In this document: positions 1 through 64,000 of the stretch, in pieces
Numbering within the stretch: position 1 is the first letter of the stretch
Layout of the letters: each line of letters starts with the position of its first letter
Origin: Clostridia bacterium
GTDB lineage: Bacteria > Bacillota > Clostridia > Oscillospirales > CAG-272
Reading direction: 5' to 3'
DNA: 64,000 nucleotides
NCBI GenBank assembly: GCA_017453255.1
Contig: JAFTKN010000028.1
Location: 1-64,000 of the forward strand
Made by a program: the position numbers and the translations under genes
Notes under the pieces: model-generated
Told to the model about the DNA's origin: nothing
Seen by the model: the letters and a program-made list of their open reading frames with translations, nothing else
The model's database searches: none

Positions 1-2
1 AT

Positions 3-1064
3 AAGAAAAATAAAAAATGGTCCGTCAGATTTCGCGATAAGATTGATGGTATAGAAAAAAATATGCGCCTTTCCTCGTTTAACACAAAGAAAGAAGCGCA
101 AGCTGCATATATTGAGTATGAAAGCAAAAGAAAAGCCGAGAGAGAAAAAGAAAATGCATCAAAAGTTCCGTCGGAAATATATTTCGGCAACATTGCCGAA
201 AGTTATATGAGGCATCAAAAAACGAGAGTTAAGGAAAGCTCATATATTTCAACGGAAAGCAAATTGAATAAGCACATTCTTCCTAATTTCGCAGGATTAA
301 AAATTAAAGAAATAACACCATTGGTTGTTTTGAATTGGCAACAAAGCCTCGAATCTTATGCATACAAACATAAAAAAGCACTGAGAACCTTATTAACATC
401 CATTTTAAAGCACGGCGAGAGGTATTTTGACACTCCAAACATAATGTACAAGGTTGAACCTTTTAGGAATGTAGAACCACCAAAAGAGATAAACTATTGG
501 ACTCTTGAAGAGTTTAATAAATTTATAGCAGTTTGTGATGATGAAGAAATGAAATTGCTGTTTAAATTTTTATACATAACAGGTTGCAGAAGAGGTGAAT
601 GTCAAGCTGTGACTTGGAACGACATTAATTTTGATAAGAAAACAGTAAAAATAAGCAAAAATATTACAAGAAAAACAACAGAAGGAACATACAAAGTAGT
701 TTCTCCAAAAAATCAAACAAGTAACAGAACGATAGAAATACCAAACTCTCTATGCGAAGAATTGAAAAACACAAAAGAAAAATCAGAAAATATGGACTAC
801 TTTGTTTTTGGTGGAGCTCATCCTATTCCTGATAAAAGGATAGAGAGGGCGATGAAAAACTTTTCGGAAAAGGCAGGAGTGAAAAAAATAAGAGTGCACG
901 ACTTAAGGCACTCTTGTGCATCATTACTTATTTCGCAAGGAATATCTATAGTGGCTGTTTCTAACAGATTAGGACATAAGAATGTGGAACAAACATTAAA
1001 CACATATTCACATTTGATGCCGAAAGAAGCGACGAGGATGATAGAAATCTTCGAAAATGTTTAA
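3..1064 (+). CDS. Tyrosine recombinase / integrase, 5'-truncated by window start
   Basis: Site-specific recombinase that would integrate and excise a mobile element. The reading frame is open from base 3, about 20 codons before the first ATG at 63. Those upstream codons (KKNKKWSVRFRDK) look like the N-terminal arm-binding domain, so the true start lies left of the window. Counting from the ATG at 63, a SAM-like core-binding domain lies at about 37-125 and the catalytic domain follows. The catalytic set is visible: R176 (TGCRRGE), H279 and R282 (HDLRHS), H305 (LGH) and the nucleophile Y315 (NTYSHL). It ends 94 bases from the 3' end of tRNA-Ser, the usual place for an integrase beside its attachment site, so the element extends leftward. 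Exact family (ICE or prophage) cannot be told. Confidence 0.93.
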   Translation, partial: KKNKKWSVRFRDKIDGIEKNMRLSSFNTKKEAQAAYIEYESKRKAEREKENASKVPSEIYFGNIAESYMRHQKTRVKESSYISTESKLNKHILPNFAGLKIKEITPLVVLNWQQSLESYAYKHKKALRTLLTSILKHGERYFDTPNIMYKVEPFRNVEPPKEINYWTLEEFNKFIAVCDDEEMKLLFKFLYITGCRRGECQAVTWNDINFDKKTVKISKNITRKTTEGTYKVVSPKNQTSNRTIEIPNSLCEELKNTKEKSENMDYFVFGGAHPIPDKRIERAMKNFSEKAGVKKIRVHDLRHSCASLLISQGISIVAVSNRLGHKNVEQTLNTYSHLMPKEATRMIEIFENV

Positions 1065-1123
1065 TTTGTGAACCTGATTTGTACCTAAATTTAGAAAAAC
1101 ACAATATATTGTACTGAAAAATG

Positions 1124-1155
1124 AAAAAATACCACAATATTTTGTGGTATTTTTT
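1124..1155. terminator. Bidirectional terminator between integrase and tRNA-Ser
   Basis: Inverted repeat (AAAAAATACCACAA with TTGTGGTATTTTTT) around a 4-base loop, A-rich on one side and T-rich on the other. It can end the integrase transcript on the plus strand and the tRNA transcript on the minus strand. Confidence 0.8.
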
Positions 1156-1157
1156 AT

Positions 1158-1248
1158 TGGCGCAGAATCAGAGATTCGAACTCTGGAACCCTTTTACAGG
1201 TTACACGATTTCCAATCGTGCGCCCTCGACCAACTAGGCGAATTCTGC
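1158..1248 (-). tRNA. tRNA-Ser (anticodon GGA)
   Basis: Read on the minus strand. The acceptor stem GCAGAAT pairs with ATTCTGC, followed by discriminator G and an encoded CCA. The anticodon stem CACGA/TCGTG carries loop TTGGAAA, so the anticodon is GGA (reads UCC/UCU). A long variable arm and the T-arm GTTCGAATC are present, as expected for a class II serine tRNA. Its 3' end faces the integrase, which marks it as the likely integration site of the element to the left. The gene is intact here because the element carries a copy of the 3' end. Confidence 0.96.
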
Positions 1249-1267
1249 ATATTCATTTTGCTTAAGC

Positions 1268-1296
1268 ATTATAGCATAACTTTTATTAAAAATCAA
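1268..1296 (-). promoter_or_regulatory. Promoter of tRNA-Ser
   Basis: On the minus strand, -35 TTGATT (1291-1296), 17-base spacer, -10 TATAAT (1268-1273), about 20 bases before the tRNA 5' end. Confidence 0.85.
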
Positions 1297-1387
1297 GATG
1301 TTTTTTTATTTTTACAAAAAAATGAGAAAAATATACAAAAGTCAATTTGAAATTTCTTTCCAAGCCCGTGTTTCTCTTTTTTGCAAA

Positions 1388-1433
1388 GCTTTTTTCTCTT
1401 CCACGTGGTGTTTGAATTTTAAGAGAAAAAAGC
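1388..1433. repeat. 13-bp perfect inverted repeat in intergenic region
   Basis: GCTTTTTTCTCTT (1388-1400) and AAGAGAAAAAAGC (1421-1433) flank a 20-base loop holding the palindrome CCACGTGG. It lies in the gene-free stretch 1249-1548 between tRNA-Ser and the GH30 gene. Apart from this and the two promoters I see nothing else there. The role is unknown; a hairpin, operator or remnant of the integration region is possible. Confidence 0.6.
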
Positions 1434-1491
1434 ATATTCTGTGTGGGAATGTGTAAAACTTAAGAGTTTTGCATATTTCCATACAAAAAAC

Positions 1492-1520
1492 TTTACTTTG
1501 CTTAAAAAATATGATAATAT
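1492..1520 (+). promoter_or_regulatory. Promoter of GH30 gene
   Basis: -35 TTTACT (1492-1497), 17-base spacer, -10 TAATAT (1515-1520), 29 bases before the ATG. Confidence 0.6.
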
Positions 1521-1548
1521 ATACTTAGATTTTTTGTGAGGTATTTAT

Positions 1549-2817
1549 ATGATTATTTCAACGACTGAAAACAAATTTTTTACAAAGGGAAATACTACAA
1601 ATCAAAATGGAACTGTTTTGTCTTATGGTGAAGAAAAGCAATTAATTAGAGGCTTTGGCTGTTGCTTTAGTGAGCTCAGTGCACTTGCCCTAAATGAGCT
1701 TACAGAAAAAGAAAAGAACGAGATTCTTGATGAGCTATTTTTAGAAGAAAACTGTAATTTCAATTATTGCCGTACACCTATTGGAGCAAGCGATTTTGCC
1801 ACAGATTTTTATTCATATAATGAAACTGACGGCGATTACGAAATGAAGAATTTTTCAATAGAAAGAGACGAAAAATTACTTCTCCCATTGATTTTAGAGG
1901 GAGTTAATCGTCAAAAGGATATGCAGATGTTTGCGTCCCCTTGGTGTCCACCTCTTTGGCTAAAGACTAAGAAGGTATATAGCTATGGAGTATTTAATCG
2001 CACCGAGGAAAACTATAAGGCATATGCACTATATTTTAAAAAATATGTTCAAGCATACCATAAGGCTGGTGTACCTCTAATCCATATTCATCCTCAAAAC
2101 GAGCCCTGTAGTAATCAAGTTTTCCCATCTTGCGTTTGGAAGGGAAGTGAGCTTGCTGAATTTATAGGTGGCTATTTAGGTCCAGCACTTGAAAACGAGG
2201 GTGTCGATATATTTTATGGAACAATTAATGGTCCAGAGGGTGATGATAGATATTCTTGGACAAAATATTGTCATTATTTGGGACTTGCAATGCAAAATGA
2301 AAAGGCAAGAAAGTACATAAAAGGCGTTGGATATCAATGGGCAGGAAAGTTTGCATTACCACAAACACGTGATGACTATCCAAATTTAGAGCTTATTCAA
2401 ACAGAATCCGAATGTGGTGACGGTCAAAATACCTATGAAAGAATGATGGAGGTCTTTGGCTTAATGCGTCACTATTTCCGTTTTGGTGCAAGTGCTTATG
2501 TTTATTGGAATCTTGCCTTGAAGCATGGACAACCAAGCACATGGGGATGGCATCAAAATTCATTGATTTCCGTAAAGGACGGAAAGGGAATATATACTCC
2601 TGAATTTTATCTAATGAAGCATTTTTCACATTTTGTAAAGCGTGGAGCAAGATATGTAGAAACAAAGGGAGAGTTTGCATCAAGCTGTGCAAGCTTTAAA
2701 AATCCAGATGGACAAATGGTAACTGTAGTTTATAATCCATACGAATTTGAAAAGGTTATTACAATAGGCGAAAGCTCCTATATTTTACCTCCTCGCTCCG
2801 TAAATACAATAGTATAA
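1549..2817 (+). CDS. GH30-family glycoside hydrolase (glucosylceramidase/beta-glycosidase-like)
   Basis: Predicted retaining beta-glycosidase of family GH30, 422 aa, with no signal peptide, so it should act in the cytoplasm on imported oligosaccharides. The family start is seen in IRGFGCCFSELSA (33-45). The acid/base is E185 in the HPQNEP motif (181-186), and by alignment to the FASEA motif of glucosylceramidase the nucleophile should be E286 in QTESECG. A small beta domain closes the C-terminus (MVTVVYNPYEFEKVITIG). The gene stands alone, with its own promoter and GTGAGG ribosome site. Substrate cannot be assigned: beta-glucosidase, beta-xylosidase and beta-1,6-glucanase activities all occur in this family. 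Confidence 0.88.
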   Translation: MIISTTENKFFTKGNTTNQNGTVLSYGEEKQLIRGFGCCFSELSALALNELTEKEKNEILDELFLEENCNFNYCRTPIGASDFATDFYSYNETDGDYEMKNFSIERDEKLLLPLILEGVNRQKDMQMFASPWCPPLWLKTKKVYSYGVFNRTEENYKAYALYFKKYVQAYHKAGVPLIHIHPQNEPCSNQVFPSCVWKGSELAEFIGGYLGPALENEGVDIFYGTINGPEGDDRYSWTKYCHYLGLAMQNEKARKYIKGVGYQWAGKFALPQTRDDYPNLELIQTESECGDGQNTYERMMEVFGLMRHYFRFGASAYVYWNLALKHGQPSTWGWHQNSLISVKDGKGIYTPEFYLMKHFSHFVKRGARYVETKGEFASSCASFKNPDGQMVTVVYNPYEFEKVITIGESSYILPPRSVNTIV

Positions 2818-2822
2818 AAAAG

Positions 2823-2842
2823 GGCACTGCTTTTGCAGTGCC
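2823..2842. terminator. Terminator between GH30 gene and thrH
   Basis: Perfect 8-bp stem GGCACTGC/GCAGTGCC with loop TTTT. On the minus strand it is followed by CTTTTTTA, so it mainly serves thrH; the plus-strand T-tract is weaker. Confidence 0.85.
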
Positions 2843-2847
2843 TTGCT

Positions 2848-3456
2848 TTATAATGCTTTTTTAATAGCCTCTAATAAATCATCATATTCATCAAAGGCGT
2901 CAAGCTGAGGATAGTCAGCCTTAATTTTATCGGTGCTCTTGAATAAAAATCCAGCCTTGCTATTTAAAATCATACCAAGATCGTTGTAGCTGTCCCCTGC
3001 AGAAATAGTTTCAAAGCCAGCAGATTGAAGTGCTTTTACAGTAGTTAGCTTTGATTTTTCACATCTCATTCTGAAGCCTGTAATCTCCCCGTTTTCTGCT
3101 ACCTCAAGGGTATTACAGAAAATAGTAGGCATACCAAGCTTTTTCATTAGTGGTGAGGCAAACTGTGTAAATGTATCACTAATAATTATAACCTGTGTTA
3201 AACTACGAAGCTCGTCTAAAAATTCCTTTGCACCAGGTATAGGATCAATCTTAGCGATAGTTTCTTGAATTTCCTTAAGACCAAGACCATGCTCCTTTAA
3301 AATACCAATTCTCCAATTCATAAGCTTGTTATAATCAGGCTCATCTCTTGTAGTACGTTTAAGCTCGGGAATACCACTTGCCTCAGCAAAAGCAATCCAA
3401 ATTTCAGGAACTAAAACGCCCTCAAGGTCTAAACAAACAACATTCATATCACTCAT
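2848..3456 (-). CDS. thrH: ThrH-like phosphoserine phosphatase / homoserine phosphotransferase (HAD)
   Basis: HAD-superfamily enzyme of about 202 aa closely matching the ThrH pattern of Pseudomonas (LDLEGVLVPEIWIAFAE, TTRD-PDY, ISDTF, AGDSYND). ThrH removes phosphate from phosphoserine and can transfer it to homoserine. Aspartates of motif I (LDLEG), Ser/Thr of motif II (ISDT) and motif IV aspartates (GDSYND) are intact. The frame runs upstream to a GTG at 3477, but a GGAGG ribosome site at 3466-3470 sits correctly for the ATG at 3456, so I start there. The gene is monocistronic and convergent with GH30. No serine biosynthesis genes are nearby, so the physiological substrate is inferred only. 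Confidence 0.85.
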   Translation of the reverse strand: MSDMNVVCLDLEGVLVPEIWIAFAEASGIPELKRTTRDEPDYNKLMNWRIGILKEHGLGLKEIQETIAKIDPIPGAKEFLDELRSLTQVIIISDTFTQFASPLMKKLGMPTIFCNTLEVAENGEITGFRMRCEKSKLTTVKALQSAGFETISAGDSYNDLGMILNSKAGFLFKSTDKIKADYPQLDAFDEYDDLLEAIKKAL

Positions 3457-3505
3457 AATATAATCCTCCAAGCTCACTTTAGCACGCTAAAGCAATAATG
3501 GTATA

Positions 3506-3534
3506 AGTGTATCACATAAAATACTATTTGTCAA
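3506..3534 (-). promoter_or_regulatory. Promoter of thrH
   Basis: Minus strand -35 TTGACA (3529-3534), 17-base spacer, -10 TACACT (3506-3511). A near-perfect palindrome CTTTAGC-GCTAAAG at about 3477-3492 lies in the leader and could be an operator or hairpin. Confidence 0.8.
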
Positions 3535-3548
3535 GTAACTTATAATAA

Positions 3549-3577
3549 TTGACACAAACTTTTTTCTGTGCTAAAAT
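3549..3577 (+). promoter_or_regulatory. Promoter of metallophosphoesterase gene
   Basis: -35 TTGACA (3549-3554), 17-base spacer, -10 TAAAAT (3572-3577). It is divergent from, and only 14 bases away from, the thrH promoter. Confidence 0.85.
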
Positions 3578-3606
3578 GTACCTATAAATCAAGTTAGGAG
3601 CTAAAT

Positions 3607-4320
3607 ATGAAAATCGGACTTTTTTCTGATACACATTATTGTAATTGCGAAACAATCGGAGGTTGGAGAAATCCAAAGCTCGCATATGAAAGAACAAGGG
3701 ATGCAATGGAAAAATTTCAAAAAGAGGGAGTTGACCTTTGCTTTTCCTTAGGAGATATGACTGATCACATTGAGGGAGATACAAAAGAGGATATAAAGAG
3801 CTATTTTGAAAAAATGCTATCACTCATTAAATCCTACAGCATACCATTTTATTCCGTACCAGGAAATCACGATTATCTTATGCTGACAAGAGAAGAGATA
3901 GAAAACGAATTAGGTCTTAAAGCACCACCATATACAATAGAAAAAGAAGAATATACCTTTATTATTCTTGATGCGAATTATCGCTCCGATTATAGATGCT
4001 TTGATGAGGCAGGCGTTTTATGGACTGACTCAAATTTGCCACCATATCAAGTTGAGTATCTTAAAAAACAGCTGAAAAAAGCAACTAAGCCTGTGATAGT
4101 TTTAGTGCATGAAAATTTAGACCCTACAGTTGATGAAAGCCACATTATAAAAAATGCAGAAGAGATTAGAAAAATAATAAAAGATTCAAACAAGGTTAAA
4201 ATGGTAATTCAAGGTCATTATCATTGTGGAAAAAATAGTGTAATTGACGAAATACCATACCTCACACTTAGTGCTATGTGCGAATCAAAGGAAAATCCAT
4301 ATAAAATAATAGAAATATAA
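3607..4320 (+). CDS. Calcineurin-like metallophosphoesterase
   Basis: 237-aa dinuclear-metal phosphoesterase, cytoplasmic. The five metal-binding blocks are present in order: SDTHYC near the N-terminus, GDMTDH, GNHD, a histidine in VLVHENL, and QGHYHCG near the C-terminus. The layout resembles Icc/CpdA-type phosphodiesterases (cyclic nucleotide or phospholipid-like substrates), but no feature fixes the substrate. AGGAG at 3596-3600 supports the start. It is a single-gene unit, convergent with the HAD gene across a shared terminator. Confidence 0.88.
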   Translation: MKIGLFSDTHYCNCETIGGWRNPKLAYERTRDAMEKFQKEGVDLCFSLGDMTDHIEGDTKEDIKSYFEKMLSLIKSYSIPFYSVPGNHDYLMLTREEIENELGLKAPPYTIEKEEYTFIILDANYRSDYRCFDEAGVLWTDSNLPPYQVEYLKKQLKKATKPVIVLVHENLDPTVDESHIIKNAEEIRKIIKDSNKVKMVIQGHYHCGKNSVIDEIPYLTLSAMCESKENPYKIIEI

Positions 4321-4347
4321 AAAAGCAGACACTGTGTCTGCTTTTTT
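4321..4347. terminator. Bidirectional terminator
   Basis: AAAAGCAGACA and TGTCTGCTTTT pair around a 3-base centre and are followed by Ts on both strands. It serves the phosphoesterase gene and the convergent HAD gene. Confidence 0.9.
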
Positions 4348-4349
4348 GT

Positions 4350-5006
4350 TTATTTAAGTAAAAAATCGATGTTATATCTATCGCCCTCGTCAAGATAAAT
4401 ATCACAAAGAGCCTTGACCTCGTCCTTTGTAGCGAATACGTTTTTGTCGTAAATTCCAACAACATTAAAGCCAGCATTGTGAGCAGTATTTATCGCATAA
4501 TAAGCATCTTCAAAAACATATGTGCTTTCTTTATCTGTGCCTAAATGCTCTAAGGCAAGCTCATATATTTTAGGCTGTGCTTTTCCAACACCAACCTCAC
4601 CACTTGTGAAAATTTTAGAAAAATACTTCTCAAGCTGAAGTCTTTTTAAAACTATCATGACAGTATTACGGTCAGTAGCAGTTGCTAAACACATCTTAAC
4701 GCCAGCATTATAAAGCTTTTCAAGCATTTCATATGCACCGTCCTTCAATGCTACATTATGCCTGTAATGCTCGTCCATGATGGAGTAAATCTCTTTATGC
4801 ACCTCGTCATAGCTTTTAGTAACACCAAATTCCTTGACAATATACTTATAAAATTCTCTCATTCCCCATTCAAGAAAACGTCTATTGTCCCCTGCCTTAG
4901 AAATCAAATTATTTCTTCTTAAAAAATCCTCACCAACAGTACCCCAATAATCCATTGAATTGAGAAGAGTGCCGTCCATATCAAAAATTGCGCCAGTAAT
5001 TTTCAT
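4350..5006 (-). CDS. HAD-IA hydrolase, beta-phosphoglucomutase-like
   Basis: 218-aa HAD-superfamily subfamily IA protein. Motif I FDMDGTLLNS carries the nucleophile Asp, motif II is LATATD, motif III a lysine in GVGKAQPK, and motif IV VFEDAYYAI. The cap domain between motifs I and II (about residues 16-80) fits the PgmB/GPH phosphatase group. It most likely dephosphorylates a small sugar or metabolite phosphate; the substrate cannot be read from sequence. Its start lies one base after the stop of the upstream O-acetyltransferase, so the two form an operon, hinting at a sugar-related role. Confidence 0.85.
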   Translation of the reverse strand: MKITGAIFDMDGTLLNSMDYWGTVGEDFLRRNNLISKAGDNRRFLEWGMREFYKYIVKEFGVTKSYDEVHKEIYSIMDEHYRHNVALKDGAYEMLEKLYNAGVKMCLATATDRNTVMIVLKRLQLEKYFSKIFTSGEVGVGKAQPKIYELALEHLGTDKESTYVFEDAYYAINTAHNAGFNVVGIYDKNVFATKDEVKALCDIYLDEGDRYNIDFLLK

Positions 5007-5007
5007 A

Positions 5008-5628
5008 TTATTCCTCTATTAAATTTTCCCAGTCTATTTTTTTATCCTTGAAATAGTAAATTCTATCCTTTTCGCCTATTTCACGCATAACCCTGCAAGG
5101 ATTTCCTACAGCAACAACGTTTGAAGGAATATCCTTTGTTACAATACTACCTGCACCAATAACAGAATTATCACCAATAGTAACACCAGGCATTACAATA
5201 ACTCCTGCACCAAGCCAAACATTATTACCAATATGAACATCTGCATTATATTGAGTAACCCTCTGTCTAAGCTCTGGATTGATAGGATGACCTGCTGTTG
5301 CAATAACAACATTTGGACCAAGCATACAGTCATTGCCTATGTAAATATGGCTATCATCAACTAATGTAAGGTTAAAATTTGCATAAACATTTTTACCAAG
5401 GTGCGTGTGCTTTCCACCCCAATTAGAATGGAGAGGAGGCTCAATATATGTACCCTCGCCAAATTCAGCAAACATATCCTTTAGCATTTCTATTCTTAAG
5501 TCACCTTGTGACGGTCTTGTAGCATTATAATCGTATAGCTTTTCAAGACATTTTAGCTGGTCGCCCATTATCTCCTCATCAGCGCAATAGTAAACCAAGC
5601 CCTTTTCCATTCTTTCCTTTTGTGTCAT
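5008..5628 (-). CDS. Maltose/galactoside O-acetyltransferase (left-handed beta-helix)
   Basis: Acetyl-CoA-dependent sugar O-acetyltransferase of the LacA/Maa type, 206 aa. An N-terminal helical segment (KGLVYYCADEEI) is followed by hexapeptide repeats forming a left-handed beta-helix, with the catalytic-histidine motif ATAGHPI and the closing turns NVWLGAGVIVMPGVTIG and VVAVGNPCRV. The frame extends to a TTG at 5640, but GAGGTGG at 5632-5638 is the ribosome site for the ATG at 5628, which I use. First gene of a two-gene operon with the HAD phosphatase. It may detoxify non-metabolised sugars, as in other bacteria. Confidence 0.88.
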   Translation of the reverse strand: MTQKERMEKGLVYYCADEEIMGDQLKCLEKLYDYNATRPSQGDLRIEMLKDMFAEFGEGTYIEPPLHSNWGGKHTHLGKNVYANFNLTLVDDSHIYIGNDCMLGPNVVIATAGHPINPELRQRVTQYNADVHIGNNVWLGAGVIVMPGVTIGDNSVIGAGSIVTKDIPSNVVAVGNPCRVMREIGEKDRIYYFKDKKIDWENLIEE

Positions 5629-5657
5629 AGCCCACCTCAAAATAAATTGTTATTGTT

Positions 5658-5686
5658 ATTATATAACAAAGTAACTAATAAATCAA
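5658..5686 (-). promoter_or_regulatory. Promoter of acetyltransferase-HAD operon
   Basis: Minus strand -35 TTGATT (5681-5686), 17-base spacer, -10 TATAAT (5658-5663). Confidence 0.85.
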
Positions 5687-5836
5687 GACAAAAAGAAGGA
5701 ATTTGAAAACAAAATCCAAAGCTAAAATTAAATAAAAAATCAAAAATAAAATTACAAAATTTAGACACGTGAAAGGTAATTTCAAAAAAATTCCGTATTT
5801 GTCAACCATTGGTTTACAAAAGCAACCTTAGTTACC

Positions 5837-5865
5837 TTGCAAAAAAATATTTTTTGTGATAGTAT
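5837..5865 (+). promoter_or_regulatory. Promoter of HTH-LRR regulator
   Basis: -35 TTGCAA (5837-5842), 17-base spacer, -10 TAGTAT (5860-5865), then AAAGGAG before the ATG. Short inverted motifs just upstream (AACCATTGGTTT near 5803-5814) could be an operator. Confidence 0.7.
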
Positions 5866-5885
5866 TGTTTAGAAAGGAGTAGGCA

Positions 5886-7460
5886 ATGAAGCTTGAGGAA
5901 AAGATTTTAGCATTAAGAAAGAAAAAGGGCTTGTCGCAAGAGGGACTTGCAAAAAGGCTCAAGGTAACAAGACAAGCTGTATATAAATGGGAGGCAGGAA
6001 TGAGCCGCCCCGAGCTTGATAAGATTCTTAGCATAGCTCAGCTTTTTCACGTATCGTCAGACGTTTTGCTTAACGATAAGCTAAGCTTAGATATTGATAG
6101 TATAAGCTTGGATGAAGAGGAAAAGCAAAACGAGAATATCGAGGAGGAAATTGAGCCAAGCAACAACGAGGAAAATACTATAAATGAAAGCAATACGAAA
6201 AGCAAAAGAAAGCTTGCTATAGTAGTTATATGCTCCATTGTAGTATTAGCAATTATTATAATAATAAGTGTTATCATAGCTAACAATATAAATGGTCATT
6301 CTTCTAATTCACAAAATATAAGCGATAGCACACAAAGTACAGGAAAGGATGAAAATGTGGGTGGATTAATTCCTGACACTCAAATTTGTAATCATAGCTA
6401 TAAGCTTGACTCCTTTGCTGACGCTAATCACACTAAAAAATGCGAGACCTGTGGCGATAATTTAGTTGAAAATCACGTTTGGAATGATGGTGTATGCACA
6501 TATTGTGAGTATTACCCACAAGGCTATTCAAAGGGACTTGAATTTGAAATGATTGATGGTGTAGAAGCATATGCACTTATATCACTTGGCACAAATAAGG
6601 AAAGTCACGTAAAAATCCCACCAACCTATAATGGCTTACCTGTTATAAGAATTAATTCATACACCTTTAACGATTGTAGCAGAGTAACAGAAATAACCCT
6701 ACCTGTGTCTGTTAAATATATGGAAAACTCGGCATTATTGGGTGCGGGAAACGAGGAATACGATTATTCAGGCTACAGCTTTCCGAGATTAAAGCTGTAT
6801 TATGAGGGAACTCTGACGGATTGGATGAATATGAGCTTAGGTCAACATTCAAATACAGGTCAAACAGCTTTATATATAAATGGTGAAAGAGTCGAAGATC
6901 TTGTTATACCAGATGATATAACGGAAATACGTTCAAACATATTTAACTTTTGTATCTTTGATTCGGTTACAATAGGCTCTCATGTCAAGAAAATTGGATC
7001 AAATGCCTTTTATTTTTCCGATATTCACAAATTAACTATAGAGGAAGGACTTGAGGAAATTTCAAGCTCTGCATTTTATGGTGTTACTGATTTTAGCGAA
7101 TTGACATTGCCTAATACTTTAAAAAAGATAGGAAAATTTGCTTTTTTTGGAACTAAAATATCTCTTCTTACCATCCCAGATAGTGTTGAATATTTAGGTA
7201 GTAACGCTTTTGCGTCTTGTGACAAGCTACTTGTTGTAAATATGGGCTCTGGCTTGTGCTATGTGGGTAGTCAGGTTTTTAATAGCTGTGACTCGATACA
7301 AATAATTAACTTTTCAACAGACGGAACATGGGATATTTATAACGGCGACAACAATAAAATCGGCACAATCAGTGGCGAAAAGCTATCGGATAAGCCATAT
7401 TATTACTTCATATGGCAAACTCCAGATTACATACATATTAAACAAGGATACGAATATTAA
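5886..7460 (+). CDS. Membrane-anchored HTH (XRE) regulator with extracellular leucine-rich repeats
   Basis: 524-aa protein with three parts. Residues 1-62 are a canonical XRE/Cro helix-turn-helix (LSQEGLAKRLKVTRQAVYKWEAG). After an acidic linker, one strong membrane helix lies at 109-133 (AIVVICSIVVLAIIIIISVI), preceded by KSKRK, so the HTH stays inside. The outside part has a His/Cys module (CNHSYKL, CETCG, CTYC at 168-207), then BspA-type leucine-rich repeats (LTLPNTLKKIGKFAFFGT and LTIPDSVEYLGSNAFASCDK are clear units). It could be a one-component receptor that senses something at the surface and binds DNA at the membrane; that function is inference. It is followed after 11 bases by a lipoprotein gene. 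Confidence 0.85.
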   Translation: MKLEEKILALRKKKGLSQEGLAKRLKVTRQAVYKWEAGMSRPELDKILSIAQLFHVSSDVLLNDKLSLDIDSISLDEEEKQNENIEEEIEPSNNEENTINESNTKSKRKLAIVVICSIVVLAIIIIISVIIANNINGHSSNSQNISDSTQSTGKDENVGGLIPDTQICNHSYKLDSFADANHTKKCETCGDNLVENHVWNDGVCTYCEYYPQGYSKGLEFEMIDGVEAYALISLGTNKESHVKIPPTYNGLPVIRINSYTFNDCSRVTEITLPVSVKYMENSALLGAGNEEYDYSGYSFPRLKLYYEGTLTDWMNMSLGQHSNTGQTALYINGERVEDLVIPDDITEIRSNIFNFCIFDSVTIGSHVKKIGSNAFYFSDIHKLTIEEGLEEISSSAFYGVTDFSELTLPNTLKKIGKFAFFGTKISLLTIPDSVEYLGSNAFASCDKLLVVNMGSGLCYVGSQVFNSCDSIQIINFSTDGTWDIYNGDNNKIGTISGEKLSDKPYYYFIWQTPDYIHIKQGYEY

Positions 7461-7471
7461 GGAGAAAAACA

Positions 7472-7993
7472 ATGAAAAAATTATTAAGTCTTTTAACAGT
7501 TTTAGTTTTAATAGTAAGTACAATGCTTGTGCTTGCAAGCTGTCAGGAAAGTAAGATACCTGACCCACCAGAGGGATATTTAATGTATTCGGATAATAAT
7601 ATTTATTTTGCATATCCTGAAAATTTGATAAAAACCGATAATGGTAATTACGTTCAGCTTTCACCTGAAGAAGGAGGAAACAATATAACAGTTGCTAAGG
7701 GTGCTTATAATTCAAGCTTTGATAATATGAGTGTCGAAACCTTTAGAACTTATTTAAAGCCAGGACTTACACAGGCTGGAATGACTATTACGAATGAAAA
7801 GGTGGTTCATAACACTGAAAAGGGCTTTGATATAGCTATTGTAACCTACGACGTTTATGCTTATCAAATTAATATGGAGCAAACCCTTTTTATGTTTAGA
7901 GTAGGAGATTTAGTTTATACCTTAACAGTAACTGCACTAAATGATGCAGAGGCAATGATAGATACATTGCTTGAAACCTTGAATTTAAGATAA
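7472..7993 (+). CDS. Lipoprotein of unknown function
   Basis: 173 aa with a lipoprotein signal peptide and lipobox LASC (residues about 21-24), so it should be anchored to the outer face of the membrane. The mature part (YSDNNIYFAYPENLIKTDNG and later TVTALNDAEAMIDTLLETL) resembles the small PsbP/DcrB-like fold found in many Gram-positive lipoproteins, but I do not recognise a specific family. The ribosome site AAGGAG overlaps the stop of the upstream HTH-LRR gene, so they are almost certainly cotranscribed. It may be a partner of that receptor. Confidence 0.8.
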   Translation: MKKLLSLLTVLVLIVSTMLVLASCQESKIPDPPEGYLMYSDNNIYFAYPENLIKTDNGNYVQLSPEEGGNNITVAKGAYNSSFDNMSVETFRTYLKPGLTQAGMTITNEKVVHNTEKGFDIAIVTYDVYAYQINMEQTLFMFRVGDLVYTLTVTALNDAEAMIDTLLETLNLR

Positions 7994-7999
7994 TAATTA

Positions 8000-8033
8000 C
8001 GAGCATCAGAAATTTTCTGATGCTCGCTTTATA
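8000..8033 (+). terminator. Terminator after lipoprotein gene
   Basis: Stem CGAGCATCAGAAA/TTTCTGATGCTCG (8000-8026), then CTTTATATT. Confidence 0.85.
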
Positions 8034-8061
8034 TTATTATAAAATTTTAATTAAATACCAC

Positions 8062-8090
8062 TTGTATAAAAAAGCCAATTATGATAAAAT
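8062..8090 (+). promoter_or_regulatory. Promoter of lepA-hemW
   Basis: -35 TTGTAT (8062-8067), 17-base spacer, -10 TAAAAT (8085-8090). Confidence 0.75.
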
Positions 8091-8123
8091 AATTATGAAT
8101 TTTTTCCGAAAGGACTAAAAAAA

Positions 8124-9941
8124 GTGAACGAAAAACAAAAAAGAATTAGAAACTTTTCAATTATAGCCCATATAGATCACGGAAAATCCACATTGGCTGA
8201 TAGAATACTTGAGTATTCAAACGCTGTATCAAAGCGTGAAATGGAAGAACAGCTTCTTGATAATATGGATCTTGAAAGGGAAAGAGGAATTACAATTAAG
8301 GCTCGTGCTGTAAGAATTGATTACAAGCATAAGGATGGAAACGATTATGTGTTGAACCTTATCGACACCCCAGGTCACGTTGACTTTAACTACGAGGTTT
8401 CGAGGTCGTTAAACGCCTGTGAGGGAGCTTTGCTTGTTGTTGACGCAACACAGGGAATAGAGGCACAAACCCTTGCAAATGCGTATTTAGCAGTTGATTG
8501 TGACCTTGAAATTGTACCTGTTATTAACAAAATAGATTTACCATCTGCTGATATTGACAGGGTAAGAAATGAAATTGAGGACGTAATAGGTATAGTTGCT
8601 GAGGATTGTCCTGCTGTTTCTGCCAAGGTTGGTTTGAATATTGATCAGGTGCTTGATGCAATCGTTGAAAAAATCCCTTGCCCACAGGGGGACGAAAACG
8701 CACCCCTTAAATGCTTGATTTTTGACTCTCACTACAATTCCTATTTAGGAGTAGTTGTATATGTCAGAGTGATTGATGGAACGCTTAAGGCAGGCGATAA
8801 AATAAGGCTTATGAACACAGGCGCAAAATATGAGGTTGTCGAGGTTGGTCACTTAAGTGCGTTTGGACTCGAAAAGGCTGATTCAATCAGTGCAGGTGAG
8901 GTTGGCTACATTACAGCAAGCATAAAAACAGTAAGCGAAACACGTGTTGGCGATACAGTTACAAATGATGAAAATCCTACAAGCGAGCCACTTAAGGGCT
9001 TTAAGGAAGCGTTGCCAATGGTATTTTCAGGTATATATCCAGCAGATGGTGCAAGATATAATGACCTTCGTGACGCTCTTGAAAAGCTTAAGCTTAATGA
9101 TGCCGCATTGTCCTTTGAGCCTGAAACCTCGATAGCATTAGGCTTTGGCTTTAGGTGTGGCTTTTTGGGACTTCTACACATGGAAATTATTCAAGAACGA
9201 CTTGAAAGAGAGTTTAATCTTGACTTAATAACCACAGCTCCAAGCGTAATTTATAAGATAGAAAAAACAAATGGAGAAACAATATTTGTTGATAATCCTT
9301 CAAATTATCCTTCTCCTGACACAATTTCAGTTGCCTATGAGCCTACTGTAAAGACAAGCATAATTACCCCAACTGAATTTGTAGGCGGAATTATGGATCT
9401 ATGTCAGGATAGACGTGGTACATTTAAGGATATGAAATACCTTGACTCTCAAAGAGTTGAGCTTCATTATATAATGCCACTTAACGAAATTGTATATGAC
9501 TTTTTCGATGCTCTAAAGAGCAGAAGTAAGGGCTATGCCTCGCTTGATTATGAGCTTGCTGGCTATGAGCCAAGTAATCTTGTTAAGCTTGATTTCTTAC
9601 TAAATGGCGAAATTGTTGATGCTCTTACCTTTATCGTTCACTCGGAAAAGGCTTATGCAAGAGCAAGAAAGATAGCAGAAAAGCTAAAGGATAATATTTC
9701 ACGTCAGCTTTTTGAAATTCCAATTCAGGCAGCAATCGGCTCAAAGGTTATTGCGAGAGAAACCGTAAGGGCACTTCGCAAGGACGTTTTAGCAAAGTGC
9801 TATGGTGGCGATATTACCAGAAAGAAAAAGCTTCTTGAAAAGCAAAAAGAGGGTAAAAAGAAAATGCGTCGCTTAGGCTCCGTTGAGGTTACTCCTGAGG
9901 CATTTATGGCTGTTTTGAAGCTTGATGACAGTGAGAAATGA
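8124..9941 (+). CDS. lepA: Elongation factor 4 (LepA), ribosomal back-translocase GTPase
   Basis: 605-aa translational GTPase, the usual LepA length. G motifs are intact: AHIDHGKST (15-23), [14 protein letters not shown]. The LepA-specific C-terminal domain is present ([39 protein letters not shown]), ending with a basic tail. It starts at GTG (8124) with AAAGGA upstream; no better in-frame ATG is near the ribosome site. It overlaps hemW by four bases (ATGA), a lepA-hemW arrangement widespread in Firmicutes. Confidence 0.97.
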
Positions 9942-11068
9942 AGAGCTTAGGACTTTATATCCACATACCCTTTTGCGAAAAAAAGTGTAATTATTGTGAC
10001 TTTTATTCTAAGGAAGGTAATGATGAGGACCTTAAAAGCAAATATGTAGATGCACTTTGCCTTCAAATAGAAAGAGAAGCAGAGCTATATAAAAATCATA
10101 TTATCGACACCATTTTCTTCGGCGGAGGAACACCCTCGCTTATTTCTTCAAGGGATATGGAAAAATTAATGCTAAGCATAAAAAAGTGGCTTAGCGTGGA
10201 CGAAAATGCCGAAATATCCATTGAAATCAATCCTAAAACGGTTGATTTTGAAAAGCTTACTACCTACAAAAAAATAGGAATAAATCGTATAAGCATCGGA
10301 CTTCAATCTACTGATGATGAAATGCTTAGGTGCTTAGGTAGAATACACACCTATAGTGATTTTCTTTCAACCTATAAAATGGTTAGAGAAGCTAACTTTG
10401 ATAATGTTAGCGTAGATTTGATGTATGGCTTACCGAGCCAAACAGAAAAAATGCTTTTAGATACATTATCAAAAGTCCTGTGCTTAGATATAGAGCATAT
10501 TTCTGCATATCTTTTGAAAATTGAGGAAAAAACCTATTTTGGAAAAATTAAAGATAAGCTTTCCTTGCCTGACGATGATACTGAATATGAAATGTATATA
10601 AAAATGTGTGAGCTTTTGGAGGAAAACGGCTATAATCAATATGAAATAAGCAATTTTTCTAAAGCTGGAAAAAGAAGCAGACATAATCTTAAATATTGGA
10701 AAAGCGAGGAGTATATAGGCTTAGGTCCAAATGCTCATTCCTATTTTGACAAAAGACGATATAGCTACAAGGCAGATACAGTAGCTTATATAAATGAGCT
10801 TTTAAAGGGGGACTTACCCGAAAAAATAAGCGAGGAGCAGGTTGAGTGCATAAGCGAAATGGACGAATATGTAATGCTTAAGCTAAGGCTAAGCGATGGA
10901 ATAGAGCTTTGCGAATTTGAAGAAAGCTTTGGAACAGAGCTTATTAATAAATATCCGTCTATTATGAAATATGTAAATAGTGGGCATATGAAATTAGAAA
11001 ATGGAAAATGCTATTTCACAAGGCAGGGCTTTTTCGTTAGCAATTACATTTTAAGTGATATACTATAG
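9938..11068 (+). CDS. hemW: HemW, radical-SAM heme chaperone-like protein
   Basis: 376-aa radical SAM enzyme of the HemN/HemW group. The [4Fe-4S] motif CEKKCNYC gives C13, C17, C20 just after the YIHIPFC motif, and GGGTPS marks the SAM site. It lacks the fourth N-terminal cysteine region and longer C-terminus of true coproporphyrinogen oxidase HemN, so HemW (heme delivery) fits better. Its TAG stop (11066-11068) is also the first three bases of a dispersed TAGCCTTAC repeat. Translationally coupled to lepA by overlap. Confidence 0.93.
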
Positions 11069-11112
11069 CCTTACTAAAATCAAACCAATTGAGTTCAATT
11101 CCCGTAAGACTA
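11066..11112 (+). repeat. TAGCCTTAC repeat, copy D (hairpin form)
   Basis: 47-bp imperfect palindrome. It starts TAGCCTTACTAAAATC and ends GTAAGACTA, with a central CAATTG. The left arm matches the other TAGCCTTAC copies. Its first three bases are the hemW stop codon, and it precedes the hemW terminator. Confidence 0.8.
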
Positions 11113-11125
11113 AAGACAAAAATAC

Positions 11126-11153
11126 AAAAATTGCGACACGTGTCGCAATTTTT
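11126..11153 (+). terminator. Terminator of hemW
   Basis: Perfect 28-base palindrome centred on CGACACGTGTCG with A- and T-rich flanks. It shares this exact 12-base core with the terminator at 26836-26866. Confidence 0.85.
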
Positions 11154-11197
11154 TAATTTAATATTTTGAATAATTAGTAAATTTTAATTAAAATTTG

Positions 11198-11226
11198 TTG
11201 ACTTGTAAATTTTGTTGTGTTAAAAT
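11198..11226 (+). promoter_or_regulatory. Promoter of second membrane HTH regulator
   Basis: -35 TTGACT (11198-11203), 17-base spacer, -10 TAAAAT (11221-11226). Transcription would begin at about 11233, inside repeat copy E. Confidence 0.8.
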
Positions 11227-11230
11227 ATTT

Positions 11231-11291
11231 TAGCCTTGCAAAAATCAAAAAATTCGGTTCGATTCTTATGCCCATCAGGCATATAAGGCTA
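11231..11291 (+). repeat. TAGCCTTAC repeat, copy E (in 5' leader)
   Basis: 61 bp, starting TAGCCTTGCAAAAATC and ending ATAAGGCTA. The interior holds GGTTCGATTC, as in other copies, plus a small hairpin ATGCC/GGCAT. It forms nearly the whole untranslated leader of the following HTH gene, so the mRNA can fold through its inverted ends. Confidence 0.75.
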
Positions 11292-11311
11292 ACACAAAAG
11301 GAGGTGCTTTC

Positions 11312-11974
11312 TTGGATTTAAAGGAATTTAGAATGGTCGTAGCTCAAAACATTTACTTTTTACGTACCGAAAATCATTTAACCCAATATGAGCTTGGTCA
11401 AAGGCTCAACTATTCTGATAAGGCAATCTCCAAGTGGGAAAGAGGAGATGGCTTGCCTGACGCCTATGTGCTTTCTAATATTGCTGAGCTTTTTGGCGTA
11501 ACAGTTGACTATATATTAACTGAGCACAAGGAGCAGGATAAAAAGATTGAAACCGAGCCAAAGAATAAGATTAAAAAGATTATTCAGTGTATAGCAAATG
11601 TTGCAGTCTTCGCAGTTGCTATGCTTATATATGTTATACTACATAATGTAGGTATAAATCATCCGTTTATTTTTATTTACGCAGTACCAACCTGTGCAAT
11701 AATTGATATAGTAATTTCTGCAGTTTGGTATAAGGGCAGAGGAAATTTAATTTTCAGCTCACTACTCGTTTGGTCAACGCTTGCAACAATATATTTTGGA
11801 ATAGGAAACTTTAACCTGTGGACGATTTTCCTGATTGGAATACCACTTCAAGTTATTCTTTTCTTAATTTTAGGTATTAAAATTACCATTACATTTACAA
11901 AGGTTGATCGTAAATTTAAGCCGAGAAAAAATAAAGAAGCTAAGACTAACGAAGACGAAGAAAAAGGCGAATAA
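11312..11974 (+). CDS. HTH (XRE) regulator with C-terminal membrane domain
   Basis: 220 aa. N-terminal XRE helix-turn-helix (about 8-62: LTQYELGQRLNYSDKAISKWERG), a charged linker, then about four hydrophobic helices (from about 90 to 195) and a Lys/Glu-rich tail. The start is a TTG at 11312, chosen because AAAGGAGGTG sits at ideal spacing and no ATG precedes the HTH. Probably a membrane-tethered repressor or sensor; no target can be named. Its leader carries repeat copy E. The second membrane HTH protein in the window after 5886-7460, but unrelated outside the HTH. Confidence 0.85.
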   Translation: MDLKEFRMVVAQNIYFLRTENHLTQYELGQRLNYSDKAISKWERGDGLPDAYVLSNIAELFGVTVDYILTEHKEQDKKIETEPKNKIKKIIQCIANVAVFAVAMLIYVILHNVGINHPFIFIYAVPTCAIIDIVISAVWYKGRGNLIFSSLLVWSTLATIYFGIGNFNLWTIFLIGIPLQVILFLILGIKITITFTKVDRKFKPRKNKEAKTNEDEEKGE

Positions 11975-11989
11975 GCCCAGTAAATACAA

Positions 11990-12023
11990 GGCACTCTACT
12001 ATCCGTAGAGTGCCGTTTTTTTA
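11990..12023 (+). terminator. Terminator after HTH gene
   Basis: 10-bp perfect stem GGCACTCTAC/GTAGAGTGCC (11990-12014), followed by GTTTTTTT. Confidence 0.9.
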
Positions 12024-12133
12024 TTCTACTTTAAAAAAATAATATGGAGAGAAAAAAAGTAAATGAGTAGGTACACTTTTTGCAACAATATTGATAAAAT
12101 ACATACATAGCTTAAACACGAAAGGAAACACAA

Positions 12134-13021
12134 ATGGCAAATTACGTACTTACAACCTGCTCAACCGTGGATTTAGAGTGGGAGCATTTAGAAAAAAGAA
12201 ATATCGATTATTTTAGCTTTTCATATTATTTAGATAGTCAAGAATACAAGGACGATTTAGGAAAGAGTCTTTCTTACGATGATTTTTATAAAAAAATGAC
12301 AGATGGAGTAGAAACCAAAACTGCTCAACCATCATTAGAGGATTTAAAGACCTTTTTTAGACCTTATTTAGAGCAAGGACTTGATGTTTTTAACCTTATG
12401 CTATCATCAGGTCTTTCAGGAACCTACAATACCGCACAAATAGTAGTTAAGGAGCTTTCCGAGGAATTTCCAGACAGAAAAATTTATATTGTTGACTCCT
12501 TAGGTGCATCGTCAGGTATGGGACTTTTCCTTGATAAAATAGCAGATTTAAGAGATAATGGATATACTATTGATGAGCTTCGTGCGTGGACAGAGGAAAA
12601 TAGATTAAAGGTACATCATTGGTTCTTTTCGACCGACTTGACCTTCTTTGTAAAGGGTGGACGAGTGTCAAGGGTTGCTGGTTGGTTTGGAACTATTTTA
12701 AAAATTTGCCCACTTCTTAATGTGGATAATATGGGAAGACTCGTTCCAAGAGAAAAAATTAGAGGCAAAGCAAATGTAATTAAGCAAATAGTTAAGAAAA
12801 TGGAAGAAAATGCAGAAAATGGGTTGAATTACAGTGGAAAATGCTATATCAGTCATTCTGCCTGCTATGAGGATGCTTTGGCTGTTAAAAAGCTAATTGA
12901 GGAAAAATTTAAAAGTCTTGATGGCGAGGTTGAAATACATTCTATTGGTACGACAATCGGCTCTCACACAGGCCCTGGTACAGTTGCGCTTTTCTTCTTT
13001 GGTAAGGAAAGAATTAATTAA
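12134..13021 (+). CDS. DegV-family fatty-acid-binding protein (FakB-like)
   Basis: 295-aa DegV/FakB protein. These bind a fatty acid and present its carboxylate to the kinase FakA. Seen: the N-terminal TTCSTVDLEWE strand, the SSGLSGTYNTA loop typical of fatty-acid carboxylate binding, GGRVSRVAGW, and the terminal GSHTGPGTVALFF motif. It is followed after 9 bases by the DAK2-domain gene, which confirms the pairing. Role: incorporation of exogenous fatty acids into phospholipids. AAAGGA precedes the ATG. FakB paralogs differ in acyl preference, which cannot be predicted here. Confidence 0.9.
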   Translation: MANYVLTTCSTVDLEWEHLEKRNIDYFSFSYYLDSQEYKDDLGKSLSYDDFYKKMTDGVETKTAQPSLEDLKTFFRPYLEQGLDVFNLMLSSGLSGTYNTAQIVVKELSEEFPDRKIYIVDSLGASSGMGLFLDKIADLRDNGYTIDELRAWTEENRLKVHHWFFSTDLTFFVKGGRVSRVAGWFGTILKICPLLNVDNMGRLVPREKIRGKANVIKQIVKKMEENAENGLNYSGKCYISHSACYEDALAVKKLIEEKFKSLDGEVEIHSIGTTIGSHTGPGTVALFFFGKERIN

Positions 13022-13030
13022 GGAGAAAAT

Positions 13031-14665
13031 ATGACAAAAGAGCTTTTAGTACACGAAAAAATAAATGGTACAGATTATAAGGCACTTATCTTAAATGCTG
13101 CACAATGCTTGGAGGATAATGAAAACCAAATAAATGAGCTTAATGTTTTTCCAGTTCCAGATGGAGATACAGGCTCTAATATGTCTAAAACAGTATCAAC
13201 TGCAGCTAAGGAGCTACTAAAGGATGATAGTGAGTCGCTTGATACAGTAGCTGAAAAAACAGCTAAGGCTATGCTTCATGGTGCAAGAGGAAACTCAGGT
13301 GTAATTGTAAGTCTTTTATTCAGAGGTATAGCAAAGGGACTAAAGAGTAGCTTTGAATGTGATGGTAAAGCGTGGGCTGAGGCACTTGAGCAAGGTGTAA
13401 TATCTGCATATAATGCGATAGAACGTCCAGCCGAGGGAACAATATTAACAGTTGCAAGAAAATGTGCTGAGGCAGCAAAGCAGGCAGCCGAGGAATATAA
13501 CAATTTCCAATATGTACTCGGAGTTGCAATAGAAGCAGCAGAGGAAGCGCTTGATGAAACAATAAATGAAAATCCCGTGCTTGAAAAGGCAGGAGTAGTA
13601 GATGCTGGTGGTATGGGCTGGCTTTTGGTAATGAAATCAATGTATAGTGCATTAACAAAGGAAAATATTATAGAATATCAGCCAAAGGAAAAAGCAATAA
13701 AAAAAGAAAGAGCCGACTTTTCTGAATTTGAAACCGAAAGCATCAACTTTTCCTTTTGCACAGAATTTATAATTACAAAATTAGAGCCAAATAGCGACAC
13801 ATCCCCCTTAAAAAGCTACTTAGGCACAATGGGTGACAGCCTTGTAATGCTCGATGACGGCGAAATAGTAAAGGTTCACATTCATACAAATGAGCCACAT
13901 CAGGTTTTAGGTGAGGCATTGAAATGGGGTATTTACGAAAACGTCAAGGTTGAGAATATGAAAAGTCAGCATACAAGTAAAATCGTTGAGATCCCACAAA
14001 GCAAAATGAAGGATTACGGCATAGTTGCAGTAGCAAGCGGAGATGGAATTTCGCAGATTTTTACAGAGCTTGGTTGTGATATAGTGGTTAGCGGAGGGCA
14101 GACTATGAACCCCTCAACTGAGGAGCTATATAACGCAGTAAAAAAGGTTAATGCAAACACAGTATTTATTTTACCCAATAACAAAAATATAATTATGACA
14201 GCAGAGCAGGTAAGGGAAATATCCGATAAGGAAATAGTAGTTATACCAACTAAAACAATTCCACAGGGAATAAATGCTATGCTTGCCTTCAATGAAGAAA
14301 ATGGAGTAAGCGAAAACGAGGAAGCTATGAATGAGCTTTCAAGGAGCATATCTACCATGCAAATTACCTACGCAGCAAGAAATTCGAGCTTTGACGGAAT
14401 GGATATTTGTCAGGGTGATTATTTAGGACTTTTGGAAAATAAAATGATTATAAATCACAAAAATATCGACACTGTCCTTAGCGTTTTTGCAAAGGAAATT
14501 GAAAAAGTAGGCAAGGAAGCAATAAGTATATATTATGGCTCTGACGTGTCAGAGAGTGAGGCTGAAAGAGCAAAGGAGTACCTTGTAAGCCTTTTGCCAA
14601 ATGCTCAAATTGAGCTATATAATGGAAATCAGCCTGTGTATTATTACATTATTTCAGCAGAATAA
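13031..14665 (+). CDS. fakA: Fatty acid kinase subunit FakA (DAK2 domain, YloV-type)
   Basis: 544 aa, close to the usual FakA length. The N-terminal DhaL-like ATP domain shows FPVPDGDTGSNM (40-51, Mg-ATP-binding aspartates) and HGARGNSGVI. A middle domain contains CTEFIITK and HIHTNEP, and the C-terminal DegV-like domain contains VAVASGDGISQIF and FILPNNKNI. The enzyme phosphorylates the fatty acid held by FakB. Operon with the DegV gene just upstream; AAGGAG ribosome site in the 9-base gap. Confidence 0.93.
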   Translation: MTKELLVHEKINGTDYKALILNAAQCLEDNENQINELNVFPVPDGDTGSNMSKTVSTAAKELLKDDSESLDTVAEKTAKAMLHGARGNSGVIVSLLFRGIAKGLKSSFECDGKAWAEALEQGVISAYNAIERPAEGTILTVARKCAEAAKQAAEEYNNFQYVLGVAIEAAEEALDETINENPVLEKAGVVDAGGMGWLLVMKSMYSALTKENIIEYQPKEKAIKKERADFSEFETESINFSFCTEFIITKLEPNSDTSPLKSYLGTMGDSLVMLDDGEIVKVHIHTNEPHQVLGEALKWGIYENVKVENMKSQHTSKIVEIPQSKMKDYGIVAVASGDGISQIFTELGCDIVVSGGQTMNPSTEELYNAVKKVNANTVFILPNNKNIIMTAEQVREISDKEIVVIPTKTIPQGINAMLAFNEENGVSENEEAMNELSRSISTMQITYAARNSSFDGMDICQGDYLGLLENKMIINHKNIDTVLSVFAKEIEKVGKEAISIYYGSDVSESEAERAKEYLVSLLPNAQIELYNGNQPVYYYIISAE

Positions 14666-14679
14666 TTTTTCTCTCTTCA

Positions 14680-14719
14680 AAAATACGCCCCGTGAAGCTT
14701 TTTCACGGAGCGTATTTTT
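14680..14719. terminator. Bidirectional terminator fakA/pyk
   Basis: Stem AAATACGC..CCGTGAA/TTCACGG..GCGTATTT with A-rich and T-rich flanks. It separates convergent fakA and pyk. Confidence 0.88.
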
Positions 14720-14720
14720 A

Positions 14721-16133
14721 TTATATAGTTTCAAGCTTAATTAAATTTGTGCTTCCACTTTCGCCGTTTGTAATACCGCCAGTAATTACAATTTTATCAC
14801 CCTTCTTTAGCTTGAAGGTCTGCTTAGCCGCCTTGTTAGCCATATAGAAAAGCACGTCAGTAGAATTAACAACCTCACACATTACAGGAGTAACACCCCA
14901 AGAAAGAGCAAGCTTTCTCCATGTTTGCTCGCTTGTTGTCATGCCAATTATATCAACAGGCGCTCTGAAACGAGAAACCATTCGTGCAGTAATACCAGAA
15001 ATAGAGCATACTACAATAGCCTTAGCATGAATATCAATAGCCATACAAGCTGTCGAGTGGGAAATTGCGTCAACAGCATTTCTTATTGTAAAGTCTGCTG
15101 ATGAAAATAGTGTATCATAATTGATATAGCTTTCAGTTTTTTCAACTATTTTTGACATAGTTTTAACTGTCAAAACAGGGTATTTACCCATAGCCGTTTC
15201 TCCTGATAGCATAACAGCACTTGAACCATCGTAAACAGCATTAGCAACGTCAGAAATTTCTGCTCTTGTAGGACGAGGATTGTTAATCATTGATTCAAGC
15301 ATTTCTGTAGCAGTAATTACACGCTTACCAAGCATTCTGCACTTAGTTATAAGATGCTTTTGAGTTACAGGCAACTCCTCAAATGGAATTTCAACGCCCA
15401 AATCTCCACGTGCAACCATAACACCGTCACATTCCTTGCAGATTTCCTCAATGTTATCAACACCACTTCTGTTTTCAATCTTAGCGATAATATCAATGCT
15501 TTCGCCACCATTAGCCTTTAAAAAGCTTTTTACATCAATTAAATCCTGTCGTCTTGAAACGAATGAGCAAGCAATAAAGTCAACCCCCTGCTCAATACCA
15601 AAGAGTAAATCGCTTTTATCCTGCTCGGATAGATACTCTTGATTTAAAACCTTGTTTGGAAAGCTCATTGATTTTGAGTTAGAAAGCTCACCACCAACCA
15701 AAACCCTACAAATAGCATCTGTGCTTGTAAGCTCGCAAACCTCAAAAATAACAAGACCATTATTTACAAGGATTTTATCTCCAACACTTAAATCATTAAT
15801 TAGTCCCTTGTAATTTACACTAACCCTCTTTTCATCACCGATAATATCGTCGGTAGTAAAAATAAATTGGTCGCCATCATTTAGTGTAATTGAGCCATTT
15901 TCAAAGGTCTTAATTCTATATTCAGGACCTTTAGTATCAAGCATAATAGCGATAGGCAAATCAAGCTTTTCTCTAACAGATTTAATCAAATTAATTTTTT
16001 CAAGGTGGTCAGAATGTGTTCCGTGAGAGAAGTTAAGCCTTGCAACGTTCATTCCAGCAAGACAAAGCTCGCTCATAACCTTTTCGTTTTCACAAGCAGG
16101 GCCAATAGTACATACAATTTTAGTTTTTCTCAT
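14721..16133 (-). CDS. pyk: Pyruvate kinase
   Basis: 470 aa, the short form without the extra C-terminal PEP-utiliser domain seen in many Bacilli. Visible: KIVCTIGPA start, RLNFSHG, the K+/ADP region, AKIENRSGVDN with the catalytic lysine region, MVARGDLGVEIP, ATEMLESMI, and the C-terminal allosteric domain ending GESGSTNLIKLETI. It makes ATP and pyruvate from PEP. Its start is only three bases after the stop of an ABC exporter subunit, with no promoter in between, so it appears to be the third gene of that operon; a separate internal promoter cannot be excluded. Confidence 0.96.
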   Translation of the reverse strand: MRKTKIVCTIGPACENEKVMSELCLAGMNVARLNFSHGTHSDHLEKINLIKSVREKLDLPIAIMLDTKGPEYRIKTFENGSITLNDGDQFIFTTDDIIGDEKRVSVNYKGLINDLSVGDKILVNNGLVIFEVCELTSTDAICRVLVGGELSNSKSMSFPNKVLNQEYLSEQDKSDLLFGIEQGVDFIACSFVSRRQDLIDVKSFLKANGGESIDIIAKIENRSGVDNIEEICKECDGVMVARGDLGVEIPFEELPVTQKHLITKCRMLGKRVITATEMLESMINNPRPTRAEISDVANAVYDGSSAVMLSGETAMGKYPVLTVKTMSKIVEKTESYINYDTLFSSADFTIRNAVDAISHSTACMAIDIHAKAIVVCSISGITARMVSRFRAPVDIIGMTTSEQTWRKLALSWGVTPVMCEVVNSTDVLFYMANKAAKQTFKLKKGDKIVITGGITNGESGSTNLIKLETI

Positions 16134-16136
16134 TTT

Positions 16137-17954
16137 TTAATCCTCGGTAGTTTCTTTATCAGTAAAATCAAATTGACTTTCATATAGTCGCTTATAAAAG
16201 CCATTTTTATTAAGTAGCTCGTTATGATTACCCATTTCTATAATCTTACCCTTGTTCATAACAAGAATAATATCAGCCTCCTTAATGGTTGAAAGGCGAT
16301 GGGCAACAATAAATGAGGTTCGTCCCTGCATAAGCGTTGCAAAGGCGTTTTGAATTTTAATTTCAGTTCTTGTATCAATAGAGGAGGTAGCCTCGTCTAA
16401 AATAAGCATAGGTGGAAGTGCTAACATAATTCTTGCAATACAAAGAAGCTGTCTTTGTCCCTGCGATAGAGAACAGTTTTCGTCAGATATAACGGTATCA
16501 TATCCCAAGGGTAGCCTTTTAATAAAGCTATGTGCATGACATGCCTTAGAAGCACTTATAACCTCTTCGTCGCTTGCATCAGGCTTTCCCATTTTAATGT
16601 TATCCTTAACAGTTCCATTTTGTAGCCATGTTTCCTGTAAAACCATGCCATAGCCCTCACGAAGTGAATGTCTTGTTATATCCCTTATATCGTGAGAGTC
16701 AACTAAAATAGAGCCATCATTTACGTCATAAAACCTCATTAAAAGATTTATAAGTGTTGTTTTGCCACAGCCAGTAGGACCGACAATAGCAACCCTCATT
16801 CCTGCCTTTACATCAAGGCTTAAGTCCTTGATTAATTCCTTGTCCTCTGAATATGAAAATTCTACATTGTCAAGAGTTACATTACCTGTAACATTTTTAA
16901 GTGAAATAGCATCGCTTTTATCAGGCATTTCACTTTCTTCCTCCATAAGCTCGAAAACTCTGCCAGCACAGGCAAGAGCATTTTGTAGTTCAGTTACAAC
17001 ACCACTAATTTCGTTAAATGGCTTAGCAAACTGATTAGCGTAGCTTAAAAAGGTTGATAGCATACCAACAGTAAATACCATAGAAAGACCTGGTAAAAGT
17101 AAATTCATTGAAATTAGCGCACCAACAAGTGCAACACCAGCATAAATAAGTGCGTTTACAAATCTTGTTGTAGGGTTGACTAATGAGGAAAAGAAGATAG
17201 CCTTTGTTGATGCTTTTTCAAGCTCCTTATCAGCCTTTTCAAATTCGTCATAGAATTCATCCTCGTGATTAAACGCCTTTACAACCTTTAAATTACCAAT
17301 ACATTCGTCAATTATTCCTGTTTCCTTACCACGCTTTTGTGATTGCTTTTTAAAAAGCTTAAAGGTGTTTTTAGAAATAAACGCAGCAATAAACAACGAT
17401 AGGGGAGTAAGCACTACAACCACAATGGTAATAACCCAGTTAAGGTAAATCATAAATACAAAGGTTGCAATAATTGTTACAATTCCTGTAAATAACTGGG
17501 TAAAGCCCATTAGTAAGCCATCTGTAAACTGGTCAACGTCTGTGATTATACGGCTAACCATTTCTCCATATGGATGAGAGTCAATATATTTTAATGGTAA
17601 GCTCTCAAGCTTAGAAAAGGCATCGTTTCGTATATCTCTTGTTACATTGTAGGTAATTTTATTGTTTATGCTATTCATAATCCATTGTAAAATTCCGATT
17701 ATTATAGCAACAATTCCAATTTCAATTAGTATAGGTAAAATCTTACCATTAATTCCCAAATCAACGCTTATTTTAAGGTTAAAGCAATCAGCGATAACGT
17801 CAATAGCATTACCAACTCTTATAGGAATGTAGAGGGAAAGAAGCACACTACCTACAGCAAAGAGAAGGGAAAGAGCAATTAAAAACCAATATCTTTTTAG
17901 CCTTGATAAAATCTTTTTAATAACGCCTGATTGTAATTTAGTCTTGCTTTTCAT
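16137..17954 (-). CDS. ABC exporter subunit with consensus ATPase site (heterodimer partner 2)
   Basis: 605-aa half-transporter: six-helix membrane domain (about 20-330), then nucleotide-binding domain. Walker A is GPTGCGKTT, the signature LSQGQRQLL, Walker B MLILDEATSSID with the catalytic glutamate, and the switch histidine in VAHRLST. Its start overlaps the stop of the 576-aa subunit by one base. Together they look like a BmrCD/LmrCD-type heterodimeric exporter of drugs or lipids. Note the signature has Q (LSQGQ) in place of the usual LSGGQ, matching the idea that one ATP site is degenerate. Substrate unknown. Confidence 0.92.
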   Translation of the reverse strand: MKSKTKLQSGVIKKILSRLKRYWFLIALSLLFAVGSVLLSLYIPIRVGNAIDVIADCFNLKISVDLGINGKILPILIEIGIVAIIIGILQWIMNSINNKITYNVTRDIRNDAFSKLESLPLKYIDSHPYGEMVSRIITDVDQFTDGLLMGFTQLFTGIVTIIATFVFMIYLNWVITIVVVVLTPLSLFIAAFISKNTFKLFKKQSQKRGKETGIIDECIGNLKVVKAFNHEDEFYDEFEKADKELEKASTKAIFFSSLVNPTTRFVNALIYAGVALVGALISMNLLLPGLSMVFTVGMLSTFLSYANQFAKPFNEISGVVTELQNALACAGRVFELMEEESEMPDKSDAISLKNVTGNVTLDNVEFSYSEDKELIKDLSLDVKAGMRVAIVGPTGCGKTTLINLLMRFYDVNDGSILVDSHDIRDITRHSLREGYGMVLQETWLQNGTVKDNIKMGKPDASDEEVISASKACHAHSFIKRLPLGYDTVISDENCSLSQGQRQLLCIARIMLALPPMLILDEATSSIDTRTEIKIQNAFATLMQGRTSFIVAHRLSTIKEADIILVMNKGKIIEMGNHNELLNKNGFYKRLYESQFDFTDKETTED

Positions 17955-19684
17955 TAATTATTACCCCCTTTCTCATTGGTAGAAAACTGGGATGAATAAA
18001 TCTCTGAATAAACAGTACAGCTATCAAGAAGCTCGTTATGTGTGCCAATGCCTACAATTAATCCGTCATCAAGAACAATAATTTTGTCAGCGTGCTGAAT
18101 AGATGCTGTTCTTTGTGAAACGATAAATACAGTAGGCTTATAGTCAAGCTCTCTTAAAGCCTTTCGTAAGCTTGAATCGGTTAAATAGTCAAGAGCGCTT
18201 GAGGAATCGTCAAGAACTAAAACCTCAGGCTTGCCAACTAAGGCTCTTGCGATAGTAAAGCGTTGTCTTTGTCCACCTGAAAGGTTTTTTCCACCCTGCT
18301 CAATTACAAAGTCAAGACCCTCAGGCTTTGAATCAAGTATATCCTTAGCCTGCGAAACCTCAATAGCCTTTATTAAATCGTCGTCAGAGGCGTTTTCGTC
18401 ACCCCACAATAAATTTTGACGCAGGCTACCCTTGAATAATACAGCCTTTTGTGGAACATATCCGATTTTGTCACGCAAAATAATAGGGTCATATGCACGT
18501 ACATCTAATCCGTCATATAAAACCTGTCCCCTTTCGCAATCGTAAAAGCGACCAATAAGATTGATAAGAGAGCTTTTTCCTGAGCCTGTCGAGCCAATAA
18601 TTCCAATGGTTTCGCCCTTCTTTACTGAAAAGCTTATATCCTCAAGGGAATATTCAGGACTACCCTTATATCTAAGATACACGTTTTTAAATTCGATTAA
18701 ATTATCGGTTTTGATAGGCTCTTGCGTTATGGTTTTTTGTGATGGTGAAACCTCGAAAACAGCTTGAATTCTGTTTCCGCAGGCAATAGCCTTTGTCATT
18801 GTAATAATTAAATTAGCAAGCTTAATAAGCTCGATTAATATCTGTGACATGTAGTTATATAATGCCACAACCTCACCTGCAGAAAGTCCCTCTACATTAA
18901 ACTGAATAGCACCTACATATACTAAAATGGAAATAGCAATATTTACAATAGCATATGTAGCAGGATTCATAATAGCTGAAATTCTGCCTACAACTCTCTG
19001 GGCTTTATTAAGCGCCTCGGTCTTTTTTCTGTATTTTATATTTTCCTTTTCCTCAAGCCCGAAAGCACGAATAACTCTTGCACCCGTTAGATTTTCTCTT
19101 GTAGAATCAAGAACAGAGTCAAGCCTTCCTTGAACATTTTTGTATAGTGGAATAGTTAAGCACATTATTCCAAAAACAATGAGTGAAAGAATTAAAATAG
19201 CTCCAACAAAAACAAGTCCAGCCTTAAGGTCTATAAAAAATGCCATAATCATAGCACCAAAGACTATAACAGGGGAGCGCATAAATAATCTTAATGTAAG
19301 ATTTACACCTGTTTGAACCTGATTTGCATCACTTGTCATTCTTGTAATTAGAGTAGAAGTACCAAGCTCATCTAATTCTGTATAGGAAAGAGAGGTAACA
19401 TGCTTAAAAAGCGATCTTTTTACCTTAGAGGTAAAGCCAACAGATGCCTTTGCAGCAAAATATTGTGCAAAAAGAGTGCAGGTAAGACCAACAACACCAA
19501 GCAGGGCCATAATTCCACAGGAAAATGCTAAATTACGAGTATTGCCCTTAGGAATAGCTTCGTTTATGATATTAGCAACCACCAAAGGTATTAAAAGCTC
19601 AAAAACAGCTTCAAGCATTTTAAAAAGTGGACTTAATATACATTCCTTGCGAAAGCCACGCATAAAACGAAGTAGCTTAAACAT
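17954..19684 (-). CDS. ABC exporter subunit with degenerate Walker B (heterodimer partner 1)
   Basis: 576-aa half-transporter with six membrane helices and a C-terminal nucleotide-binding domain. Walker A is GSTGSGKSS and the signature a full LSGGQRQRF. Walker B reads VLVLDDSSSALD, with Asp in place of the catalytic Glu, and the switch position reads VSQRTAS instead of a histidine. This is the typical non-hydrolysing half of a heterodimeric exporter, paired with the canonical half encoded next. First gene of the operon; AAAGGAG upstream of the ATG. Confidence 0.92.
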   Translation of the reverse strand: MFKLLRFMRGFRKECILSPLFKMLEAVFELLIPLVVANIINEAIPKGNTRNLAFSCGIMALLGVVGLTCTLFAQYFAAKASVGFTSKVKRSLFKHVTSLSYTELDELGTSTLITRMTSDANQVQTGVNLTLRLFMRSPVIVFGAMIMAFFIDLKAGLVFVGAILILSLIVFGIMCLTIPLYKNVQGRLDSVLDSTRENLTGARVIRAFGLEEKENIKYRKKTEALNKAQRVVGRISAIMNPATYAIVNIAISILVYVGAIQFNVEGLSAGEVVALYNYMSQILIELIKLANLIITMTKAIACGNRIQAVFEVSPSQKTITQEPIKTDNLIEFKNVYLRYKGSPEYSLEDISFSVKKGETIGIIGSTGSGKSSLINLIGRFYDCERGQVLYDGLDVRAYDPIILRDKIGYVPQKAVLFKGSLRQNLLWGDENASDDDLIKAIEVSQAKDILDSKPEGLDFVIEQGGKNLSGGQRQRFTIARALVGKPEVLVLDDSSSALDYLTDSSLRKALRELDYKPTVFIVSQRTASIQHADKIIVLDDGLIVGIGTHNELLDSCTVYSEIYSSQFSTNEKGGNN

Positions 19685-19716
19685 TTTTGTTACTCCTTTC
19701 CAAAAATTCTCATTAA

Positions 19717-19745
19717 ATTATATCATACAATAATATTAAAATCAA
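19717..19745 (-). promoter_or_regulatory. Promoter of ABC exporter-pyk operon
   Basis: Minus strand -35 TTGATT (19740-19745), 17-base spacer, -10 TATAAT (19717-19722). It is immediately downstream of the RNase J terminator. Confidence 0.85.
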
Positions 19746-19754
19746 TTATATTAT

Positions 19755-19788
19755 AAAAAATTCCCACGCAATATTTTGCGTGGGAATA
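19755..19788 (-). terminator. Terminator of RNase J gene
   Basis: 11-bp stem TTCCCACGCAA/TTGCGTGGGAA (19761-19786). On the minus strand it is followed by TTTTTTATAA. Confidence 0.88.
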
Positions 19789-19793
19789 TATTA

Positions 19794-21641
19794 TTAAATG
19801 TTCATAAGTATCGGTAGTATAACAGGCTTACGCTTTGTTTTTGCAAAAACATACTTAGTAATAGCATTTTTAAGTATGCTTTTAAGCTCATTCCATTCCT
19901 TAACGCCCTCGTCAAGAGCATCAATTAAAACTCTTGTAGCAACGTCCCTTGCGCCGTTTACTAATTCCTCATTTTCTCTTACATAAACAAAGCCACGAGA
20001 GATAATTTCAGGGCCAGACATTAAAATGCCCTCCTCAAGGCTGACTGAGGCTACAGCGATAATAAGACCACTTTCGGCAAGATTTTTTCTATCGCGCAAA
20101 ACAATATTACCAACATCGCCAATTCCACTTCCGTCAATTAGCACCTTGCCAGCTTGAACAACGCCGTTAAATCTTGCTCCGTCCTCGTCAATCTCGATAA
20201 CCTTACCTATATCAGAAACGAAAATGTTTTGTGGATTCATTCCCATTCCCTCAGCTAATTCCTTATGCTGAATAAGGTGTCTGTATTCACCGTGAACAGG
20301 CATAAAATATTTAGGCTTTGTAAGGGCATGCATTAGCTTTAACTCCTCTTGACAGGCGTGACCTGAAACGTGCACCTCCACACTTGAATCGTGATATACA
20401 TTAACGCCACGGCGATACATCTCGTTTACAATTTTACCAACCAATGGCTCGTTTCCAGGAATAGCACTTGAAGAAAGCACGACCAAATCCTTGTCAGTAA
20501 GTACAACCTTGTCGTGATCTGAAAATGCCATACGATAAAGAGCACTCATAGGCTCGCCTTGACTTCCAGTTGTAACTATTGTTAATTTTTCAGGTGGATA
20601 CTTTTTGATTTGATCAATATCAATAAGCACTCCGTCAGGCACATTCATATATCCAAGCTTAACAGCAGCATTTACTACATTAACCATGCTTCTGCCAGTA
20701 ACAGCAACCTTTCTTTCGTGGCGAATGCTTGCATCAATAATCTGCTGAACTCTGTGAACATTAGAGGCAAAGGTAGCTATTATAAGCCTCTTGTCCTTAG
20801 CCTGTGAAAATATTTTTTCAAGAGAGAAGCCAACGCGCCTTTCAGAAGGCGTAGAGCCAGCTCTTTCCACGTTGGTCGATTCACAAAGAAGCATCAGAAC
20901 ACCATCGTTTCCAAGCTGACCTAAACGAACAATATCCATCATTTCTCCATCTATAGGAGTAGTATCAAGCTTAAAATCTCCTGTATGAATAACCATACCC
21001 TGTGGAGTAGATATAGCAAGTGCACAAGCATCAGCGATAGAGTGGTTTACTCTGATAAATTCGATTTTAAAGCAACCAACGCTTACCTTATCGCCAACAT
21101 TTACATTGTGCAATTTTGCACTATTAAGTAGCTTATGCTCCTCAAGCTTATTTTCCAAAATGCCGAGAGTGAGCCTTGTGCCATAAACTGGAACATTCAT
21201 ATTCTTTAAGAAATAGGGTAGTGAGCCAATATGGTCCTCGTGTCCGTGAGTTAGGAAAATACCGCGAACCTTTTCAATGTTATTCTGAATGTGTGTAAAA
21301 TCAGGAATAACAAGGTCAACACCAAGCATATCGTCGTTTGGAAATCCAATACCGCAGTCAACGATTATAATATCGTTACCACATTCCAAAACGGTCATAT
21401 TTTTTCCTATTTCATTAAGACCACCTAAGGAATAAATTCTTAGCTTAGGCTGTTTTGGCTTTTTAACCTCTTTTTTCTTCCTCGTAGTAGGCTTTTTTAC
21501 TGACTTAGTGGACTTTTTAGATAATGAGCCCGAAGTTACCTTTCTTGAGGAGCTTTTTTCCAAGGAGCTTATGGAAAGCTCCTTAGCTGTTGCCTTTTTT
21601 GAAGTGGGCTTTTTCCATTTGCCCTGCTTTTTTTCTTGCAT
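19794..21641 (-). CDS. rnj: Ribonuclease J
   Basis: Metallo-beta-lactamase/beta-CASP exo- and endoribonuclease of mRNA turnover and rRNA processing, about 615 aa. The zinc motif THGHEDHIGS is at 131-140. Beta-CASP motifs TTGSQGEPMSAL and HVSGHACQEEL and the C-terminal degradosome-like domain are present. About 66 residues before the catalytic core are extremely Lys/Ser/Thr-rich, an unusual basic extension. The frame extends to a TTG at 21668, but GAGG just upstream of the ATG at 21641 supports the shorter start. A leader of about 90 nt precedes it. Confidence 0.93.
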   Translation of the reverse strand: MQEKKQGKWKKPTSKKATAKELSISSLEKSSSRKVTSGSLSKKSTKSVKKPTTRKKKEVKKPKQPKLRIYSLGGLNEIGKNMTVLECGNDIIIVDCGIGFPNDDMLGVDLVIPDFTHIQNNIEKVRGIFLTHGHEDHIGSLPYFLKNMNVPVYGTRLTLGILENKLEEHKLLNSAKLHNVNVGDKVSVGCFKIEFIRVNHSIADACALAISTPQGMVIHTGDFKLDTTPIDGEMMDIVRLGQLGNDGVLMLLCESTNVERAGSTPSERRVGFSLEKIFSQAKDKRLIIATFASNVHRVQQIIDASIRHERKVAVTGRSMVNVVNAAVKLGYMNVPDGVLIDIDQIKKYPPEKLTIVTTGSQGEPMSALYRMAFSDHDKVVLTDKDLVVLSSSAIPGNEPLVGKIVNEMYRRGVNVYHDSSVEVHVSGHACQEELKLMHALTKPKYFMPVHGEYRHLIQHKELAEGMGMNPQNIFVSDIGKVIEIDEDGARFNGVVQAGKVLIDGSGIGDVGNIVLRDRKNLAESGLIIAVASVSLEEGILMSGPEIISRGFVYVRENEELVNGARDVATRVLIDALDEGVKEWNELKSILKNAITKYVFAKTKRKPVILPILMNI

Positions 21642-21730
21642 AATAACCTCATATAACGGGATAGTCAAGCCTGTATAAACGACCCCACGCTTGCGACACC
21701 GTATTTTTTAAAACGAATTTTGATATAAGT

Positions 21731-21759
21731 ATTGTATCATAAAATATATAATAAGTCAA
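21731..21759 (-). promoter_or_regulatory. Promoter of RNase J gene
   Basis: Minus strand -35 TTGACT (21754-21759), 17-base spacer, -10 TACAAT (21731-21736). The resulting leader of about 85-90 nt could be a site of autoregulation. Confidence 0.85.
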
Positions 21760-21768
21760 GTTTAACTG

Positions 21769-22026
21769 CTAAATAAAAAGTGTAATAACAAAGGCTATAA
21801 TAGCACCCAAAAGTAGTCCACAGCTAAATGTATAAATAAGCCTTCCAAATACTCCTTTTTTCCTTTTTGATATTTTAGTTGTACCGAGTATTCTTTCTGC
21901 CTCGCACAAAACTTCGCTTTCTATAAAATGCTCGCAATTATCCTTCATAACAAAATATGCCTCGTCAAAATAGGGGCTTTTGATATTTCTTAATTGCATA
22001 ATTCTTCTTTCGTATCCGTTTATCAT
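21769..22026 (-). CDS. Small membrane-anchored protein of unknown function
   Basis: I do not recognise a family. From the ATG at 22026 it is 85 aa: a charged N-terminal part with scattered Cys (MINGYERRIMQLRN, CEHFIESEVLCEAERIL), a basic stretch KISKRKKG and a C-terminal membrane helix (about 62-85). The frame extends 16 codons further to an ATG at 22074, but those codons (MENSLTYRAKKAWRN) come from a dispersed repeat, while GGAGG at 22032-22036 is spaced correctly for 22026. So the repeat inserted just upstream of, or supplied the leader for, this gene. Confidence 0.6.
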   Translation of the reverse strand: MINGYERRIMQLRNIKSPYFDEAYFVMKDNCEHFIESEVLCEAERILGTTKISKRKKGVFGRLIYTFSCGLLLGAIIAFVITLFI

Positions 22027-22036
22027 AAAATTCCTC

Positions 22037-22108
22037 CAAGCTTTTTTAGCACGGTAAGTCAAGCTATTTTCCATTTCAAACCAATTTGGTTCGATTTCCG
22101 TAAGGCTA
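22037..22108 (-). repeat. TAGCCTTAC repeat, copy A
   Basis: 72 bp. Read on the minus strand it starts TAGCCTTACGGAAATCGAAC, has the palindrome AACCAAATTGGTT, then TGAAATGGAAAATAGCTTG, and ends TAAAAAAGCTTG. It matches copies B (36562) and C (50997) over the whole length. It lies 34 bases after the spmB stop and touches the ribosome site of the 85-aa gene. Confidence 0.88.
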
Positions 22109-22142
22109 GTAGCTTATTGTTTGCCAAAATATTTTTATTTAT

Positions 22143-22670
22143 TCAGAAAAATAATCGGCACAAAATACAGGAAAGAAATATAGAAAAAACAGAAACAAAA
22201 AGTGCAACAGGCATAGCATGACGTGTTTTTGTTATTTTTGTCATAGAAAAATAAACACAAATAATATAAATGAAGGTGTCTGTTGAAGCGAGAATAACCG
22301 AGGCGCAAAGAGAGGGAAAGGAGTCAGGACCATATGTGCTAAGTATTTCCCCGTATGTAGCAAGCGAGGCACTTCCAGATATAGGGCGAGTAAGAATAAG
22401 TGGAAAAATTTCCTTAGGAATACCAATAAAATCAAAAGCAGGGGATAAAAAATCACTTATAATTCTGCATGCTCCAGAGGCAGTAAACATACTTACAGCT
22501 ACAATAAGGGCGCACATAGTTGGTAAAAGAGAAACTGCTGATTTTATTCCATTTTTAGCACCTGTTAAAAAGCTATTAAAATAGCTTTTTTTGCCAAATA
22601 AAATTACAAGAGCAACAAGTGTTAAAATTGTAGGAATTACAAAATATGAGATTTTTTCAAGTATCTCCAT
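22143..22670 (-). CDS. spmB: Spore maturation protein B
   Basis: 175-aa integral membrane protein with the Gate/nucleoside-recognition fold. Motifs RPISGSASLATYGEIL and STDTFIYIICVYF are typical of SpmB. SpmA and SpmB are needed for full dehydration of the spore core. The start overlaps the end of spmA by 14 bases, so the two are translationally coupled. No terminator is evident before the repeat copy A that follows. Confidence 0.92.
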   Translation of the reverse strand: MEILEKISYFVIPTILTLVALVILFGKKSYFNSFLTGAKNGIKSAVSLLPTMCALIVAVSMFTASGACRIISDFLSPAFDFIGIPKEIFPLILTRPISGSASLATYGEILSTYGPDSFPSLCASVILASTDTFIYIICVYFSMTKITKTRHAMPVALFVSVFSIFLSCILCRLFF

Positions 22671-23238
22671 TAATTTTACCTATCAGCTTGCAAAGAATAA
22701 TTCCAATTAGCATACAAGCAAGGGAGCAAATCCAAACAGGGACAATAATTTCATATGTAATTGATGCCCCCTGAGAAAGACGCATAGAAATAACAGTTGT
22801 AGGAACTAAATTGAAGCAAGCACATCCTAAAATGCAAAGAGTTATCATATCATTTGTAGCTTTATTGCTGTTTCTTCCCTTATTCATTTTGTCAATTGCT
22901 GAAAGGGCAAGTGGAGTAGTAGCGTTAGAAAGGCCTAAAACACCTGCACTAACGCAGGCAGTAATCTCCTCACAGCCCTCACCACTTTTAAAGGCTCTTG
23001 GGAAAATATGCTTTAAAACAGGACGTAAAAGCCTTGAAAGCTTAGATATAAATCCACAATCCCTTAAAACCTCCATGACACCATTCCAAAGAGCCATAAA
23101 GCCAATAATTGAAATAATTATATTAACGCTTTTAGTAGCTCCTTGTAAAATTGAATCACCAAGAAGCTTCATATCTCCATTAAAAATCCCAAAAACAAAG
23201 GAAATAATACAAATTATAGAAAAGCATTTTCCAAGCAT
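22657..23238 (-). CDS. spmA: Spore maturation protein A
   Basis: 193-aa membrane protein with the nucleoside-recognition (Gate) domain. Seen: GFMALWNGVMEVLRDCG, LRPVLKHIFPRAF, and GLSNATTPLALSAIDKMN, which is highly characteristic of SpmA. First gene of spmA-spmB. The ribosome site TTGGAG precedes the ATG. The upstream region does not show a vegetative promoter in this direction, in line with control by a sporulation sigma factor, though I cannot identify the exact site. Confidence 0.92.
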   Translation of the reverse strand: MLGKCFSIICIISFVFGIFNGDMKLLGDSILQGATKSVNIIISIIGFMALWNGVMEVLRDCGFISKLSRLLRPVLKHIFPRAFKSGEGCEEITACVSAGVLGLSNATTPLALSAIDKMNKGRNSNKATNDMITLCILGCACFNLVPTTVISMRLSQGASITYEIIVPVWICSLACMLIGIILCKLIGKINGDT

Positions 23239-23273
23239 AATAACTCCAAATTGTAAATAATTGTAAAATATTG

Positions 23274-23302
23274 TTGACTATAAAGTAAAAAAATGGTAAA
23301 AT
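23274..23302 (+). promoter_or_regulatory. Promoter of AbrB-type regulator
   Basis: -35 TTGACT (23274-23279), 17-base spacer, -10 TAAAAT (23297-23302). Confidence 0.8.
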
Positions 23303-23341
23303 AAAGACAATAAAAATCGAAATGCGACGAGAGGTGACAAT

Positions 23342-23587
23342 ATGAAGGCAACAGGAATAGTTAGACGCTTAGATGAGCTTGGTAGAATAGTATTGCCTAT
23401 GGAAATACGTAATAACTTTAATCTCGAGCCAAAGGATCCAGTAGAAATATTTGTAGATGGAGATCGTATAATATTAATGAAATATCAGCCCTGCTGTATA
23501 TTCTGTAAAAGCACAAAGGATAATGTAATATACAACGAAAAGCGTGTTTGTAAAGCCTGTATAGAAAAGCTCAAAAAGGAGCTATAA
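23342..23587 (+). CDS. AbrB/SpoVT-family transition-state regulator with zinc-ribbon tail
   Basis: 81 aa. The N-terminal swapped-hairpin DNA-binding domain is classic (GIVRRLDELGRIVLPMEIR). The C-terminal 32 residues hold CCIFCKS and CKAC, two cysteine pairs likely binding zinc, a form common in Clostridia. It probably regulates growth-phase or sporulation genes as a dimer or tetramer. It is followed after 68 bases, including a GC-rich hairpin, by the GH95 gene on the same strand; cotranscription is possible. Confidence 0.9.
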   Translation: MKATGIVRRLDELGRIVLPMEIRNNFNLEPKDPVEIFVDGDRIILMKYQPCCIFCKSTKDNVIYNEKRVCKACIEKLKKEL

Positions 23588-23600
23588 AAAATATATGAAA

Positions 23601-23624
23601 ATGGCGGGATTTTAATTCCGCCAT
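23601..23624 (+). terminator. Hairpin between AbrB-type gene and GH95 gene (weak terminator or attenuator)
   Basis: Stem ATGGCGG/CCGCCAT with a short AT loop. No T-tract follows (TTAAAAC), so it may only attenuate read-through or protect the upstream message. Confidence 0.45.
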
Positions 23625-23655
23625 TAAAACGATAAATATTAAAAGGAATATACAT

Positions 23656-25950
23656 ATGGAAAAAGTATTAAAATATAGCTATAGTGCAAGTTGCTTTGAG
23701 GAGGCTTTACCACTCGGTAATGGTCAGCTTGGTGCTATGGTTTATTCAGGAACAGATATTGATAGAATTTCGCTTAATCACGACACCCTCTGGTCAGGTA
23801 AGCCTGGAGATACCTTTGTAGAAGGAGCGTATGAGTCAAATGAAAGAGCAAAGGCGCTTGTGAACGAGGGTAGAAGACATGACGCTCAAAGAGAAATAGA
23901 GGAAAACTTTACAGGAACATGGCTAAACTCTTATATGCTCTTAGGTACACTATATATAAAGAACCTAAGCGATAATGGAGAGGTGACAAATTATAAGCGT
24001 ACTCTTGATATGGAAAAGGGTATAGTTAATTTAAGCTATGAGCAAAATGGTGTATCATATAAAAGAGAATATTTTGTATCCTGTCCAGATAACTGTATGA
24101 TGATTAAAATCACATCATCACAGCCTGCAAGCTATGAGCTTTATGGTGATTGTGTTGGTAAAAGCCATGTAACCTCATGGCACGAAAACTTATATTTTTC
24201 AGGTGAATGTCCAACTGCCTTAGCGCCAAGCTATCGCAAGGACGAAAAGCCAATTATCTATGACGGAAACGGAGTTAAGGCTGATGCTATTGCACGTGTA
24301 AAAACAGATGGAGAGGTAATGCCTGTTACAGATTCTAAGATAACAGTTAAAAATGCAAAAGAGATAGTAATCTATTTTGTTACCGAAACAAGCTTTGTAT
24401 CCTTCGATAAGCTTCCTAATAAGCCTACCTTCTATCCTTGTGTAGAAAGAATGGATAGTCTTTTTGAAAAAAGCTATGATGATATCAAAAAGAAGCATAT
24501 AGAGGACTTTTCAGGTCTATTTAATAGAGTAATTACCGATTTTGGTGGTAACGAAAGCGACCTCGATACCGACGAAAGATTGAAGCAGGAAAATAAAGAC
24601 TTAGGTCTTTGCGAGCTTCTATATAATTTTGGTAGATATCTTGTAATATCAGCATCAAGAGAGGGAACACAGGCAACAAATCTTCAGGGTATTTGGAACG
24701 AAAGCTATTATGCGCCTTGGTCGTCAAACTATACATTAAACATAAATGCAGAAATGAACTATTGGCCTGTGCTTATGAATGATTTAGTATGCTGTAATGA
24801 TCCAATTATTAACCTTACGAAAAATATCAGCGTAAATGGTAGAGAAACAGCAAAAAGACTATATCATGCAGACGGCTTTGTATCTCATCATAATAGTGAT
24901 TTATGGGCACACACAACACCAGTTGGCTCTAAGGTCGAAAATTCAACGCAATATGCGTATTGGAATATGTCATCTGGCTGGCTATGCCGTCATCTTTACG
25001 AGCATTATGAATATACTCTTGATAAGGATTATTTAAGAAATACTGCATATCCAATAATGAAGGAGGCAGCGAAATTCTACCTTTCTGTAATGGAAGAATT
25101 TAATGGTAAATATATCGTTACCCCATCAACCTCACCTGAAAATAGCTACAACGAGGCTGACCATTGGATTTATCTAAGTAAATATACAGTAATGTCACAG
25201 TCAATCGTTGAGGATTTATTTAAAAATGTATCAAAATCTGCTGAAATTTTAGGCATTAGTGATGATTTTACAAAGGAAATCAATGCTAAAAAGGACAAAA
25301 TTGGTATTTATGAAAGGGGTAGCGAGGGACAGCTTCTTGAATATGACGGAGAATATGAGGAAACTGATATATTCCATCGTCACGTTTCTCACCTCTATGC
25401 CTTCTATCCAGCAGACCTTGTAACAACAGAAAATAATCCAGAGGTTGCTCATATGGTTAGACGCTCCCTTGAAAGACGTGGTGATGAGGGAACAGGCTGG
25501 AGCATGGGCTGGAAGGTTAATTTGTGGGCTAAGCTAAAGGACGGAGATAGAGCATTGAAGCTCGTTAAAAATCAGCTTCGCTTTATGCCTGCTAAGCCTG
25601 ATGATAAAGTTGATATGTGGCACGCAGGTGGAACATATGCAAATATGTTTGACGCACACCCACCTTTCCAAATTGATGGAAACTATGGCGTTTGTGCTGG
25701 TATTGCTCAAATGTTTTTACAATGTGAGGATGGAAAGATAAGAATACTTCCTGCATTACCATCAGAAATGAAAAAGGGTAGCATAAACGGACTTTTGGCT
25801 AAGGGCAACATTAAGGTTGATATCTCTTGGGAAAATAACAAGCTAAAGAGCTTAAAACTTGTAACACCGATAACCCAAACTGCTATAATAAATATTGATG
25901 GAGCTGATAAGATAGTATCACTCGAGGCTGGAAAGCCATTTGTGATGTAA
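23656..25950 (+). CDS. GH95 alpha-L-fucosidase-like glycoside hydrolase
   Basis: 764-aa inverting glycosidase of family GH95. Start motif EALPLGNGQLGAMVYSG with TLWSGKPGD (about 16-52), linker, then an (alpha/alpha)6 catalytic barrel. By comparison with the Bifidobacterium 1,2-alpha-fucosidase, the active-site residues are N362 and N364 (TLNINAEMNYW), acid E495 (STSPENS) and base D674 (FQIDGNYG); all are present. No signal peptide, so it acts inside the cell on imported fucosylated (or galactosylated) oligosaccharides. No transporter gene lies beside it. Confidence 0.92.
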   Translation: MEKVLKYSYSASCFEEALPLGNGQLGAMVYSGTDIDRISLNHDTLWSGKPGDTFVEGAYESNERAKALVNEGRRHDAQREIEENFTGTWLNSYMLLGTLYIKNLSDNGEVTNYKRTLDMEKGIVNLSYEQNGVSYKREYFVSCPDNCMMIKITSSQPASYELYGDCVGKSHVTSWHENLYFSGECPTALAPSYRKDEKPIIYDGNGVKADAIARVKTDGEVMPVTDSKITVKNAKEIVIYFVTETSFVSFDKLPNKPTFYPCVERMDSLFEKSYDDIKKKHIEDFSGLFNRVITDFGGNESDLDTDERLKQENKDLGLCELLYNFGRYLVISASREGTQATNLQGIWNESYYAPWSSNYTLNINAEMNYWPVLMNDLVCCNDPIINLTKNISVNGRETAKRLYHADGFVSHHNSDLWAHTTPVGSKVENSTQYAYWNMSSGWLCRHLYEHYEYTLDKDYLRNTAYPIMKEAAKFYLSVMEEFNGKYIVTPSTSPENSYNEADHWIYLSKYTVMSQSIVEDLFKNVSKSAEILGISDDFTKEINAKKDKIGIYERGSEGQLLEYDGEYEETDIFHRHVSHLYAFYPADLVTTENNPEVAHMVRRSLERRGDEGTGWSMGWKVNLWAKLKDGDRALKLVKNQLRFMPAKPDDKVDMWHAGGTYANMFDAHPPFQIDGNYGVCAGIAQMFLQCEDGKIRILPALPSEMKKGSINGLLAKGNIKVDISWENNKLKSLKLVTPITQTAIINIDGADKIVSLEAGKPFVM

Positions 25951-25993
25951 GCTCTAAATTTATATAGTAGTATGGTGCTATTGGAGGTACATA

Positions 25994-26836
25994 ATGAAAA
26001 ATTTGGGATATTATAACGGCAAAATCGGTGAAATTGAGGAAATTTCAATACCGATGACCGATAGGGCATTCTATTTTGGAGATGGGGTGTATGATGCGGT
26101 AATGTGTCGTAATAATATCCCTTATCTTTTATGTGAGCATATAAACAGATTATATGAAAATTGTCATCTTTTAGGCATAACCGTTCCTAAAACCAAGGAG
26201 GAGCTTTCTCACATCATTAAAGAGCTTTGCAAACGTGTTGATGGTAATGAAAAATTTGTTTATTTTCACGTATCAAGAGGAAGTGGTATAAGAGACCACG
26301 CATTTTGCGAGGGAAACGGTAACCTTTGTATAATGATAAAGCCACAAAATGTGGGAGACGTGTACGAAAAGGTTGATTTATGCACTACAAACGATTACCG
26401 TTATGGCTACTGCAATATAAAGACCTTGAACCTTTTACCAAGCGTGCTTGCTGCCCAGCTTTCCAAGGATAATAAATGTGAGGAAGCTATCTTTATAAGA
26501 GATGGATATGTGACTGAATGTTCACACAGTAATGTGTCAATTTTAAAAAATGGTGAGCTTATAACAGCTCCTGCTGATAGACATATTTTACCAGGGGTTA
26601 CAAGAGCTCATCTCATAAAAAAAGCAAAAGAAGCAGGCATCTTAGTAAGAGAAGAAAAATATACAGAAAAAGAGCTTTTTGAGGCAGATGAAATACTTAT
26701 AAGTAGCTCCTCAAAAATGATAAAAAGCGCAAAACGCTTAAACGGCAAAAGTGTTGGTGGTAAGGACTTTAAGAATTTAACATACCTACAATGCGCAATT
26801 TATAGTGATTATTTGACTAACACAACAATAAAATAA
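25994..26836 (+). CDS. dat: D-amino-acid aminotransferase-like class IV PLP enzyme
   Basis: 280-aa fold-type IV transaminase. Seen: GYYNGKIGEIEEISIPMTDRA start, RGDGVYDA-like FGDGVYDAV, PLP lysine K143 in IKTLNLLPSVLA, and the cofactor-binding VTECSHSNV and LPGVTRAHLI. Best match is D-alanine aminotransferase, which makes D-Glu/D-Ala for peptidoglycan; branched-chain aminotransferase or aminodeoxychorismate lyase are the alternatives in this superfamily. AGGAGG-like site GGAGGT upstream. Follows GH95 by 43 bases. Confidence 0.85.
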   Translation: MKNLGYYNGKIGEIEEISIPMTDRAFYFGDGVYDAVMCRNNIPYLLCEHINRLYENCHLLGITVPKTKEELSHIIKELCKRVDGNEKFVYFHVSRGSGIRDHAFCEGNGNLCIMIKPQNVGDVYEKVDLCTTNDYRYGYCNIKTLNLLPSVLAAQLSKDNKCEEAIFIRDGYVTECSHSNVSILKNGELITAPADRHILPGVTRAHLIKKAKEAGILVREEKYTEKELFEADEILISSSSKMIKSAKRLNGKSVGGKDFKNLTYLQCAIYSDYLTNTTIK

Positions 26837-26866
26837 AAAAACTCCGACACGTGTCGGAGTTTTTTT
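26836..26866. terminator. Bidirectional terminator dat/sleB
   Basis: Loopless palindrome AACTCCGACAC/GTGTCGGAGTT with A and T runs on either side. It carries the same CGACACGTGTCG core as the hemW terminator. Confidence 0.9.
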
Positions 26867-26867
26867 A

Positions 26868-27698
26868 TTAATAGTAAAATGCGTGATTACCAATTTGTGC
26901 ATAAAATGGTCTGTTTTGACAAACCCAACAGTGAGGTACAACGCTTGGATTAACAAAGTATAGAATACCTGTGTTAATAGAGTAGCCCTCAAGGCAGATT
27001 TTTGCAGCTATTATACTATCTTGATTTGGAGATTTATAAATTGCTCCGTTGGCGGTAGGGCTAAATTGTGTTCCGTTCTTTTTGTCAAAGATAACACCAT
27101 AAATTGTGTTTGGAAAATAGCTTGATTTAGTTCTGTTCAGAATTACATTACCAACAGCAATTTTGCCTTTCATAATCTCGCCACCACTTTCTGCATTGAT
27201 AATTCTTGATAACCAGTAAACCTCATCATCTCTGTAAAAAGAGTCGCCAGATAGAATTCCACCACTTCCCTTGGTGATATAGAAGGATGAATTTGAATTA
27301 TTCCATCTTGCACTTGCACCAAATGCCTTAGTCATCAAAAGCACAGGGGCATACATAACGCCGTTTTTCATAAAAATTGGCGAGGGAGTGTATAGATATC
27401 TGCCATTAGCATTGATATAATTGTCCCCGTCTTTTGCAGTCAAATATAGCTTGCTTGTTTGTACCGTTAAGGTTCTCGAAGCATAATTATATGTAACCTT
27501 AGCACTTGAATCCATAGAGGTCGCAAAGCGTCTAACACCAACAAAGGTTGTCTGGTCCTTTACTTGTGTATTTCCTGAAAATCTGACATCATTTATGTAA
27601 ACCCCAACCCAAGAGTTAGATGATGATGCGCTTACAACCACCGAAAGAGAGGTTGATATTACTAAAATCAAAAGTAAAATAGATAATCCCTTCTTCAC
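26868..27698 (-). CDS. sleB: Spore cortex-lytic enzyme SleB-like hydrolase
   Basis: 276 aa with a Sec signal peptide (1-24, ends VVSASS). Residues about 25-145 are a copper-amine-oxidase-N-type beta domain, common in Clostridia in place of SleB's usual peptidoglycan-binding domain. Residues about 155-276 are the SleB/CwlJ hydrolase domain with catalytic E170 in INAESGGE and motifs GNVILNR, YGVIFDK and GNHAFYY. It would act as a lytic transglycosylase on spore cortex at germination. A non-spore cell-wall role is possible for this domain pair. Confidence 0.87.
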   Translation of the reverse strand: MKKGLSILLLILVISTSLSVVVSASSSNSWVGVYINDVRFSGNTQVKDQTTFVGVRRFATSMDSSAKVTYNYASRTLTVQTSKLYLTAKDGDNYINANGRYLYTPSPIFMKNGVMYAPVLLMTKAFGASARWNNSNSSFYITKGSGGILSGDSFYRDDEVYWLSRIINAESGGEIMKGKIAVGNVILNRTKSSYFPNTIYGVIFDKKNGTQFSPTANGAIYKSPNQDSIIAAKICLEGYSINTGILYFVNPSVVPHCWVCQNRPFYAQIGNHAFYY

Positions 27699-27722
27699 AT
27701 TACCATCCTTTCCTTTATGATT

Positions 27723-27740
27723 TAATTATTCGAATAATTA
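27723..27740. promoter_or_regulatory. Perfect 18-bp palindrome upstream of sleB
   Basis: TAATTATTCG and its mirror form a perfect dyad in the sleB upstream region, about 25-45 bases before the ATG. It could be an operator or part of a sporulation-sigma promoter region. Function inferred only from position. Confidence 0.45.
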
Positions 27741-27819
27741 CATTAATATTGTAACATTGGAATAAGAATAAATCAAGGAACAATATTTGTAAAAAATGTA
27801 TCTATTTTACAACAAACAG

Positions 27820-29418
27820 CTAACCACGTGTTTGATTTTTTGCTTTTCCAATCAGTCTTTTTGCAAGTCCTAATTCTTCATTTGAAATAGAACCAAGAGC
27901 ATAAGATATGAGTAAATACAAAACAGCCGTAAAGCTTATTTCGAAAACAGTTGTCAGCTTACCAAGAGATAAACCAAAAACTCCAAGTGAAAAAACAAAT
28001 CTTGATATAGCAGTTGCGATAACAATACAGAAAAGTGGCTTAATTACCCATTTTAAAATTTTTGTTTTCACCTTAGTTATATTTAGTAGCTTTATAATGC
28101 TAAGAGAGGTATTAAGTAGCTCAGTAATAAAAATAACTACAACATATCCACTAATGCCAAAGGGCGGTAATAAAACAAGTATTAGTATAACACTTACTAA
28201 CGAATCGAGTATATTGACTCTCATGCTGTAAACCTGTTCCCCAAGCCCCTTTAAAATCCCATCAACAGTTCCATCAAGGTACATAAGAGGAATTAATGGA
28301 GAGAGCTGTCTAATAAATTCGCCTGCCTCGCTCGTTCCATAAAAAAATATTCCTATTTCATTTGAAAAGCAAATTAAAATTCCACTAACACCAAACGCAA
28401 AAATTAGGGTAAAGCTAAATACACGAGAAACAATATATCTTATACGTGAAAAATCCCTTTTTTCGTATGAGGCAGAAATTTCGGGCACTAAAAGTGACGA
28501 AAATGAGCCAATAACCGACGAAGGAAAAAGCAAAAGCGGGAAAACCATTCCATGCAAAATTCCATATGATGCAAATGCACCCTGCTCACTTGCACCATTT
28601 TTACGAAAGCCATAGGGAATTAGTAAATGCTCAACAGTAGAAAGACCACTTCGTACATATCCACTGACACCTATAGGAAAGGCCTCCTTAAAAACTGAAT
28701 ATTCCTTAATCCTTTCCTTTTTGTCTATGCTTAAATTTCTGTGCCTTTTTCTATCAATTATATAAATAATACTGCTTATCACCATAGAAAAGCATTCGCT
28801 AATTGTTGCTCCCATAGCCAAAGAGGCGCAGGCATACTCCACACCTGAGGGCGAAAGCATAATCAAAAAATAGCTAACTGTAGTTATCTTAACACCCTGC
28901 TCAAAGAATCTGACAATTACATTCTTATAAATTCTGCGTACGGCTGAGAAATATCCATTTAACACACTTGAAACAGATATAGGAACAAGACTAAATGCCA
29001 TAATTTTCAAGGAGGGAATTACCTTAGTACTGCCTAAGGCATATTTACCTATCGGAGAAGCAAAGGCAAATAAGAAAGATGATGCAATTATAGAAAAGAA
29101 AAGTGAATACAAAAGTGCGCTTTTCATTATCTTTAAAACTGCCTTGTTGTGACTCTTATCAAGTAGTTCGTTTTCATTGTAGGGAAGTGCCATAGAAATC
29201 AGCCTTATAACAGTTAACTGTATACCAGAGGTTGCCACAGTAATTGCAAAGGAATAAATGCCAGAGCTTAAGGTAATTAAGCCAATTCCCTCGCTACCTA
29301 CCTTGTTTGTTACGAATATATTAAAGCCAACAGAAATAGTATTAATTAAAATTCCAGCAAGCGACAAAAGCGCTGCATTAAAAAAATATTTTTGAACCTT
29401 GTTTATTTTTATCACCAC
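27820..29418 (-). CDS. SpoVB-like polysaccharide/lipid-linked oligosaccharide flippase (MOP superfamily)
   Basis: About 530-aa membrane protein with some 14 hydrophobic helices, of the polysaccharide-synthase/SpoVB/MurJ-like group. Early motif NAALLSLAGILINTISVGFN and mid-protein GYFSAVRRIYKN and SSLLVPEISASYEKRD fit SpoVB. The likely role is moving lipid-linked precursors across the membrane, perhaps for spore cortex. The frame reaches back to a TTG at 29463 lying inside the terminator hairpin of the mannosidase gene, so that start is unlikely. The GTG at 29418 (or 29415) is the best candidate, but the ribosome site is weak and the start uncertain. Confidence 0.85.
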   Translation of the reverse strand: MVIKINKVQKYFFNAALLSLAGILINTISVGFNIFVTNKVGSEGIGLITLSSGIYSFAITVATSGIQLTVIRLISMALPYNENELLDKSHNKAVLKIMKSALLYSLFFSIIASSFLFAFASPIGKYALGSTKVIPSLKIMAFSLVPISVSSVLNGYFSAVRRIYKNVIVRFFEQGVKITTVSYFLIMLSPSGVEYACASLAMGATISECFSMVISSIIYIIDRKRHRNLSIDKKERIKEYSVFKEAFPIGVSGYVRSGLSTVEHLLIPYGFRKNGASEQGAFASYGILHGMVFPLLLFPSSVIGSFSSLLVPEISASYEKRDFSRIRYIVSRVFSFTLIFAFGVSGILICFSNEIGIFFYGTSEAGEFIRQLSPLIPLMYLDGTVDGILKGLGEQVYSMRVNILDSLVSVILILVLLPPFGISGYVVVIFITELLNTSLSIIKLLNITKVKTKILKWVIKPLFCIVIATAISRFVFSLGVFGLSLGKLTTVFEISFTAVLYLLISYALGSISNEELGLAKRLIGKAKNQTRG

Positions 29419-29454
29419 ACAATCAATAAAATATATGATGATAAAAAGAAAAAA

Positions 29455-29478
29455 ACCACACAAAGCGTGTGGTTTTTA
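29455..29478 (-). terminator. Terminator of GH38 gene
   Basis: AAAACCACAC/GTGTGGTTTT stem. On the minus strand it is followed by TTTC and more Ts. Confidence 0.8.
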
Positions 29479-29480
29479 TA

Positions 29481-32400
29481 TTATTTAACTATAAGGGTAA
29501 CGATTTCAAATGGCTTGATATCGAGTGTAACGCTATTATTCTTAATAGTAAGTGGCTTAAGCTTTCTTTCGCAAAGATTTCCTAAATAAGCCTCGCTTAT
29601 ATCAAAGCCGAATTTAATAGTTGCTTTTGAACGATAATTTTTAGCCTCATAAAGACGAACTACAGTTTCATCACCATATTCAGCCTCCTTGATTGCTTCA
29701 ACTATAACATTGTCCTTGTTTACACTAACAAGTGAAAATTCGCTTTCTAATTTTCCACCACCCTCGCATTTGACAGCGGTCATAGGGAGGTTAAGCTCGT
29801 AAGCATATTTTACAACATCACAATTTTCAACATTTTGACTATGAGGATATAATGAATATGTAATTTGGTGAATTCCTTGGTCGTTGTAATCACCCATATT
29901 GCTTGGATTCCAGCCAGAGGTCAAAAGTGTTAAGCGCATATCTGAATTATGTATATCGTGGCCATATTTGCAATCATTTAATAGGCTGACACCATAGTTA
30001 CCCTCGGAAATATCAGCATATTTATGAGCGCAAACCTCAAATTTAGCATGATCCCATGAGGTATTAAAGTGAGTAGGACGCTTAGTTGTTCCAAATTGAA
30101 TTTCATAGGTAGCTACGTCTGTGTTAATATCAACAGGGAAGGATACCTTCAAAATTTGTCTTTGCTGACACCAATTAATCTTAGTTTCAAAATCAATCTT
30201 GCCTAAGTCCTCATAGAACCACATAATTTGCTCAATTTCACTCTCAAGATGCTTTTTCTTGTAGTGAATACCTGTTTTAGCACCATCGTCAATTATATAA
30301 ATATCATATGGAGCTGATACATTGTATTCCTTATCGTTTGAGCTACGCTGAAGCTCCCAAGCGTCATAATTGTCAGGGTAGTTTTCAAGGGCAAATATTC
30401 TGTTAGCCACCATACCCTTCTTAATAACCTCTCGATGGTTTTTCTTATCATAAATCGAAACGATATTATAGTTTTTGTCAAGCTTAACAGTGAAGAATTT
30501 TGTAAAGATAGTTCTATCCTTAATTGTTATGCTATTTTTAGGCTCTATATCATTTATAACCTTATAGCCCTTTGCAGGGATATTTTTAACAAAAACACTT
30601 TTGCCATTAATTTTTACAGTAGAGGAGCAATTAAAGGAATGAGGATTAAATACAACATAGCCCTTATCCTTAACATTTTTACTTACATAGTCAAAGGCAT
30701 TACCTCTGAGCGAAGCAAAAAGCTCCTTGAGCTCCTTGTAATCCTTATCACATCTTTCATAAACCTCTTTGATAGATGAGCCAGGAATAATATCGTGGAA
30801 CTGATTTGTCAAGATTGTTTCCCAAGCCTCATGTAGCTCTTTTTTAGGGAATTTAGCTACCTTAAGCTTATCAAGCATAACACAAAGAGCCTCTGTGTCA
30901 AGAATTAAAAATTCACATTGACGGTTGTTTCTCTTATTTTTACCAATAGAGGTATATGTTCCTCTGTGGAACTCAAGATACAACTCACCCTGCCATGCTG
31001 GTAATAATTCAGGCTTTTTATCTATATTTTTCTTTAGTCTATCGAAAAATTCTGTTGCAGTACCAATGTGAGATTGGGATAGACCATAAATACCCTTGCT
31101 TGTACGACGCAAAAGCTCAAGCATATGGTCGGTAGGACCACCGCCACCATCACCAAAGCCAAAGGTAACAAGTGCCTCGTTAGAAAGTGCCTTTTGCTGA
31201 TATCTGTTCCAAGCACCATCAATAACAGAGAAGTCAGAGGAAGGACAATAAGAGCTAAATCTTTCTGGAACACGCCCCTTCTTTTCCTCTTGCGCTGTCA
31301 TAAAGTGTGTATTAATGCCAGTACCATCAATACCCCTCCATAGAAATGTATCATAAGGCATAGTATTTGTATCATTCCAGCCAATTTTGGAGGTTACAAA
31401 CCAGTCAACCTCACTCTTTTTAAGAATTTGAGGTAGTGCAGCAGCATAACCAAAAACGTCAGGCAACCATAAAATCTTAGATTCAACACCAAATTCATCT
31501 CTGAAGAAGTTTTTACCATATTGAACCTGTCTTACAAGACTTTCACCAGATGAGAGGTTGCAGTCTGCCTCAACCCACATAGCGCCCTCAACTTCCCATC
31601 TACCTGCTTTAATCATAGCCTTGATTTCGTTGTAAAGCTCAGGGCATTCCTCCTTAACCATCTTGTAAAGAACAGCCTGAGAGGACATAAACTTATACTC
31701 AGGGTATCTTTTCATAAGCTCAATAACAGTTGCAAATGAGCGCTGTGCCTTTTCTCTTGTTTGCTCAAGTGTCCAAAGCCAAGCTACATCAATATGAGTG
31801 TGACCTATACAAAGTGTCTTTATATCCTGATCCTTGCAGAACCTTGAGTAAAATTCCCTTTGTAAGTATTCGTCTGCCACCTTAACAGACTCATAAAACT
31901 CCTTTGATGGAAGCTTTAGCATATTAAGCCTTGTAATAGCTTTTTCCATAATAGCTACAATGTTATGATATTCATAAGAGTTATCACTTAAAAACTCTAA
32001 TGCATCACAGGGCACTGAAACATCGTAATAAAGCTTTTTAACGTCTTGATTTTCAACAATAATTTGAGCATTAAGAGTAAGGTCGCATCTATTGGCCTCC
32101 ATTCCTGAATAACCATAGAGAAGAATATCATATTTATCCTGTCCATTAAGAGTAAGATATGTATGATTAGTATCAAGACCTTGACGTATTTTTCCATCAA
32201 CATAAGCAATGAATTGTGGATTGGTAGCATCCCAGCCCTCTATACCTGTGCTAATGTTTAATTTTATCTCTTTTCCACTAAATTCCTTAGCATCTAAAAC
32301 AAAATGGAACCAAGCGTGCTTGTCGCGCTCCTTGCCCCAACGCATATCGGAGGTAAATGGAACGAAATCAGAGGTTGCTGGTAGCTCGCTACCTACCTTG

Positions 32401-32516
32401 TACTCGCAAAGCTTGTAGGTGATATTGTCAACGGGATATGTCTTTACAACAATATTTTCCTTGAGCTTTTTCATAACAACCTTAAGATTTCTTATAGATT
32501 CGTTAATTGGCTTCAT
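29481..32516 (-). CDS. GH38 alpha-mannosidase
   Basis: 1011-aa zinc-dependent retaining alpha-mannosidase. An N-terminal beta domain (1-230) precedes the catalytic GH38 domain. H239 and H241 (GHTHIDVAW) and nearby D243 bind zinc, and D353 in WLPDVFGYAAALPQ is the nucleophile. The helical and C-terminal beta domains follow (HNSDMRLTLLTSGW, PFEIVTLIV). No signal peptide, so it acts in the cytoplasm, probably trimming mannose from imported N-glycan or mannan fragments. Single gene with its own promoter and terminator; AAGGAG before the ATG. Confidence 0.94.
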   Translation of the reverse strand: MKPINESIRNLKVVMKKLKENIVVKTYPVDNITYKLCEYKVGSELPATSDFVPFTSDMRWGKERDKHAWFHFVLDAKEFSGKEIKLNISTGIEGWDATNPQFIAYVDGKIRQGLDTNHTYLTLNGQDKYDILLYGYSGMEANRCDLTLNAQIIVENQDVKKLYYDVSVPCDALEFLSDNSYEYHNIVAIMEKAITRLNMLKLPSKEFYESVKVADEYLQREFYSRFCKDQDIKTLCIGHTHIDVAWLWTLEQTREKAQRSFATVIELMKRYPEYKFMSSQAVLYKMVKEECPELYNEIKAMIKAGRWEVEGAMWVEADCNLSSGESLVRQVQYGKNFFRDEFGVESKILWLPDVFGYAAALPQILKKSEVDWFVTSKIGWNDTNTMPYDTFLWRGIDGTGINTHFMTAQEEKKGRVPERFSSYCPSSDFSVIDGAWNRYQQKALSNEALVTFGFGDGGGGPTDHMLELLRRTSKGIYGLSQSHIGTATEFFDRLKKNIDKKPELLPAWQGELYLEFHRGTYTSIGKNKRNNRQCEFLILDTEALCVMLDKLKVAKFPKKELHEAWETILTNQFHDIIPGSSIKEVYERCDKDYKELKELFASLRGNAFDYVSKNVKDKGYVVFNPHSFNCSSTVKINGKSVFVKNIPAKGYKVINDIEPKNSITIKDRTIFTKFFTVKLDKNYNIVSIYDKKNHREVIKKGMVANRIFALENYPDNYDAWELQRSSNDKEYNVSAPYDIYIIDDGAKTGIHYKKKHLESEIEQIMWFYEDLGKIDFETKINWCQQRQILKVSFPVDINTDVATYEIQFGTTKRPTHFNTSWDHAKFEVCAHKYADISEGNYGVSLLNDCKYGHDIHNSDMRLTLLTSGWNPSNMGDYNDQGIHQITYSLYPHSQNVENCDVVKYAYELNLPMTAVKCEGGGKLESEFSLVSVNKDNVIVEAIKEAEYGDETVVRLYEAKNYRSKATIKFGFDISEAYLGNLCERKLKPLTIKNNSVTLDIKPFEIVTLIVK

Positions 32517-32545
32517 ATATAACTCCTTAAAAAGTATTCATTAGA

Positions 32546-32574
32546 ATTTTATCATATTGAGGAAGAAAAAACAA
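32546..32574 (-). promoter_or_regulatory. Promoter of GH38 gene
   Basis: Minus strand -35 TTGTTT (32569-32574), 17-base spacer, -10 TAAAAT (32546-32551). Confidence 0.7.
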
Positions 32575-32581
32575 TAAATGT

Positions 32582-32610
32582 TTGCAAAATAAGTAAAAAT
32601 ATGTTAATAT
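32582..32610 (+). promoter_or_regulatory. Promoter of tcdA
   Basis: -35 TTGCAA (32582-32587), 17-base spacer, -10 TAATAT (32605-32610). It is back to back with the GH38 promoter. Confidence 0.75.
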
Positions 32611-32635
32611 AAAATGGAAAAAGGGGTGGTTTCTG

Positions 32636-33331
32636 ATGAAAGAGGAGCTTTCAAGACTTGAAAAGCTGATTGGTATGAATAATGTTGAAAAGCTTTTTGA
32701 AAAAAAGGCTATAGTCTTTGGTGTTGGTGGCGTTGGTGGTTATGCCTGCGAGGCTCTTGCAAGAAGTGGAGTAGGACAGATAGACATAGTTGACAACGAT
32801 ACAGTTTCTGTATCAAATATAAACAGACAAATAATTGCCCTTCATTCAACAATAGGTAGGGATAAGGTCGAGGTAATGAAGGAAAGAATGCTTGACATTA
32901 ATCCAGAGATAATTGTAAACGCATATAATGTATTTTACACCCCTGATAATTCAAATATAATCGACCTGTCAAAATACGATTATGTAGTTGATGCAATAGA
33001 TACAGTAACAAGCAAAATAGAGCTTTGCGTCGTATGTGATAAGCTAAGCATTCCACTTATATCCTCTATGGGTACAGGTAATAAGCTTGATCCAACAAAA
33101 TTCAAGGTTTCTGATATTTATAAAACCTCTGTTTGCCCACTTGCAAGAGCTATGAGAGTGGAATTGAAAAAGAGAGGGATAAAGCACTTAAAGGTCGTTT
33201 ATTCTGAGGAAACACCAGTTGTAAATGGATGTGAGGAAAATGGAAAAAGAGTACCAGCATCAAGTGCATTTACACCATCGGTTGCAGGATTAATTATTGC
33301 CTCTGAGGTAATTAAGGACTTAATAAAATAA
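32636..33331 (+). CDS. tcdA: tRNA threonylcarbamoyladenosine dehydratase TcdA (ThiF/E1-like)
   Basis: 231-aa E1-like ATP-dependent enzyme that cyclises t6A37 of tRNAs to ct6A. The nucleotide loop GVGGVGG is at 29-35. Further motifs are NINRQI, DAIDTVTSKIELC, SSMGTGNKLDP and VCPLARAMRVELKK, all matching the CsdL/YgdL/TcdA group rather than ThiF or MoeB. AAAGGGGTGG lies upstream of the ATG. Single gene. Confidence 0.92.
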   Translation: MKEELSRLEKLIGMNNVEKLFEKKAIVFGVGGVGGYACEALARSGVGQIDIVDNDTVSVSNINRQIIALHSTIGRDKVEVMKERMLDINPEIIVNAYNVFYTPDNSNIIDLSKYDYVVDAIDTVTSKIELCVVCDKLSIPLISSMGTGNKLDPTKFKVSDIYKTSVCPLARAMRVELKKRGIKHLKVVYSEETPVVNGCEENGKRVPASSAFTPSVAGLIIASEVIKDLIK

Positions 33332-33360
33332 GGCTGTTGCAAAGCGCAACAGCCTTTTTA
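33331..33360. terminator. Bidirectional terminator after tcdA
   Basis: Stem AAGGCTGTTGC/GCAACAGCCTT and T5 tail. It sits between tcdA and the convergent secreted-protein gene. Confidence 0.9.
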
Positions 33361-33362
33361 AT

Positions 33363-34652
33363 TTAGTTTATGTTTAAATCGTTAACCCTTTGACCTTGCT
33401 TCCAGCTAAGCTTATAGACTTTTTCACCATAAGTCAAAAATTCCTTTGCTAAGCCAGCCTTGTGAAGCTCATGTAGCTCACTTGGAGAAAGAGAGGGGAA
33501 AAGATCGCCTTTATCATTTGCATCAAAATTATAAAAGTCCTCAACGATATATTTTATCGTTGCAGAATAAACAGCCTCCCCCTTTTTGTTATAGCTAAGA
33601 GTTAAATCACTGATTTCAATTCTTGTAAAATAAGAGCCCATAGCATACCAAAAATCACCATCTAAATTGTGGTATAAGCTTTCAGTAGCTTGATTAAAGC
33701 TTAGAGTGCTTTCTTGATTTGCCAAAACCTCGCATGCTGCTAACGCACTATTCAAATCAATATTTCTGTTTGAAAGGGCAGTCTTATCCTTGAAAAGCAA
33801 ATCTAAATCAAGAGTATAGTTATTTCCACTGCCACTTAAAAAATGGGAAAGCATAAGTGAAGCGTTTGGATAATTGAATATAGCACCACCAAGGGAAATA
33901 AGCTGAGCGGATTTTGTAATATTATCAATTTCCGTATCACTTAGGCTTGTACCTGTGTTATATGAGCTATTTGAGTTATTCATTTGCTTAAGCCTGTCGC
34001 TTGAAAGCTCTGTTTCGTCCTTGTAAAATCCACCGAAGCTTTCAATATTTTGCTTAATCATGTTAAATGAAATATATTCGAAATTCTCGTACGACTCAGT
34101 AACCTCGTTTTGTATGTAATAAACATTGTCGCCTATCAAAACATAGTAGGAAATAAAGAGAAGAGTGTCAAATGCACCATCAGCATATTTGATATTTGAT
34201 ATGACTACATCATGAACATCAGAGCTGTTTTTTATCATATCGTATTTAATCATGCTTTTTCCTACATATCCTGTTTGTGGATTGACAGGATTACCATATT
34301 CTAACACTCTGCTTTGAGAAGCAACTATAAAGCCATAATTCAGCTTAAGCTTATTTAAGCTTGCGTATTCCTTTATAGCTTGAGAGTATATATTGTAAGT
34401 GCCTATCATTGCATTGCTTGAAGCAGAATAGCCAACAAGCGTTGCAAAATTTCCAAAGTCTTCAGTTTTTATATCATCACAAAGCTCACAGGTTAGTGTG
34501 CGTGTGCCACCATTTAAGCAAAAATCGTTTTCAAAGGTAATTGAGGTGGTTTTATATTCATGCTCGCATTCACCTTCACTTGCATATACAAAAACAGAAA
34601 GCAAGACACATAAGGCAATAACAAGCAGTACAAATAAAATATGCTTTTTCAT
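33363..34652 (-). CDS. Secreted protein of unknown function with His/Cys module
   Basis: Not recognised. 429 aa from the ATG at 34652, which has AAGGA upstream; the longer frame (to 34814) has no ribosome site and overlaps the promoter. A Sec signal peptide spans 1-24 (LLVIALCVLLSVFVYASEG). Next comes a short module CEHEYK...C...CELCDD, like that in the proteins at 5886 and 54505. The remaining 370 residues look globular alpha/beta (KLNYGFIVASQSRVLEYG, KYADGAFDTLLFISYYVLIGD), without membrane anchor or cell-wall motif. It ends in a basic, possibly surface-interacting tail. Its own vegetative promoter is present. Confidence 0.75.
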   Translation of the reverse strand: MKKHILFVLLVIALCVLLSVFVYASEGECEHEYKTTSITFENDFCLNGGTRTLTCELCDDIKTEDFGNFATLVGYSASSNAMIGTYNIYSQAIKEYASLNKLKLNYGFIVASQSRVLEYGNPVNPQTGYVGKSMIKYDMIKNSSDVHDVVISNIKYADGAFDTLLFISYYVLIGDNVYYIQNEVTESYENFEYISFNMIKQNIESFGGFYKDETELSSDRLKQMNNSNSSYNTGTSLSDTEIDNITKSAQLISLGGAIFNYPNASLMLSHFLSGSGNNYTLDLDLLFKDKTALSNRNIDLNSALAACEVLANQESTLSFNQATESLYHNLDGDFWYAMGSYFTRIEISDLTLSYNKKGEAVYSATIKYIVEDFYNFDANDKGDLFPSLSPSELHELHKAGLAKEFLTYGEKVYKLSWKQGQRVNDLNIN

Positions 34653-34683
34653 AATAGTTCCTTTTTGGATAAATACTATAAGT

Positions 34684-34712
34684 ATTCTATCACCATAAAA
34701 AATATTTGTCAA
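34684..34712 (-). promoter_or_regulatory. Promoter of secreted-protein gene
   Basis: Minus strand -35 TTGACA (34707-34712), 17-base spacer, -10 TAGAAT (34684-34689). This places the transcription start at about 34677 and rules out the upstream frame extension. Confidence 0.85.
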
Positions 34713-34721
34713 CAAAATTTC

Positions 34722-34750
34722 TTGATATAAGAAAAAAAGTATGGTATAAT
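34722..34750 (+). promoter_or_regulatory. Promoter of pepP-like gene
   Basis: -35 TTGATA (34722-34727), 17-base spacer, -10 TATAAT (34745-34750). Confidence 0.85.
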
Positions 34751-34779
34751 CACATAGAAAAAGGCAAAGGAGTAAAAAT

Positions 34780-35844
34780 ATGCTAAATAGAATTAAAAGC
34801 CTTAGGAAAAGCATGAGAGAAAAGGAAATTGATGGAGTTTTTTTGACCTCTCGAGTGTCACACCGATATTTTACAGGCTTCGATAATGAGGATGGTGCGT
34901 TGCTTATTACCGATAATAACGCATACGCCTTTGAGGATTTTAGATATACTGAGCATGCTGAGGCAGTGCTAAAGGATATATATAAAGTGATTCAGCCAAA
35001 GGGAGAGCGTAAGAGGTGGCTGGGTGATCTTATAAGCGAAGAAAAAATAAACAAATTAGGCTTTGAGGACCTTTCTTTGAGTGTAAGCGATTATGATTTG
35101 CTTAAAAACGATTCAAGCGCTGAGCTATTACCCATAGGAAAAATGGTTGCTTCCTTACGAGAGGTTAAAAGCAAGGACGAGATTGAAAAAATTAACCAAG
35201 CGCAGATCATTACCGATATGGCATTTGAGCATATTTTAGGAATTTTATCAACAGATATAACAGAAACAGATGTAGCAGCTGAGCTTGAATATTTTATGAA
35301 AAAGCATGGGGCAGAGGATAAGAGCTTTGAAACAATATCTATCAGTGCAGAAAAGACCTCATTACCTCATGGAGTGCCAAGCAATATAAAGCTAAAAAAA
35401 GGCTTTTTCACTATGGATTTTGGTGCAACTGTTGACGGCTATCATTCTGATATGACAAGAACAGTTTGTATAGGCAAGGCAGACGAGGAAATGAAAAAGC
35501 TTTATGATACTGTTTTAGAGGCACAGCTAAAAGCGCTTGAATACCTTAACAATGGTGGACGTAATAGCAAAGAGGCTGACAAAATAGCAAGAGATATTAT
35601 AGATAAGGATTATAAAGGCTATTTTGGACATTCCTTAGGTCATAGTGTAGGCTTGGAAATTCACGAAAAGCCTGTATTATCACCAAAGCTTGAAACAACA
35701 CTTGTAGCAGGTAATATTGTTACAGTTGAGCCTGGAATATACATACCAAAAAAATATGGAGTAAGAATAGAGGATATGGTTGCTATTTGTGAAAAAGGTA
35801 TTAAAAACTTCACAAAATCTGAGAAAAAGCTCATAGAAATCTAA
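34780..35844 (+). CDS. Xaa-Pro peptidase, M24 family (aminopeptidase P type)
   Basis: 354-aa dinuclear-metal peptidase. An N-terminal creatinase-like domain (1-120) and a C-terminal pita-bread domain are visible. All five metal ligands are present: D213 (MDFGA), D224 (HSDMTR), H288 (GHSLGHS), E317 (TVEPGIY) and E331 (RIEDM). It removes residues before proline from peptides in the cytoplasm. Located upstream of efp as in many Firmicutes, but efp has its own promoter. AAAGGAG before the ATG. Confidence 0.93.
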   Translation: MLNRIKSLRKSMREKEIDGVFLTSRVSHRYFTGFDNEDGALLITDNNAYAFEDFRYTEHAEAVLKDIYKVIQPKGERKRWLGDLISEEKINKLGFEDLSLSVSDYDLLKNDSSAELLPIGKMVASLREVKSKDEIEKINQAQIITDMAFEHILGILSTDITETDVAAELEYFMKKHGAEDKSFETISISAEKTSLPHGVPSNIKLKKGFFTMDFGATVDGYHSDMTRTVCIGKADEEMKKLYDTVLEAQLKALEYLNNGGRNSKEADKIARDIIDKDYKGYFGHSLGHSVGLEIHEKPVLSPKLETTLVAGNIVTVEPGIYIPKKYGVRIEDMVAICEKGIKNFTKSEKKLIEI

Positions 35845-35882
35845 TAAATTCGTAAAAAAAGCAAAAATCTTGTAAATACCTA

Positions 35883-35911
35883 TTGCAATATTTATTATTT
35901 TATTGTAGAAT
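35883..35911 (+). promoter_or_regulatory. Promoter of efp
   Basis: -35 TTGCAA (35883-35888), 17-base spacer, -10 TAGAAT (35906-35911). The leader is about 70 nt. Confidence 0.75.
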
Positions 35912-35988
35912 AATTAGTGTAAATTCAAGTGATAGTTGTGGCGGACTTCACTTCCAAATACAAAAACGCCAAGAAAAGGAAATGACAA

Positions 35989-36552
35989 ATGATTACAGCA
36001 GGAGATTTTAGAAATGGTGTTACCTTCGAAATGGAGGGTAAGGTATATCAGGTTATTGAATTCCAACACGTTAAGCCAGGTAAGGGTGCAGCGTTTGTAA
36101 GAACAAAATATAGAGATGTTGTTACAGGTGCTATTCGTGAGGCTTCATTCAACCCAACAGCAAAGTTTGAAACAGTTCAGGTTGAGCGTAGAGAGCTTCA
36201 ATATAGCTATAACGATGGTGGTCTTTACTACTTTATGGATCTTGAATCCTATGAAATGATTCCAGTTGATTCAAACAAGCTTGGTGACAACTTTAAGTTC
36301 GTTAAGGAAATGGAAATGTGCAAGCTTTCATCAATTAAGGGTGAAATCTTTGCAGTTGAGCCACCAACATTTGTTGAGCTTGTTGTAACAGAAACTGAGC
36401 CAGGTGTACGTGGTGATACAGCTACTAACGTAACAAAGGCTGCTACACTTGAAACAGGTGCAGTTGTTAGAGTGCCAATCTTTATCAATGAGGGTGAAGT
36501 TATCAGAATTGATACAAGAACAGGCGAGTACCTTGAAAGAGTGAACAAATAA
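35989..36552 (+). CDS. efp: Translation elongation factor P
   Basis: 187 aa, normal EF-P length with three beta-barrel domains. The conserved tip loop reads [12 protein letters not shown] with lysine at position 32, the residue that carries a modification in many species. The C-terminal signature [20 protein letters not shown] is intact. It relieves ribosome stalling at polyproline. A TAGCCTTAC element begins 10 bases after its stop; no ordinary terminator is seen before it. Confidence 0.97.
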
Positions 36553-36561
36553 TTAGCAATT

Positions 36562-36838
36562 TAGCCTTGCGAAAACCGAGCCCAATTGGTTTAAAATGGA
36601 AAATAGCTTGCCTTACTATGTTAAAAAAGCTTGCTAATTTTTTAATTACCTGCACTTTTTTGCCTTGTAAACCAACCTATTTTCTCATTTGAAACTGTGT
36701 GCATCTTCGAACGAATAAATCAGTAGAGGATTTTTTTGAGCTTTGGTGCAGACAGTTAAAAACTTTCAAATCAAAGGTCGGACTAAGCCTCACCGATTTA
36801 TCGTTCCAAGACAAATGGGCTCGGTTTACGTAAGGCTA
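36562..36838 (+). mobile_element. 277-bp miniature inverted-repeat element (TAGCCTTAC family, copies B and F)
   Basis: Fills the gene-free stretch between efp and the CD1247-like gene. The ends are 23-base inverted repeats with two mismatches: left 36562-36584 (TAGCCTTGCGAAAACCGAG...) and right 36816-36838 (...CTCGGTTTACGTAAGGCTA). Both ends finish in TA, as expected for a TA target duplication of the IS630/mariner type. The left 72 bases (36562-36633) match copies A and C. The interior contains a second foldback: ATTTGAA + ACTGTGTGCATC near 36688-36708 pairs with GGTGCAGACAGT + TTCAAAT near 36745-36775. No transposase is encoded. Confidence 0.72.
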
Positions 36839-36843
36839 AGCGA

Positions 36844-36862
36844 CTGACGTATGGTCAGTCCC
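36844..36862 (+). promoter_or_regulatory. Hairpin in leader of CD1247-like gene
   Basis: Stem GACTGAC/GTCAGTC with loop GTATG, just after the element and about 35 bases before the ATG. No T-tract follows, so it is not a standard terminator. Confidence 0.5.
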
Positions 36863-36896
36863 ATAAATTTAATAAATGTAAAGTGAGGAAATAGAA

Positions 36897-37334
36897 ATGG
36901 AAATGGACATTCTTGAAAAATGCGCATATATTAAAGGCCTTGCAGAAGGACTTAACCTTGATGCAACTAAGCCTGAGGGTAAGGTTTTGAATGCAATTAT
37001 CGACCTTCTTTCAGATATTTGCAATACAGTTGCTGATATTGATGATGAGGTTGCTACTCTTGGCGATTATATTGAGGAAATCGACCACGACCTTGGCGAT
37101 GTAGAGGAATACCTCTATGACGACGAGTGTGATTGCGATTGTGAGGACGATTGTGATTGTTGTGATTGTGAGGATGATGAGTGTGATTGCGATTGCGACT
37201 GTGATTGTGAGGATTGTGATTACATGGAGGCTATGTGTCCAAGCTGTGGTGAAACAATTTGCTTTGATAACGAGCTTGATCCTGAGGATCTTATCTGTCC
37301 AGCATGTGGTAAGGCCTTCAAAGAAGATAAATAA
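36897..37334 (+). CDS. CD1247-like protein with Asp/Cys-rich repeat and zinc ribbon
   Basis: 145 aa. The N-terminal helical part (ILEKCAYIKGLAEGLNLD...EGKVLNAIIDLLSDI) matches the CD1247 N-terminal domain conserved in Clostridia. The middle (about 78-110) is a striking run of Asp, Cys and Glu built from DCDC/CDCE units. A C-terminal zinc ribbon follows (CPSCGE...CPACGKAF). It is presumably cytoplasmic and could bind metal; function unknown. No clear vegetative promoter is seen within the element upstream, though one may lie inside it. GTGAGGA upstream of the ATG. Confidence 0.8.
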   Translation: MEMDILEKCAYIKGLAEGLNLDATKPEGKVLNAIIDLLSDICNTVADIDDEVATLGDYIEEIDHDLGDVEEYLYDDECDCDCEDDCDCCDCEDDECDCDCDCDCEDCDYMEAMCPSCGETICFDNELDPEDLICPACGKAFKEDK

Positions 37335-37340
37335 TTAATT

Positions 37341-37366
37341 AAAAGAGCCTTTTAGGCTCTTTTTTT
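37341..37366 (+). terminator. Terminator after CD1247-like gene
   Basis: AAAAGAGCCT/AGGCTCTTTT stem with 3-base loop and a T7 tail. Confidence 0.9.
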
Positions 37367-37378
37367 ATTACAAAACAC

Positions 37379-37407
37379 TTGAAACTAAATAAATAATATG
37401 CTAAAAT
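37379..37407 (+). promoter_or_regulatory. Promoter of isomerase-dehydrogenase operon
   Basis: -35 TTGAAA (37379-37384), 17-base spacer, -10 TAAAAT (37402-37407). Confidence 0.75.
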
Positions 37408-37443
37408 CAACTTAAAGAAACAAATAACACAAGGGGTGCTATT

Positions 37444-38262
37444 ATGAAATTAGGTACAATGGTTCATCTCGGCGATAACGTAGTCGAGAAAATTAAAGAT
37501 GTAAAAAAATATGGTCTTGAGTCATTCCAGCTTTGTGCTTGGAACCACAGTATGATGACTAAGGAGTGGGCGGACAAAATTAAGGCTACTGCTGATGAAG
37601 AGGGACTTGAAATTAGTGCTGTTTGGTGTGGCTGGAGTGGTGATGCTCATTGGGATTTTATTGGGGGATATCACACTCTTGGTATCGTGCCAGTTTTCCT
37701 TCGTGATAAGAGAATGAATGAGCTTAAGCTCGGCTTTGACTTCGCAAAAATGATGAATGTTACAGACGTAATTACTCATATGGGATTTTTGCCTGAAAAT
37801 CCAACAACTGATGAATTTAAAGCTGTTGTTTCGGCTATTTCCGAGCTTGCTGAATATTGTAAGGCAAATGGTCAATATTTATTATTTGAAACAGGACAAG
37901 AAACACCAATCACATTAAAAAGAACAATTATTGCTGTTGGTACAGGCAATTTAGGTATTAACCTCGACCCTGCAAATCTACTTCTTTATGGTAAGGCAAA
38001 TCCTTGTGATGCTATTGATATTTTTGGCGACTATATTCGTGGTGTTCATGCAAAGGATGGAGAATATCCAACAGATCCATATTACTTAGGCGTTGAAAAG
38101 AGAATAGGTGATGGACGTGCAAACTTCCCAGTGCTTATTAAAAAGCTTAAGGAGCATGGTTATAATGGCTCTATCACAATCGAGAGAGAAATAGATGGAG
38201 AAAAGCAAATTGAAGATATTATTTATGCAAAAAAATTCTTGGAGGATATAATCAATGGATAA
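37444..38262 (+). CDS. Sugar phosphate isomerase/epimerase (xylose-isomerase-like TIM barrel)
   Basis: 272-aa AP-endonuclease-2-type TIM barrel. Probable metal ligands are in LFETGQET (Glu), INLDPANLLLYG (Asp), GVHAKDGEY (His) and TIEREI (Glu). This family includes inositol, tagatose and keto-sugar epimerases; the sequence does not settle which. It overlaps the following Gfo/Idh/MocA dehydrogenase by 8 bases, the pairing often seen for degradation of inositol or unusual sugars. Confidence 0.87.
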   Translation: MKLGTMVHLGDNVVEKIKDVKKYGLESFQLCAWNHSMMTKEWADKIKATADEEGLEISAVWCGWSGDAHWDFIGGYHTLGIVPVFLRDKRMNELKLGFDFAKMMNVTDVITHMGFLPENPTTDEFKAVVSAISELAEYCKANGQYLLFETGQETPITLKRTIIAVGTGNLGINLDPANLLLYGKANPCDAIDIFGDYIRGVHAKDGEYPTDPYYLGVEKRIGDGRANFPVLIKKLKEHGYNGSITIEREIDGEKQIEDIIYAKKFLEDIING

Positions 38263-39235
38263 GGTAAGAGTTGGACTTGTAGGTGTAGGTGGAATGGGTG
38301 GTTGCCACTTTGGTAACTATGCTGATATTCAAAATGCAGAGCTTGTTGCTGCTTGTGATGTAAGACTTGATATGCTTAAGGAAAAGATTGGCGACAAGAA
38401 AATAAACGCTTACGATAGCCTTGAAAAAATGTTGGAAAACGAAAAGCTTGATATGATAGACATTTGTACTCCAAGCTATATGCACAAGGATATGGCAATA
38501 GAGCTTTTAAATAAGGGCTATCATGTGCTATGCGAAAAGCCAATGACTATTAATGCAAAGGATGCAAAAGAGGTTGTTGAGGTTGCAAGCAAGGCAGACA
38601 AAAACTTTATGGTTGCTCACGTTGTTAGATTTATGACCCCATACTCTTATTTGAGAAATGTAATTGAATCTGGTGAGCTTGGAAAGCTTATTAGACTTGA
38701 TATGAAGCGTATTTCAGCAATACCAACATGGAGCTGGGAGGACTGGATGAGAGATGAAAAGCGTAGTGGTGGAGTAGCGACTGACCTTTCAATTCATGAC
38801 CTTGATTTTGTTCAAAGCATTTTTGGTATGCCTGATACAATTGAATCATATCGTTATCAAATGAAGGATAACAACGATACAGTAGTATCTAATCTTACAT
38901 ATGGAGATATGCTTGTTTCCTGCGAGGGAACTTGGTATAATTGTGATATTCCATTCCATTCAACCTATTTAGCAGTATTCCAAAATGGATATGTTGAGCA
39001 TAATGATAAGCTTTACAAGAATGGCGAAGAGGTTAAAATTGAAAAGCAGGAAGCAACTGAGCTTGAGCTCGGAATCAATGTTGGAAATGACAATGGTTAC
39101 CTTTGCGAAATGCAATATTTTGTAGATTGCATAGTTAAAGGCGAAAAGCCTTCCTTCGTAACTGCTGAAAGCTCAGCTAACAGCGTAATTCTCGCTGATA
39201 TGGTTAAGGAAAAGGCAAGAATTTTAAGTAAATAA
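38255..39235 (+). CDS. Gfo/Idh/MocA-family NAD(P)-dependent oxidoreductase
   Basis: 326 aa. N-terminal Rossmann fold with GLVGVGGMGGCH (about 6-17), the catalytic lysine motif CEKPM, and the C-terminal alpha/beta substrate domain with GGVATDLSIHDLDF. It oxidises or reduces a sugar or cyclitol using NAD(P). Second gene of a two-gene operon, translationally coupled to the isomerase, with a shared terminator downstream. Confidence 0.9.
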   Translation: MDKVRVGLVGVGGMGGCHFGNYADIQNAELVAACDVRLDMLKEKIGDKKINAYDSLEKMLENEKLDMIDICTPSYMHKDMAIELLNKGYHVLCEKPMTINAKDAKEVVEVASKADKNFMVAHVVRFMTPYSYLRNVIESGELGKLIRLDMKRISAIPTWSWEDWMRDEKRSGGVATDLSIHDLDFVQSIFGMPDTIESYRYQMKDNNDTVVSNLTYGDMLVSCEGTWYNCDIPFHSTYLAVFQNGYVEHNDKLYKNGEEVKIEKQEATELELGINVGNDNGYLCEMQYFVDCIVKGEKPSFVTAESSANSVILADMVKEKARILSK

Positions 39236-39237
39236 AA

Positions 39238-39267
39238 AATAAAGGTGTCGTAACGACACCTTTATTT
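39238..39267. terminator. Bidirectional terminator
   Basis: Stem AAATAAAGGTGTCG/CGACACCTTTATTT with loop TAA. It ends the dehydrogenase operon and the convergent spoVA operon, overlapping the spoVAE stop. Confidence 0.9.
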
Positions 39268-39630
39268 TTTTGGTTTGCTCTTAAATATTAGTGTAGCAAT
39301 GAAGCCAAAGCAAATAGCTGCTGCAATACCACCAGCAGTTGCACTAATTCCACCTGTTAAGGCACCGATTAGCCCCTTTTCCATTACTGCCTTTTTTACA
39401 CCATTTGCTAAGGTGTAGCCAAAGCCTGTTAATGGTACAGTTGCACCACATCCTGCAAAATTAACGATATGCTCATATACACCTATAGCAGTTAAAAACA
39501 CTCCCAAGCAAACATATGTGACAAGTATTCTTGCAGGGGTAAGCTTTGTTTTGTCTATTAGTATTTGGGCAATTACACAAAATCCACCACCTACTAAAAA
39601 GGCAATACCGCATCTTAATAAAATGTCCAT
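39262..39630 (-). CDS. spoVAE: Stage V sporulation protein AE (SpoVAEb type)
   Basis: About 122-aa membrane protein with four hydrophobic segments and the family motif GCGATVPLTGFGYTLANGVKKAV. Part of the SpoVA channel for dipicolinic acid uptake into the forespore. I start at the ATG at 39630, which shares a base with the spoVAD stop (TAATG coupling) and has AGGAG nine bases upstream; an alternative ATG at 39639 lies too close to the ribosome site. Confidence 0.93.
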   Translation of the reverse strand: MDILLRCGIAFLVGGGFCVIAQILIDKTKLTPARILVTYVCLGVFLTAIGVYEHIVNFAGCGATVPLTGFGYTLANGVKKAVMEKGLIGALTGGISATAGGIAAAICFGFIATLIFKSKPKK

Positions 39631-40628
39631 TATTTGCATCTCCTAATTCTAATTAAATGAGCAATCGAAGGAATGGCCTCGCCTTGAAAAAGCGTCATAG
39701 GTGACATAAGAGCACCAGTGCCAATAAAAAGCACATCATTTAAGATTCCATTTTCGATATTCGGTATAATAGTAGAAGCCATAGCAACAGCACTACAGCC
39801 ACAGCCTGAGCCACCTGCATGAACGTCTTGATTTTCCCTGTCAAACACCATAAGACCACAATCAACGTGATTTTTTCTTATATCTATGCCTTCACCAAGT
39901 AATAAATCCTTTAAAATTTCACTACCCTCATAGCCTAAATCTCCTGTTACAATTAAATCAAAGGATGATGGAGAAAGTCCTGATTCTAAAAAATAATCCC
40001 GAATAGTTTTAATTGCAGCTGGAGCCATAGCTGCACCCATGTTATTTATATCCTTAACACCCATATCTATAATTTCGCCAAAATGAACCTGACATATTTC
40101 GCATTTTCCCTCGTTACCAAGAATAAATGAGCCTGCACCAGTAACAGTCCATTGGGCAGTGGGCGTTCTTTGACCACCATATTCAAGAGGAAATCTAAAC
40201 TGCCTTTCACTTGAGCAAAAATGAGAAGAGGTTGTAACACCGCAAAGCTTGATTATGTCACCACTGAATAGACAAGCTCCAATCCCAAGTCCTAAGGCAC
40301 AGGTCGAGCAAGCTCCATAAAGCCCCAAATAAGGCGTTTTAAAGCTCGATAGTCCATAAGCAGAGCCAACACATTGGTTTAGTAAATCACCTGCTAAAAG
40401 AAGATCAAAATTTTCTATAAAATAACCACTTTTTTTAATAGCACCATTTAAAGCCCTTCTTTGCATTTCGCTTTCAGCCTTTTCCCAAGATGATTTTCCA
40501 AATTTATTGTCAAGACAAAATTCGTCATAGTAATTACCTAATGGACCATTATACTCCTTTTCTCCGACAACGGAATAGGTGGAGCTGATTTTACAGGGCT
40601 TTTTTAAGGTTATTGTTTTATTTTTCAT
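39630..40628 (-). CDS. spoVAD: Stage V sporulation protein AD
   Basis: 332-aa thiolase-fold protein that binds dipicolinic acid in the SpoVA complex. Motifs GACSTCALGLGIGA, TSSHFCSSERQFRFPLEYGGQR, TGDLGYEGSEIL and GGSGCGCSAVAMAS are characteristic. I start at the ATG at 40628, which has GGGGGT upstream inside the end of spoVAC; the frame extends four codons earlier. Middle gene of spoVAC-spoVAD-spoVAE. Confidence 0.95.
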   Translation of the reverse strand: MKNKTITLKKPCKISSTYSVVGEKEYNGPLGNYYDEFCLDNKFGKSSWEKAESEMQRRALNGAIKKSGYFIENFDLLLAGDLLNQCVGSAYGLSSFKTPYLGLYGACSTCALGLGIGACLFSGDIIKLCGVTTSSHFCSSERQFRFPLEYGGQRTPTAQWTVTGAGSFILGNEGKCEICQVHFGEIIDMGVKDINNMGAAMAPAAIKTIRDYFLESGLSPSSFDLIVTGDLGYEGSEILKDLLLGEGIDIRKNHVDCGLMVFDRENQDVHAGGSGCGCSAVAMASTIIPNIENGILNDVLFIGTGALMSPMTLFQGEAIPSIAHLIRIRRCK

Positions 40629-40630
40629 GT

Positions 40631-41074
40631 TTACCCCCAAATCAGCTGAACAATATAATAAATAACACCATAAATTGAGCCACTTAATGTTCCAAATAAA
40701 ATAACAGGACCAGATATAGAAAAGATTTTTGCACCAACACCTAAAACCAAGCCCTCTGATTTTGTATCAATAGCAGGGGAGGCAACAGAATTTGCAAAGC
40801 CTGTTATAGGTACAAGCGTGCCTGCACCAGCAACCCTTGCGATAGTGTCAAAAATTCCAATTCCCGTAAGCGTTACTGATATAAAAATTAAGGTTATAGA
40901 AACAATAGCATAGGCGTCAAGCTCCTCAAGTCCAATTATTCGATAAAGCTCAAATAAGGCTTGACCAAGAGAACAAATAGCACCACCTATAAAAAAAGCA
41001 TGTATGCAATTTTTTAAAATCGGTGATTTTTTTTGCCTCTGATTTACATATTCGACATATTCTTCCTTTTTCAT
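40631..41074 (-). CDS. spoVAC: Stage V sporulation protein AC
   Basis: 147-aa membrane protein, mechanosensitive-channel-like part of the SpoVA DPA translocator. Conserved segments: HAFFIGGAICSLGQALFE, ARVAGAGTLVPITGFANSVASPAID and GAKIFSISGPVILFGT. The ATG at 41074 is chosen because AGGGGG is just upstream; the frame extends 13 codons further without a ribosome site. First gene of the operon. Confidence 0.94.
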   Translation of the reverse strand: MKKEEYVEYVNQRQKKSPILKNCIHAFFIGGAICSLGQALFELYRIIGLEELDAYAIVSITLIFISVTLTGIGIFDTIARVAGAGTLVPITGFANSVASPAIDTKSEGLVLGVGAKIFSISGPVILFGTLSGSIYGVIYYIVQLIWG

Positions 41075-41101
41075 AAATATCCCCCTTGATTTTGCTAAAA
41101 T

Positions 41102-41132
41102 TATACTGTGCAAAATTAGGATAAATTATTCA
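41102..41132 (-). promoter_or_regulatory. Candidate forespore (sigma-G-like) promoter of spoVA operon
   Basis: Minus strand TGAATA (41127-41132), 18-base spacer, CAGTATA (41102-41108), close to the sigma-G pattern GNATR / CATNNTA. There is no good vegetative -35 here. Assignment is by inspection only. Confidence 0.5.
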
Positions 41133-41138
41133 AAATTA

Positions 41139-41167
41139 TTGACAAAGCAAAATAATTGTTGTATCAT
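41139..41167 (+). promoter_or_regulatory. Promoter of small protein-mscS operon
   Basis: -35 TTGACA (41139-41144), 17-base spacer, -10 TATCAT (41162-41167). Confidence 0.75.
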
Positions 41168-41200
41168 ATAATATAGTTAATATAGAAAGGTGGAGGACAA

Positions 41201-41494
41201 ATGGCAGAAAAAATGAACAAAGTAAAGGACAAGGTTACCACAGTTGCCAAAACTGCTTATGATAAAACAGCTTATTTTGCAAAAATAGCAAAATTGAAGG
41301 TAGAAATTCAAGCTAATAAGGCTAAGCTAAATGCTGTTTATAAAAAATTGGGTAAGCTTTACTATACATATAAAAATACAGAGAATATGAGCGAGGAGGA
41401 AACCTCAGTGCTTGTCAAGGAGGCAGATGTTTTAACTGCTAAAATTGCAGGCCTTGATAAGGAGCTATTTATACTCCAACATTCTGAGGCGTAA
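41201..41494 (+). CDS. Small helical protein of unknown function, upstream of mscS
   Basis: 97 aa, lysine-rich and almost entirely helical, probably coiled coil (KVEIQANKAKLNAVYKKLGKLYYTYKN and EADVLTAKIAGLDKELF). No signal peptide, membrane helix or cysteine motif. No family recognised. GGTGGAGG ribosome site before the ATG. It lies 6 bases before the MscS gene, so the two are cotranscribed and it may help in envelope stress or channel assembly; that is inference. Confidence 0.8.
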   Translation: MAEKMNKVKDKVTTVAKTAYDKTAYFAKIAKLKVEIQANKAKLNAVYKKLGKLYYTYKNTENMSEEETSVLVKEADVLTAKIAGLDKELFILQHSEA

Positions 41495-41500
41495 ATAAAC

Positions 41501-42343
41501 ATGGTAAATAGTTTATTTTTAACATCGGATACAAGCTTTTGGGACGGAATTAAAAACTTTTGGAGCAATAATATTGTTCCAATCGCAGCAAGAATATTAA
41601 TTGCATTATTAGTATTTATTGTTGGTAGCTTTATAATTAGAAAAATTACAAAGAACATAGCTAAGGGAAAAATTTTCCCTAAGATGAACAAGACATTAAG
41701 AACCTTCTTGAAGCATGTAATCGGTGGATGCCTGTACGTTATATTAGCATTAGCTATAATTTCTATTTTAGGCTTTGACGTATCTGCTTTTTCTGCAATA
41801 GTTGCATCTGCTGGCTTGGCTGTTGGCCTTGCATTACAGGGCGGTCTTACAAATATTGCAGGTGGTATTATGCTTGTAATCTTCAAGCCATTTGAGGTTG
41901 GCGATTATATTGAGGGTGGAAATGTTTCTGGTACAGTTGTTGATATTGGTTTATTCTATACAACAGTTACAACTCCTGATAATAAAAAGGTAGTAGTGCC
42001 GAATGGAACGATTTCTAATACTGATGTAACTAACTATTCAGCTCATGATACAAGAAGAATTGATTTTGACTTTTCAATTTCCTTTAAGGCTGACATAGAC
42101 ACAGCAAAAAAGGTTTTATTTGCTTGTGCTAAGGCTGATGAAAGAATTTTAGATGACCCTAAGCCAGCAGTTATGATTGCATCTCATAAGGAAAATGCAA
42201 TAGTAATTAAACTTAGAGTATGGGTTAAATCTGATGATTATTGGGATGTTAATTTCCAAATGCTCGAGCAGGTTAAACGTAGCTTTGACGAGTTTGGTGT
42301 TGAAATTCCATATCCACAGCTCGATGTTCATATTGAAAAATAA
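41501..42343 (+). CDS. Small-conductance mechanosensitive channel (MscS family)
   Basis: 280 aa. Three N-terminal membrane helices (about 25-50, 70-95, 98-130), the third with the pore-lining Gly/Ala pattern (ASAGLAVGLALQGGLTNIAGGIMLV). The cytoplasmic beta domain follows (PFEVGDYIEGGNVSGTVVDIGLFYTTV, VPNGTISNTDVTNYSA), ending with a conserved PYPQLDVHI. It releases solutes on hypo-osmotic shock. Second gene of its operon. Confidence 0.94.
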   Translation: MVNSLFLTSDTSFWDGIKNFWSNNIVPIAARILIALLVFIVGSFIIRKITKNIAKGKIFPKMNKTLRTFLKHVIGGCLYVILALAIISILGFDVSAFSAIVASAGLAVGLALQGGLTNIAGGIMLVIFKPFEVGDYIEGGNVSGTVVDIGLFYTTVTTPDNKKVVVPNGTISNTDVTNYSAHDTRRIDFDFSISFKADIDTAKKVLFACAKADERILDDPKPAVMIASHKENAIVIKLRVWVKSDDYWDVNFQMLEQVKRSFDEFGVEIPYPQLDVHIEK

Positions 42344-42346
42344 TAA

Positions 42347-42374
42347 AAAAGGAACGGATTTTATCCGTTCCTTT
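42347..42374. terminator. Bidirectional terminator mscS/clpC
   Basis: AAAAGGAACGGAT/ATCCGTTCCTTTT stem, between convergent genes. Confidence 0.9.
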
Positions 42375-42376
42375 TG

Positions 42377-44794
42377 TTATTTACGAGTGAGAACATTAAA
42401 TTTTATTGCATCATTTTCAAAGCTTATGCTTACCTCGTCACCTGATGAAATTTCACCACTTAGAATTTTTTCTGACAGAGGATTTTCTAAAAGGCTTGTG
42501 ATAGATCGCCTAATAGGTCTTGCTCCATATTGCTTGCTGTAGCTTTTTTTAGCGATATGCTTAATAACGCTATCATCATTTTTTAACTCAATTCCAATAT
42601 CACGAGCAAGAGAGCATACCTCATTTAGCATTATGCGAGTAATTTTTTCTGCATCCTCAAGGCTTAACTTGTTAAAAATTATTATTTCATCAAGCCTGTT
42701 TAAAAATTCAGGATTAAATTCATTCTTTAAGGCATCGTTGATTTGTATTCTCATCATATCACTTTCATCATCAGCGCTAAAGCTTTTAGAAAAACCAAGT
42801 GGCTTAGGCTCAGTAATGTTTTTTGCTCCAACATTTGATGTAAGAATAATAATCGTATTCTTAAAATCTACATGACGTCCTTGTGAGTCGGTAAGAATTC
42901 CGTCCTCAAGAATTTGTAAAAGAATATTGTAAACATCGTTGTGTGCCTTTTCAATCTCGTCAAATAAAACAACGGAGTAGGGCTTAGAGCGAACTAATGA
43001 TGTAAGAATACCCCCCTCCTCATAGCCTACATATCCAGGGGGAGCACCGATTAATCTTGAAACCGAATGCTTTTCCATATATTCAGACATATCTATTCTT
43101 ATAAGGGCATCGCTTTGACCGAAAACAATTTTTGAAATACTTTTTGCAAGCTCGGTTTTTCCAACACCAGTAGGACCTAAAAATAGAAATGAGCCAATAG
43201 GCTTTTTGTGATTTTTCAGCCCCATTCTCGACCTTTTTATAGATGAAGCAACCTTTTTAATAGCATTTCTTTGCCCAATTACACACTCATTAAGTTCCTC
43301 TTCTAAGTTAGAAAGTCTATCGCTCTCGCTTTTTTCAAGCCTTGTAATAGGGATGTTAGTCCACTGAGTAATTAAATGTCTTATGTCATCGCCTATCAAG
43401 GTTGGAATACTGTCAGCCTTTGATTTTTCGTGCTCGGATAAACGTCGCTTAAGCTTCATTTTGAGCTCAATTTCTTCATCCTTAATTTGTGTAGCAGCAT
43501 CAAAGCATTCGTTTAAAATCGCTCGTTCCTTGTCGCTTGAAAGAGATTTGAGCCTGCCCTCAAGCTCCTTAATCTCCTTGGTTTTAGAAAAATGCTTCAT
43601 TTTAAGCCTCGAACAGCCCTCATCAATTAAATCAATTGCCTTGTCAGGTAAAAATCTATCATTTAGGTATCTGATAGACAAGGAAACAGCAGTAATAATA
43701 GCATCGTCGCTTATTTTTACCCCATGAAAATCCTCGTATCTTGATTTTAATCCAAATAAAATATCAAGTGTCTTTTCCTCGCTCGGCTCTTCAATTAAAA
43801 CAGGCTGAAATCTTCTTTCAAGAGCACTGTCCTTTTCGATATGCCTTCTATATTCTGATGTTGTAGTAGCGCCAATTAACTGAATTTGTCCTCGTGATAA
43901 TGCAGGCTTAATAATATTTGCGGCATCAACAGCCCCCTCTGCAGCACCTGCACCTATAATTGTGTGTATTTCGTCAATAAAAAGAATAATTGATGGGTTA
44001 CTTCTAAGCTCGTTCATAACACCACGCATTCTTTCTTCAAATTCACCTCTGTATTTTGCACCTGCTATCATTGAGCTTAAATCTAAAGAAATAATGGTTT
44101 TACCTAAAAGATCGCTTGGAACGTCACCCTCATTAATTTTTTGTGCCAACCCCTCGACAATAGCAGTTTTTCCAACACCAGGCTCACCGATTAAGCAAGG
44201 ATTATTTTTAGTACGTCTTGAAAGTATTTGAACAAGTCTGCTAACCTCGCTATCTCTGCCAATTAAAGGATCGTATTTTCCTAATTTTGCTTGTGCATTT
44301 AGATTTTTTCCATATGTGGTAAGCATGGATACAGGAGAGCTTGCTTGCTTTTCAGCTTTAGGCATATAAGCCTCAAGATAATTTGTTATTTCAGACTTAA
44401 GTATCTGTAGGCTTATTCCCAGGGAAATAAGAAGGCGAGCACCAATTGAATCAGGCTCATCACAAAGAGCATAGAGTAAATGCTCGCTTCCAATAAGCTG
44501 ACCATTAAATCTTTTCATTATTGTATTTGAAAGCTCTACAATTCTTTTTAGCTTTGGTGTTAAGCTTTCTAAGCTTGGTTTATTATCATTAACCCTACTT
44601 GATTCGTAAATTTTCAAGTAAGCATCCTTATAGCTTAACTTTTTTTCTTCTAAAATCTTACAGCCTATGCAATCGGTATCAAGAATACCTAATAGCAAAT
44701 GCTCAGAGCCTATGTAGGCACTTCCTAATTTTTCCGCGTTTCTTTTTGAGGCTTGTAAAACTGCCTCTGCCTTTTTAGTGAATCTGTTTAACAT
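42377..44794 (-). CDS. clpC: ATP-dependent Clp protease ATPase subunit (ClpC type)
   Basis: 805-aa Hsp100 chaperone. Two N-terminal Clp repeats (SAYIGSEHLLLGIL at 25-38 and GQLIGSEHLLYAL at 98-110), first AAA+ domain with Walker A GEPGVGKT (203-210), a coiled middle domain, and the second AAA+ domain with GPTGVGKTELAKS. The tripeptide LGF in KPLGFSKSF sits where ClpC carries its ClpP-docking loop, so it should work with ClpP. Unlike the usual ctsR-mcsA-mcsB-clpC operon, no regulator genes lie beside it here. Start ATG at 44794 with AAAGGA upstream. Confidence 0.92.
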   Translation of the reverse strand: MLNRFTKKAEAVLQASKRNAEKLGSAYIGSEHLLLGILDTDCIGCKILEEKKLSYKDAYLKIYESSRVNDNKPSLESLTPKLKRIVELSNTIMKRFNGQLIGSEHLLYALCDEPDSIGARLLISLGISLQILKSEITNYLEAYMPKAEKQASSPVSMLTTYGKNLNAQAKLGKYDPLIGRDSEVSRLVQILSRRTKNNPCLIGEPGVGKTAIVEGLAQKINEGDVPSDLLGKTIISLDLSSMIAGAKYRGEFEERMRGVMNELRSNPSIILFIDEIHTIIGAGAAEGAVDAANIIKPALSRGQIQLIGATTTSEYRRHIEKDSALERRFQPVLIEEPSEEKTLDILFGLKSRYEDFHGVKISDDAIITAVSLSIRYLNDRFLPDKAIDLIDEGCSRLKMKHFSKTKEIKELEGRLKSLSSDKERAILNECFDAATQIKDEEIELKMKLKRRLSEHEKSKADSIPTLIGDDIRHLITQWTNIPITRLEKSESDRLSNLEEELNECVIGQRNAIKKVASSIKRSRMGLKNHKKPIGSFLFLGPTGVGKTELAKSISKIVFGQSDALIRIDMSEYMEKHSVSRLIGAPPGYVGYEEGGILTSLVRSKPYSVVLFDEIEKAHNDVYNILLQILEDGILTDSQGRHVDFKNTIIILTSNVGAKNITEPKPLGFSKSFSADDESDMMRIQINDALKNEFNPEFLNRLDEIIIFNKLSLEDAEKITRIMLNEVCSLARDIGIELKNDDSVIKHIAKKSYSKQYGARPIRRSITSLLENPLSEKILSGEISSGDEVSISFENDAIKFNVLTRK

Positions 44795-44855
44795 AAGCGG
44801 TATATCCTTTCTTGGTATTTCCGATTACATTATTGACAAAAAGCTAAGATTATTT

Positions 44856-45386
44856 TCAACTATCTCGTGAATTTAATCGTTCAAATTCATAAGATAGCAT
44901 ATTTAAGGTTTTTGAGTCTATAATACCGCTTGAATCCATAAGATTTTTCCTTTGTAGCACCTTGATAGCATTAACAGTTTGCTTATCATAGACTCCATTT
45001 ATTTCGATTTTTCCCATTTCATCATGGTGATTACTTATTTCGTTAAGCATATGCTGAATTACATATAAATTATTATCCTTGCTATCAGGATATATATAAT
45101 AACCACTATCCTGGGGAAATATTTTCACACTACGAGCAAGTAACGAGGCATCTTTTCTTGCTTCATCAATTTTAAATAGTAGCTCCCACGTTTCATTATC
45201 TACAATTCCACTTGGATAAAGACCATATTTCGTTTGAAATTCTATAACCGAATCTCTTGTATCAGTATCATAGAGCCCACTTGGCTTTATTTTTGCTAAG
45301 CCATCACTTTCATATTGAAGATATCTTAAAATGCGCTGTATTTGTATAATAGCATTTTTATCATTTTCCAATTTATAATATGCCAT
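44856..45386 (-). CDS. Peptidoglycan-binding protein, third gene of SleC-like cluster
   Basis: 176 aa with two PG_binding_1-type modules (about 5-70: GLYDTDTRDSVIEFQTKYGLYPSGIVDNETW; about 98-165: GVYDKQTVNAIKVLQRKN). No signal peptide or catalytic domain. It starts two bases after the upstream gene's stop, and its ribosome site GGAGAA lies inside that gene's end. Together with the next two upstream genes it looks like pieces of a SleC-type spore cortex enzyme encoded separately. Role inferred from that context. Confidence 0.8.
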   Translation of the reverse strand: MAYYKLENDKNAIIQIQRILRYLQYESDGLAKIKPSGLYDTDTRDSVIEFQTKYGLYPSGIVDNETWELLFKIDEARKDASLLARSVKIFPQDSGYYIYPDSKDNNLYVIQHMLNEISNHHDEMGKIEINGVYDKQTVNAIKVLQRKNLMDSSGIIDSKTLNMLSYEFERLNSRDS

Positions 45387-45388
45387 AA

Positions 45389-46786
45389 TTATTCTCCGAG
45401 ATTATATCCAGGGAATTGACCCTCAGATGTTTGGTTTCCATCATATAAATTTCTATAAGTAGAGGTAATTGACTCCCATGTTGAAGATGAAACAATGGGC
45501 TCGCTTCCAAGTCCAAAAATACGCTTATATTCGCTAACGGCATTTTGTGTTGAAACGCCAAAAATGCCGTCAACCGTTAACTTTGGAATGCTTGTATAGG
45601 TGTTTGAAATATAGTTTAAATATTCCTGTAAGGCGCTTACAGCCTCACCCTGTGAGCCTAATCTTAAAACTGTACCAGGATAGGGAAGCGTGAGGGAGGA
45701 AAAATATCCCTGTGGTAGAGATTCAAGAATACCGACATATTCACGATATAATCTATCCCATGTCGCAATGTTTACCTCACCTGTAACATCAAGACCATAC
45801 GCTTCTTGAAAGGCGTTTACCGCATCAAGTGTTCCTTGACCAAAAATTCCATCTAATGCAACAGATGGTATTGTGTTATTATATTCGGCAACAAGAGAGA
45901 GGAGATATTGTAGCTCATATACCTCACTTCCTGTATCACCCTCCTCTAAGAAGGAGTTGAAAATTCCGGATACCTCTTGCCTTGAAAGCCCCTCGGTTGC
46001 AAGGTCATTGAGCCTTTTTACTGCATTAAAGCTTCGTTGTATTGAATACCATGTATCCTTTCCAACAATTCCGTCAGGCTCTAAATTGAAGGCTCTTTGA
46101 TATGCAATAACCGCATTTTCAGTGCTTTCACCAAAAATACCATTTACAGGATAAATTTTAGGTATCGCAGGATAATTTTTTGAAATTCTATTCAGCCTGA
46201 TTTGAATTTGCTGTACGGAATTTCCAATTGATCCAAAGGCAAGCGCTCTTCCGTCCCACGAAGCAATAGGCTCTCCAACAGGTGCGTTTGTTACAATGTT
46301 TATGTTATCGCCATAATAATATTGAAGTATTTCATAGGGAGTGTAGCCTTGATCGGCAAGTGCAACCGTGCCCCATTGCTCAAGTCCGTCACATCTTAGC
46401 TCCCTACCATCACAGTATGCTGCAAAAAATGGCTCAATGCTATTTCCAACAACAAGATAATCATTAAATAGCTCATCGACAATTCTTGATACATTTTCAA
46501 AAATATCTCTATTATTTACAAAGGATTGGTCAATGCCTATAGAATTGGTAATATCAAAATTATATCCACGCGATCTATAATAATTAGTATAAATTCTATT
46601 TAATGCAAAGGAAACCTGAGCATAAACATTTGCTCGTATTGCATTTTCAGGCCACGTTGGGAAAATTTCACTTGATGCAACATTTTTTATGTAGTCAGCA
46701 AAGGTAACAGTTACATTTTGTGCATTTGAATCAGGTGGTCCTAAATGTACAGTAACATAATTTGGAATAATAGGTGTATTTGGCAT
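45389..46786 (-). CDS. SleC-like protein: SpoIID-like domain plus three peptidoglycan-binding modules
   Basis: 465 aa without signal peptide. The N-terminal half has VTVHLGPPDSNAQNVTVTF, NVASSEIFPTWPENAIRANVYAQ and YCDGRELRCDGLEQWGTV, which resemble the SpoIID/LytB-like catalytic region of clostridial spore cortex-lytic enzyme SleC. The C-terminal half has three PG_binding_1 modules (VNGIFGESTENAVIAYQ, LDGIFGQGTLDAVNAFQ, VDGIFGVSTQNAVSEYK). Likely acts on the spore cortex or coat during germination or maturation. AAGGAG before the ATG. Function is inferred from memory of SleC, not proved here. Confidence 0.8.
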   Translation of the reverse strand: MPNTPIIPNYVTVHLGPPDSNAQNVTVTFADYIKNVASSEIFPTWPENAIRANVYAQVSFALNRIYTNYYRSRGYNFDITNSIGIDQSFVNNRDIFENVSRIVDELFNDYLVVGNSIEPFFAAYCDGRELRCDGLEQWGTVALADQGYTPYEILQYYYGDNINIVTNAPVGEPIASWDGRALAFGSIGNSVQQIQIRLNRISKNYPAIPKIYPVNGIFGESTENAVIAYQRAFNLEPDGIVGKDTWYSIQRSFNAVKRLNDLATEGLSRQEVSGIFNSFLEEGDTGSEVYELQYLLSLVAEYNNTIPSVALDGIFGQGTLDAVNAFQEAYGLDVTGEVNIATWDRLYREYVGILESLPQGYFSSLTLPYPGTVLRLGSQGEAVSALQEYLNYISNTYTSIPKLTVDGIFGVSTQNAVSEYKRIFGLGSEPIVSSSTWESITSTYRNLYDGNQTSEGQFPGYNLGE

Positions 46787-46800
46787 AAAAAGCTCCTTAA

Positions 46801-47229
46801 TTAAACATATTTTCCAGTTGCCTCTGAATTAAATCTACCCTCATTTGGTACAAAGTCATCACTGCGGGCAAATTCAGAAAGAGGAATAAGATACACATTT
46901 TGAAGAGAGGAAATACCTTGAAAAATTGGGACGTTTAAAAATGTTGCATCATAATAACCATCTGCAGTTACATAAATATCATAGCTTAGATAGGGAATGG
47001 GATTGTCAGGAGTTATAGATAAATCCTTGCTTTTGGTCTGTAATGCAACCTTTTCGGTTCTGCCCGAAATATCTGTATTTAGTAAGTATATAACATCGCT
47101 TTCTTCTGTAGAATTATCAGATAATCCTCTTTCATATATTGCAACCCTTGCATTACTAACAGGCAAAGCCCCGTTTGCAGTTGAAACAATAGTAGTTAAA
47201 TATCCGATGTAATTATTGTCGCTATTCAT
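46801..47229 (-). CDS. Carboxypeptidase-regulatory-like beta-sandwich protein, first gene of SleC-like cluster
   Basis: 142 aa with a transthyretin-like/carboxypeptidase regulatory fold: GALPVSNARVAIYE, DISGRTEKVALQT, YDIYVTADGYYDATFLNVPIFQGI. No signal peptide or catalytic residues. As I recall, clostridial SleC preproproteins begin with such a domain, so this may be the detached pro-region of the protein encoded 14 bases downstream. Strong GGAGGTGATTT ribosome site. No vegetative promoter seen; a sporulation promoter is likely. Confidence 0.75.
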   Translation of the reverse strand: MNSDNNYIGYLTTIVSTANGALPVSNARVAIYERGLSDNSTEESDVIYLLNTDISGRTEKVALQTKSKDLSITPDNPIPYLSYDIYVTADGYYDATFLNVPIFQGISSLQNVYLIPLSEFARSDDFVPNEGRFNSEATGKYV

Positions 47230-47280
47230 TAAATCACCTCCGTATTATTACATTTTATGAAGCATAAGGCAATTATGTTA

Positions 47281-47309
47281 TTGACAAAAATAAAAAATTG
47301 ATATATAAT
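47281..47309 (+). promoter_or_regulatory. Promoter of queT
   Basis: -35 TTGACA (47281-47286), 17-base spacer, -10 TATAAT (47304-47309). The transcript would start at about 47316 with a leader of roughly 90 nt. Confidence 0.9.
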
Positions 47310-47313
47310 CATT

Positions 47314-47400
47314 TAGAGCAAAATTACTTGCTCAAAGTGAGTTCGAAACCATCCTCACTGTGTTGAATATTCAAATATTTAGCATAAACAAAACTAAGGA
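47314..47400 (+). ncRNA. Structured leader of queT, candidate preQ1 riboswitch
   Basis: The leader holds hairpin GAGCAA/TTGCTC (about 47315-47332), a second hairpin AGTGAG/CTCACT with loop TTCGAAACCATC, a small palindrome TTGAATATTCAA, and an A-rich tail AAAACTAAGGAG that includes the ribosome site. queT leaders are known sites of preQ1 riboswitches, and the second hairpin plus AACTAAGGAG tail recall preQ1 class I. I cannot match the pseudoknot with certainty, so the class is open. Confidence 0.5.
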
Positions 47401-47406
47401 GAAAAA

Positions 47407-47895
47407 ATGAAAACAAACAAAACAAGACGTATTACAGAGGCAGCTCTTATTTGTGCGCTTTATGTGGCTCTTACTTGGCTTTCTAACGTGGTTGGACTTG
47501 CCTCTGGCTCAGTACAGCTTAGGCTTAGTGAGGCACTTTGTGTTTTGCCGTATTTTACCCCATCGGCAATATATGGCGTAACTATTGGATGCTTAATATC
47601 TAATTTAACAATGGGTGCACTACCCCTTGATATTGTCGTTGGCTCTCTTGCAACACTTATAGGAGTAGTTTTTACTTATTTTATAAGAAACAAGTGGCTT
47701 TGTCCTATACCAACGGTTTTATCAAACACTATTTTAGTGCCTTTAGTAATTACCTTAACAGTAAGTGTAGAATGGTCATGGAGCTTATATTTAGTTTCAT
47801 TGGCTGGGGTTTTTGTAGGCGAAATTTTATCGGTCTATGTGTTGGGCATTTTGCTTATTAAAGCACTTGAAAAAAGGAAAATATTTAAACGCTGA
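47407..47895 (+). CDS. queT: QueT, queuosine-precursor ECF transporter S component
   Basis: 162-aa membrane protein with about five to six helices. Family motifs: RRITEAALICALYVALTW, SGSVQLRLSEALCVLPYFTPSAIYGVTIGCLISN and GSLATLIG. It captures preQ1 or a related queuosine precursor and works with a shared ECF energising module encoded elsewhere. The candidate riboswitch upstream is consistent. AAGGAG ribosome site. Confidence 0.92.
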   Translation: MKTNKTRRITEAALICALYVALTWLSNVVGLASGSVQLRLSEALCVLPYFTPSAIYGVTIGCLISNLTMGALPLDIVVGSLATLIGVVFTYFIRNKWLCPIPTVLSNTILVPLVITLTVSVEWSWSLYLVSLAGVFVGEILSVYVLGILLIKALEKRKIFKR

Positions 47896-47912
47896 TTTTT
47901 TCAGCGTTTTTA
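47887..47912 (+). terminator. Terminator of queT
   Basis: AAACGCTGA/TCAGCGTTT stem that overlaps the stop codon, then TTTTTAT. Confidence 0.85.
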
Positions 47913-47922
47913 TATTATTTGA

Positions 47923-47952
47923 TTGACAATCATATTATTTATATGATAAAAT
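47923..47952 (+). promoter_or_regulatory. Promoter of ComEC-like hydrolase gene
   Basis: -35 TTGACA (47923-47928), 18-base spacer, -10 TAAAAT (47947-47952). The -10 overlaps the first ATG of the frame (47951), so translation must start further on, at 47984. Confidence 0.8.
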
Positions 47953-47983
47953 GAATATAAATTTAAAGGGAGGCTTTTCCATA

Positions 47984-48895
47984 ATGAAAAATAGAAAAAG
48001 GGGTTTAGTTAGGCTGGTGCTTTTATTAGCATCTGTTTTGTTTATTATAGGCGCATTTTGTGGTTGTGAGCTTTTGGAGGAGCTTTTTGAAGGTCCTACA
48101 CCAAGCTATGAAATTCCTGAGGGAAGCTGTGAGGTTCACTTTGTTGATATAGGACAGGGTGATTCAACATTAATAATGGCTGATAATAAAAATATCCTTA
48201 TCGATACTGGCGAAAAGGATAGTGATAACGTTTTGATTAATTACCTTAATAATAAGGGAATTAGTGAGCTTGAATATTTTGTAATAACTCACTTTGACTC
48301 TGACCATTTTGGTGAGGCTGTTGAGGTGTTAAATGCATTTTCTGTAAAAAATGTAATGATACCAGATCAGGTTAAAACCACAAAAATGTATGAAACCTTT
48401 ATCTCAACTCTCGAGGAAAAAACAGAAATCAATGTAATTTTTGCTAATGATATTGTAGGTCAAAAGGTAAATGTAGGTCAACTTGAGTTGAGCATTTTAG
48501 CTCCACTTAGAAACGATTATAAGGATTCAAATGACTATAGTATATCAATGGTAGCGAGATGGGGTAACAACAAATTCCTCTTAACAGGTGATGCAGAGAA
48601 GAATGCTGAGGAGGATATAGTTGCTCAGTATAGCTCTAAGGATTTAGATTGTGACGTATTTAAGGCAGGACATCATGGCTCAAGAACCTCATCAAGTGCA
48701 GAGCTACTTGAGCTTGCGACACCAACAAAAATAGTAATTTGTTGTGGAACAGATAATAAATATGAGCATCCACACGAAGAGGCTATGGAAAGATTTGAGA
48801 GTATTCCAAATGTTGAGATTTATAGAACCGACAAAATGGGTACGATAATTATGATAGCAGATGGTGAAAATATAACTGTGAAAACAGAAAAATAA
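47984..48895 (+). CDS. Extracellular ComEC-like metallo-beta-lactamase-fold hydrolase
   Basis: 303 aa from the ATG at 47984, which has GGGAGG upstream and lies after the promoter. An N-terminal signal peptide ends in GAFCGCELL, a probable lipobox, so it is likely membrane-anchored outside. The MBL domain is like the ComEC/Rec2 C-terminal domain: HFVDIGQGDSTLI, ILIDTG, THFDSDHFGEA (metal site), LTGDAEK and KAGHHGSRTSSS. Probably a phosphodiesterase or nuclease acting on extracellular DNA or nucleotides. Not the competence channel itself, since no membrane domain is present. Confidence 0.88.
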   Translation: MKNRKRGLVRLVLLLASVLFIIGAFCGCELLEELFEGPTPSYEIPEGSCEVHFVDIGQGDSTLIMADNKNILIDTGEKDSDNVLINYLNNKGISELEYFVITHFDSDHFGEAVEVLNAFSVKNVMIPDQVKTTKMYETFISTLEEKTEINVIFANDIVGQKVNVGQLELSILAPLRNDYKDSNDYSISMVARWGNNKFLLTGDAEKNAEEDIVAQYSSKDLDCDVFKAGHHGSRTSSSAELLELATPTKIVICCGTDNKYEHPHEEAMERFESIPNVEIYRTDKMGTIIMIADGENITVKTEK

Positions 48896-48898
48896 TAA

Positions 48899-48931
48899 AA
48901 AATCGGAATTTCAAACGAAATTCCGATTTTT
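48899..48931 (+). terminator. Terminator of ComEC-like hydrolase gene
   Basis: AAAATCGGAATTTC/GAAATTCCGATTTT stem with loop AAAC and T-rich end. It also serves the minus-strand phosphate transporter gene. Confidence 0.9.
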
Positions 48932-48936
48932 ATTTT

Positions 48937-48958
48937 TAGCCTTACGAAATCGAACCAA
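48937..48958 (+). repeat. TAGCCTTAC repeat, copy G (single end)
   Basis: TAGCCTTACGAAATCGAACC, matching the left end of the other copies. It lies 7 bases after the stop of the minus-strand NptA gene, with its TAGCC end pointing away from that gene. The rest of the element is not recognisable. Confidence 0.75.
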
Positions 48959-48965
48959 GCGAGCT

Positions 48966-50825
48966 TTAAGCATTAAGTGAATATTTTTCACTATATTCTT
49001 TATATAGCTTGTTAAATTCTGGGTTATCCTCTTTAATTGATTTAAGAAGCTCGTGTAAATCCAAACGATTTTGAGCGGTGTCAATTATACATACTGCAAT
49101 GTTAGAGCAGTGGTCTGCCGTTCTTTCAATGTTTGTAAGAATGTCAGACCAAATAAAGCCGGCTTCAATTGTGCAGTTGCCCTGCTGAAGTCTGTTGATG
49201 TGCTTAGATCTTAATTGCTCCTTTAGTCCATCAACCACTTGCTCAAGAGGCTCAATTTTATAAGCAGATTCAATATCGTTATTGATAAATGAATTTAATG
49301 TCATTGATAAAAGCTCATGAACACATGAGGTAAGCACAGAAAGCTCTTTTTTTGCCTCGTCCGAAAATTCAACGCCCTTTTCAAGAAGCTCTTCTTTAGA
49401 TTCAAGAAGATTTACAGCATGGTCAGAAATTCGTTCGAAATCTCCTATAAGTCGTAGATATTTAGCTGCATCATCACTTGCACGCTCACCGATATCACGA
49501 CTACTTAGCTTAACAAGATATGTGCCGATTTCATCTTCATAATGGTCGGTTTTATCTTCAATTTTTCTTATATGCTTTGCCCTTTCATTTGAGTATTCAA
49601 AAAGTGAATCCAAGCTATCATACAAAGCACCTACGGCATCGTTTGCCATTGTTGTGGTAGCAGTGTGACATACTGAAATTGCTATTGCAGGGGTTTGAAG
49701 GAGTCTTTCGTCAAGCACAGGCTCAACAACCTTCTTTTCACTTGGCTTGTCCTTGATAGCCCACATAGCAAGCTTCTCAAGAAGTCCTGCACAAGGCAAA
49801 AGAATAGCAGTACAAATTATATTAAAGCCCGTGTGGAAAATAGGAATCCAATAAGCCTGATAAGCCTCGCCTGTTACCTGTGGTGCTAACCAGAAGCTTG
49901 CTTCCTTCGTGCACGCCCAGACAATCCAAAAGACGGTCAGCAATATTGTTGTTCCAATAATGTTGAACATTAAATGTATAAATGAAGTTCTTTTTGCATT
50001 TTTATTAGCACCAACCGAGGAGAGAAGGGCTGTTACGCATGTTCCAATATTTTGACCCATAATTATTGGAATTGCTACTGCATTGCCAACAAGACCAGTA
50101 CGGGCAAAAGCCTGTAAAATACCAACAGATGCAGATGAGGATTGGATGATAGCAGTAACAATTGCACCGATAACAACACCGATGATAGGGAACCAAGCAT
50201 TACCTGCAAATTGAACAAATAAGCTTGTAAAGCCTTCGTTATTCTTTAATTCACTAACTGAGTTGGACATAGCCTCCATACCAAACATAAGAGTGGTAAA
50301 GCCTAACATAATAGAGCCTATTTCTTTTTTCAAGGACGACTTAGCAAACATATGTAAGCCTATTCCTATAATACCAAGAATAGGTGTCCAAACCATAGGC
50401 TTTAAAAAGTTGAGCCAAGCTAAAGCTCCCGATGCACTAATATCATTAAGAGATAAAAGCATGGCGGTGACAGTTGTACCAATGTTAGCACCCATAATAA
50501 CGTTGATAGCTTGTCTTAATGTCATAATGTTTGAGTTTACAAAGCCAACTGTCATAACTGTTGTTGCACTTGAGCTTTGAATAACTGCGGTTACACCCAT
50601 TCCTGTTGCCAAGCCTGCTATACGATTGGTTGTAAATTTACCAATAATCGTTTTGAGCTTGTTACCAGCAGCACGTTCAAGAGCGTTACCCATAAGGTTC
50701 ATTCCAAACATGAATACAGCCAATCCACCAAAGAGTAGCATCAAATCAAAAAAGTCAAACTGACCTAATGTACCGTCCTTGATCGAATCAGTACTGCTTA
50801 TAAAAAATTCAGCAAAACTATTCAT
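48966..50825 (-). CDS. Na/Pi cotransporter family protein with PhoU domain (paralog 2)
   Basis: 619-aa NptA-type sodium:phosphate cotransporter. The two membrane repeats carry the family signature twice (AVIQSSSATTVM and AIIQSSSASVGIL), with GANIGTTVTA and GQNIGTCVTA following. The cytoplasmic C-terminus (about 380-600) is PhoU-like helices (DFERISDHAVNLLE, NIERTADHCSNIAV). Imports phosphate or senses it. Next to a second paralog of the same layout (51065-52882). AGAAGG upstream of the ATG. Confidence 0.93.
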   Translation of the reverse strand: MNSFAEFFISSTDSIKDGTLGQFDFFDLMLLFGGLAVFMFGMNLMGNALERAAGNKLKTIIGKFTTNRIAGLATGMGVTAVIQSSSATTVMTVGFVNSNIMTLRQAINVIMGANIGTTVTAMLLSLNDISASGALAWLNFLKPMVWTPILGIIGIGLHMFAKSSLKKEIGSIMLGFTTLMFGMEAMSNSVSELKNNEGFTSLFVQFAGNAWFPIIGVVIGAIVTAIIQSSSASVGILQAFARTGLVGNAVAIPIIMGQNIGTCVTALLSSVGANKNAKRTSFIHLMFNIIGTTILLTVFWIVWACTKEASFWLAPQVTGEAYQAYWIPIFHTGFNIICTAILLPCAGLLEKLAMWAIKDKPSEKKVVEPVLDERLLQTPAIAISVCHTATTTMANDAVGALYDSLDSLFEYSNERAKHIRKIEDKTDHYEDEIGTYLVKLSSRDIGERASDDAAKYLRLIGDFERISDHAVNLLESKEELLEKGVEFSDEAKKELSVLTSCVHELLSMTLNSFINNDIESAYKIEPLEQVVDGLKEQLRSKHINRLQQGNCTIEAGFIWSDILTNIERTADHCSNIAVCIIDTAQNRLDLHELLKSIKEDNPEFNKLYKEYSEKYSLNA

Positions 50826-50947
50826 AAAATACCTTCTTAAAAATTTTGTCGCATTATAGCCGATTTAATTTTATCATGCGATAGGTAAAAAATAAACTCA
50901 GGCTATGTAAAATTTATGTAAAGTGTAATATTTTTACAGAAAATGAC

Positions 50948-50974
50948 AAAAAAAGGCTATCATAAGATAGCCTT
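50948..50974 (-). terminator. Terminator of upstream NptA paralog
   Basis: On the minus strand AAGGCTATC/GATAGCCTT with loop TTAT, followed by TTTTTTT. The message therefore includes repeat copy C in its 3' untranslated part. Confidence 0.88.
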
Positions 50975-50996
50975 AATTTATTTAGCAAAAAATTAT

Positions 50997-51067
50997 CAAG
51001 CTTTTTAACACAGTAAGTCAAGCTATTTTCCATTTCAAACCAATTGGGTTGGATTTTTGTAAGGTTA
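50997..51067 (-). repeat. TAGCCTTAC repeat, copy C
   Basis: 71 bp. On the minus strand it starts TAACCTTACAAAAATC, continues CCCAATTGGTTTGAAATGG and ends TTAAAAAGCTTG. It is nearly identical to copies A and B. Its first three bases are the TAA stop codon of the NptA paralog 1 gene. Confidence 0.88.
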
Positions 51068-52882
51068 ACCCTTTGAAACACCAATGGAATATTTGCTTTC
51101 AAAAGCCTTGAACTCCCTTTCAAATTGCTCATCATGGTTTGATTTTACCATGTTGAGATACTCGTGAGTGCCAAAGCTACTATGAGAGGTTTCGATAATA
51201 GCAACTGCGATATTAGAGCAGTGATCAGATATTCTTGCAAAGTTATTAAGTAAGTCGGAAAGAACAAAGCCAAGCTCAATAGTACAGGTTCCTGCTCTCA
51301 ATCTTACAATATGGTTAGACTTTGTATTTGCAATAAGCTTGTCAATTACCTGCTCAAGTGGCTCGACACGCTTAGCCATCTCAATGTCATTTTCAAGATA
51401 AGAACTCTCTGTGATATTTAGTATTTCCTTTGTAGCCTTAGCGATAATTTCAATTTCACCAGTGGCCTCGGTGGAGAATATAATACCCTTGTCCTTTAAT
51501 TCTTGAGCAACCTTTAATACACTTACTGCGTGGTCGCTAAGTCTTTCTAAATCTCCGATAGTATGAAGCATTTTGGAAATTTTTCTGCTGTCTGCATCGG
51601 AAAGTGCACGAGATGAAATTTGAACAAGATAGGTACCTAAGCTATCCTCATATTTATCAATAAGAGCTTCCTTGTCAAGAATAACCTTTGATGCCTTGTC
51701 ATTGTATGAATAAATATTATCAATAGAAAAATCTACTGTTTCCTTAGAAATCTTACACATTTCAAGTGTAAGGTTAGAGCACTCGGATAGAGCAACAGAT
51801 GGTGATTGCTGAATAAGAATTGGATCAATGAATGCAACCTCTAATTCTTTTTCATCACCCTTGTCTTTAACGATAACATATGCCAACCTTTCAAGTAGCT
51901 TTGAGAATGGTAATAAAATAGCAGTAGTAACTACGTTAAAGGTTGTATGGAATATTGCAATGTGCCATACGTTAACGGTCCAGCCAAAAATTGTCCCATT
52001 GTCAAATAGACCCATGATTGCAAATGGTATGAAGCAAAGTGTAACAGCAATTAGCTTGATTGTTAAGTGAGCTACAGCAACTCTCTTTGCGTTTCTGTTT
52101 GCACCAAGGCTTGAAATAACAGCAGTTACACATGTACCAATATTAAAGCCTAATATAAGAGGAATAGCAACCTTGAATGGGAAGCTGAATCCACCTATAA
52201 CAAGTGCTTGTAAAACACCGACAGATGCAGACGATGACTGAATAATCGTAGTGAATAATGTAGCGATAATAAGACCGAGCCAAATGCCAACAAATGGAGT
52301 TTGTAAAAAATTAATTATAGCTTGGAAGGCTTCCTTTTGCTCTTCAAGGAAGGAAACGGCTCCCGACATAAGCTCCATGCCCTGCATAAGAACTGCGAAG
52401 CCTAAACAAATTGTACCTATATCCTTGTTCTTTCTGTTTTTTGTAGAGAAGAACATAATAAGAATGATACCAAAAACAGCAATAAGTGGTGTGAAGAAAG
52501 AAGGCTTGAAAAGATTTAAAAATTTAAGATTATCATCAGAACTACCACCTAATGATGGGAGAGCAGTGATCCAAGGTGTAATCGTAGTGCCTATATTTGT
52601 ACCCATAAGCATACCGATTGTTTGTGGTAAGCTCATAATTCCTGATCCAACAAGACCAACTATCATAACAGTTGTAGCGCTTGAGCTCTGAATTACAGCA
52701 GTAACGCCTGCACCAAGTGCCATCCCTTTAACCTTGTTAGAAGATGCTTTTTTCAGAATGGTTTCCAGCTTACCTCCTGCCATTCTTTCAAGACCGTTGG
52801 TCATAATGTTCATACCATAAAGAAAGAACGCAAGACCACCGAGCAAAGTGGATACGGTTATTAACGCGTCAACCCAATGCAT
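51065..52882 (-). CDS. Na/Pi cotransporter family protein with PhoU domain (paralog 1)
   Basis: About 605-aa NptA-type sodium:phosphate cotransporter: signatures AVIQSSSATTVMIVG and TIIQSSSASVGVL in the two membrane repeats, GTNIGTTITP and GFNIGTCVTAV, and a C-terminal PhoU-like domain (GDLERLSDHAVSVL, NFARISDHCSNIAV). The frame runs to 52918, but GGAGG just before the ATG at 52882 gives the start. Same direction as paralog 2 but separated by its own terminator. Its stop codon is part of repeat C. Confidence 0.93.
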   Translation of the reverse strand: MHWVDALITVSTLLGGLAFFLYGMNIMTNGLERMAGGKLETILKKASSNKVKGMALGAGVTAVIQSSSATTVMIVGLVGSGIMSLPQTIGMLMGTNIGTTITPWITALPSLGGSSDDNLKFLNLFKPSFFTPLIAVFGIILIMFFSTKNRKNKDIGTICLGFAVLMQGMELMSGAVSFLEEQKEAFQAIINFLQTPFVGIWLGLIIATLFTTIIQSSSASVGVLQALVIGGFSFPFKVAIPLILGFNIGTCVTAVISSLGANRNAKRVAVAHLTIKLIAVTLCFIPFAIMGLFDNGTIFGWTVNVWHIAIFHTTFNVVTTAILLPFSKLLERLAYVIVKDKGDEKELEVAFIDPILIQQSPSVALSECSNLTLEMCKISKETVDFSIDNIYSYNDKASKVILDKEALIDKYEDSLGTYLVQISSRALSDADSRKISKMLHTIGDLERLSDHAVSVLKVAQELKDKGIIFSTEATGEIEIIAKATKEILNITESSYLENDIEMAKRVEPLEQVIDKLIANTKSNHIVRLRAGTCTIELGFVLSDLLNNFARISDHCSNIAVAIIETSHSSFGTHEYLNMVKSNHDEQFEREFKAFESKYSIGVSKG

Positions 52883-52912
52883 ATAATCCTCCAATAAATA
52901 AAATAAATAAAT

Positions 52913-52936
52913 AGCCAAGCGCCGTAGCGTTTGGCT
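52913..52936 (-). promoter_or_regulatory. 5'-terminal hairpin of NptA paralog 1 mRNA
   Basis: AGCCAAACGC/GCGCTTGGCT with loop TACG. It begins right at the predicted transcription start, so it would sit at the very 5' end of the mRNA and may stabilise it. Confidence 0.6.
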
Positions 52937-52942
52937 ATAATG

Positions 52943-52971
52943 ATTTTACCATAAATTTAACTAAAAGTAAA
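52943..52971 (-). promoter_or_regulatory. Promoter of NptA paralog 1
   Basis: Minus strand -35 TTTACT (52966-52971), 17-base spacer, -10 TAAAAT (52943-52948). Confidence 0.65.
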
Positions 52972-53075
52972 TAAAATTTTACAAAAAATAACTAATGTAA
53001 ACATTTTTTTACATTAATATCAAAAGTTAACACACAAAACAAGGAAATTTAGAAAATTACACGAGTAATAAAATA

Positions 53076-53849
53076 TTATCTATCAAATCCTAAATTTTTC
53101 AAAAATGTGCAAGCACATTCGGACCAGATACCTATATCGTTTCTGTCGTATGCAAGACCTAATCCATGACAACCGTTTGGAAATATATGCATTTCATAGT
53201 AAACCTTATTTCTGCTAAGCGCTAACGCAAGCTCAAGAGAATTTCTAACTGGAACAACCTCATCGTTAGCAGTGTGCCAAATAAAACAGGGGGGAGTGTC
53301 GCTATTTATATTTAATTCGTTTGAAAATAGTTTAACCAATTCCTCGTTTTCCCATTCATCACTAAGTAATGCCTGTCTTGAACCGATGTGAGCAAATTCT
53401 TTGTTAAAGCTAACAACAGGGTAGCAAGGTAAAAAAGCGTCAGGACGTGGCGATAATTCGTCGATTTCGTCGGTTTTTTCGTAAGCGTTATAGCTATAAA
53501 GAGTAGCGCTTGTGCATGTCAAATGACCTCCGGCTGAAAAACCGCATACTCCAACCCTTTCATAGCCTAAGCTTCTGACTGTTCTTATTGCTCTTTGAAT
53601 GTCAGATAATGGTGCAAACTTATTACATGGATGAACGTTATAATCCAATACAAAAGCATTAATACCATGCTTGTTAAACATTTCGGCGATAGGATTTTTT
53701 TCGTGATCGGCTTTACACCAATACCCTCCACCAGGACAAACGATAACGGCACTTTTACTTTCATTTGCTTTAAATTCTGTAATAGATGGATAAAAATTGT
53801 CTGAATCCTTTAGGTAGGGAGGATTTTCCCATAACATTATTTTTTTCAT
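53076..53849 (-). CDS. Alpha/beta hydrolase, acetyl-esterase-like
   Basis: 257-aa cytoplasmic esterase. Oxyanion-hole motif CPGGGYWCKADHE, nucleophile S105 in GFSAGGHLT, acid in HTANDEVVP and the catalytic histidine in NGCHGLGL. The pattern fits the small esterases that deacetylate sugars or xylo-oligosaccharides, often near glycosidases. Single gene; no clear terminator before the NptA promoter. Confidence 0.87.
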   Translation of the reverse strand: MKKIMLWENPPYLKDSDNFYPSITEFKANESKSAVIVCPGGGYWCKADHEKNPIAEMFNKHGINAFVLDYNVHPCNKFAPLSDIQRAIRTVRSLGYERVGVCGFSAGGHLTCTSATLYSYNAYEKTDEIDELSPRPDAFLPCYPVVSFNKEFAHIGSRQALLSDEWENEELVKLFSNELNINSDTPPCFIWHTANDEVVPVRNSLELALALSRNKVYYEMHIFPNGCHGLGLAYDRNDIGIWSECACTFLKNLGFDR

Positions 53850-53988
53850 AGCTTGTTCCCTTTAAAGTCCTTAGACTGAATTTATAATTTGAGTATATCA
53901 TTTTTGTCTATTCTTGTCAATGTACATAATAACTTTTAATGTATGAATTATTAATGAATGAAAAATCGAAAAAATTTGAAAAAGAGTA

Positions 53989-54017
53989 TTGACAAAAGTA
54001 AAGTAGTGTGATATTAT
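53989..54017 (+). promoter_or_regulatory. Promoter of tRNA-Lys
   Basis: -35 TTGACA (53989-53994), 17-base spacer, -10 TATTAT (54012-54017). Confidence 0.88.
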
Positions 54018-54038
54018 GTATAGGCACAAAATCGAATT

Positions 54039-54114
54039 GCCCTTGTAGCTCAGAAGGTAGAGCACTTGACTTTTAATCAAGGTGTCCGGAGTTCGAATCT
54101 CCGCAAGAGCACCA
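54039..54114 (+). tRNA. tRNA-Lys (anticodon TTT)
   Basis: 76 nt with encoded CCA. Anticodon stem CTTGA/TCAAG with loop CTTTTAA. D-arm GCTC/GAGC and T-arm CGGAG/CTCCG are perfect. The acceptor strands are GCCCTTG and CAAGAGC: the third pair is C3-A70, a mismatch, where the usual bacterial sequence has U3-A70. Everything else is normal and the promoter is strong, so it is probably expressed. Confidence 0.95.
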
Positions 54115-54116
54115 TT

Positions 54117-54150
54117 GCCTATGGTTTTACCATAGGCTTTTTTCTTTTTT
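54117..54150 (+). terminator. Terminator of tRNA-Lys
   Basis: GCCTATGGT/ACCATAGGC stem with loop TTT, then TTTTTTCTTTTTT. Confidence 0.92.
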
Positions 54151-54340
54151 AAAATTTGAAGCTATTTTTAATGCTGCATTATGCTGAATTTTTGTTTATT
54201 TTGACGAAAGAAACAAAGCTCAAAAATACAAAAAATAACCTGAAAAATTAAAAATTAGGCAAAATTGCCTATATTTTCGGGATTTCCTTTTGTAAAATGT
54301 AAATAAAATAAGTCATTTTTAACAAAATTTTTTAAGCAAC

Positions 54341-54369
54341 TTGACAACTAAATAATATTATGTTATATT
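54341..54369 (+). promoter_or_regulatory. Promoter of large secreted protein
   Basis: -35 TTGACA (54341-54346), 17-base spacer, -10 TATATT (54364-54369). The leader is about 130 nt and holds a possible hairpin ATGCC/GGCAT (about 54408-54423). The rest of 54151-54340 shows nothing but AT-rich DNA. Confidence 0.8.
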
Positions 54370-54504
54370 ATTAAATGTAGAGAATTATATTAGGTGAGTT
54401 ATGCCCTATTCTCATAAGGCATTGCAATATGCTTATCTGATATGGTATCTCATACACGCAAATGTTAATTTTATTAAACTTTATACGTTTAGGAAGGAAA
54501 AAGT

Positions 54505-57459
54505 ATGAAAAAGTTTTTTGCAGTAGTGCTATCCTTGCTTCTTCTTTTACCAATGTTTTCTTGCTTTGCTTATGCAGATGAGGCGTTTCCTGCATCTCAA
54601 GTAGAGGAAACACAGTATCCAGAAGAAAATATTGCTAAGGATGCAACAATTACAGTTGAGGGCGATAATGGTGCATCAAAGGTTAACATAAATGCACTTG
54701 TTGATGGCGATAAGGCTACTGGATCTATGTCTCCATTTACACGTAAATTTGGTTATGTGATGAGCTTCGATGAAACTCAGTATTTTACAGATCTCAAATT
54801 CAAGGTTAATGGTAGTGGTACAATTATATATCCTGCAGGTGACTATGAAGAAACTATTATAGATGAGTTCAATATTAAAACACTTATTGTGTCTCTTACG
54901 AAAAATGGTAAAGAGGTATATAACTCTGGTGAAATCGACGTTAGTCAACGCGAGGAATTTGCTTTAGAAGATATTAATGTAATGGCTGATAAGATTGCTA
55001 TTCGTATGCCATCATCTGACAGATCAGATACATATTATATGTATGAGCTTGAGGCGTATGCAAAGGTTGGTATGCCACTTTGTGATGTACAGCTTCATAA
55101 TGTAGCTAAGGACGCAAGATTCAGCTATACAACAGGTAGAGCAGACGATCCAGAAACAGAGGCAAATGAGTCGCAGTATGGTATGTGGTGGGCTGTTAAC
55201 TGGCTTGCACTTGTTGATGGTGACGTTGAAACAGGTACTCACTCACCTAAGACAAATTCCTACTATATTAATATGGAATTTTCACAGGAATACCTTATTT
55301 CAGAGTTTGTTTTCTACTGTAACGGTAAAGGATTCCTTGATGATGGTTCATTTATTCAAATTGATGAATATTCCGCAAATATTTCTCTTGTAAAGATTTG
55401 TCTTTATGATTTGAATGGTGAAAAGGTTTATGACTCTAAGGATATTTCTGTATCTGGTCCAACTGCAAAGATTGACCCATATGTAAATGCTTCAAGAATT
55501 GAAATCCAAATGTTCAACGGCCAATTTAGTGGTAATGAATATATGTGGGAAATGGAAGCTAACATAGAAACAGGTAATCATATTTTTGAACTCACAGATA
55601 CAAAAAACCCAACATGTGATGCAGCTGGTTATAAGGAGCTTAGCTGTCACTGTGGTAAGGTTATTAAGCAGACAGTTCCTGCAACAGGCTTCCACCAGTG
55701 GGATGAGGGTGTTACAGTAATTGACCCAACTACAACAGAAAATGGTGTTTGTGAAAAGACATGTGAGCTTTGTGGTACAGTAGGCGAGTTTGATATTCCT
55801 GCAACAGGTCATACTTGGGATGCTGGTAAGGTTATAGAACCAACCTGTACTGAGGATGGATATACTATTTATACATGTACATGTGATGATTGTGCTACGA
55901 AAGCAACATATACAACAGATCATAAGCAAGCCTTAGGTCATGACTGGGATGAGGGAGTTGTGACTAAGCCATCAAAGCTTAATGAGCAGGGTGAAAAGAT
56001 TGTTAGCTGCTTAAGAGATGGCTGTACTGCTCAAAAGGTTTCTACAACAAGAGCACTCACATACTTCGATAATACAGATGTTCTTTCGTTTAATAGTACA
56101 ACTGTTCAAAGTGCAACAATTGATTTTTCAAAGGCAGTTTCATCTGGTGATGGTTATTATGATCCTAATAACGTAGCAAATCCACCTCCAACAGACGATA
56201 TGATTTGGAATATGTTCGATGAAAATCCAATGACAGTATTCTATTCACCAACTGGTTCTGTTGTTGAAATTGTGCTTAATAAAACATACTATATTACTTC
56301 CTTCTCAATGAATACATCAGGTAACTATTGTAAGATTACAATTGAGCTTGAAAATGCAAATGGCGATAATGTAGTAGCGTTTACAAGCCCTGCTATCAAC
56401 AATGGTAATGATAGAGATAATCTACAAATTGTTGATATGGCGAAGGTAATCGGCAATGGTATTGAAACAAGAGTAATTAGAATTAAATTTGACTGGGCTA
56501 AATGGCCGAATGGTAATGCATTAAATCTTCACGATATGTATGCAACAGCACATGCTTGCTCTGTTACTGAAGATGATTATGTAGGCGAGGGTAACTCAGC
56601 ATATAAGGCTCCAACATGTACTCAAGATGGTTCTACAGTTGCAATTTGTCCAGTTTGTGGAGATAAAACAGCTGTAATATTGGAAAGCACAAAATATGGT
56701 CATAATGTTCCTACTGAGAATGTAGTTGCAGATAAGCCTGCTACTTGCTCAGAGGACGGATATGGACATGGTACATGTGTTGATTGTGGCGAAACAGTAA
56801 ATGATATCAAGATTAAAGCTCTTGGTGAACATGAGTACACTAAAGAAATCGAATATATGAAAGCAATGTGTGGCTTCTTGGGCGTTAAGCAAATGGTTTG
56901 CGAGGGCTGTGGTAGAGTAGGCTCTCAATCACCAATACCTGCTACAGGTATTCACAACTATGACTGGGTTGAATATTCACCAACAACATTTACTGCTCCT
57001 GGTAGAAGAGCATGGGAATGTACAGTTTGTGAAACTCATGATCCTGAAAAGCCAGAAGAAGAAAGAATTGAGATTGTTCCAATGAAGGCGCCAACCGAAG
57101 AGCTTGTAACATATGTTGACAAGACAGTTGCTAATGGACAAATTGTTCTTCATTTAGTTCTTAACCTCGAATATTTCGATGTAGTAGATTATGAATGCGA
57201 TATTCGTGTAATAACAACTATGGTTGACCCTGACGGTAATGTTCAAACCTACGAAAGCTATGGTAAATACAGTAAGAATGAATATGATCCTGAAACAGGT
57301 GATGTTGATGCTATTTTAGTTCCATCAGGAGTAGAAGGAGATTATCAAATTTCAACTGCTGTAAGACTTATGAACTTCAGAGGTGTAACATTCGTTGATG
57401 TGGATCTTGATCCAACAACGCCAGAGGTTGATAAGGTTATCACATTTAAAATTGACTAA
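54505..57459 (+). CDS. Large secreted protein with discoidin-like domains and His/Cys modules
   Basis: 984 aa. Signal peptide 1-24 (cleavage after AYA). Two related domains of discoidin/F5-8C type (about 40-188 and 195-355), each opening NIAKDATI- or NVAKDARF-like and followed by LVDGD and an ALVDGDVETG-type turn. A third such domain lies at about 525-690. Between and after them are repeated His/Cys modules (PTCTEDGYTIYTCTC, IPATGHTWDAG, ATCSEDGYGHGTCVDCGE). A C-terminal beta domain (about 860-984) closes it. No cell-wall anchor is visible, so it is probably released or held by binding to glycans. Likely a surface adhesin or carbohydrate binder; no catalytic domain seen. Confidence 0.85.
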   Translation: MKKFFAVVLSLLLLLPMFSCFAYADEAFPASQVEETQYPEENIAKDATITVEGDNGASKVNINALVDGDKATGSMSPFTRKFGYVMSFDETQYFTDLKFKVNGSGTIIYPAGDYEETIIDEFNIKTLIVSLTKNGKEVYNSGEIDVSQREEFALEDINVMADKIAIRMPSSDRSDTYYMYELEAYAKVGMPLCDVQLHNVAKDARFSYTTGRADDPETEANESQYGMWWAVNWLALVDGDVETGTHSPKTNSYYINMEFSQEYLISEFVFYCNGKGFLDDGSFIQIDEYSANISLVKICLYDLNGEKVYDSKDISVSGPTAKIDPYVNASRIEIQMFNGQFSGNEYMWEMEANIETGNHIFELTDTKNPTCDAAGYKELSCHCGKVIKQTVPATGFHQWDEGVTVIDPTTTENGVCEKTCELCGTVGEFDIPATGHTWDAGKVIEPTCTEDGYTIYTCTCDDCATKATYTTDHKQALGHDWDEGVVTKPSKLNEQGEKIVSCLRDGCTAQKVSTTRALTYFDNTDVLSFNSTTVQSATIDFSKAVSSGDGYYDPNNVANPPPTDDMIWNMFDENPMTVFYSPTGSVVEIVLNKTYYITSFSMNTSGNYCKITIELENANGDNVVAFTSPAINNGNDRDNLQIVDMAKVIGNGIETRVIRIKFDWAKWPNGNALNLHDMYATAHACSVTEDDYVGEGNSAYKAPTCTQDGSTVAICPVCGDKTAVILESTKYGHNVPTENVVADKPATCSEDGYGHGTCVDCGETVNDIKIKALGEHEYTKEIEYMKAMCGFLGVKQMVCEGCGRVGSQSPIPATGIHNYDWVEYSPTTFTAPGRRAWECTVCETHDPEKPEEERIEIVPMKAPTEELVTYVDKTVANGQIVLHLVLNLEYFDVVDYECDIRVITTMVDPDGNVQTYESYGKYSKNEYDPETGDVDAILVPSGVEGDYQISTAVRLMNFRGVTFVDVDLDPTTPEVDKVITFKID

Positions 57460-57463
57460 TAAC

Positions 57464-57497
57464 AAAAACGCAACGGAATTTCCGTTGCGTTTTTTTA
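57464..57497 (+). terminator. Terminator of large secreted protein gene
   Basis: AAAACGCAACGGAA/TTCCGTTGCGTTTT stem with T7 tail. Confidence 0.92.
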
Positions 57498-57499
57498 TA

Positions 57500-57535
57500 A
57501 AAAAATGCACTGAATATTCAAAATCCAGTGCAAAA
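57500..57535 (-). terminator. Terminator of rnhA
   Basis: On the minus strand GCACTG/CAGTGC with an AT-rich loop, followed by ATTTTTTT. Confidence 0.8.
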
Positions 57536-57559
57536 AATCTTCATTATTATATATTAATT

Positions 57560-58012
57560 TTAAAAAGCTTGATTCTCAATGTATTTAGAGGACTCATTTT
57601 GTGCCATTTTATCGCATCTTTCGTTGAAAGGGTGACCATTATGACCTTTTACCCAAATGTACGTAATTTTGTGCTTTTTGACCTCGTTTAAAAGAATTTC
57701 CCAAAGGTCAGGGTTTAGAGCAGGAGACTTGTCCGCTTTTTTCCAATTATTATTACGCCATCCCTCAGCCCAGCCATTAGTCAAGGCATCAAGAACATAT
57801 TTAGAATCAGAGGTTAATGTTATTTCACAGCTTTCCTTTAAAGCCTGCAAAGCCTTTATAACAGCAGTTAACTCCATTCTGTTGTTAGTGGTAGATGGCT
57901 CTCCACCACAAAGCTCCTTTTCAATGCCCTTATAAACAAGTATTGCACCCCAGCCACCAGGACCAGGATTACTTCTGCAAGAGCCATCAGTATAAATATC
58001 TATGTGCTTCAT
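57560..58012 (-). CDS. rnhA: Ribonuclease HI
   Basis: 150 aa, usual RNase HI length. Catalytic D9 (YTDGS), E47 (NNRMELTA), D69 (TSDSKYV) and D134 (ERCDKMA), plus H124 in WVKGHNGHP, are all present. The basic handle (GWRNNNWKKADKSPALN) is intact. It degrades RNA in RNA-DNA hybrids. Single gene. Confidence 0.96.
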   Translation of the reverse strand: MKHIDIYTDGSCRSNPGPGGWGAILVYKGIEKELCGGEPSTTNNRMELTAVIKALQALKESCEITLTSDSKYVLDALTNGWAEGWRNNNWKKADKSPALNPDLWEILLNEVKKHKITYIWVKGHNGHPFNERCDKMAQNESSKYIENQAF

Positions 58013-58098
58013 AAAAACTCCAATATTAAATTTCGTATTAATTCTATCATATATATTTAATTAAATCAACTAAAAAATAAATTTTTCTGAAAAACTTG

Positions 58099-58127
58099 TT
58101 GACAATAATTGATTTCTGTGATACAAT
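58099..58127 (+). promoter_or_regulatory. Promoter of rpsF-ssb-rpsR
   Basis: -35 TTGACA (58099-58104), 17-base spacer, -10 TACAAT (58122-58127). Confidence 0.9.
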
Positions 58128-58135
58128 ATCGCAGA

Positions 58136-58190
58136 ACGGATATTATGCGTATCCGCTCCTGCCGTCAAAATGGCGGTCATTAAGTCCAAA
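58136..58190 (+). ncRNA. Structured rpsF leader, candidate S6:S18-binding element
   Basis: CGGATA/TATCCG hairpin (58137-58155), directly followed by CTCCTGCCG and a second stem around GCCGTCAAAATGGC. The S6:S18 complex is known to bind rpsF leaders through a CCG-bearing bulge; a CCG is present beside the stem. Match by eye only. Confidence 0.5.
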
Positions 58191-58205
58191 GGAGGTAATT
58201 TAAAG

Positions 58206-58526
58206 ATGGAAAAGGTTATGAACTCTTATGAAACTTTGTTTGTAGTTGATGCAACTCTTTCTGAAGAAGAGGTTAAGGCAACTATCGAAAAGTTCACAGC
58301 TCTTATTGCAGAGAACGGCACCATCGATTCTGTTGATGAGTGGGGTAAGCGTAAGCTTGCATACCCAATCAATGACAAGAACGACGGTTATTATGTTCTT
58401 GTAAACTTTAAGAGCGAGGGCGAATTCCCAAGTGAGCTTGAGAGATTATTCGGTATTAACGAGTATATTCTTCGTTCAATTGTAATTCGTCACATTGAAG
58501 ACAAGAAAACTGTAAAAGAAGCGTAA
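58206..58526 (+). CDS. rpsF: 30S ribosomal protein S6
   Basis: 106 aa from the ATG at 58206, which has AAAGGAGGT upstream; the frame reaches 58170 but without a ribosome site. Ferredoxin-like fold with NSYETLFVVDATLSEEEV and GKRKLAYPINDKNDGYYVL. First gene of rpsF-ssb-rpsR. Confidence 0.96.
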   Translation: MEKVMNSYETLFVVDATLSEEEVKATIEKFTALIAENGTIDSVDEWGKRKLAYPINDKNDGYYVLVNFKSEGEFPSELERLFGINEYILRSIVIRHIEDKKTVKEA

Positions 58527-58550
58527 AGCTAAAGGAAAGGGGCAATCAAA

Positions 58551-58961
58551 ATGGCAAATTTGAATTTAAACAAGGCAATTTTGGGTGGTAGATTAACTGC
58601 TGACCCCGAGCTTAAGCAAACTCCACAGGGCGTTCCTGTAACATCATTTTCAATTGCAGTAAATCGCAAGGGAAAGGATGCGCAAGCAGATTTTATAAAC
58701 TGCGTTGCATGGAGACAGACAGCTGAATTTATTTGCAGATATTTCAAGAAGGGTAGCTCTATCTGTATTTCAGGCTCTATCCAAACAAGAACTTGGAATG
58801 ATCAGCAAAATAATAAGCGTTACGCTACTGAGGTTGTTGCTGAGGAAGCATTCTTTGTTGATTCTAAGACAGAGGGCGTTATGGGCGATGAGCCAGCATT
58901 CCAAACACAAAGCGCACCTAAGTTTGAAGAAGTTAACGGTGACGATGATTTACCATTCTAA
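58551..58961 (+). CDS. ssb: Single-stranded DNA-binding protein
   Basis: 136 aa. OB-fold (NLNKAILGGRLTADPELKQTPQGVPVTSFSIAVNRK) and the acidic C-terminal tail ending DDDLPF, which recruits partner proteins. Between rpsF and rpsR, the standard order. Confidence 0.96.
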   Translation: MANLNLNKAILGGRLTADPELKQTPQGVPVTSFSIAVNRKGKDAQADFINCVAWRQTAEFICRYFKKGSSICISGSIQTRTWNDQQNNKRYATEVVAEEAFFVDSKTEGVMGDEPAFQTQSAPKFEEVNGDDDLPF

Positions 58962-58996
58962 TTGAATGGAACGAAATTTTATAGGAGGAAACTAAG

Positions 58997-59272
58997 ATGG
59001 ATAACAACAATACTGTTGAAAAAGAACAGGTTGTTCAACAGCGTCCTGCTCGTCAGGTTATGCGCAAGAAGAAAAAGGTTTGTGCATTCTGCGCTGATAA
59101 AATCGGTCATATAGATTATAAGGATACAGCTCGTTTAAGAAAGTATGTAACTGAGCGTGCAAAGATTCTTCCAAGAAGAATTACGGGCACATGTGCTCAT
59201 CACCAGGGCGAGCTTACAAAGGCTATTAAGCGTGCACGCTTTATGGCTCTTATGCCTTACATTGATGACTAA
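58997..59272 (+). CDS. rpsR: 30S ribosomal protein S18
   Basis: 91 aa with an extended N-terminus (about 15 residues, Gln/Val-rich) before the core [38 protein letters not shown]-x2-C is present near the start of the core, the zinc-type form. Third gene of the operon. Confidence 0.96.
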
Positions 59273-59285
59273 TTAGTCTAAAATA

Positions 59286-59316
59286 AAAAGAACCGAATTT
59301 TTCGGTTCTTTTTTGT
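59286..59316. terminator. Terminator of rpsF-ssb-rpsR
   Basis: AAAAGAACCGAA/TTCGGTTCTTTT stem and T-rich tail. Confidence 0.9.
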
Positions 59317-59328
59317 TTTATAAAATAA

Positions 59329-59574
59329 TTAGAAAATAATTTCCTCTAAGGTTTCCTTGAAAATAGTGTAGTCAGGCTTACTTTCCTCAGTGATGGAAAT
59401 TTCAGCAACGGAATCGGCGTAATATATTTTTAGCATACCAGTAAAGGATTTGTATGGGTCAACCCATACAAGCTTTATAATAGCAGAACGAGCAATAATG
59501 GTATTACCTAAAACAACTCTATTAGGATAAATTATATGGTCGTTTCTTGTTGTTGATATATATAATGGCTCCAT
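59329..59574 (-). CDS. Small protein of unknown function
   Basis: 81 aa, not recognised. Mostly beta-strand by pattern (HIIYPNRVVLGNTIIARSAIIKLVWVD, GMLKIYYADSVAEISI), no cysteines, signal peptide or membrane helix; a small PH-like or barrel fold is possible. AAGGAG is just upstream of the ATG, and it has its own vegetative promoter, so it is likely expressed. Confidence 0.7.
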   Translation of the reverse strand: MEPLYISTTRNDHIIYPNRVVLGNTIIARSAIIKLVWVDPYKSFTGMLKIYYADSVAEISITEESKPDYTIFKETLEEIIF

Positions 59575-59606
59575 TTGAAAACTCCTTGATATTTAGATAC
59601 ATATAA

Positions 59607-59635
59607 ATTATATCTAATTTGAGAGTAAAAGTCAA
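59607..59635 (-). promoter_or_regulatory. Promoter of 81-aa protein gene
   Basis: Minus strand -35 TTGACT (59630-59635), 17-base spacer, -10 TATAAT (59607-59612). Confidence 0.88.
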
Positions 59636-59655
59636 TAGAAAAAAGAGAAGAGAAT

Positions 59656-59690
59656 AAAAAAACGAGCTACGTTGGGTTGAACATAGCTCG
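59656..59690 (-). terminator. Terminator of rpsT
   Basis: On the minus strand CGAGCTATGTT/AACGTAGCTCG with loop CAACCC, followed by TTTTTTT. Confidence 0.9.
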
Positions 59691-59702
59691 TAATTATATA
59701 GC

Positions 59703-59966
59703 TTACGCCATCTTATTGTACATAAGTGTAAATTGGCTCTTCTTATGAGCAGCGTTATTCTTGTGAAGAATACCCTGACTAACAGCCTTGTCAACTCTCT
59801 TAACGGCAGCAACATAAGCAACTTGTGCAGCAGCCTTATCTCCGTTTTCAACAGCAACCTTAAATTTCTTAATAGCTGTGTTGAGCTGAGACTTTAGCAT
59901 CTTGTTACGAAGTGTTTTAGTAGCAATAACCTTAACACGCTTCTTAGCAGATTTGATATTAGGCAC
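59703..59966 (-). CDS. rpsT: 30S ribosomal protein S20
   Basis: 87 aa, highly basic and helical. MPNIKSAKKRVKVIATKTLRNKMLKS and DKAVSQGILHKNNAAHKKSQF are typical. AAGGAGGTCAC ribosome site. Monocistronic with a leader of about 80 nt that contains hairpins (CTGT/ACAG and others). Confidence 0.96.
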   Translation of the reverse strand: MPNIKSAKKRVKVIATKTLRNKMLKSQLNTAIKKFKVAVENGDKAAAQVAYVAAVKRVDKAVSQGILHKNNAAHKKSQFTLMYNKMA

Positions 59967-60056
59967 TTTAGTGACCTCCTTTAATATTATAATCCGACAG
60001 ATGCCTTATCCGTTGCCTGAGAGGGTGCTTCGAATACAGCCTGTTCGTACAGTTAT
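59967..60056 (-). promoter_or_regulatory. Structured leader of rpsT
   Basis: On the minus strand this leader begins AACTGTACGAACAGGC and includes CACCCTCTCAGG and GGCATCTGTCGG. It is GC-richer than its surroundings and can form CTGT-ACGA-ACAG and further stems. It may mediate S20 autoregulation; no known motif was recognised. Confidence 0.4.
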
Positions 60057-60058
60057 AT

Positions 60059-60087
60059 ATATTAGCACACAAAATTAAAAAAATCAA
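60059..60087 (-). promoter_or_regulatory. Promoter of rpsT
   Basis: Minus strand -35 TTGATT (60082-60087), 17-base spacer, -10 TAATAT (60059-60064). Confidence 0.75.
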
Positions 60088-60282
60088 TACCTTTTTACAA
60101 AAAAATCTAAAAAAATTCAACTTTAAAATTTAACATTTAATTTACAATTCTTAAAGCAAATAAAGATTGCTGATTTTAAACAAAAAACCTGTTCATAAAA
60201 AATTTACATTTTAAAAAATTGTAAAATAAAAAGAAACTTTCTGTAAATAAATAGAAAAATATTAAATTTTTTCAAAATTCAC

Positions 60283-60311
60283 TTGACGGATGCAATGTTT
60301 AGTGTTATAAT
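60283..60311 (+). promoter_or_regulatory. Promoter of rpoB
   Basis: -35 TTGACG (60283-60288), 17-base spacer, -10 TATAAT (60306-60311). The leader is about 65 nt. The stretch 60090-60282 is very AT-rich and shows no gene. Confidence 0.85.
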
Positions 60312-60384
60312 CTGTACTTGCACAAATATTTTCTAAATTATACTTTTATATTATATTATAAAAGGGAAGTTGGAGTGAAAGTTT

Positions 60385-63300
60385 ATGGTAAAAGAACAAA
60401 AACTCGGCAAAAACACGAGAATGAACTTCGCTAAAATTAGCGAGCTTTGTGAAATGCCAAACCTTATCGCTGTACAGAAGGAGTCTTACGCTTGGTTTCT
60501 TGAAAAAGGAATTGGCGAGGTTCTTCAAGACGTATCTCCGATAACAAACCACTCTGGAGACCTCTTCATCGAGTTTGTTTCTCACACTCTTGATGTAGAT
60601 AATCCTAAGTATCCTGTTGAGGAGTGCAAGGTTAGAGGTACAGACTATGCTGCAAGACTTTTCGTAAAGGTTCGTTTGTCAAACAGACTTACTGGAGAGG
60701 TTAAGGAGCATGATGTGTTTATGGGTGATTTCCCACTCATGACAGATAATGGTACATTCGTTATTCATGGTAAGGAGCGTGTAATTGTTTCTCAGATTAT
60801 GCGTTCACCAGGTATGTACTATGATTATTCAATCGATAAGGTAGGAACACATGTTTATAAGACACAAATTATTCCTTATCGTGGTGCATGGCTTGAGTAC
60901 GAAACAGACTCGTCCAATGCTTTTTATGTTCACGTAGATAAGAACAGAAAAATGCCTATTACCATCCTTATTCGTGCTCTCGGTGTAGAAACTGAGGAGG
61001 ACATTAAGGAAATGTTTGGTGAAAAGTTTATGACACCAACTCTTGCAAAGGATGAGTGTGAAAGACTTTCTAATGAATTAGGTACTACAATTCAGGAGGA
61101 GGCTCTTAAGGAATTATATAAGAGACTTCGTCCAGGCGAGCCTGCAATAGTTGAGAGTGCAAAACAGCTTCTACACAACTATTTCTTTGATGGAAAGAGA
61201 TATGATATATACTCAGTTGGACGTTATAAGTTTAACGAAAAGCTTGCTATCTCAAAGCGTATTCTTGGCTTAACCTTATCGCGCCCAGTAGTAAGCAACA
61301 TGACAGGTGAAATTATCTGTGAAGCAGGTAAGGTAATTACTAAAGAGGATATTGAGCTAATTGAGTCTAACTGTATAAATGAGGTTTACATCAACACATT
61401 AGACAAGGATACTGGAAATCCTGTTGAGCTTAAGATATTCGGTAATGGTACAGTTGACCCTAAGTATTTACTTGGTGAAAATTGGAGAGAAGGTCTTGAG
61501 GATTATGGTGTAAGTGAAAAGCTTCACTATGAAAATCTTAAGAAGATTATTGAGGAATGTGGTGGAGACAGAGATGCTATAATTGAAAAAATCAAGTATA
61601 GCACTGAGGAGCTTTGTCCTAAGCATATTACACCAGAGGATATTCTTGCATCTATTGCATATCTTGTGGGTATTGATTACGGAATCGGTAAGAAGGATGA
61701 TATTGACCATTTGGGTAACCGTCGTTTACGTTGCGTTGGTGAGCTTCTTCAAAATCAGCTTCGTGCTGGTATGTTCCGTATGGAAAAAATTATTACAGAA
61801 AGAATGAATACACAAGATGTTGAGGAGCTTTCTCCAAAAACACTTGTAAACATTAAGCCAATTGCATCTGCGATTAGAGAATTCTTTGGTTCATCACCAC
61901 TTTCACAGTTTATGGACCAGAACAACCCACTTGCAGAGCTTACACATAAGCGTCGTATCTCCGCTCTCGGTCCTGGTGGTCTTTCCAGAGATAGAGCAGC
62001 TTTTGAGGTTCGTGACGTTCACTACACACACTATGGTAGAATGTGTCCTGTTGAAACACCAGAAGGACCAAACATCGGTCTTATCTCATATCTTTCAACA
62101 TATGCAATTATCGACAAATATGGCTTTATAAAAGCACCTTATCGTAAGGTTGTTGATGGAGTAGTTACCGACGAGGTAGTTTACTTAACAGCTGACGAGG
62201 AGGACGGACACGTTATTGCTCAGGCATACGAGGAGCTTGATGAGAATAAGCGCTTTGTAAAGAACAAGATTATCGTTCGTGAGAAAAACGAAATTTTGGA
62301 AACAGATTCATCAAGAGTTAGCTATATGGACGTTTCACCAAAGATGGTTGTTTCTGTAGCAACAGCGATGATTCCATTTATTGAAAACGACGACAACGCT
62401 CGTGCACTCATGGGTTCAAACATGCAGAAGCAGGCAGTTCCACTACTTACAACTGATTCACCAATCGTTGGTACAGGTATGGAGTACAAGGCAGCAGTTG
62501 ACTCTGGTGTAGTAGTATTAGCTAAGGAAAGTGGTGTTGTTGAAAAGGTTGACGCTACAACTATCGTTATTAAGAATGAAAGAGGTCTTAAGGATAGATA
62601 TGAGCTTATCAAGTTCAAGCGCTCCAACCAAGAAACCTGTATCAATCAATCTCCAATCGTAGTAGTTGGTGAGCAGGTTGAAAAGGGACAAGTAATTGCA
62701 GATGGTCCAGCTACTGCAAATGGTGAAATTTCACTTGGTAAAAATGCTCTCATCGGCTTTATGACATGGGAGGGTTATAACTACGAGGACGCTGTATTAC
62801 TTAATGAGAACTTAGTTCGTAACGATGTATATACCTCAATTCATATTGAGGAAAAGACAATCGAGGCAAGAGATACAAAGCTCGGTCCAGAGGAAATCAC
62901 CCGTGAAATTCATAATGTTGGTGAGGACGCACTTAAAAATCTTGACGAAAACGGTATCATTAGAATAGGTACTGAGGTTAAGGCACCTGATATCCTTGTA
63001 GGTAAGGTAACACCTAAGGGTGAAACAGAGCTTACAGCAGAGGATAGATTGCTTCGTGCTATTTTTGCTGAAAAGTCAAGAGATGTAAGAGATACATCAC
63101 TTCGTGTTAAAAATGGTGAAAATGGTATCGTTGTCGACGTTAAGGTATTCTCACGTGAAAATGGTGATGAATTAGCTCCAGGCGTACACAAGGTAGTAAA
63201 GGTTTATATTGCCCAAAAGAGAAAAATCTCTGTTGGTGACAAGATGGCTGGTCGTCATGGTAACAAGGGTGTTGTATCAAGAATACTTCCACCTGAGGAT

Positions 63301-64000
63301 ATGCCTTTCTTAGCTGATGGTACACCACTTGATATCGTTCTTAACCCACTCGGCGTTCCTTCACGTATGAATATCGGTCAGGTTCTTGAGGTGCATCTTG
63401 GTATTGCAGCTAAAAAGCTTGGCTGGAAGATTATGACACCTGTATTTGATGGTGCAAAGGAAAAAGATATCTTTGAGTGCTTAAAGATGGCAGGCTTGTG
63501 GAGAGATGTTCTTCCAAACGAAAATACAGATGGTAAGGATTTATTTGAAGAGGTTATCCGTGAGGATGGCAAGAAGGATATACAAAAGCTTGACAAGGAA
63601 ACAAGAAACGATCCTGAGGCTCTCAAGAAGCTTCTTGATGAAGGCAAGCTAAAGGTATGCGACGGAAAGTCAATCCTTTATGATGGACGTACAGGTGAGC
63701 CATTTGACAACCCTGTAACAGTAGGTATTATGTATTACCTCAAGCTCCACCACCTTGTTGATGATAAGATTCACGCACGTTCTATAGGTAAATATTCACT
63801 CGTTACACAACAGCCACTCGGTGGTAAAGCACAGTTTGGTGGTCAGCGTTTCGGAGAAATGGAAGTATGGGCGCTTGAGGCATATGGTGCAGCATACACA
63901 CTTCAGGAAATCTTGACAGTTAAGAGTGACGATATTATTGGTAGAACAAAGGCATATGAGGCAATTGTTAAGGGTCAGAATATTCCAACTCCAGGCGTAC
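60385..64000 (+). CDS. rpoB: RNA polymerase beta subunit, 3'-truncated by window end
   Basis: The frame is open from the ATG at 60385 (GGAG upstream) to the window end, about 1205 codons. Signatures: [24 protein letters not shown], the rifampicin region [95 protein letters not shown] and [23 protein letters not shown]516, H526 and S531 (E. coli numbering) are the sensitive-type residues; position 510 is Pro instead of the usual Gln. rpoB has its own promoter here and is not preceded by rplJ/rplL. Confidence 0.98.

Follow-up and report, generated by a model that had tools for sequence, protein, structure and literature searches.

A gene-less mobile element of gut and rumen Clostridia with TA ends and a conserved branched fold

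ERIC and other palindromic MITEs were recognized decades ago, but for most of them the mover is not known. In integrons, it is the structure of the single-stranded attC DNA and not its sequence that is conserved and recognized; attC sites differ in being recombination sites that belong to cassettes; they are not dispersed repeats that stand by themselves with a TA duplication. The ERIC, Correia/NEMIS and RUP elements are short, non-coding and dispersed, with inverted ends, TA termini and a target duplication, and their transcripts are predicted to fold back (PMC2229807). Among them, RUP has IS630-Spn1 as its presumed mover (PMC2229807). The CIR elements of Caulobacter and Brucella also combine TA termini with a two-armed predicted fold, and show no pairing between the 5′ and 3′ ends (PMC2229807). 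REP and REPIN sequences with their RAYT proteins are likewise non-autonomous palindromic DNA of which the folded strand is recognized (PMC8266576), and REPs are 20-40 bp long and carry tag tetranucleotides (PMC3733652).

The element described here lies in the window, by which we mean the whole 64,000-nucleotide stretch of DNA that was analysed. By its size class, lack of genes, inverted ends and TA termini it is a TA-class MITE of the ERIC, NEMIS and RUP type. It differs from these elements in its greater length, its closed two-armed covarying fold and the free variation of its ends: they are about 100-200 bp with long stem-loops, whereas this element measures 279 bp and has two arms in a fold that covaries over the order, and its ends, unlike theirs, vary between subfamilies. 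The TA termini and the two-armed fold are shared with CIR, but here the arms are closed by a 27-bp outer stem. Compared with REPs, the element is larger and is closed by TA.

The original prediction had described a 277-bp element with 23-base terminal repeats placed between efp and a CD1247-like gene, and this description holds: TAGCCTTGCGAAAACCGAGCCCA and TGGGCTCGGTTTACGTAAGGCTA are inverted repeats of 23 bases with 2 mismatches (36562..36838), and the two neighbours are identified by matches to the profiles TIGR00038 and NF045650 (Table 1). In the window, 36562-36838 begins with TAGCCTTGCG and ends with GTAAGGCTA (TAGCC...GGCTA), and adding one outer T..A pair extends the element to 36561-36839, or 279 bp. 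These 279 bp contain no ORF, in agreement with the earlier remark that the interval encodes nothing obvious, and there is no transposase gene. The folding energy of the element is -102.9 kcal/mol, compared with -58.0 +/- 4.4 in 200 shuffles (z -10.1), and a covariance model of the element family matches 36562-36838 with 294.5 bits.

Table 1. Features of the element, its neighbours and related fragments in the window.
Feature	Position	Strand	Evidence or remark
Element including the outermost T-A pair	36561..36839	+	Inverted repeats, covariance model, copies elsewhere; core TA...TA is 36562-36838
Left TA, target-site duplication	36562..36563	.	Single TA at the site in relatives
Right TA, target-site duplication	36837..36838	.	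Single TA at the site in relatives
Outer stem P1, 5′ strand (terminal inverted repeat)	36562..36588	+	27 pairs, 23 changed on both sides (15 copies)
Outer stem P1, 3′ strand	36812..36838	+	Same 27 pairs as the 5′ strand
Arm A of the branched fold	36589..36695	+	Conserved GGTTT, GTTAAAA and TTTTGCCTTG motifs
Conserved junction	36696..36703	+	Order-wide consensus AAACTGCnnnGCACC covers the end of arm A and the junction
Arm B of the branched fold	36704..36811	+	GCAG..CTGRCG..CAAG motif
efp, upstream neighbour	35989..36552	+	TIGR00038, 240.9 bits
CD1247_Nterm gene, downstream neighbour	36897..37334	+	NF045650, 79.6 bits
Older hairpin GACTGAC-GTATG-GTCAGTC, outside the element	36842..36860	+	Counterpart of the GGGACCG..CGGTCCC hairpin of relatives
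Left-end fragment of another copy	22037..22108	-	DNA match; extends into the ribosome-binding (Shine-Dalgarno) site region of a small ORF that begins near 22025
Left-end fragment of another copy	50987..51067	-	DNA match
47-bp foldback, two ends only	11066..11112	-	Sequence and covariance-model comparison

The element is dispersed within its own genome (1.76 Mb, 35 contigs), where DNA searches, on which the copy counts rest, found at least 7 full or near-full copies, both near-identical and diverged. Half-copies are located at six contig ends of this genome, the assembly breaking inside copies as is expected of a repeat. Among the fragments in the window, the one at 22037-22108 on the minus strand is a possible case of an element turned leader. 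DNA-level matches were obtained in 8 of the 38 genomes searched (own genome included), all of the same genus. For a wider search, the covariance model was built from 15 full copies (alignment A1) and fitted to the structure of the plus strand; as the element comes close to being a palindrome, the model scores on either strand. With it the element is detected in 18 of the 29 genus genomes and in at least 41 of 394 genomes of the order, distributed over 23 of 168 genera; the order-wide count is a lower bound, with the best four candidates per genome scored. The genomes are draft metagenome assemblies, which break at the element repeats. In a sample of the phylum, 3 of 398 genomes matched, namely the own genome and two with weak, short matches, of which one belongs to the same order. 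Scanning named genomes for the motifs yielded more than 120 matches, nearly all with titles of gut or rumen Clostridia, including Oscillospiraceae, Ruminococcaceae and Eubacterium sp.; the bacterium of the window is presumably one of this kind. The phage, plasmid and IMG/VR collections, as searched, contain no match to the element, and Rfam 15 has no matching family either at the gathering score or at permissive thresholds. The literature search, with subscription journals thinly covered, returned general MITE and REP papers only and no description of the element. It is a short mobile DNA element of gut and rumen Clostridia that was previously uncatalogued.

Comparison with relatives reveals the state of the efp locus without the element. 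In most relatives efp and the CD1247 gene lie side by side, and the short spacer between them usually contains a hairpin. The empty site at one such locus (L267) reads CAATTTAAGGGACCGCATTAATTCGGTCCCATAAATTTA (CAATT-TA-AGGGACC), as compared with CAATTTA-[element]-TAAGCGACTGACGTATGGTCAGTCCCATAAATTTA in the window (CAATT-TA-[GCC..GGC]-TA-AGCGAC). Since the empty site has a single TA, the element entered at TA, which now stands on both sides. A second empty site is seen by comparing L174 with L223, and there the left TA is now TG. Adjacent copies have exactly one TA in common (L295, L300, L132 and L038), as if one copy had entered the TA beside another. Exact TA..TA ends are found in 118 of 190 full copies; the ATGCC subfamilies show AT common to one adjacent pair (L108), and the AGGGCG subfamilies have ends that are not cleanly TA. 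A TA at each end is compatible both with a 2-bp duplication and with insertion abutting a TA. Taken together, the dispersed copies, the empty site, the TA ends and the shared TA between neighbouring copies identify a gene-less mobile element of the bacterial MITE type, and a mobile element was one of the options that had been offered for this interval.

We also noticed insertions into hairpin loops. In L128 (1501-1778) a copy is nested within one of a different subfamily, whose arm B it enters at the apical hairpin loop, and the empty state for this nested insertion is found in L336, L331 and others. Copies of the AGGGCG/GGGCGG subfamily often occupy the loop of a Rho-independent terminator, with flanks that pair and a T-run after them (L136, L137, L330, L331, L332, L334, L336, L341 and L346). 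The pairing is strong in 9 of 15 cases, compared with 24% expected from re-paired flanks.

The fold of the element follows one plan, in which a 27-bp outer stem leads to two long arms around a conserved junction. In A1 (15 copies), RNAalifold predicts 103 pairs, 66 of which are changed on both sides; the double-change cells number 163, compared with 37.9 +/- 4.6 in shuffles, and slid controls are far lower. A second, independent alignment, A4, of 30 copies from outside the genus, gives the same outer stem, arm A, junction and arm B. Here double changes occur in 63 of 69 pairs, with 510 cells compared with 152 +/- 11 in shuffles and a covariation score of 0.654 compared with 0.183; A4 was aligned by sequence only, and its copies were found with the A1 model, so that their choice leans toward the fold. 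These results show that compensatory changes have preserved the branched fold throughout the order; the check that had been proposed, covariation across homologous copies, turned out strongly positive in both alignments. The particular internal stem first proposed, ATTTGAA..TTCAAAT, fared differently: its bases are indeed complementary (36687-36705 with 36745-36771), but its covariation does not rise above that of shuffles (score 0.121 vs 0.110, with 133 of 500 shuffles as high, in 15 copies), and the conserved fold gives these bases other partners. The bases conserved order-wide are mostly interior (GGTTT, GTTAAAA, TTTTGCCTTG, AAACTGCnnnGCACC, GCAG..CTGRCG..CAAG and AGGC). The sequence of the outer stem is unconserved, and a single genome can combine several unrelated outer stems with interiors that are alike.

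Selection of the pairing in RNA should leave more G-U pairs than A-C mismatches. For pairs predicted on both strands, a test that drops columns pairing on one strand only, the G-U to A-C ratio is 45:54 in A4 and 28:18 in A1. At fixed positions in the outer stem it is 93:69 (p 0.07), whereas tRNAs from the same loci, a somewhat biased control found by ARAGORN, give 32:7 at fixed positions. Because G-U is hardly favoured over A-C, pairing is apparently selected mainly in DNA, and recognition of the fold at the DNA level is likely. The excess of G-U in the genus set (28:18) and in the outer stem (93:69) leaves room for some selection at the RNA level. In 130 of 190 copies the plus strand gives the more stable RNA fold, by a mean of 5 kcal/mol; this comparison of minimum free energies correlates with G+T content and was not used alone. 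Of the suggestion that the interval is a structured RNA, therefore, the conserved structure stands, while the G-U pattern points mainly to DNA.

Several subfamilies have ends that resemble the T-arm and acceptor strand of tRNAs (e.g., L030, L113, L159 and L160). In the main subfamily, 19 of 22 bases of the ends agree with the T-arm of tRNA-Glu genes. Altogether 39 copies, belonging to 10 of 73 end-sequence clusters (counted without correction for descent), have GTTCGA at a distance of 19 bases from the end. An origin from tRNA was set aside as no more than a lead, as the interior has no tRNA and many subfamilies lack tRNA-like ends. A second short repeat, TGTCATTTCGAGCGTAG(T/C)CGAGAAATCTATTTT, was found several times near element fragments (L025, which is G000:C1:20300-23356, and L024).

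At the efp locus, the copy starts about 10 bases past the efp stop codon, and its insertion has moved the older hairpin, together with the CD1247 gene, some 280 bases further downstream. A hairpin between efp and the CD1247 gene (GGGACCG..CGGTCCC, of varied sequence and with no T-run) is found in most genomes of the genus (36842-36860 in the window; L262-L276). Within the window copy of the element there are no promoter or terminator matches. As most relatives, too, have these two genes adjacent with no copy between them, nothing here speaks for the third option that had been offered, an element now used as a regulator. An effect on the downstream gene, if any, would be a by-product of the very stable foldback of the transcript. 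By analogy with NEMIS, the element might provide an RNase III target in the transcript (PMC2229807).

The reading that we favour, with a probability of about 0.75, is that this is a gene-less MITE of about 279 bp that is moved from elsewhere, inserts at TA and keeps a conserved branched fold, which its mover recognizes together with the motifs. A mover encoded elsewhere would act on the non-autonomous element; one strand of the whole element folds into the 27-bp stem, the two arms and the conserved junction; and what the moving enzyme recognizes may be this folded DNA strand and the internal motifs, the end sequences being of no account. The copy at efp was inserted between the stop codon and the older intergenic hairpin. 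We infer recognition of the folded strand from the unrelated outer stems in one genome, the constancy of fold and motifs, and the near lack of preference for G-U over A-C. A more specific version, which we hold tentatively and at less than even odds, is that the element is selected for a branched single-strand DNA shape, with a mover, of a kind not so far connected with the element, that reads fold and motifs, inserts at TA and sometimes into hairpin loops, and leaves the ends free provided that they are paired.

The search for candidate movers covered proteins of the DDE_3, DDE_Tnp_1 and Y1 families. Neither these searches nor checks of the flanks yielded an autonomous partner, and no sampled gene has the element or its ends beside it. 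The element could nevertheless be a TA-inserting MITE of the ordinary sort, derived by deletion from an IS630-type element whose transposase binds the ends by sequence while the fold is passive. In TA duplication, inverted ends and absence of coding it matches RUP, NEMIS and ERIC exactly, and the proposed link of RUP to IS630-Spn1 (PMC2229807) fits. We nonetheless regard this as unlikely: IS630-type (DDE_3) transposases are missing from all 29 genus genomes and occur in just 4 of the 40 genomes that carry the element, the inverted repeats that flank the transposase genes sampled (four IS630 cases included) are unlike the element ends, and variable ends around a conserved interior are the reverse of what is predicted. 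DDE_Tnp_1 proteins are rare in the genus, and the DDE_Tnp_1 and Y1 loci examined with the element model gave weak, short matches only. The element could also be of the IS200/IS605 or REP-like kind, with a Y1 (HUH) transposase or RAYT moving it in single-stranded form. Such enzymes recognize hairpins; insertion abutting a TA would mimic a TA duplication, one subfamily lies in terminator hairpin loops, and weak RAYT-sized Y1 proteins are present in some relatives. This explanation is about as improbable as the previous one. In contrast to REP/RAYT systems, no Y1 protein was found in the element's own genome (G000, 97% complete), nor in the copy-rich genomes G003, G017 and G039; Y1 proteins occur in 14 of 40 element-bearing genomes, and by eye no REP tag of the GTAG/CGTC type is seen at the element ends.

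Two further explanations concern the compensatory changes themselves, and both seem to us somewhat less probable again. If the element were a structured RNA gene or RNA regulator, present in multiple copies and occasionally mobile, the RNA would be the selected product, and the very strong covariation, the conserved unpaired motifs and the somewhat more stable plus strand would be accounted for. Against this, the order-wide set shows no preference for G-U over A-C, unlike tRNAs, there is no Rfam match and no promoter match in the window copy, copies stand in all orientations to neighbouring genes, and most relatives have no copy at the efp locus. Alternatively, the changes may be unselected, the inverted repeats being repeatedly corrected by template switching in replication. 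Such correction would give Watson-Crick covariation with no G-U bias, as observed, and fits an outer stem that is nearly perfect in most copies; it would also erase bulges, yet conserved bulges are retained throughout the order, as are loops and junction motifs. If copies persist only by moving, an intact structure would have to matter at some level.

With well over 100 full copies sampled, many outer stems and one fold, this order-wide family provides data with which recognition by shape can be tested against recognition by end sequence. Metagenome assemblies of gut and rumen Clostridia that are common break at the element as well, and it is best masked or annotated in them.
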